A stretch of 23,887 nt of DNA from a virus, in IMG/VR virus record IMGVR_UViG_3300028559_001543, positions 1 to 23,887 of that record. One strand, given 5' to 3'. Each line of letters starts with the position of its first letter. Positions within the stretch are counted from its first letter, which is position 1. The translations under genes were made by a program, and so were the position numbers. Below are positions 1-23,887 of this stretch, in pieces. Below the pieces are notes generated by a model. The model did no database searches and had not been told where the DNA came from. It saw only the letters and a program-made list of their open reading frames with translations.

Positions 1-65
1 GAATGATTTACAAGGATTTTCCCCAATTCGTTGTCCCTGTCACAAACTGCGAGTCATGCGGATAG
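1..65 (+). CDS. 3' end of an upstream phage gene (partial)
   Basis: The third reading frame is open from the window edge to a TAG at 63-65. Its visible end reads MIYKDFPQFVVPVTNCESCG, with a short Cys-x-x-Cys tail. It overlaps the ATG of the next gene (56) by 10 bases, the kind of stop/start overlap used throughout this cluster. The stretch is too short to assign a family. By position just before a tail-completion-like gene it may be a head-tail connector, but that is inference only. The alternative is that this frame is open by chance and the next gene starts further upstream, because its own frame is also open to the window edge. Confidence 0.35.
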   Translation, partial: MIYKDFPQFVVPVTNCESCG

Positions 66-595
66 TCACGTATCAGGAATTGGTAGGTATTGCCCTCAAC
101 GCCGTGGAAAGCCTAGTAGAAAAAGGCAAGGACGAATTGAGGGAACAGGGCCACGTTGCAACAGGTCAAGGCATAGCCTCATTAAAGGCAAAAGTTGTCG
201 AAAGTGTCGGAGATACTTTGCGCATTGGCATTGAAGGCAACGATTACCTTTTAGATTTGGACACGGGAATACCAGCGAGTAAGGTAGACACAAGTGCGGC
301 GGCCCAGGCAAGGCTATTACAGTGGGCCAGAGTCGTAAAACCTGGGCTTTCTGAGTCGAATTTAAAGCGGTTCACGTTCCTAACGCTCAATAAAGCCACT
401 ATACTTGGTTTCCCGCTACCTGGATCGTTTGCCTTTTCAAAGAACGGTAGGCGTACTGAGTGGATAAAGTTTGGCTTTGAGGTGAATGCAGACAAAATCA
501 TTCAAGAACAATTCAAGGTATTCGAGCTTTTGGTGGAAAACTTTGATGAAATCTACCAAGCGGCCATTGAAGAAGCACGAAACATAGCAGCATGA
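56..595 (+). CDS. Putative tail-completion / HK97 gp10-like protein
   Basis: This 179-residue protein lies directly before the tape measure gene and overlaps it by the four bases ATGA (592-595). Residues about 38-75 contain a TG-x-G-I-x-S-L segment followed by a G-N-D-Y-L-L-D-L-D-T-G-I-P strand-turn. That resembles the 'TGxLxxSI...' core of HK97-gp10-type neck or tail-completion proteins. Such proteins cap the tail tube or join it to the connector in siphoviruses. The C-terminal half is helical and charged, and no signal peptide or membrane segment is seen. ATG 56 is the first Met in a frame that is open to the window edge, so a start outside the window is possible. The family call is from motif and position only. 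Confidence 0.45.
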   Translation: MRIVTYQELVGIALNAVESLVEKGKDELREQGHVATGQGIASLKAKVVESVGDTLRIGIEGNDYLLDLDTGIPASKVDTSAAAQARLLQWARVVKPGLSESNLKRFTFLTLNKATILGFPLPGSFAFSKNGRRTEWIKFGFEVNADKIIQEQFKVFELLVENFDEIYQAAIEEARNIAA

Positions 596-3500
596 CCAGA
601 GTCCTTATATACGAAGTTGAGATTAAAGGTGTTAAATCGGCGGTTGAAAGCCAGGAGGATTTAGCTAGGGCCATACGGGAAACCACCAATGCCCGTAAAG
701 CTGAAAAGTTCAACACCGAAGAGTATAAGCGACTCAGTGAACAGCTTGCAGCCTTACGGGCAATACAGCAGCAGCAACGCCAGGAAGAGCGAAACGCTAT
801 CAATCAGTTTCAGCAAAACGCCGATAAGGGCAAGAACTCATACCGGGCATTGAATGCGGAATTGTCGCGGCTTCGCAACTCCTATAAAGACCTCACAGCA
901 GAGGAGCGCCGGGGATCATTTGGAGAGGAAACAGTGAGGCGCATTCAAGAACTTGACCGGGAATTAAAGGACATAGACGCAAGCCTGGGTCAATTTCAAC
1001 GCAATGTTGGTAATTACGGCGAAGCCTTCCAAGGCGTATTCACCCAACTGTCAGGGTTTGACATTGCCGCATTCGCTTCAATCCCAGGTGCAGCAGCGGC
1101 AATAGGAGAAGCTTTAATAGGGGCCTTGCAAAATGTCTACGAATTGGTGCAAGGCATTCGGGAATTACGAGGGGAAATATCAACACTTACCGACGCATCA
1201 GGGGCTGATCTTGACGACTTTACCGCACGAATAAAAGGCGTTGCTGACACCTTCGGAGAGGATCAAACCAAGATCATTGAAAGCGCCAACGCCGTTGCCA
1301 ATGCTTTTAACATCACCTTTGGCGAAGCACTAACCAGGATTGAAGAGGGGTTTGTTGCAGGTTCAAATGCCAATGGTGAGTTCTTAGACACCGTTAGCGA
1401 GTACCCACGGCTATTCCAAGAGGCCGGACTCAATGCAGATCAGTTTTTCAAAGTCGCCAACAGACAAGCGACAGAGGGTATTTTTTCCGACAAAGGAGCC
1501 GACGCAGTTAAAGAAGCGGCACTGAGCTTGCGAGAACTTACCCCAGCTACACTCAAGGCACTGGAAGGAATTGGAATCAGCGGCGAGGAAATCCAAAAAA
1601 TAATTGGCGAAAAGGGCATAGGCGGGGCCATTGCTGAGGTAGCCAAGCAACTTGACACAGTGCAAGAAAATGGGCCAAAGGCCGGGGCTGTTCTTGCGGA
1701 TGTGTTCAGAGGCCCGGGTGAGGATGCTGGCATACAGTTTATCAAGTCCCTCAAAGATGTTGACCAAGCCACGCTTTCGTTGATAGACACCACCAACGAA
1801 TACCAAACCGCACAGCTTCGCACGCTTGAAATCAATACAGAGTTTAACCGGAAACTCGTAGAGGTATCCGAGGCCATTGGCGGGGCTGGAACAAATTTGG
1901 AGGATGTAACGACGATCATCCAAACCCAGCTTTTAGAGGCTTTGATTTTGACTATCCAAGCATTCCGGGACTTAGGAACAACCATACAGCCACTTTTTGA
2001 CCTAGTAGGCGACCTTTCAAAAAGCTTTGGAGCAGCAGACGAAGAGGCGACTTCTTTTGGTGCTACGTTGTCAATTCTTGGAAAGGCTGGCGAGGTTGCG
2101 CTCGTTCCATTTCGTACAATATTTTCCGTAATTGACGCAATAAGAAAGACGCTAAACGGCACAGTTGGAAGCATTGGCCAATTCTACGACATAGTCACAA
2201 AGCCTATTCAAAACTTATTTACAACGCCTGTAAAGAATCTAAAAACCTTCACCGATCTACTAAAGACAGGAAAGGAAGATGTACTCCAATTCGGAGCAGG
2301 GAATGAAGAAGCAGCGAAGAAAGTCGATAAGGTAACCACTAGCATCACCAAGGCTAAAAAAGTCGCTGAAGAGTTTGCAAAGGGGTCGCTTGCATTTCTA
2401 AAAGGGGAAGTATCAAAGCTAGAAAGGGAGATTGAAAAGGCCGCACCCAAAGACCAACCCGCATTATTTGAACGCTTGTTTTCTGCAAAGAACCAATTAG
2501 GAAAAGCCGAAAAGGAACAAAAGGCGCTGATTGATAACTTGACCGGATTTGTAGAAGCAGTAAAGGAAGTTCAGGACGTTTCAGAAAAGACATTCCAGCG
2601 TACCCAAACCGTAACTGAGGACGGGGCAATAAAGCAGGTGCAGGTATCCGAAAAGGGGTTGCGAGTGGTTGGAGAAAGCCTTCTCACTAGGCTTGCTGGC
2701 CTTGGAAAAGAAATTGGCGAAGGTGTGCAGCAATTCACAACCAGAACCAGGACAGATTTAGAGGTGAGTTTAGATGCTTTGCTTGAAGAGTTTGGCGACT
2801 TCTTTACCTCTGGCCGATTCTTTGACACGCTCACAGAGGCCGGGGCCGCAATATCTGGCCTTGCTAGTGCGAGAAATGAATCTGAATTAAACGCCATAGA
2901 AGAGCGTTACGCCAAAGAAATTGAGTTGGCAGGTGATAACACCAAAAAGAAAGAAAAGCTTGAAAAGGAGCTTGCAGCAGAGCAGGAGCGTATAAGAAAG
3001 AAAGAGTTTGAACAGCAAAAGCGGTTTAGGATTGCGGCGGCGCTTTCTTCGCTGGCATCCGGTACGGTTAACATCCTGGCTACTCCATCAATTATCCCTG
3101 ATCCATTGGGCGCACTTTACAAGGCTGCCCAAATTGCGTTTCTGACATTTACCACTACTTCACAGATTGCCCAAATCAGCGCACAAAAAGCCGCCAAAGG
3201 CATGATCATAAAAGGCCCAAGCCACGCACACGGGGGCGTTCCTGTTCAGGTAGGCAGCACCACTATTGAAGCCGAAGGCGGGGAATGGATAGGTGATGAT
3301 GGTCAAGGGGGAACCGCCATCATCAATAAGCACAACACCGGGCGCTACTACCCTATTTTGAAACAACTCAGCGCGGTAAACTTCCCAGGCAAACGGGTTG
3401 TGTTATCTGCCATCAATGCGGATCGGGGTTACGGGGTGAAGTTTGAGCAAGGGGGATTGCTTGAGCCGAATTTTTCCAAAATGAATGTTGGCGTGTCCGG

Positions 3501-3654
3501 TGGAATTAGCATGGTTTCAATAGATGCCAACTCGATCCAGAATATGGCTGCCGCCGTTGGAGTCGGAGCTAAACGAGGGGTAGAGGCCGGGCTAGTTGTA
3601 GCCAACCGAGAAAATGAAAGGATTACACAGGCAGAACAAAAAAGTAAAATATGA
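592..3654 (+). CDS. Tail tape measure protein
   Basis: This 1020-residue protein has the usual tape measure layout. A long charged coiled coil fills residues about 15-135 and is followed by a hydrophobic Ala/Gly-rich segment at about 155-185. A long helical middle follows, and a second hydrophobic region lies at about 813-865. The C-terminal domain from about residue 870 opens with a Lys-Gly-Pro-Ser-His-Ala-His-Gly-Gly motif. That motif and the later E-x-G-E-W-I segment are typical of Bacteroidota phage tape measures. The protein sets tail length during assembly and is later ejected. At about 1.5 angstrom per residue it predicts a tail near 150 nm (inference). It is coupled by ATGA overlaps to both neighbours. 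No frameshifted chaperone pair lies directly upstream, which is unusual. Confidence 0.9.
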   Translation: MTRVLIYEVEIKGVKSAVESQEDLARAIRETTNARKAEKFNTEEYKRLSEQLAALRAIQQQQRQEERNAINQFQQNADKGKNSYRALNAELSRLRNSYKDLTAEERRGSFGEETVRRIQELDRELKDIDASLGQFQRNVGNYGEAFQGVFTQLSGFDIAAFASIPGAAAAIGEALIGALQNVYELVQGIRELRGEISTLTDASGADLDDFTARIKGVADTFGEDQTKIIESANAVANAFNITFGEALTRIEEGFVAGSNANGEFLDTVSEYPRLFQEAGLNADQFFKVANRQATEGIFSDKGADAVKEAALSLRELTPATLKALEGIGISGEEIQKIIGEKGIGGAIAEVAKQLDTVQENGPKAGAVLADVFRGPGEDAGIQFIKSLKDVDQATLSLIDTTNEYQTAQLRTLEINTEFNRKLVEVSEAIGGAGTNLEDVTTIIQTQLLEALILTIQAFRDLGTTIQPLFDLVGDLSKSFGAADEEATSFGATLSILGKAGEVALVPFRTIFSVIDAIRKTLNGTVGSIGQFYDIVTKPIQNLFTTPVKNLKTFTDLLKTGKEDVLQFGAGNEEAAKKVDKVTTSITKAKKVAEEFAKGSLAFLKGEVSKLEREIEKAAPKDQPALFERLFSAKNQLGKAEKEQKALIDNLTGFVEAVKEVQDVSEKTFQRTQTVTEDGAIKQVQVSEKGLRVVGESLLTRLAGLGKEIGEGVQQFTTRTRTDLEVSLDALLEEFGDFFTSGRFFDTLTEAGAAISGLASARNESELNAIEERYAKEIELAGDNTKKKEKLEKELAAEQERIRKKEFEQQKRFRIAAALSSLASGTVNILATPSIIPDPLGALYKAAQIAFLTFTTTSQIAQISAQKAAKGMIIKGPSHAHGGVPVQVGSTTIEAEGGEWIGDDGQGGTAIINKHNTGRYYPILKQLSAVNFPGKRVVLSAINADRGYGVKFEQGGLLEPNFSKMNVGVSGGISMVSIDANSIQNMAAAVGVGAKRGVEAGLVVANRENERITQAEQKSKI

Positions 3655-5213
3655 GTTTCACCATAACACAGCAACCAAGCGACACTGTACCACAGCCAAA
3701 AAGCAAGTACTTGGAATGGCTGCTAGGCACAACGGATTTTTTGAATAGTGCTGACGCTTACGCCACCTTCACAATTACTTTCGATCCAGGGGCCGAAGCC
3801 GATGCGCTTGCAATAATAATAGTGAATACCTTTTTCGCCACCGATTCAGCAGAGCCTTACACCGCTACAACCTACGAGCATGAAGCCAACGAGGTAAACA
3901 CTGCAAGGAATTTCGCCAACATGCTTTCGATCAGCCCTGATTTTCTTGATTGGGTTGTAGTGCATAACAATGGGCAAGTAGTGGCCACCAAGTCAAAGCC
4001 TGGCGCACTTTCTCCTTTTTCTTTTTCTTTTGCATCGTTTGTTAACCCGCCAACGGTATCAAGCACCAACGGCACCACCGAAAGCCGAAAAAGCAAGTTT
4101 GTGATTTGGGATTTGTACAAAGATTCAACCCGCATTGCGGGCCGCAAAAGTTCGGCAATTGATCCAAGTGGGGCAAATGGGGTGTGTTCAATCAAGTTAG
4201 ACCCCGCTTTCCTGTTCAATACCTACGAACCAAAAACGAACACTACCTTTTGGGCTGAAGATAAATTTTGGATGGACATTCTTTTTAGAGCCGCACTCAT
4301 TAACCAAAACAGCATTTGCCAACAAGACGTGGAGGAAGTTGTACAAGGTGATTTGTTTACCCTTGTCAATTCCATTTTTCAACCCACTGACCAATTAGGA
4401 TTTTCGCCATACACCAGCGACCCCAGCGACGACGGCCCAGGTGATCCCCTTGTAAAGTGGGTGACGGGCAACCCCTTGAGGCGGTATCTATGCAATGACT
4501 TCTTTGAGCTTGCGGGTATTTACTTGGTCAACGACGGAGCATGGCGCACCGCCGATCCTTTTTTAATCGAGTTTACAATTCACATCGGAGAAACCACTGA
4601 AACCGTAGCAGCAAGCCCCGACACCGACGCTCATCGTTTCTTTTTTGTGCCAACTGGAACCCTTAACGGATCATATACGGGCCTACTTGAGTTTGCTGAT
4701 AGTATAGATATTCAAGTCTTTGCTTATACAGATGTTGACGTGAAAACCGCATATTCTGAAAAGTTAGTTAGAACATTTTCACATCAGGATTGTGATTGCA
4801 AAGAAGTGATCATTTACCTGGGCGATCTTGGCAGTTTTGATAGCATCCGATTTGGAGAACTCCGAGCGCTCAACCAGGGCGTGACCTCAGCAACGCGAAT
4901 TTTTGAGCCTGGGGGCCGGGATTACGAAGATCAAATACAGGATGTTGCCAGAGTAGACACTATTACAGATGCACAAAACGAATTGGTGTACATTTCAGAA
5001 CCCATCAATGAATTGAACCGGGGCATGTTCGAGCAATTACAACGAAGCCCACAAATTTACCGGATTAAGCAAGTGGAAACGAGTTCAGGAACGGTATCTA
5101 AGTTAGAGCGCCTACAAATGACCAGGGGGAACTTTGTGAACATGAACAGGGGAGGGGATAAGCGTTTTGAAGGCGTGTTTAGAAGTGCATCCGGTACGAA
5201 GTGGCACCGATGA
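3651..5213 (+). CDS. Putative distal tail / tail-tip protein
   Basis: This 520-residue protein starts inside the tape measure stop codon (ATGA, 3651-3654). It looks beta-rich and has no signal peptide or membrane segment. The N-terminal 130 residues resemble a beta-sandwich with an Asn/Thr-rich turn. At about residues 380-400 a Cys-Asp-Cys segment precedes a Y-L-G-D-L-G-S-F-D-S pattern. I associate similar patterns with the large protein that follows the tape measure in Bacteroidota siphoviruses. Position right after the tape measure is where distal tail proteins are found, which supports a role at the tail tip. A terminator-like hairpin lies just after the gene. I cannot name a specific family. 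Confidence 0.5.
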   Translation: MSFTITQQPSDTVPQPKSKYLEWLLGTTDFLNSADAYATFTITFDPGAEADALAIIIVNTFFATDSAEPYTATTYEHEANEVNTARNFANMLSISPDFLDWVVVHNNGQVVATKSKPGALSPFSFSFASFVNPPTVSSTNGTTESRKSKFVIWDLYKDSTRIAGRKSSAIDPSGANGVCSIKLDPAFLFNTYEPKTNTTFWAEDKFWMDILFRAALINQNSICQQDVEEVVQGDLFTLVNSIFQPTDQLGFSPYTSDPSDDGPGDPLVKWVTGNPLRRYLCNDFFELAGIYLVNDGAWRTADPFLIEFTIHIGETTETVAASPDTDAHRFFFVPTGTLNGSYTGLLEFADSIDIQVFAYTDVDVKTAYSEKLVRTFSHQDCDCKEVIIYLGDLGSFDSIRFGELRALNQGVTSATRIFEPGGRDYEDQIQDVARVDTITDAQNELVYISEPINELNRGMFEQLQRSPQIYRIKQVETSSGTVSKLERLQMTRGNFVNMNRGGDKRFEGVFRSASGTKWHR

Positions 5214-5220
5214 GGGCAAT

Positions 5221-5243
5221 AAAAAAGGGGGCTATTAACCCCC
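5221..5243 (-). terminator. Minus-oriented terminator-like hairpin
   Basis: GGGGG (5227-5231) and CCCCC (5239-5243) flank a seven-base loop, and six A bases sit at 5221-5226. Read on the minus strand this is a stem followed by six T bases, the form of an intrinsic terminator. On the plus strand no T-run follows. No minus-strand gene is seen nearby, so it may block antisense transcripts or act as a 3' RNA end stabiliser for the gene ending at 5213. Confidence 0.35.
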
Positions 5244-5325
5244 GCAGTGACATATTTACTTTATTTCATGAACATAAAAAACAAGTACTTCATAATTCAC
5301 AACCCCACAAATCTACACCAACGAA

Positions 5326-7398
5326 ATGATAAAAGCAAAGAAAATTTCTGGCGTTCCAGCGCATTTACTAACCGATGGTGAGTTTTATTTTGATCTGCCA
5401 GAGGATTACGGCATCCGCAAATCAAAGAGCCGTAGTGAGCTTGATACAGAGAACAAGGTAAGCCAGGAGGTTGCTTTGTCTTTTACGCTACCTCGAAGCC
5501 CAGGCAATGACTATTTCTTTGCTGACTACACCGGGGCAATTAATGTATGGGTTTGGGACAATGGCGAGATATTAGAGTTTGACGAAATCCGACTGACAGA
5601 AACCAAGGAAGAAGGGTATGAAGTAGAAATTTACGGCTCAAATTGGGCTGAAAAGTTACAAAGATTGCGAGTTCGGGATGTGGATTTGGGCGAATTTGAG
5701 TACACGGACGCAGAAATTGCAGCAGCTTGGAGTGATGAAACGATCATGGCAACCCCTACCCTAGCAAGTTACGGCGGTTGGAACCAGGAAGGAAGTTCAA
5801 CTTTGAAGGATTTGCGCATGTGGTTCAACCTTACTAAAGTCATGCGTGCCTGTTTTTGCGCCATTGGCTGGCAGTTTGAAAGCAGCGTTTGGGATGTATG
5901 GCCGTTCAATAGGCTTTACGGGTACATTTCAGGTGAGTATTGGTACAGCTACGATGGCAAACAAGACCCTTTAAGAATAGCGGCAGACAACAACAGCGCG
6001 TTAAATTTTACAGGACTTGTTGAAAACTTGATCTTTCCCAATACGATTTACGATCCTTTTGATTTGTACAACAGCATAAGCAACCCAGGAGAATACTTTT
6101 ACCCGTCAGGAGGGCAAAGCGAAATCGACTTACATTTTCGGCTTACTTGCACAATCGAACTCCCCGCTACACCCGCCGCTGATCCATCGCCAACATGGTC
6201 GCTTTTGCTTTACCAGTTTGAGGCCCCAACCGATACGCTATTTTTTCCTTTTGTCGAACAATTTCAGGGCGTTCCTGGAGAAGCTCAGACGATCAACATC
6301 GACATAGATTTTAGAATTGAAAACGTTCTTGCCGGAACAACGTTTGGGATGTTTGTAGAGTATCAGGATAAAATCACCCCAGGCGGAATAGACTACCCTT
6401 GGACTCTTCTTGCTGGTGGGTTGTTGAAGTTTGAACCTGATCCACCGCGCTACATTGAAAATGACACCATCAATTTGGGGGATTTGATTGATCCAAATCT
6501 AAACGCCCTAGATTTATTCAAGGGGATGCAGCACATGGTGAGCGGAATTATCAAACCCGACTTCAATACCAAAACTATAAGTCTTTACCCGCCGTACCAA
6601 ACAAGGATTGACGCTACCGTAATGGAGGGCTTTTTCCTAAACTCTGCCCTGGATTTTACTGCAAAAACTCAGGGAGGATCTTTGGTGAAACGCGAAATCA
6701 GTGAAGCGTACGAAAGGTATTTACGGCTACAATTCAAAGAAAGCTCCGATGAGTATATTTCGAAGCAAAATTACCCTGTTCAAATCTGGTCAAAGCTTGT
6801 CGATACGGGAGGTCAAAAAGAGGAAACTAAGGTACTTGAAAATCCAATTTTTGAGCCAACAATTGAGCGAGACACAACCGTTGAGGAAATAGGATTTTTG
6901 CCTGATGGATCAAGCGTAAATGCTACACCCGCGCTTATGGCCTTGTGGGACAATGAAGACGGAGAATTGAGTAAAAAACTAGGCTACCGGGTAGCGTATA
7001 ACCATGGACTTGTTGAACAATTGGACGGCTCAGGCGATCCTTTTCAGCTTGTTTACGAAGGGGTAGCTATTTCTGAGTTTGGGTACTTATCACAGTGGCC
7101 CACGCGCCGGGTAAGTGTGAATGGTTTTTACAGGCCAATTTACGGATCAAGTAATGGCGACTTTTACACAGCGTTTTGGCGGCTGAAAATTGTAAAGGAT
7201 TTTTACAAAAACGCTGACTTTGAATTGCTGCTTTGGTTGACTGAGCAGGATTATAAAGAGCTAGATTTTCGTAAACCAGTGCTTGTTGATTATTACGGGT
7301 ATCGGCTATTCAAAGCCCTGGCAGTAAAAGACCACCGGGGAAGTTTTGTAAGCACACCCGTAACTTTGGTTGAAGAGAGTGAAAACACGATACAATGA
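5326..7398 (+). CDS. Putative baseplate / tail-associated structural protein
   Basis: This 690-residue protein is aromatic- and Asp/Glu-rich and has no signal peptide. The first 120 residues form a compact beta-rich block (E-D-Y-G-I-R ... L-P-R-S-P-G-N-D-Y-F-F). A Trp-rich block with several W/Y clusters follows at about residues 130-210, and then a long beta-rich C-terminal half. With the preceding gene it forms the pair of large tail-tip proteins expected after a tape measure gene, so a hub or receptor-proximal structural role is inferred. A 112-base gap separates it from the previous gene, so it may have its own leader. Its stop overlaps the next start by ATGA (7395-7398). No enzymatic motif was recognised. 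Confidence 0.45.
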   Translation: MIKAKKISGVPAHLLTDGEFYFDLPEDYGIRKSKSRSELDTENKVSQEVALSFTLPRSPGNDYFFADYTGAINVWVWDNGEILEFDEIRLTETKEEGYEVEIYGSNWAEKLQRLRVRDVDLGEFEYTDAEIAAAWSDETIMATPTLASYGGWNQEGSSTLKDLRMWFNLTKVMRACFCAIGWQFESSVWDVWPFNRLYGYISGEYWYSYDGKQDPLRIAADNNSALNFTGLVENLIFPNTIYDPFDLYNSISNPGEYFYPSGGQSEIDLHFRLTCTIELPATPAADPSPTWSLLLYQFEAPTDTLFFPFVEQFQGVPGEAQTINIDIDFRIENVLAGTTFGMFVEYQDKITPGGIDYPWTLLAGGLLKFEPDPPRYIENDTINLGDLIDPNLNALDLFKGMQHMVSGIIKPDFNTKTISLYPPYQTRIDATVMEGFFLNSALDFTAKTQGGSLVKREISEAYERYLRLQFKESSDEYISKQNYPVQIWSKLVDTGGQKEETKVLENPIFEPTIERDTTVEEIGFLPDGSSVNATPALMALWDNEDGELSKKLGYRVAYNHGLVEQLDGSGDPFQLVYEGVAISEFGYLSQWPTRRVSVNGFYRPIYGSSNGDFYTAFWRLKIVKDFYKNADFELLLWLTEQDYKELDFRKPVLVDYYGYRLFKALAVKDHRGSFVSTPVTLVEESENTIQ

Positions 7399-7604
7399 TC
7401 AGGACAACACATTTAAACGACGAAGAAAAGCAAGCCATTTCCGATATGGCAGAACAGGAAATCACCTGGGAGGATGCAAAGACACTTTTCCAACTTGGAT
7501 TTTGGCGCGGCTCTGAATGCTGCGCAGATTTGAAGGACATCAAAAAATGGATCAAATGGGCTATACACGACGGGAGTCTACCCGAATCGACATTGAAAAA
7601 GTGA
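7395..7604 (+). CDS. Small helical phage protein, unknown function
   Basis: This 69-residue acidic, mostly helical protein is coupled to the upstream tail gene by an ATGA overlap. It contains three Trp in its C-terminal half and a Cys-Cys pair at about residues 43-44. Its stop codon TGA (7602-7604) sits inside a GTGA, where the next frame has a possible GTG start. The downstream ORF is in the -1 frame and overlaps it by up to 88 bases. Small helical proteins with a -1 partner next to tail genes recall tail assembly chaperones (lambda G/GT type), but here the pair lies after the tail-tip genes rather than before the tape measure. That link is speculative. Confidence 0.6.
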   Translation: MIRTTHLNDEEKQAISDMAEQEITWEDAKTLFQLGFWRGSECCADLKDIKKWIKWAIHDGSLPESTLKK

Positions 7605-7819
7605 TTGTGATTTTTTACAACCGCATTGCCGGGGCTAAAGCATCAACCATTTCCGACATCCCCAAAGACCCCTTGGCTTTGTTGCTCAATATGACGTACG
7701 AGCAATTGGCAGCGGCATTGATACGAGAGGACTCCCAAAAGGGCATGAGCTGTGAGCAATTGCGGATAAAGTGGGGATTGACTGAGAGAAAATTAAGAAG
7801 GGTGACGGGGAAGAAATAG
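7517..7819 (+). CDS. Small protein with HTH-like C-terminus
   Basis: The open frame starts right after an in-frame TGA (7514-7516). Possible starts are ATG 7517 (100 residues), ATG 7556 (87 residues) or GTG 7601 (72 residues). The GTG would overlap the previous stop as GTGA, the arrangement used by neighbouring genes, so it is a serious candidate. The last 25 residues (M-S-C-E-Q-L-R-I-K-W-G-L-T-E-R-K-L-R-R-V) read like a helix-turn-helix and the tail is strongly basic, so nucleic acid binding is possible. The gene is followed by an 88-base spacer before the prohead protease. Neither the family nor the true start can be settled from sequence alone. Confidence 0.5.
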   Translation: MLRRFEGHQKMDQMGYTRRESTRIDIEKVIVIFYNRIAGAKASTISDIPKDPLALLLNMTYEQLAAALIREDSQKGMSCEQLRIKWGLTERKLRRVTGKK

Positions 7820-7907
7820 ATAAACATCCGTCAAAAACGTCCGACCACCAACCCGCCACCATTCCAAAGCCCGTGCAATAAGTAGATTTTTGTTGAAAAT
7901 CGTACAC

Positions 7908-8837
7908 ATGGCCGAGGTTTTGGACAAAGTGCAGGAAAAGATATTCACATCCTGGGAGTTTAAGGCGATCACACCACCCGCAACGCTGGAAGGAAAGATA
8001 CCGGAAAACGCAATTTACATCGAAGGGTACGCCAATACAACCGCCAAAGACCGTGTACAGGACGTTGTTGCTGCTTGGAATTGGTCAGAGCCTATTTTGT
8101 CTAGCTACATGAAAAACGGGTTTGGTACGCTCCTATTCATGCACGACCATGACAAACCCGTGGGTAAAATCTTGGAGGTTGAAGGTAGAGACGACGGGTT
8201 ATTTGTACGCGGCTTTGTGTCCAAGTCTTGGAAAGATGGTTGGATGGTTGAAGAAGGACTGATTAAAGGCTTTTCAATCGGGTATATGATTGATTGGATG
8301 AACAGCCGCTACGATGCCCAGGCCGATACCTACTACCTCGCCATCAAAGAACTGCTTGAAATCAGCATTGTGACCATCCCAGCAAATCAGGATTCACTTA
8401 TAAGTTCAATCAAAAGCCTTATTCCAAAGGCTTCAAATACAGTTAAAACAATGAAAAACTTTTTTGCAAAACTTGCGGCTATTGCTGGGATTGTGATTCC
8501 AGAGGATGCCGACGAAAAGACCGCAATTGAAGCTTTGGAAGGCGTTAAGACCCTGAAAGCAACCATTGACGCGGGCGAACTCAAAACAATGGTAGCCGCC
8601 GCCGTGGCTGAATTGGGGTTGAAGAAAATTGATGATTCAGCATTTGCTGAAAAGTCAGTAGTCGAAACCCTGAAAACTACCGTTGAGGCCCAGGCCAAAA
8701 CGATTAATGACCTGGCGGCTGAACTCGCAGGTAAGAAACTGGACGAACCAAAGCCAAGCGAAGGCAACGCGAAAACCGGACTAAGCGACACCGAAAAAGC
8801 ATTTGGGAAGGCTCTGAGAGCCTCTGTGAAAGCGTAA
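7908..8837 (+). CDS. HK97-family prohead protease with fused scaffold-like tail
   Basis: I place the start at ATG 7908 (309 residues); the frame also opens with TTG codons at 7890. Residues about 15-170 match the caudovirus prohead protease (Peptidase U35/S78) fold. The signature segments are I-E-G-Y-A-N (38-43), M-H-D-H-D-K-P-V-G with probable catalytic His79, G-F-S-I-G-Y with probable Ser123, and E-L-L-E-I-S-I-V with Glu151 before the P-A-N. The enzyme cleaves scaffold and capsid N-terminal regions in the procapsid. Residues about 180-309 are Ala/Lys/Glu-rich and helical, like a scaffold domain. An in-frame ATG at 8451 opens exactly at that domain. The major capsid gene follows 30 bases later. 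Confidence 0.9.
   Translation: MAEVLDKVQEKIFTSWEFKAITPPATLEGKIPENAIYIEGYANTTAKDRVQDVVAAWNWSEPILSSYMKNGFGTLLFMHDHDKPVGKILEVEGRDDGLFVRGFVSKSWKDGWMVEEGLIKGFSIGYMIDWMNSRYDAQADTYYLAIKELLEISIVTIPANQDSLISSIKSLIPKASNTVKTMKNFFAKLAAIAGIVIPEDADEKTAIEALEGVKTLKATIDAGELKTMVAAAVAELGLKKIDDSAFAEKSVVETLKTTVEAQAKTINDLAAELAGKKLDEPKPSEGNAKTGLSDTEKAFGKALRASVKA
8451..8837 (+). other. Possible nested scaffold start inside the protease gene
   Basis: ATG 8451 is Met182 of the protease reading frame and follows an A-rich stretch (agttaaaaca). Initiation here would give a 128-residue helical protein beginning MKNFFAKLAAIAGI, which looks like a natural N-terminus. This mirrors lambda C/Nu3, where the scaffold is made from an internal in-frame start. 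Whether the internal start is used cannot be told from sequence. Confidence 0.35.
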
Positions 8838-8867
8838 TCAATTTGCCCACACTGTAAAATATAAATA

Positions 8868-10085
8868 ATGGAACCAATTACTCTGGAACCAATTTTCATG
8901 CCAGATAGCAATATGCTGATGTTCCAAACATCGGAGTTGAACTATCTGGCAGAGCAGCGATACAACGATAAATTTGGATTTTATCAGGCTGCTTTTGGCA
9001 TGTACTCTTACATGCGCCTAACCTCTGACATGGAATACAAAATTTGGTATCCACAGGGGGAACCTCATTTGTGGCAGCCGCACAACTCTTGCGCATGGAC
9101 GCCGCTAGGCGTGTACGGCTTCGCCAATAAAACCATCAGTCCTTGCAAATCCAAACTCAATTTGGAGTTTTGCAACGATGAGTTTTACAACAGCGTTTTC
9201 CGTTCCTTCCATGCTTGGAACACCGGGGCCACCGTGGGATTGAGTGCAGCTGGTCAGGCAGCACTTACCGCACTTACCAACACCATCGTGAAAAGCGCCA
9301 CTGTTGGCAACCGAATGATGTTGACCGCTGGTCAGTTGTTTGACCCCGAAACCGTGGCCATTGTTACAGGCACCCCGACCAATGTCGAAGAAGCTTTCAA
9401 AAAGACCATCGGCACTTGCCGGGGCTGGATTGATTTGCTTATCGACTTGGAGGCTGGCGACTCTACCAAGTACGCACACCTGAATCTCGATAGCTTGTTT
9501 ATCCAATCTGGTGCAGGTCAAAACATTGCTACCAATGGCCAAACCTTTACGGGTTCCGTCCTCGACTTGTACGATGACATTTTTGCAGCAGCTACCAACG
9601 ACCTGCAAGAGGCGATTGTAGACGGTGGAGTAGGCGACACTGGCCGCTCTTTCATGCCAATGTTCCTTGTGTCTAACTCGATCAAATCAAGGTTGTACGC
9701 TGAACTTTTGGCGCTGAAATCCAGCGCGGTTATCAACCAACCACGGATCACTCAAGTACCAGTAACAGCCAACGGGCAAACCTTCGATGTAATGTACATC
9801 GACAATGTTCCTGTAATTCCTGTAGGAGATGTTGCCAACTACGACAAGTTGCTGACAGGCCGTAGCCACTTTGCCTACCTCACCATTTCCGGTACGATTC
9901 AGTTGGGTTCAAACTTTGCGCGTATCCCTGAATTGGTAAGTGGTGAAGTAGCTGTTGCGATCCAGCAAAAGACCGACCTGGACGAATTGGGCAAGGTCTT
10001 GTTCCTGTCACACAGCTTGAGCGCAACCGCAATCAGTGATACCAAGTACATCGCCGGGGGTTACAAATACACAGTGCCACTCTAA
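8868..10085 (+). CDS. Major capsid protein (HK97-fold, inferred)
   Basis: This 405-residue protein lies directly downstream of the prohead protease, the near-universal place for the major capsid protein. An AT-rich leader (ataaata) precedes the ATG, typical of strong Bacteroidota initiation sites. The N-terminal 45 residues are polar and could be the region removed by the protease. The middle holds an I-D-L-L-I-D-L helix region. The C-terminal half has I-K-S-R-L-Y-A-E-L and V-M-Y-I-D-N-V-P-V-I-P segments like the P-domain and A-domain strands of HK97-type capsid proteins. It is the expected most abundant virion protein. The call rests mainly on context and overall layout, because capsid sequences diverge strongly. 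A hairpin follows in the downstream gap. Confidence 0.8.
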   Translation: MEPITLEPIFMPDSNMLMFQTSELNYLAEQRYNDKFGFYQAAFGMYSYMRLTSDMEYKIWYPQGEPHLWQPHNSCAWTPLGVYGFANKTISPCKSKLNLEFCNDEFYNSVFRSFHAWNTGATVGLSAAGQAALTALTNTIVKSATVGNRMMLTAGQLFDPETVAIVTGTPTNVEEAFKKTIGTCRGWIDLLIDLEAGDSTKYAHLNLDSLFIQSGAGQNIATNGQTFTGSVLDLYDDIFAAATNDLQEAIVDGGVGDTGRSFMPMFLVSNSIKSRLYAELLALKSSAVINQPRITQVPVTANGQTFDVMYIDNVPVIPVGDVANYDKLLTGRSHFAYLTISGTIQLGSNFARIPELVSGEVAVAIQQKTDLDELGKVLFLSHSLSATAISDTKYIAGGYKYTVPL

Positions 10086-10105
10086 TTTGTTTTTTGGGAT
10101 ATATC

Positions 10106-10127
10106 GGGAGGGCTTAACAGCTCTCCC
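10106..10127 (+). terminator. Hairpin after the capsid gene, weak terminator or attenuator
   Basis: GGGAGGGCT (10106-10114) pairs with AGCTCTCCC (10119-10127) through a TAAC loop, giving nine pairs including one G-T. The bases after it (ttcacaat) are not a proper T-run. It fits a partial terminator, or an RNA-stabilising 3' end, that lets capsid mRNA exceed downstream mRNA. Confidence 0.45.
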
Positions 10128-10150
10128 TTCACAATTTAAAAGCTAATACA

Positions 10151-10717
10151 ATGGCTGAAATAATCTGCGAACCCAAGAACCTTATCAGTTCCGAAACATG
10201 CGCCGACCGGGGCGGGTGGTACATTGGGTTTTACGCGAAATACTCCGAGATTGATTGGGCAGACATGGCAAGTGATGCCTTGCTTTTCGACCAAACCAAT
10301 CAAGAAATCTTGGGCTTTACGATGGTTGGTGGGGCCACTTGGAAGAAGATCGAACCCCGCAAACGTGGCGCAACCTACAATTTCAATTACACGTCTGCTA
10401 CGGGCTTTTATGAGTGTAACGCAGCCGCCATATTTGACAGCAAAGACCGTGACCGCCGCAACAACTTGCAGTATGCTATTCAGTGTTGCGACTTGGTTGT
10501 GGTCCTGTTTGGAAACAACGGCAAAAAGCGGGTGATTGGTGTGGACTGGAACGGCGTAGAGTTTTCCCGTCCTGTTGACACCTTCCGAATCAGTCAGCAC
10601 AATGACCAGGGCGGCGACCTTGGTACCAGCACCAGCACCGACGATCTGGCTTGGCAGGGAAACCAGCTTTTTGCACCCTTGTTTGCAGATGTAGCACGTT
10701 CGATTTTTCCTTCCTAA
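10151..10717 (+). CDS. Putative tail tube-like or minor structural protein
   Basis: This 188-residue protein follows the capsid gene after a 65-base gap with a hairpin. It is beta-rich, has no signal peptide and contains several Cys residues. The centre (L-Q-Y-A-I-Q-C-C-D-L-V-V-V-L-F-G-N-N-G) and the following V-D-W-N-G-V-E-F strand, then G-G-D-L-G ... L-A-W-Q-G-N, resemble the alternating strand and turn pattern of Bacteroidota phage tail-tube or related virion proteins. In this genome it would be a tube gene placed next to the capsid gene, away from the other tail genes. A head decoration or connector role is equally possible. The next gene starts 11 bases downstream. Confidence 0.45.
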   Translation: MAEIICEPKNLISSETCADRGGWYIGFYAKYSEIDWADMASDALLFDQTNQEILGFTMVGGATWKKIEPRKRGATYNFNYTSATGFYECNAAAIFDSKDRDRRNNLQYAIQCCDLVVVLFGNNGKKRVIGVDWNGVEFSRPVDTFRISQHNDQGGDLGTSTSTDDLAWQGNQLFAPLFADVARSIFPS

Positions 10718-10728
10718 ATACCGATTCA

Positions 10729-13700
10729 ATGCGCTCTATCTTTGTTTTGCTCATTTTGGTAATGATAGGGTTGAACGGAAAAGGGCAAAGTGTAACAGCT
10801 TTGCCCGATTCTGTTTTATCCCAATGCTGTTTAGAAGTTACACTTCTTAATGGCAATGTCACCACAGTTGATTGGGTATTCATCCAGTACATCACCCGTG
10901 ACGGCACAGGCACCAAGCTATTTGTTGAGTACGCTCCAAACTTTGGCGGCATCCAGTGGGAGACTCAAATCAGGATTCAAGATGATTTTGATGATGTGCT
11001 TGAGCGATCCAAATTTATCGTTATCCCCTTTACGGTAGGTTCCACGGATTACGGCATAAATCGAAACTGGATAGCCAACATCGAAGAAAATACTACCACC
11101 GGAGGAACTTGGATTTATGGCCGATTTGGCACCCCTACAAAGCGCAAATTCAGCGCCGTTGAGGATTATGAAACCATGAAAAATCTTTTGTTAGCTTGTC
11201 GTCCACGGGCTATTTTGATAGCTGAAAACGGGTTATACACTGAGGGCGACACCGTGCGCATGGGTGGATTTTTGATCGAGCCAACAAGAATACAATTAGA
11301 GGGCTACCCAATTACTTTTATTGATACGATGGCAAACCAGAGCTTTGGAATAGGAGAAGGCAATGTATCTGGATATTTTGGAGATACAATTGGTTATTTT
11401 TCTCGACGCGTTGGCAAGTTTAGGCAAATGATTACCCAGGGAAATAGATACAACCAAATAATAATCAGGGACACTACAAATAGTCTTGGGGATTATGCAG
11501 AATTTTACCAAGGTCTATATACAGGAAATAAGCCCTATATGTTTTTGGATGCAACAAACAGTGAAGTTGATGGGAAGTTCTCAAGAGTTTCAATTGATTT
11601 TGACAGCGTTTATTTAGAAAATAGGCCCTACTTATCTTCTGTTGACGCGTACACTAGGTACTCTGTTGCCAAATCTGGTAAATCTTCAATTGGAGTAAGG
11701 GAAGGCGAACTCTTAATTACAGGGTCAGGGGTAGAACTTGGAGCTTATGGGTATGGCATCGGAAGTGGAGCAAGTGAATATTTATTTATGAAAACAAAAG
11801 CCGTTGACAACGGCACTGCCAGTGTTGGGCAATACCTCAAACTCTTAAATACAAGCACAGGCGAAGTAGATTTTGCCACCATAGACCTTTCGGCCTACCT
11901 CCCAATCGCCGATACCGCTGCCATGCTTGACCCCTACATTCAAGGTGCTGGAACTCTGAATTACTTACCCAAGTTCACAGCGGGGCGGGTGATTGGAAAT
12001 AGTAACCTTTTCGACAACAACACCTATGCCGGGGTTATTGCTATACCTTGGAAGTTTGGGGAATACACCACACCCGGACTCCCTACGGGGGCGACAGGGT
12101 ACACGGTGTACAATACGACCACTAACGGCCTTGCTTGGTATCAGGGTAGTAGGTGGGCTTATGGGCTTGAAAGTACAGCAAATAGGTTTACAGCGGGTAG
12201 TGTGATTTTTGCAGATGCAAACGGACAGGCGACACAAGACAACGCCAATTTGTTTTGGAATAACTCAAACAAGCGGCTAGGGATTGGCACTACTTCTCCA
12301 AGTCAGGCATTAGAGATTTATACATCAAACACGGGAAATATTGACCTTTTCAAAATTCAGACGGCAACAAGTAGTATTGCAAACATAAAATTTACAATGA
12401 ATAGTTTTGAGGGTACAATATCCTCGCATTTATTTAAACTGGCATCTACACAAGGCACAGCGCCTATTTTGTATTTAGCAAACAATGAAATAACCGCTAG
12501 ATTTACGACCTCAAGCGGCAGTAATAATATTAATCTTCGAGCAAATACAGTTATATTAGGGAATTTTGGGTTTTTCTTTACTAGCAATACAGAGCGAAGA
12601 CACTATGCCTTACAGCAAGATTTAAATTATTTGGGTGGGTTTGACGCTGGTATTAACTTGGCTACCTATGACCACAGGACGAATTCAACACTAAATAAAG
12701 GCGAGGTTCTGTTTAAGTTAGCGCCAAGCAAAGAGGTTTGGGTGGGCGATGGAGTTGTAGATAATAACTACAATCTGTATATCACTCAACCATCTTTGGG
12801 TTATGGATCAATTTCAACCACTTCTGGAATCGCAACAATAACAGGCACTGGAAGGAATACACTCTTTACAAAAGACTTTAACGTTGGGACTGCTATCGTA
12901 ATTAACGCAACAACATTTACTGTAACTGGAATAACAAATGACTACACAGCAACAGTAAGCCCCACGCCTGGATTTACGGGTACATATGCCTACACAATCA
13001 ACAATACGTCCCCAACTAGACTTGGCGTTTATAAAAATGGCGGCGTTGTTGTAAACGGAGCAACAGGCCAAACTAGGAACTTGCTAGATGTAAAAAATCA
13101 GTCAGGTGCTACATTCATGGAAGTAAATAAAGACGGGGATTTTACAGTTAAAAAATCAGCAAGCCCCGATTCTGTAACTCTAAATAAGGCGGGTGTGTTG
13201 ATAGATGCAAAAGGAACAAGCGGTTCTTTTGATTCTAAATTTGAAGTCTATGATTATGGGTATATTGACCAAACCCTTTCAATATCTACGCAAGACGACC
13301 CTAGATATAATTTTAATAGATCTCGGGGAACAATTGCAACCCCTACCGCTTTGCTAAAAGATGATAAAATCGGGGGTATTTATTTTAACGCCCACAATGG
13401 AAGTAGTTACCGAAAGGCTGGCTATATAGGCGCTATTATAGACTCTATATACAGTTCAGCAAGGCCGAGGGCAAGGCTAATTTTTGGTACATCTCAAAAT
13501 AATTCGCCAGAAACTTCTTCGTATTGGCGTTTTTTAATCGAGCAGCATAGGAATATTTCTGTTTTGGATCACGTTACAGGCGCAAACGTAGGTATTGGGT
13601 TTGGTTCAAATATAACTTTACTGGAAAGCATGGCAATCGAAGCTCGTTTCCATGTAAAGGGCACAGGCACCACCACAAGCAAAACCATGCTACTTGAAGA

Positions 13701-14214
13701 CAGCGGAGGTGCTGATATTCTTACCATAAGGGATAACAAGTTAATCCAGGCCCATGGATACGGCACCTCTGCCACCACAGCAGCAGCATTATCCAAAACC
13801 CTGACAAACTACGGCGTAGGATTCGCCACCGACGGCACGGTAACAAGCCGAGAAATCAAGCGGGATACCACGATTTACGTGGTAGATGCCGACTATAATT
13901 TCAGTACAGCACTGACAACCCCGCAAGTAGCCGCACGGTACAACCGGGTGATTTTCCTGATGACCACGACGGCAGCGGCGGGAAGCGACAGCGAATTGAC
14001 TTTGCACGCGCCTGACATTAATTTAATGCAATGTGAATATCTGGTACGATCCACAGATGAAGCAGGCGGATTCGCAAACGTTATTCGATTTGGTTCAAAC
14101 AATGCCGTGGACTCAACAAATGGCCTTGCATCAAGCTATTTCCCAGCAGCCGGCCAAGGTGTTGGAATACGGGCGGGGCTTCGCTCAGGGGTGTATAAAT
14201 ACTTCTACTATTAA
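10729..14214 (+). CDS. Secreted tail fibre-like / adhesin-like protein with signal peptide
   Basis: I choose ATG 10729 (1161 residues), because it begins a clear signal peptide: MRS, a run of Ile/Leu/Val, then G-K-G|Q at residues 17-20, obeying the Bacteroidetes Q-rule. The upstream part of the open frame overlaps the previous gene and is not needed. The body is Gly/Ser/Thr/Asn-rich and beta-rich. Residues about 515-530 carry R-L-G-I-G-T-T-S-P-S-Q-A-L-E-I, a hallmark of Bacteroidota phage fibres and fibre-chaperone proteins. Later segments (L-L-D-V-K-N-Q-S-G-A-T-F-M-E-V and M-L-L-E-D-S-G-G-A-D-I-L-T-I) are degenerate versions of the same block. The likely role is receptor binding or surface adhesion. 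An N-terminal export signal is odd for a virion fibre assembled in the cytoplasm. Confidence 0.75.
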   Translation: MRSIFVLLILVMIGLNGKGQSVTALPDSVLSQCCLEVTLLNGNVTTVDWVFIQYITRDGTGTKLFVEYAPNFGGIQWETQIRIQDDFDDVLERSKFIVIPFTVGSTDYGINRNWIANIEENTTTGGTWIYGRFGTPTKRKFSAVEDYETMKNLLLACRPRAILIAENGLYTEGDTVRMGGFLIEPTRIQLEGYPITFIDTMANQSFGIGEGNVSGYFGDTIGYFSRRVGKFRQMITQGNRYNQIIIRDTTNSLGDYAEFYQGLYTGNKPYMFLDATNSEVDGKFSRVSIDFDSVYLENRPYLSSVDAYTRYSVAKSGKSSIGVREGELLITGSGVELGAYGYGIGSGASEYLFMKTKAVDNGTASVGQYLKLLNTSTGEVDFATIDLSAYLPIADTAAMLDPYIQGAGTLNYLPKFTAGRVIGNSNLFDNNTYAGVIAIPWKFGEYTTPGLPTGATGYTVYNTTTNGLAWYQGSRWAYGLESTANRFTAGSVIFADANGQATQDNANLFWNNSNKRLGIGTTSPSQALEIYTSNTGNIDLFKIQTATSSIANIKFTMNSFEGTISSHLFKLASTQGTAPILYLANNEITARFTTSSGSNNINLRANTVILGNFGFFFTSNTERRHYALQQDLNYLGGFDAGINLATYDHRTNSTLNKGEVLFKLAPSKEVWVGDGVVDNNYNLYITQPSLGYGSISTTSGIATITGTGRNTLFTKDFNVGTAIVINATTFTVTGITNDYTATVSPTPGFTGTYAYTINNTSPTRLGVYKNGGVVVNGATGQTRNLLDVKNQSGATFMEVNKDGDFTVKKSASPDSVTLNKAGVLIDAKGTSGSFDSKFEVYDYGYIDQTLSISTQDDPRYNFNRSRGTIATPTALLKDDKIGGIYFNAHNGSSYRKAGYIGAIIDSIYSSARPRARLIFGTSQNNSPETSSYWRFLIEQHRNISVLDHVTGANVGIGFGSNITLLESMAIEARFHVKGTGTTTSKTMLLEDSGGADILTIRDNKLIQAHGYGTSATTAAALSKTLTNYGVGFATDGTVTSREIKRDTTIYVVDADYNFSTALTTPQVAARYNRVIFLMTTTAAAGSDSELTLHAPDINLMQCEYLVRSTDEAGGFANVIRFGSNNAVDSTNGLASSYFPAAGQGVGIRAGLRSGVYKYFYY

Positions 14215-14230
14215 CTTAAAAACCGAAAAT

Positions 14231-14950
14231 ATGAAATTCCTAAAAGTGATCATTTTGGCATTATTGCCCGTCTTCGCATACGGCCAAGTCAGTTTTGTAA
14301 AAGATTCGATCTGGTTTTATACCGATCTAAACCAGTGCGACAGCGTTGTTTGGTGGGTTGGATACCAAGTCAAACTAAGGGGTAAAGTCGTCTCACTCGA
14401 TGCCAAGCCCGTGGGATGGGATGAAAAGAACCCGTGCGCAAACATTCCAGGAAAGGACACCGCAACGATGGTCAACTTTTACAAAAACACATTGGTAGTT
14501 GATCCAGGTCGGCAACTTGCAGAAATTGCGGCACGGCTCATTGCTCAAAACAGCTACGACAAAGAAGCCGAACGAATCAACACCGCAATCAAACGAGCAA
14601 CTGCAAAAGACTTTTTCCAAGAAGCTGAAAAGGAAGCGGCTGATTCGCTATTTGGAAACTACCGACTACGAACCAACGTAGACGGCACAGTTAAAACAGT
14701 GGATTGCCAAATCTTGCGAAGGCCAAACGGGCAAGTAGTGATAAGAACCGGAACGGGTCAAGCCATTCAAAACTACCCGCTAAAGTTTTGGGGTGATGCC
14801 AGAATTGAAGTTACCAACCTTCCAAAGACCGGGGACAAAACCACGATCTACAAAATCCAAGGCAACCGGGGTAGATGGGTAAGCTTTGACAGATCTTTGC
14901 AGGTGTTGAAGTCTGACAAATTCGCAATCGAAAATCTAGCCTTTAAATAA
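14231..14950 (+). CDS. Secreted protein of unknown function
   Basis: The start at ATG 14231 (239 residues) is chosen because it begins a textbook signal peptide (MKFLKVIILALLPVFAYG|Q, Q-rule site). The open frame extends further upstream but lies inside the fibre gene. The mature protein has a Trp/Asp-rich N-terminal part with a W-W-V-G-Y motif, then a helical charged segment at about residues 98-140. A beta-rich C-terminal part from about residue 150 has V-I-R-T-G-T-G and G-R-W-V-S-F segments. It follows the fibre gene by 16 bases and precedes the holin by 27. No enzyme motif was recognised. It may be a partner or anchor for the secreted fibre-like protein, or a periplasmic lysis factor (inference). 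Confidence 0.65.
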   Translation: MKFLKVIILALLPVFAYGQVSFVKDSIWFYTDLNQCDSVVWWVGYQVKLRGKVVSLDAKPVGWDEKNPCANIPGKDTATMVNFYKNTLVVDPGRQLAEIAARLIAQNSYDKEAERINTAIKRATAKDFFQEAEKEAADSLFGNYRLRTNVDGTVKTVDCQILRRPNGQVVIRTGTGQAIQNYPLKFWGDARIEVTNLPKTGDKTTIYKIQGNRGRWVSFDRSLQVLKSDKFAIENLAFK

Positions 14951-14977
14951 ATTTCGCAATAAGTCCCCCCGACAACT

Positions 14978-15454
14978 ATGAAATCTATGAGAATCAGTCT
15001 TGCAAAAATGTTTCTTGATATTGGGGATGTGTTACACTCCATGTTTTCTGGCTTATGGCCTGGGATTATTTGGGCGCTTACTTTTGTGTCTGGACTTATT
15101 GCCCCCGCATGGCCGCCATTTGCCGCCGTTTGCGTCCTTGTGGTGATCGATATCCGCACGGGCAGACAAGCAGCAAGGCATAGGGGCGAAGAAATGAACA
15201 GCAAAGCCATGCGGCGCTCAGTGGGTAAAATTGCATCGTACTTCTACCTGATGGCAGCAGCCTTTATTATGGATGAGATATTTCTCAAGGGGTTGCCAGT
15301 TGAAAAGCCGATTTTGTACCTCGCAAGCATCCTATGCGCAGCGGTTGAGTTTAAAAGCATCTCCGAGAATGTCCAAACCGTTACAGGCGTAAACCTTTGG
15401 AGTAAGGTCAAAGACCGGATTTTGCCCAACACATCAAAAAAATCTGACGAATGA
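14978..15454 (+). CDS. Phage holin (holin_4-like family)
   Basis: This 158-residue membrane protein has hydrophobic segments at about residues 26-45, 46-60, 86-103 and 110-125. The motif D-I-R-T-G-R-Q-A-A after the second segment, and E-F-K-S-I-S-E-N after the last, match the phi29/Cpl-type holin family (Phage_holin_4_1) common in Bacteroidota phages. A positively charged tail follows. Holins form the timed inner-membrane lesion that starts lysis. The gene is coupled by ATGA (15451-15454) to a lipoprotein gene and then to a secreted protease, forming a lysis-like block. No muramidase or amidase gene is found beside it within the window. Confidence 0.8.
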   Translation: MKSMRISLAKMFLDIGDVLHSMFSGLWPGIIWALTFVSGLIAPAWPPFAAVCVLVVIDIRTGRQAARHRGEEMNSKAMRRSVGKIASYFYLMAAAFIMDEIFLKGLPVEKPILYLASILCAAVEFKSISENVQTVTGVNLWSKVKDRILPNTSKKSDE

Positions 15455-16068
15455 AAAAAGTACTTATACTCTTGACGATTGCTTTGTACTTACTTTCTTG
15501 TTCTGTCTCAAGGATGGATAAGGATTTTAAAATTTTCGTTCATCCAAAGGGGTGGCATGCAAGCGATCCAACAGCGTTGCAATTTGGCAAATGGCCTGAA
15601 ATTTTTCAAATGCAAGTCAAGTTCGACAGCACTTGCAAATATTTATTCTACACATCTACCGGAGCGATTGCGGAAAATCAATACGACTATAATAAGGCTG
15701 GCGGCTGGTCATTTGATGAATTTTCAGCAAAAGAAAATTCGTGCATGATGGGGTGGAGGTATGGGATTGAGTCCAGAAAAATAGAGCTTACTTTTTACCA
15801 TCATTCCAAAGGCGTCGCGATACACCATACGGACCCGGTACACGCAGTAAATTTCAATCAGGTAGCAACCTATACAATGATACCCGATTACAGCACAGGC
15901 GAAATCTATGAAAGTATTGAAACGAATGGGGTGACGGTAGAAAACAGCTTTGACATGCCCGAAATCACAGAGCAAAAAGGCCGTATAGGCCGGGAAATAA
16001 ACTGCTGGTTTGGTGGTCAGGAAAAAGCACCGCATAAAATGTACATTTTTAAAAAGCGAATCAAATGA
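15451..16068 (+). CDS. Phage-encoded lipoprotein
   Basis: This 205-residue protein begins with a lipoprotein signal peptide whose lipobox is L-L-S-C with Cys17 as the lipidation site. The mature part is beta-rich and aromatic, with a His-rich middle (F-Y-H-H-S-K-G-V-A-I-H-H) at about residues 125-136. It overlaps the holin stop (ATGA 15451-15454) and the next start (ATGA 16065-16068), so the three genes are translated together. An outer-membrane lipoprotein beside a holin could be an outer spanin, but it is larger than typical spanins and not coiled coil, so another role such as surface modification or superinfection exclusion is also possible. The fold is not recognised. Confidence 0.7.
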   Translation: MKKVLILLTIALYLLSCSVSRMDKDFKIFVHPKGWHASDPTALQFGKWPEIFQMQVKFDSTCKYLFYTSTGAIAENQYDYNKAGGWSFDEFSAKENSCMMGWRYGIESRKIELTFYHHSKGVAIHHTDPVHAVNFNQVATYTMIPDYSTGEIYESIETNGVTVENSFDMPEITEQKGRIGREINCWFGGQEKAPHKMYIFKKRIK

Positions 16069-17867
16069 GCAAGTATTTAATGTTTTTGGCTTTATGGCCT
16101 TTTCTTGTTTTTGGACAAAGCGATAAAGAAACCCGAAAGGCGCTAGATCGTGAAGTCAAAGATTTCAAGGAGAATGCAAAAGACCCTGACTTTATCGGAG
16201 TGCTACCTGGAGAAAGTCCGGTCTTTGTACGCAATCTCGTTGTAAATCCCCAGGCTGCTCAGTCTTGGGGCGCTCAGTTTGTGGGCGGGGCCGCATACCG
16301 TGAAGCCATTTCCAAGGCAGCCAAACGCGAAATCTTTGTATCGGTGTTTGATACGGGCCTACCTGATCACAACGACCTCAAAGGCGTTACGCTGTTTGGA
16401 AAAAACTTTGTGAGTGGTGAAGGCGGTGGCTTGCTTGATGGTCACGGCCACGCGACGCACGTAGGCGGGACAATTGCCGGGAACCCTCAAGGCGGCTTAA
16501 TTGCCCCCGCTGCTGGACTTGTTGACGCTGGCAAGATCAAGATCAAGTTTTACAAAGTGCTTTCAAACGGGGGCAGTGGTTCCATTGTGGACATTTACAA
16601 CGCAGCCAAAGCCGATTTGGAAGATTGCCGCCGAAGAATCGAAGAAGGCGGTTTTTGCATTTGGAATTATTCCCTGGGTGGAGGAACCACTAGCTACGCT
16701 CCATTGAATCAAGTCTTTGACGAAGCCGCCGCACTTGGTATCATCGTGTTTTGCGCCAATGGCAATAGCTCAGGACGTGGCGTAAATTACCCTGGCAACT
16801 ACCCAAAAAACTACGCCATTGCGGCAGGTAGACAAACAGCGTCAGCAATTGAAAAGGATTCGTATTCGACTTGGGGGCCTGAAAGCTGGGCTATTGAACC
16901 AGGCACAAACATTCTTTCCACGCTCACCAATCAAACCTATGGCGCTTGGAGTGGTACAAGTATGGCAACGCCTCATGCTGTTTCAATAGCCGCTGTGGTG
17001 GCTTCTGTGAATCCAAATTGGAACGCACCCCAGGTTATTGCACACATGCGCACGAATGCCCAGGATTTACCGCCAACGGGGAGAGATGAAAACAACGGCT
17101 TTGGCTATCATCTATTTTCCAAACTTCTTGGATCAAGTCCACCACCACCCCCAATACCAACTTGCAAGGCACCCACAGCAACACAGGTCAGCGCAAAAAG
17201 TGTAAGCTCAAGCGGGGCCATCCTTAACACCACCGTAACGGCTGACAATTACCAATTCAGATACCGTATACTTAATACAGGCGTTTGGTTGGTCACGAGC
17301 TGGAAAGGCAACGACGTAGTGATTACCGATTTGAAACCTGGCACCGTGTACGAAATCCAATGTCAAGTTCGATGTGGTGCAGTTGAGTCCGCCTACTCTC
17401 CAAGTGTCGCATTTAAAACCCTGAATGCTCCGACCAACCCCGTAAAACCTTACTACGAATGGAAGTCATACGCAATGCCACCCGCTGATAATCTTTTCAT
17501 GTACTGGCAAAGCGAGGGACAGCAACAAAAGCAAACAACGAAGCTTTCAAACATCAGCATTCGAGTCTATACAAACGGCTATGAATGGAGTCAAGATGAA
17601 GTAATGAGAGTTGTCTATGGATATTTCAGCGCAAACCGGGGCTTTATGCTTCGCGTCAATGATGATAACGAAACAGCTGCGAGATGGGCTGCGCATTTCC
17701 TGCTCAACGAACTTAAATCCAAACTTTCTAAATACGGAATGCAATTTCAAATTGAGCGCATTTGTGGAGAAACCGGGGGCGGGTCAATTGGTGTGAGGTA
17801 TTGTGATATCCGCAATTTTGTTACACCACTTGCAAGTGAAGCCGAAGTAAAGACATTTGAGCGATGA
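16065..17867 (+). CDS. Secreted subtilisin-like serine protease (S8) with FnIII domain
   Basis: This 600-residue protein opens with a signal peptide ending F-G|Q (residue 18, Q-rule). The S8 catalytic motifs are all present: Asp96 in F-D-T-G, His129 in G-H-A-T-H-V-G-G, oxyanion Asn234 in A-N-G-N, and Ser299 in S-G-T-S-M-A-T-P-H. The peptidase domain spans about residues 85-355. A poly-Pro linker (359-365) leads to an FnIII-like domain (about 366-453) and an unrecognised C-terminal domain (about 460-590) with three Cys. No I9 inhibitor propeptide is evident in the short N-terminal region. It would act in the periplasm, outside the cell or on the virion surface. It is coupled by ATGA overlaps to the lipoprotein before and the small gene after. 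Confidence 0.9.
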   Translation: MSKYLMFLALWPFLVFGQSDKETRKALDREVKDFKENAKDPDFIGVLPGESPVFVRNLVVNPQAAQSWGAQFVGGAAYREAISKAAKREIFVSVFDTGLPDHNDLKGVTLFGKNFVSGEGGGLLDGHGHATHVGGTIAGNPQGGLIAPAAGLVDAGKIKIKFYKVLSNGGSGSIVDIYNAAKADLEDCRRRIEEGGFCIWNYSLGGGTTSYAPLNQVFDEAAALGIIVFCANGNSSGRGVNYPGNYPKNYAIAAGRQTASAIEKDSYSTWGPESWAIEPGTNILSTLTNQTYGAWSGTSMATPHAVSIAAVVASVNPNWNAPQVIAHMRTNAQDLPPTGRDENNGFGYHLFSKLLGSSPPPPPIPTCKAPTATQVSAKSVSSSGAILNTTVTADNYQFRYRILNTGVWLVTSWKGNDVVITDLKPGTVYEIQCQVRCGAVESAYSPSVAFKTLNAPTNPVKPYYEWKSYAMPPADNLFMYWQSEGQQQKQTTKLSNISIRVYTNGYEWSQDEVMRVVYGYFSANRGFMLRVNDDNETAARWAAHFLLNELKSKLSKYGMQFQIERICGETGGGSIGVRYCDIRNFVTPLASEAEVKTFER

Positions 17868-18118
17868 AAACATACGGGCCAACGCCTTATTGCATCGAAA
17901 ATCCGGTAAGAATTAGGGTTAATGGGGTTGAGGTGGGGGTAGGGGCTGCGATATGGGTTACACCTTCACCTCCTGCCCTACTCTACATAGTGCCAGAAGC
18001 AACACAGGAACAATACGAAATCCTTTATCACCGGGGCCACAAACAAAGAATCTATGAGTACGACAATCAGCAGGGGCGTAAAATTAAGACTGGCAAGTCC
18101 AATACCCGCAAGCCCTGA
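17864..18118 (+). CDS. Small protein of unknown function
   Basis: This 84-residue protein starts in the subtilase stop (ATGA 17864-17867). The N-terminal half is beta-like with Val/Gly-rich strands (I-R-V-N-G-V-E-V-G-V-G), and the tail is basic (G-R-K-I-K-T-G-K-S). It overlaps the portal gene start by 65 bases in another frame, a larger overlap than others here. It may be a small virion or connector protein by position. The long overlap leaves some doubt on its exact end or on the portal start, but the coupling to the upstream gene argues that it is real. Confidence 0.5.
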   Translation: MKTYGPTPYCIENPVRIRVNGVEVGVGAAIWVTPSPPALLYIVPEATQEQYEILYHRGHKQRIYEYDNQQGRKIKTGKSNTRKP

Positions 18119-19424
18119 CATTGAAGAGCTTAAAAAACAGTACAAAGAACTTGGAATTATTCCCTACTTTGGCAACGAACCCAGGGAAGGAACTTTGTTT
18201 TTGCAACTGATTCGTGAGATTTGCGGCCTTTCGCCTACGTTCAATTCCACGATGAACGCCAAAAATAAGTTCACGTTTGGAAGCCGAACCAAGATAGGCA
18301 GTAATACAAGGCCGGGACTGTACCAGGAAAACCAAGCCGAAACCCCACTGGCAACTCAAGAGGCGTATTCAGACCGTACCGAAGAATTAGGCCTACCTCT
18401 CAATCAAATCCTTTCCACCGCCGAAAATCTGAATCGCCACTACTGCGAAAGCGGTAACGCCTGGCTGATCATCAAACGGGCCACGGTTGCTGGTGTGACC
18501 AAATACAAGATGCACGCAGAGCATTACCTAAACTGTGCTTACCTGACCCCAAAGCCGGGCGAAGAAATGCGAAACTTTGCCATTGTGTCGCCATACATTA
18601 CCGACATCCAGAAAATGAGAGATACAGGTAAGTGGAAAATTCTGGAAGCTGTGCGCCCTGGCGATGCCCTGATTTGGAGCAAAAAGGACAATGGCGTTGA
18701 ATATGCCTTAGTACACATTATGGATGAAAGCGGCACAGAACCCAATAGCGTCTATGGCCGCAGCCGTCAATTATCCTGCCTCATGGCGATGTATGCAGAG
18801 TATTACCAGGAAACACTAAACGCCAAAGTCTCAAGCACCGATATTGTAACCAAATTGCTTATAGCAATGGAGGGGCCAAGCCCTGAGAACTACGACATGG
18901 AAGACTTTGAAAACGAGGAATTGTACGAAGTTGGAAGCACCGGAATAGGAGCCAAAAGAAAAGGTTTGTTTGAAAGGAACATGGATCGCATTCGGATGCT
19001 CACTACCAACGTAGGCAGCTTTGAAGAAACCAGCTCCATCTTTGGCATGGAATACCCGGCAGGGGCCAAGCCACCAACACCCATTAAATTGGATTTAAAC
19101 CGGGATGTGGCGTACAATACTTGGAGTACCGACCGTTGCAGCCGGGTTATTGCCTCAGTGAATGGGTATTTCTCCGACCTTTTGAACCTCACCAAAACCC
19201 CATCAGGAATTGGCGGGAACATGCTCAAGGATTTGTTTTTAATCATGCGCGCGGGAACCATTGCACCGGATCAGGCATTTTGGGAAACCGTGCTAAATGG
19301 CGTACTCAGCCAACTACCGGAATTAGAACAGGATTTGGGCTTAAAACTACTGGACAACATCGAGCAATTGGTACAATCACTCACCAACCAGGCACCCGCC
19401 GCAAACGTGACAATCGGCATATGA
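18054..19424 (+). CDS. Phage portal protein
   Basis: This 456-residue protein shows portal signatures. Residues about 128-141 (H-Y-C-E-S-G-N-A-W-L-I-I-K-R) match the 'G-N-A-y/w' strand before the clip region. A later N-S-V-Y-G-R-S-R (about 230) fits the 'G-x-S-x-L' helix seen in the HK97 portal family. A helical crown-like C-terminus is rich in Leu and Gln. Portals form the dodecameric ring at one capsid vertex through which DNA is packaged and ejected. The gene lies about 8 kb downstream of the capsid gene with fibre and lysis genes between, an unusual placement. Its stop overlaps the connector-like gene start by ATGA (19421-19424). ATG 18054 is the first in frame. Confidence 0.8.
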   Translation: MSTTISRGVKLRLASPIPASPDIEELKKQYKELGIIPYFGNEPREGTLFLQLIREICGLSPTFNSTMNAKNKFTFGSRTKIGSNTRPGLYQENQAETPLATQEAYSDRTEELGLPLNQILSTAENLNRHYCESGNAWLIIKRATVAGVTKYKMHAEHYLNCAYLTPKPGEEMRNFAIVSPYITDIQKMRDTGKWKILEAVRPGDALIWSKKDNGVEYALVHIMDESGTEPNSVYGRSRQLSCLMAMYAEYYQETLNAKVSSTDIVTKLLIAMEGPSPENYDMEDFENEELYEVGSTGIGAKRKGLFERNMDRIRMLTTNVGSFEETSSIFGMEYPAGAKPPTPIKLDLNRDVAYNTWSTDRCSRVIASVNGYFSDLLNLTKTPSGIGGNMLKDLFLIMRAGTIAPDQAFWETVLNGVLSQLPELEQDLGLKLLDNIEQLVQSLTNQAPAANVTIGI

Positions 19425-20110
19425 AAACACTTATCCAGCCCCGCGACGTACCAAAGTACACGTCAATGCAACTACCTGGAAACCCTTGTACATTCAGGGA
19501 GATTTTCCATATTGAAGTGTACGAATTTCGCCACAGCCTGGGCGATGACTACCGCAAAACTCTACTTTCGGCAATGGTTGACTATATCGGAACTGATTTG
19601 TATAGCGACCAAACCACCTACAACGAAGGCGATTTGGTAACATACTGGATCAACGAAAGCCTACAAGTTTACCGAGCGCTGACCACCACCGACGCAATAC
19701 CGACAACGGTAGCAGATTGGGAACCGGCACCCATCTTTGAAGACGGAGACTGCCAAGCCAAATACAACGAGCTTTACTGCGATTACTTGGCCCCGTACCT
19801 GGCCTACTGTGTACTGATCAAGAAACTACCGTCCTTGGTTGCCATAATAAGCGACAAGGGCGTTTTGCAGTTCAATGGTCTATCTTATCAACCAGCGGAT
19901 CAAAGCAGCGTAGCGAGTCTAAAAGCGGCTTTAGAATCGGAAAGATTGATGATTTACTCTAACATGGTAGCATGGCTCAAAGCAGACAAGGACAATACCT
20001 GTTTTTCGGGTATTGATTTTGGAACCTCCGAGGATTGCGACGGCTGCGGTTTAGTCAAAAACGTCAAACTATATAATCGGTATCAACGTGGGCAATACAA
20101 GTTCGCATAA
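19421..20110 (+). CDS. Putative head-tail connector protein with carbohydrate-binding-like segment
   Basis: ATG 19421 (229 residues) overlaps the portal stop; the frame is open further upstream inside the portal gene but no start there is needed. The protein is mostly helical with a Y-L-A-P-Y-L-A-Y block. Residues about 61-103 form a small inserted module (Y-N-E-G-D-L-V-T-Y ... V-Y-R-A-L ... P-T-T-V-A-D-W) that closely follows the CBM5/12 chitin-binding-like pattern. The C-terminus carries a C-D-G-C-G cluster (206-210). Position after the portal suggests an adaptor or connector, similar to what I recall of DUF6712-type proteins in Bacteroidota phages (uncertain). Confidence 0.5.
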   Translation: MKTLIQPRDVPKYTSMQLPGNPCTFREIFHIEVYEFRHSLGDDYRKTLLSAMVDYIGTDLYSDQTTYNEGDLVTYWINESLQVYRALTTTDAIPTTVADWEPAPIFEDGDCQAKYNELYCDYLAPYLAYCVLIKKLPSLVAIISDKGVLQFNGLSYQPADQSSVASLKAALESERLMIYSNMVAWLKADKDNTCFSGIDFGTSEDCDGCGLVKNVKLYNRYQRGQYKFA

Positions 20111-20381
20111 ATTTGTGGAAAGCACGATTTTGAAGATTGTGCAATTGGGCGGCACCATTACGGATGATGCCACCTTTGAAAAGCGGTCGGAGGTTTGTAG
20201 AGGTTGCTCCAATTTTGGTAAAGTCTACGTCCTGGGAATTGAGTTGGAAGGCTGCATTATTTGCGGCTGTCCACTCGAAACAAAAGGCCGTACAAACTCT
20301 TTTTTCAGCCTCACTAGGGGCAGGGTAATTGATACCACTTGCCCACACCCTGGCGGCGATAAATGGAATTTTGGGCAATAA
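20088..20381 (+). CDS. Small zinc-ribbon-like Cys-rich protein
   Basis: This 97-residue protein begins at GTG 20088 (or GTG 20115), overlapping the previous gene by 23 bases. Six Cys form a metal-site pattern: C37-x-x-C40, C56-x-x-C59-G-C61 and C85-P-H-P-G-G-D-K-W. Similar C-x-x-C ... C-G-C-P-L ... C-P-x-x-x-W proteins are widespread in Bacteroidota and other phages, where their function is not defined. A Zn or Fe-S site is inferred. The stop overlaps the A-run of a reverse-strand terminator, so this gene marks the end of the forward morphogenesis unit that begins upstream. Confidence 0.65.
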   Translation: MGNTSSHKFVESTILKIVQLGGTITDDATFEKRSEVCRGCSNFGKVYVLGIELEGCIICGCPLETKGRTNSFFSLTRGRVIDTTCPHPGGDKWNFGQ

Positions 20382-20407
20382 AAAAGCCCCTCCTAAAGTG
20401 GAGGGGC
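20380..20407 (-). terminator. Rho-independent terminator for the reverse gene
   Basis: GCCCCTCC (20386-20393) pairs with GGAGGGGC (20400-20407) around a six-base loop. Six A bases (20380-20385) become a T-run on the minus strand. The site ends the transcript of the reverse gene at 20441-20671 and could also reduce readthrough from the forward unit by RNA pairing, although no T-run follows on the plus strand. Confidence 0.75.
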
Positions 20408-20440
20408 CGTAACCCCAAAGGGTTCAATTGCGAGATTTTT

Positions 20441-20671
20441 TTAGTCAATACGGAAATGAGTAGCGCGTCCACTTTCGGTGTTTTCTATCCTCACCTCAGT
20501 GCAGAAAAATACATCATCGTGCCAAGCGTCAACCTTCAATTCCGTTCCGTTTTCTGCTTTCTTGTTGTGGGTTTCAAATGCGCGGTTGATTGCACCAGTT
20601 TTGCCTTTAAAAGTAGGATACTTGTCTGCAATTTTGATTGCCCGATCTTTGATAGTTTGTACATTTTTCAT
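20441..20671 (-). CDS. Moron-like small reverse gene, unknown function
   Basis: This 76-residue gene lies on the opposite strand to all neighbours, between the zinc-ribbon gene and a forward structural-type gene. It has its own terminator (20380-20407) and a promoter-like sequence (20714-20742). The protein starts MKNVQTIKDRAIKIADKYP, is helical and basic at the N-terminus, and ends in a beta-like half (E-L-K-V-D-A-W-H-D-D-V-F-F-C-T-E-V-R-I). No family was recognised. Independent control inside a late cluster is the definition of a phage 'moron', typically a gene useful to the lysogen or a defence or counter-defence factor. That role is inferred from context only. Confidence 0.6.
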   Translation of the reverse strand: MKNVQTIKDRAIKIADKYPTFKGKTGAINRAFETHNKKAENGTELKVDAWHDDVFFCTEVRIENTESGRATHFRID

Positions 20672-20707
20672 CGAAATTGGTTTTTATTGCATCGCTTAAT
20701 TGCTTTG

Positions 20708-20728
20708 CATACACGAATATACATACAC
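20708..20728 (-). promoter_or_regulatory. Direct repeat GTGTATG-N7-GTGTATG, candidate operator
   Basis: Two identical GTGTATG copies (minus strand 20728-20722 and 20714-20708) are separated by seven bases and bracket the predicted -7 element of the reverse gene. The same heptamer appears in the promoter region at 22042-22048, which suggests a shared regulator. Confidence 0.4.
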
Positions 20729-20742
20729 TTATGTTAATACAA
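20714..20742 (-). promoter_or_regulatory. Bacteroidota-type promoter for the reverse gene
   Basis: On the minus strand TTG (20742-20740) lies 18 bases before TATATTCG (20721-20714), which matches the TAnnTTTG -7 consensus except at one position. The ATG at 20671 lies about 40 bases downstream. Confidence 0.35.
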
Positions 20743-20789
20743 TAGTGTTTTGTGAAATATTTTAAAAAAAACTTTAAAACGCATAAATC

Positions 20790-21188
20790 ATGGGTGCATA
20801 CGACACTGCTGGGCGATGGAGGGCGAATACCGAAGCCCTCAACACAAATGCTGTCCGGGTTATTGATTACGATACCCCAGGCACAGGCCGAAAAGACACG
20901 GCGACGGTAAACACCTCAAGTCGTACCAACTTTACTGGCTTTGAATACACCGGAAAAGATGCGGTTACGCGCACAATTACCGGGCTTGTAATCCCAAAAG
21001 CTGAGGGCGATTTGATCAAGTGGGCCATCTTGGAGGAAATCCAAAAGGACGAAGTTGATACCGTTATCGAAGTCCCTACTTCTTCCTCCACCTCGTTTGT
21101 GGTCAATCACTACGGCAGCGGTACGCTGGTTGCGGTTACTTTTGACGCCACACGCTCGACACTGAGCCGGGGCGCTCTTCCTTCGTAA
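20790..21188 (+). CDS. Putative abundant virion structural protein
   Basis: This 132-residue protein is Thr/Val-rich and predicted mainly beta, with no Cys and no signal peptide. It starts M-G-A-Y-D-T-A-G-R-W-R. It is set apart from its neighbours: a 118-base upstream region shared with the divergent reverse gene and a terminator at 21231-21257. A small beta-rich protein with its own transcription unit among structural genes would suit a tail tube or head-decoration protein, but I do not recognise a family motif. The leader just upstream is very A-rich (tttaaaaaaaactttaaaacg), as seen before well-expressed Bacteroidota genes. Confidence 0.45.
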   Translation: MGAYDTAGRWRANTEALNTNAVRVIDYDTPGTGRKDTATVNTSSRTNFTGFEYTGKDAVTRTITGLVIPKAEGDLIKWAILEEIQKDEVDTVIEVPTSSSTSFVVNHYGSGTLVAVTFDATRSTLSRGALPS

Positions 21189-21230
21189 GCCCTCAATAAA
21201 ACGCTTTTGTTAATTCTCATTAGTACATAC

Positions 21231-21257
21231 GGGCAGGTTTACAATTTGCCCTTTTTT
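21231..21257 (+). terminator. Rho-independent terminator
   Basis: GGGCAGG (21231-21237) pairs with TTTGCCC (21245-21251), including two G-T pairs, around a seven-base loop. It is followed by six T bases (21252-21257). It ends the transcript of the 132-residue gene 43 bases after its stop. Confidence 0.7.
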
Positions 21258-21281
21258 ATTCACCAATCAAAGTAGATCAAA

Positions 21282-21956
21282 ATGATTTTTTCAAAGCAAA
21301 TCAAAGAGCTTAAAGACAAGTCTTGGCCCTTTTGGCTCACTATGTTGGCAAACCTTGGTATCAACACAACCAAGAACGCACTAGCAAAACGGCTACCGGA
21401 TGATTCACCAGAAGAAATTCTAACCGTGAACCTGGCTAGTTTGATGCTTTCGATTGTAAAATTTATGTCGGATGAAATCACCGACAACGCCAAACAAGTG
21501 CGTGAAGGTCTTTTGAAGTGGCTCAATGAGTTTATGACCCCGTTTTTGTTCAACCTGTTTCAACCAGCAGTAGACAAAATCAAGCAGGTGTACAACAGAG
21601 ACATGATCCAGTACCTCAAGGACACCACCGAAAAAATTTCCTTCTTGCTCACTGACGCGATTGCACCCAACGACGAACAAATTTCCGCCTACCTTGATTC
21701 AGAGTTCCGAAAGCCAGAAACCAAAGATTTGGTCATCAATCAATTTGCTGCTGGCAACCTGAAAAATTCCGGCCTCGACTCTGATTTGGTCGCGTTTTTG
21801 ACTGAAGCAATGGGGATTGGATGGGATGCGCTTTTGGGCAATTCGGCTAACGTGCTTTCTGTTATTACCGTTCAAGAACAGGACAATGTGAAGATTGTCA
21901 ACTTGACCATGAAGAACGGAATCACGGCAACGCTGACGCTCTCAAAAGCAGCATAA
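21282..21956 (+). CDS. Helical protein of unknown function
   Basis: This 224-residue protein is mostly helical. A Trp/Phe-rich N-terminal helix (S-W-P-F-W-L-T-M-L-A-N-L) is not long enough for a clear membrane segment. A charged middle (residues about 85-150) is followed by a short beta-like C-terminus (V-K-I-V-N-L-T-M-K-N-G-I-T-A-T-L-T-L). It lies 25 bases downstream of one terminator and is followed by another (21983-22018), so it is probably expressed as a single gene. The context of structural genes suggests a virion or assembly protein. No family was recognised. Confidence 0.6.
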   Translation: MIFSKQIKELKDKSWPFWLTMLANLGINTTKNALAKRLPDDSPEEILTVNLASLMLSIVKFMSDEITDNAKQVREGLLKWLNEFMTPFLFNLFQPAVDKIKQVYNRDMIQYLKDTTEKISFLLTDAIAPNDEQISAYLDSEFRKPETKDLVINQFAAGNLKNSGLDSDLVAFLTEAMGIGWDALLGNSANVLSVITVQEQDNVKIVNLTMKNGITATLTLSKAA

Positions 21957-21982
21957 GCCATTTGATTACTTTCGGTTCAACG

Positions 21983-22018
21983 GGGTAGCGGGTTAAAATC
22001 CACTACCCTATTTTTTTT
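21983..22018 (+). terminator. Rho-independent terminator
   Basis: GGGTAGCGG (21983-21991) pairs with CCACTACCC (22000-22008) with one mismatch and an eight-base loop. It is followed by TA and eight T bases (22011-22018). It ends the transcript of the 224-residue gene and isolates it from the next unit. Confidence 0.8.
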
Positions 22019-22039
22019 GTAAAATAAATCGGTCAAAAG

Positions 22040-22070
22040 TTGTGTATGTTTACAGATACACTTATATTGT
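22040..22070 (+). promoter_or_regulatory. Candidate promoter of the two-gene unit
   Basis: TTG (22040-22042) lies 20 bases before TATATTGT (22063-22070), a weak match to the TAnnTTTG -7 element. A closer -7 match, TATGTTTA (22045-22052), has no well-spaced -33. The region follows a strong terminator directly and precedes ATG 22103. Confidence 0.3.
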
Positions 22071-22074
22071 GTAT
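22042..22074 (+). promoter_or_regulatory. Candidate operator with three GTGTAT half-sites
   Basis: GTGTAT (22042-22047), ATACAC (22056-22061) and GTGTAT (22069-22074) occur at 13-14-base steps. The last two form a perfect inverted repeat with a seven-base loop over the predicted -7 region. The same hexamers occur twice at 14-base spacing in the reverse gene's promoter (20708-20728). Confidence 0.45.
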
Positions 22075-22102
22075 TATTAATTCACAACCACAATTTACGA
22101 TC

Positions 22103-22249
22103 ATGCAAGTCGAAGTATTTTATTTTGAGGGCTGCTATTTCCTTGGGAATTTTGAGGCAGCTGTAAAAAGATACGAAAAAGCAAGGCCGGGTAAAAAATT
22201 ATTTATCTGGATTTGCGATACATTCACCGAGTTAAAACCCATAAAATGA
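22103..22249 (+). CDS. Very small protein, first gene of an independent unit
   Basis: I choose ATG 22103 (48 residues, MQVEVFYFEGCYFLGNFEAA); the frame is open upstream only through non-ATG codons over the promoter region. The protein is aromatic-rich and ends with a basic and hydrophobic stretch (K-K-L-F-I-W-I-C-D). It overlaps the next gene by ATGA (22246-22249). Its unit is framed by terminators at 21983-22018 and 22595-22629, and the base composition is more AT-rich than in the structural genes. Function is unknown; paired small genes of this form can be toxin-antitoxin or regulatory pairs, but nothing in the sequence proves that. Confidence 0.5.
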   Translation: MQVEVFYFEGCYFLGNFEAAVKRYEKARPGKKLFIWICDTFTELKPIK

Positions 22250-22566
22250 ACTACATAAACGGACTAATCATTTCTTTTGATCCTCAGTATTTGTTACTTA
22301 GAATTGAGGATGGAAAAGAAACTATCAAAGGCTCTTGGTTTTCCAATCTTGCCGAATCACTTGGAGGAAGCGTTGATTTTGTAGGTCAAGACGATAAAAA
22401 AAGGATCGAAGTATATGTATCTTTTGAGTTATTTGAGCAATTGAAAAACGAAAAATGTTTGCTGTCTTCGGCGCATTCTATGCGTAGAATAAGGACAACC
22501 CCAATGGATATATTAGGAAAGCTAATTTACTCCCAATATTCGGAGTTTGATAATGATTTAGGATAG
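22246..22566 (+). CDS. Small protein, second gene of an independent unit
   Basis: ATG 22246 (106 residues) overlaps the previous stop as ATGA, which decides it over the earlier in-frame ATG at 22213. The N-terminal part is beta-like (Y-I-N-G-L-I-I-S-F-D-P-Q-Y-L-L-L-R-I), and the C-terminus is helical with a M-R-R-I-R basic patch. No family, signal peptide or membrane segment was recognised. A strong terminator follows 28 bases after the stop. Confidence 0.55.
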   Translation: MNYINGLIISFDPQYLLLRIEDGKETIKGSWFSNLAESLGGSVDFVGQDDKKRIEVYVSFELFEQLKNEKCLLSSAHSMRRIRTTPMDILGKLIYSQYSEFDNDLG

Positions 22567-22594
22567 TAATTCAGTAAGTTTAGGTCATATTTTT

Positions 22595-22629
22595 AAGGCA
22601 GCACCAAATTAATGATGCTGCCTTTTTTT
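22595..22629 (+). terminator. Rho-independent terminator
   Basis: AAGGCAGCA (22595-22603) pairs perfectly with TGCTGCCTT (22616-22624) around a 12-base loop. Five further T bases follow (22625-22629). It ends the forward two-gene unit where it converges on the reverse-strand gene ending at 22632. Confidence 0.85.
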
Positions 22630-22631
22630 GT

Positions 22632-23267
22632 TTACGCTTTTTGTTGCTGCTTGAGCTTCCAAAGTACGTGACTCACTGCCATTGTGAAGAGTGCAGATTT
22701 GGGGGCATTGGAGCGCACTTGCTTTTTGTACACATCCCCAATCTCCAATTCATCGAAAGGCACTTCAAAGATTTTGCACTTTTCAATCTTGATTTTCCGT
22801 AGTGCCTCAATCCAGACACACAATGTTTGAAATCCTTTCGAGTCGTACAAATCAACTAAGCGCCTTTCTTTAAAGTGGTCAGTGTCGCAAATATCGCTCA
22901 TGCTCGAAGCAATCCGGCCTTTGATGTAGTTTTCAGGGTATTTCCCTTCTTTATCCCCAAAGGTCACTTTTGCAAAGAACGAGGTATTGTCCGGTGAAGT
23001 AACCTCAATTTCACCAGTGAGGCCCTGGTATTCAATTGCCCGGCGTTCTGTTTCGATCTGGTGCCCAACGCCACGTAAACGACCTGGAACTTCACCAGCT
23101 AAAGCTTCAATGTACTTTAGTCGCAATTCTTCGCCTTTTGCGATATACTGCTCAGTTGTGTCTCTTACAAAATCATGCAGCGGTCTTTTAAGTGCTGCAT
23201 TCCATTTGGCTAAATCCTGCTCTACATCGGCCAATTTAGCCTCCAATTCCTGACGGTTCATGTTCAT
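22632..23267 (-). CDS. Reverse-strand protein of unknown function with N-terminal coiled coil
   Basis: This 211-residue protein begins MNMNRQELEAKLADVEQDL, a coiled coil of about 70 residues. A mixed domain with several aromatic and charged strands follows at about 80-190, then a basic helical end (W-K-L-K-Q-Q-Q-K). No catalytic motif was recognised. A second Met two codons in is an equally good start. A small upstream gene overlaps the start by 32 bases. Together with the partial gene further upstream it forms a reverse-strand cluster that faces the late genes, so it may belong to another transcription programme or to host-type sequence next to the phage module. Confidence 0.6.
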   Translation of the reverse strand: MNMNRQELEAKLADVEQDLAKWNAALKRPLHDFVRDTTEQYIAKGEELRLKYIEALAGEVPGRLRGVGHQIETERRAIEYQGLTGEIEVTSPDNTSFFAKVTFGDKEGKYPENYIKGRIASSMSDICDTDHFKERRLVDLYDSKGFQTLCVWIEALRKIKIEKCKIFEVPFDELEIGDVYKKQVRSNAPKSALFTMAVSHVLWKLKQQQKA

Positions 23268-23379
23268 ATTTCTTGAATGATGTTAACAAATCAATCTGAA
23301 ATATGAGGTCTTGTTTTTCGCTGTTATCAGCGTATTTCATGAAGGATAAGAGTAAATCAATTTGGTCATCAATCGGCAT
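23236..23379 (-). CDS. Short reverse-strand ORF, 47 residues
   Basis: On the minus strand, ATG at 23379-23377 opens a 47-codon frame ending in TAA at 23238-23236. The product starts MPIDDQIDLLLSFMKYADNS and is an amphipathic helix-like, Leu/Ile/Asp-rich protein. It lies 26 bases downstream of the partial membrane protein gene and overlaps the start of the 211-residue gene by 32 bases. This close packing in one direction supports it being translated. It is too short for a family call and could be a chance ORF. Confidence 0.4.
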   Translation of the reverse strand: MPIDDQIDLLLSFMKYADNSEKQDLIFQIDLLTSFKKYEHEPSGIGG

Positions 23380-23405
23380 AAAATCAGGGGCAATGGCTGC
23401 CGAAC

Positions 23406-23887
23406 CTATGGCCCCGTTTGAAAATTTGTTTGTTGTGAGGTTTGTGGGCTGTTGTAGTATGCGCCAATGTCTGCCTGAGTTACTTGCCCGTCACCGTTGA
23501 CATCGGCCCCGCCATTTGTTTCTGCCATGTACCACAGTACCCGAATAGCAACGGCAACGCCATAAAGCACCTTTGCCCAAAAGCCCAGGGCGAAGACAAG
23601 GCCCACAATTAATCCAGTTTGTGCCTCTGCCCTACCCGATTCGCGCTGATTAAAACTTGTTACTTCATCCGTGATCGCTGCCACGGCTTTGTTTTGGTTG
23701 TCAGTCAGTGCGTTGTACCTGGCTTCCAAGATCGCTTTTTGAGCTTTCAAATCAGCCTTGAGCGCCTTTACTTGAGGCTCCAACTTCTGAGCTACCCAAC
23801 CCTTTGCTTTTTTGTAGTCGCGCTTGAAATGGCTATTCCTTGGAGAATTAAGCACAGCCCAAAAAGCATTGTCGATCCTGGTTTGAA
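23406..23887 (-). CDS. Membrane protein with dockerin/EF-hand-type loop (5' end outside window)
   Basis: The frame is open to the window edge (23887), so the true N-terminus probably lies outside; GTG 23855 is a possible internal start. The visible part has a basic N-terminal stretch and a coiled coil (Q-V-K-A-L-K-A-D-L-K-A-Q-K-A-I-L-E-A). One or two membrane segments follow (T-G-L-I-V-G-L-V-F-A-L-G-F-W and V-L-Y-G-V-A-V-A-I-R-V-L-W). A 12-residue loop D-V-N-G-D-G-Q-V-T-Q-A-D has Asp/Asn at positions 1, 3, 5 and 12, as in EF-hand and dockerin calcium loops. Only one such loop is present, while dockerins have two. The Gln/Asn/Thr-rich tail after it looks disordered. Function is unknown. Confidence 0.55.
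   Translation of the reverse strand, partial: QTRIDNAFWAVLNSPRNSHFKRDYKKAKGWVAQKLEPQVKALKADLKAQKAILEARYNALTDNQNKAVAAITDEVTSFNQRESGRAEAQTGLIVGLVFALGFWAKVLYGVAVAIRVLWYMAETNGGADVNGDGQVTQADIGAYYNSPQTSQQTNFQTGP

Follow-up and report, generated by a model that had tools for sequence, protein, structure and literature searches.

What does a secreted subtilase do beside a holin in a phage genome? The gene that raises this question lies on the forward strand of a 23,887-base IMG/VR virus record (here called the window, meaning the whole stretch of DNA that was analysed), in which the phage genome is incomplete, the replication half lying outside it. Little is understood of how Bacteroidota phages lyse their hosts and disrupt the outer envelope, and accounts of phage lysis usually center on murein hydrolases. 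Our analysis favors a reading, to which we assign a probability of roughly 0.5, in which the product is an active exported subtilisin-type protease of the late lysis/release cassette of a tailed Bacteroidota phage that aids envelope failure and release. Since members of this conserved protease family are found repeatedly with holins or with an amidase, a proteolytic step in lysis or release is directly testable.

The window gene encodes an intact subtilase

The open reading frame at 16065-17867 on the forward strand starts with ATG and encodes a protein of 600 residues. Residues 88-347 (16326-17105) match the Pfam Peptidase_S8 family (PF00082) with an E value of 1.7e-32 and a score of 113 bits, compared with a cut-off of 21.8. 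The protein also matches PHROG_3677, annotated as 'protease' (E 1.4e-37), and its top PDB match is to the M-protease/Savinase subtilisins (E 1.1e-27). The S8 assignment of the original prediction is therefore borne out by Pfam, PHROG and PDB alike. Residues D96 (VFDTG), H129 (DGHGHATH), N234 (ANGNS), and S299 (GTSMATPH) align with the D/H/N/S positions of subtilisin, and the numbering first proposed, Asp96/His129/Asn234/Ser299, proved correct. The protein thus combines a domain above the curated cut-off with the D-H-S order and the oxyanion Asn of peptidase family S8, and the catalytic set is unbroken in every homolog whose sequence spans the motifs. Inactivity had been named as a finding that would count against the prediction; there is no sign of it.

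Outside the catalytic domain, the protease differs from the subtilisins (MEROPS S8A/PF00082; M-protease, Savinase), with which it shares the domain itself, the D-H-S order, the oxyanion Asn, and Sec-type export. Identity to these enzymes is ~30%, and the gene lies in a phage operon. The N-terminal residues 1-18 (16065-16118; MSKYLMFLALWPFLVFGQ) resemble a signal peptide in a crude hydropathy scan, which was used in place of SignalP for all signal peptides reported here. This export-type N-terminus is kept in the homologs of L002, G782, G783, and G785, and is of the lipoprotein type in G784. Only ~70 residues lie ahead of the S8 domain, and conservation is poor over the first 40. No match to the Inhibitor_I9 propeptide was found in the window protease with Pfam at E 0.01, so that the layout of a classical subtilisin precursor is not seen.

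The S8 domain is followed by a proline linker, a fibronectin-III-like beta sandwich (approximately residues 375-453, 17187-17423), and a C-terminal domain of ~145 residues (456-600, 17430-17864). The sandwich is suggested by a sub-threshold match to PF00041 (E 0.0026) and by modelled strands; in the alignment it is missing from the G784 and G785 homologs. Structure prediction had been proposed as a check; the AlphaFold2 model of the protease is too poor overall for a fold search (pLDDT 54.2), and the fn3-like strands are modelled mostly at 73-89. The C-terminal domain is private to this phage protease family. An HMM of it matches the window group, G782, G783, G784, and G785, a related domain is common to L131 and L074 of the sister clade described below, and relatives of the protease that share the domain are present in at least six further phage records. 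A search of 395 other host-order genomes did not detect it, and a PDB profile search gave no match. With Pfam and PHROG, the protease gave only the S8 and fn3-like matches and no peptidoglycan-hydrolase domain, so the protein itself does not qualify as an endolysin.

The protease is a conserved phage gene

Records L003, with 99.9% DNA identity over 15 kb, and L002 and L006 (protease 87%) are close relatives of the window phage. A Bacteroidota MAG (L016/G007) carries this phage as well, matching at 84% over the C-terminal half of the protease. IMG/VR searches with the MCP, the portal, and the lipoprotein returned nothing beyond close relatives of the same phage. Contig G002 (L004), considered as a relative with a different gene order, was rejected as an inverted chimera. 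In this 34 kb record (IMGVR_UViG_3300020017_000145), two copies of the phage left arm are joined in inverted orientation at ~16182; the breakpoint falls within the holin gene and an MCP gene.

Between the window and L002, dN/dS is 0.045 in the S8 domain (residues 61-356) and 0.07 across the whole protease gene, compared with 0.048 for the portal and 0.073 for the MCP. The fibre gene is diverging, with 49% identity and dN/dS of 0.32. The protease is under strong purifying selection, and its S8 domain is on a par with the portal.

It is extremely unlikely that the gene is an ordinary chromosomal exoprotease, recently picked up by one phage and without a phage-specific function. S8 proteases are indeed common in Bacteroidia, some S8 match being present in 335 of 395 genomes, but no close chromosomal homolog was found, and the best match in 394 Bacteroidia genomes besides the phage-bearing MAG has only 32% identity (E 2e-18). 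A maximum-likelihood S8 tree of 62 sequences, 24 of them S8 domains from Bacteroidia chromosomes, unites the six family members in one clade (99/95) and keeps them apart from all 24. A recent chromosomal origin was rejected on these grounds, and the phage-gene reading survives the chromosomal-subtilase check. The private C-terminal domain of this supported clade and the purifying selection on the protease also argue against such a recent acquisition. We therefore regard it as well supported that the window encodes an intact, exported phage protease that is maintained by selection.

The exported block around the holin

The original prediction placed a holin and a lipoprotein beside the subtilase, and both are found directly upstream, on the same strand. 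The holin (14978-15454, 158 aa) matches PF05105 above the cut-off (E 1.7e-10) and the PHROG_199 holin family (E 7.5e-8), and the next gene (15451-16068) encodes a 205-aa lipoprotein-like protein with the lipobox-like motif LLSC. ATGA overlaps join holin and lipoprotein (15451-15454), lipoprotein and protease (16065-16068), and protease and an 84-aa reading frame (17864-18118, forward strand) that overlaps the subtilase stop (17864-17867), which suggests translational coupling from the holin to the gene after the protease. The PF05105 holin thus lies in the same predicted operon as the protease, linked to it by overlaps through the lipoprotein. No i-spanin partner was found for the lipoprotein, a PDB profile search with it gave no match, and its AlphaFold2 model is too poor for a fold search (pLDDT 49.8). 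Homologs of the lipoprotein adjoin the subtilase in L002 (75%), in G782/G783 (30%), and, without an obvious lipobox, in G785 (26%).

The hydropathy scan assigned export-type N-termini to 4 of the 21 window proteins, which form a single block around the holin. Besides the lipoprotein and the protease, these are a fibre-like protein of 1161 residues (10729-14214) and a 239-aa protein (14231-14950), both encoded on the forward strand. N-terminal homologs of the fibre-like protein are present in L002-L005, G782, and G783. Homologs of the 239-aa protein, which gave no match in a PDB profile search, precede the lysis slot in L002, L004, G782, and G783, and G784 has a 27% match. The portal-like gene (18054-19424) lies downstream of the lysis module and not beside the terminase, an unusual late-gene order; its assignment comes from reading and position, as Pfam and PHROGs gave no match.

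Distant phages carry the protease in the same module

A pattern scan of IMG/VR for GTxMATPH returned many viral S8 genes among the matches listed. At least four contigs encode a protease with the C-terminal domain, G782 (47,514 bp), G783 (47,596 bp), G785 (42,679 bp), and G784 (35,445 bp). Protease identity is 47-50% for G782/G783, 32-38% for G785, and 29-38% for G784. The G782 and G783 contigs are collinear but mutually rotated, and since each spans the ends of the other they are near-complete.

G782/G783 encode, one after the other, an exported fibre, an exported 242-aa protein, a lipoprotein, a holin, the protease, and a 224-aa protein. The holin (PHROG_2359, E 3.9e-9) is unrelated to that of the window and overlaps the protease start; it stands between lipoprotein and protease, compared with its place before the lipoprotein in the window. 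G785 has an exported fibre, an exported 248-aa protein, the lipoprotein homolog, the protease, and two small membrane proteins that gave no holin-family match. The protease is therefore part of the same exported module in three lineages, two of which have unrelated recognised holins. All three also retain the lipoprotein homolog, with 26-30% identity between lineages. The 35 kb G784 contig is arranged differently, with a lipoprotein-type protease homolog in an accessory region far from the fibre gene, which is itself followed by an NlpC/P60-like gene (a weak match under the cut-off, E 0.00079). The protease is hence not tied to the lysis slot everywhere, which argues against an obligate lysis role; the arrangement fits a protease that takes the lysis slot only in phages lacking the endolysin.

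The 224-aa gene that directly follows the protease in G782/G783 is located at 21282-21956 on the forward strand of the window (75% DNA identity to G782; phmmer 8.7e-120). DNA matches between the window and G782 are confined to 11251-12000 and 12127-12176 in the fibre gene, 16437-17098 in the protease, and 21282-21957 in the 224-aa gene. The pattern looks as if these genes had been exchanged together between otherwise unrelated phages.

Related viral subtilases adjoin an amidase

In the S8 tree, the family clade is sister (100/97) to a second clade that is entirely viral. The sister-clade proteases (L102, L084, L131) are signal-less, unlike the window protease, and in L084, L102, L106, L129, and L172 the neighbor is an amidase endolysin, 23 bp away, and not a holin. 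The amidase assignment comes from PDB matches (E 4.7e-20) and PF01510 (E 7.6e-21), and a GH19-type endolysin lies near the protease and amidase in L102 and L084. Many of these records are near-identical, so they represent few independent cases. Of 94 other viral S8 loci among the matches listed, eight have a lysis-type gene within 6 kb, as judged with a limited query set. The same amidase is present in six of the eight, and these six loci, which are outside the tree, probably belong to the sister clade. In L131 (1294-2214) and L077, the gene immediately before the signal-less protease encodes a membrane-anchored protein of 306 residues whose appearance suggested a murein enzyme but which matched no family. 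A glucosaminidase reading of the L131 protein was dropped as neither PF01832 nor PDB supported it.

The S8 proteases of Bacillus and Moorella phages (PHROG_3677; Goe3, SP-15, MTATph1) are likewise phage-encoded with intact motifs. They differ from the window family in having no C-terminal domain and in branching separately in the tree; no signal peptide is seen in Goe3, and in the two loci read the gene is not part of a lysis cassette. A literature search of a limited collection, which does not prove absence, returned no paper that describes a subtilase in the lysis cassette of a phage.

No conventional endolysin is recognised beside the protease

The absence of a conventional endolysin from the window had been noted from the sequence, and Pfam and PHROG agree for all window proteins scanned. 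Relatives extend the view by ~4.5 kb upstream, including the terminase, and ~2 kb further downstream, and no endolysin was read there either. Pfam gave no peptidoglycan hydrolase for the terminase-to-portal stretch of the window group, for the near-complete G782/G783 (47.5 kb), or for G785 (42.7 kb); 25 of 31 families were listed in one hydrolase-family search of the window group with G782/G783. Neither Amidase_2 nor Glucosaminidase was found in the window group, G782, G783, G784, or G785, with L102 as positive control for the amidase. The G782/G783 genomes encode a DUF5675 protein (E 1.7e-7) in their head region (L184:6358-6870), which is a candidate for the missing murein enzyme.

Divergent lysins escape Pfam, and a protease does not cleave murein glycans. 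An unrecognised murein hydrolase is for this reason still expected, in the module or elsewhere, and the replication half of the window phage may hold an endolysin. Absence by Pfam is also not rare, as Ingeline is likewise without a recognised endolysin (PMC8776804).

The gene order of other Bacteroidota phages indicates which slot the protease occupies. In Parabacteroides phage PD691P4, a homolog of the window holin is directly followed by an endolysin, and in Leef_1, TCUEAP2, and BKO1-3 a membrane protein of ~165 residues takes the place before the endolysin. These cassettes share the order of structural or fibre gene, holin or small membrane protein, and lysis enzyme. In the window, the lipoprotein and protease stand where these phages have the endolysin and its follower.

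A proposed role in lysis or release and its alternatives

The unrelated holins in two lineages, the endolysin slot, and the amidase-adjacent sister clade make lysis or release the best supported of the four roles first proposed; fibre processing, a virion depolymerase, and lysogenic conversion receive less support. Membership of the protease in a lysis/release cassette is likely, and the enzyme probably contributes to opening the cell envelope, or to clearing it, when the phage is released. The fibre, the exported 239-aa protein, the holin, the lipoprotein, and the protease would be produced late from one coupled operon. After crossing the inner membrane via Sec, the protease would work in the periplasm or on the cell surface and cut envelope or surface-layer proteins; together with the holin, this would make the envelope fail, so that progeny escape or come free of cell debris. 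In this account the late timing, the secretion, the envelope substrates, and the direct part in lysis are inferred. A bolder form of the proposal, that this phage group lyses without a classical endolysin, is unlikely; the exported protease and its partner lipoprotein, set off by interchangeable holins, would then dismantle the envelope in the endolysin's place.

The exported fibre and 239-aa protein are linked to the protease as closely as the holin is, and a signal peptide would let the protease leave the cytoplasm before the holin triggers, two points that argue against the lysis reading. The main rival, which we consider somewhat unlikely, is an exported adsorption or surface module in which the protease processes the fibre, or accompanies it on the virion or the cell surface, and breaks down matrix or host surface proteins for spread or access to new hosts. 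Because the window group, G782/G783, and G785 all keep the exported fibre and ~240-aa protein together with the protease, fibre processing or a virion depolymerase retains some plausibility, and the restriction of window-G782 DNA similarity to fibre, protease, and 224-aa gene is what a jointly exchanged module would give. The fn3-like and C-terminal domains could serve in binding. The flavophages Ingeline, Nekkels, and Molly encode exported or lipoprotein-type lyases and a peptidase for which matrix clearance was proposed, and the signal-peptide-bearing lyases of Ingeline and Nekkels were interpreted as matrix depolymerases (PMC8776804), although these exported enzymes are polysaccharide lyases or a zinc peptidase and the window enzyme is of family S8. 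A surface module, however, leaves the linkage to holins and, in the sister clade, to the amidase unexplained, Sec export is hard to square with cytoplasmic virion assembly, and in G784 the protease gene lies at a distance from that of the fibre. That last contig, with its integrase and its lipoprotein version of the protease in an accessory region, and G782, which encodes a large serine recombinase, would suit an exoprotease expressed from a prophage to alter the host surface, as in lysogenic conversion or superinfection exclusion. This is distinctly improbable and the weakest role for the window, suggested by one relative (G784), since the protease gene of the window group, G782, G783, and G785 lies on the same strand within the late structural/lysis region, coupled to a holin or adjacent to small membrane proteins, from where expression in a lysogen is not expected.

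The exported fibre-like proteins raise a separate question, namely why tail-fibre-like genes should have Sec signals. Such proteins recur in the window group, G782/G783, G784, G785, and Cellulophaga phage Ingeline, at loci that include 10729-14214 in the window, L185:497-3619, L194:14889-17867, L189:15165-17060, and L053 gp31-gp34.
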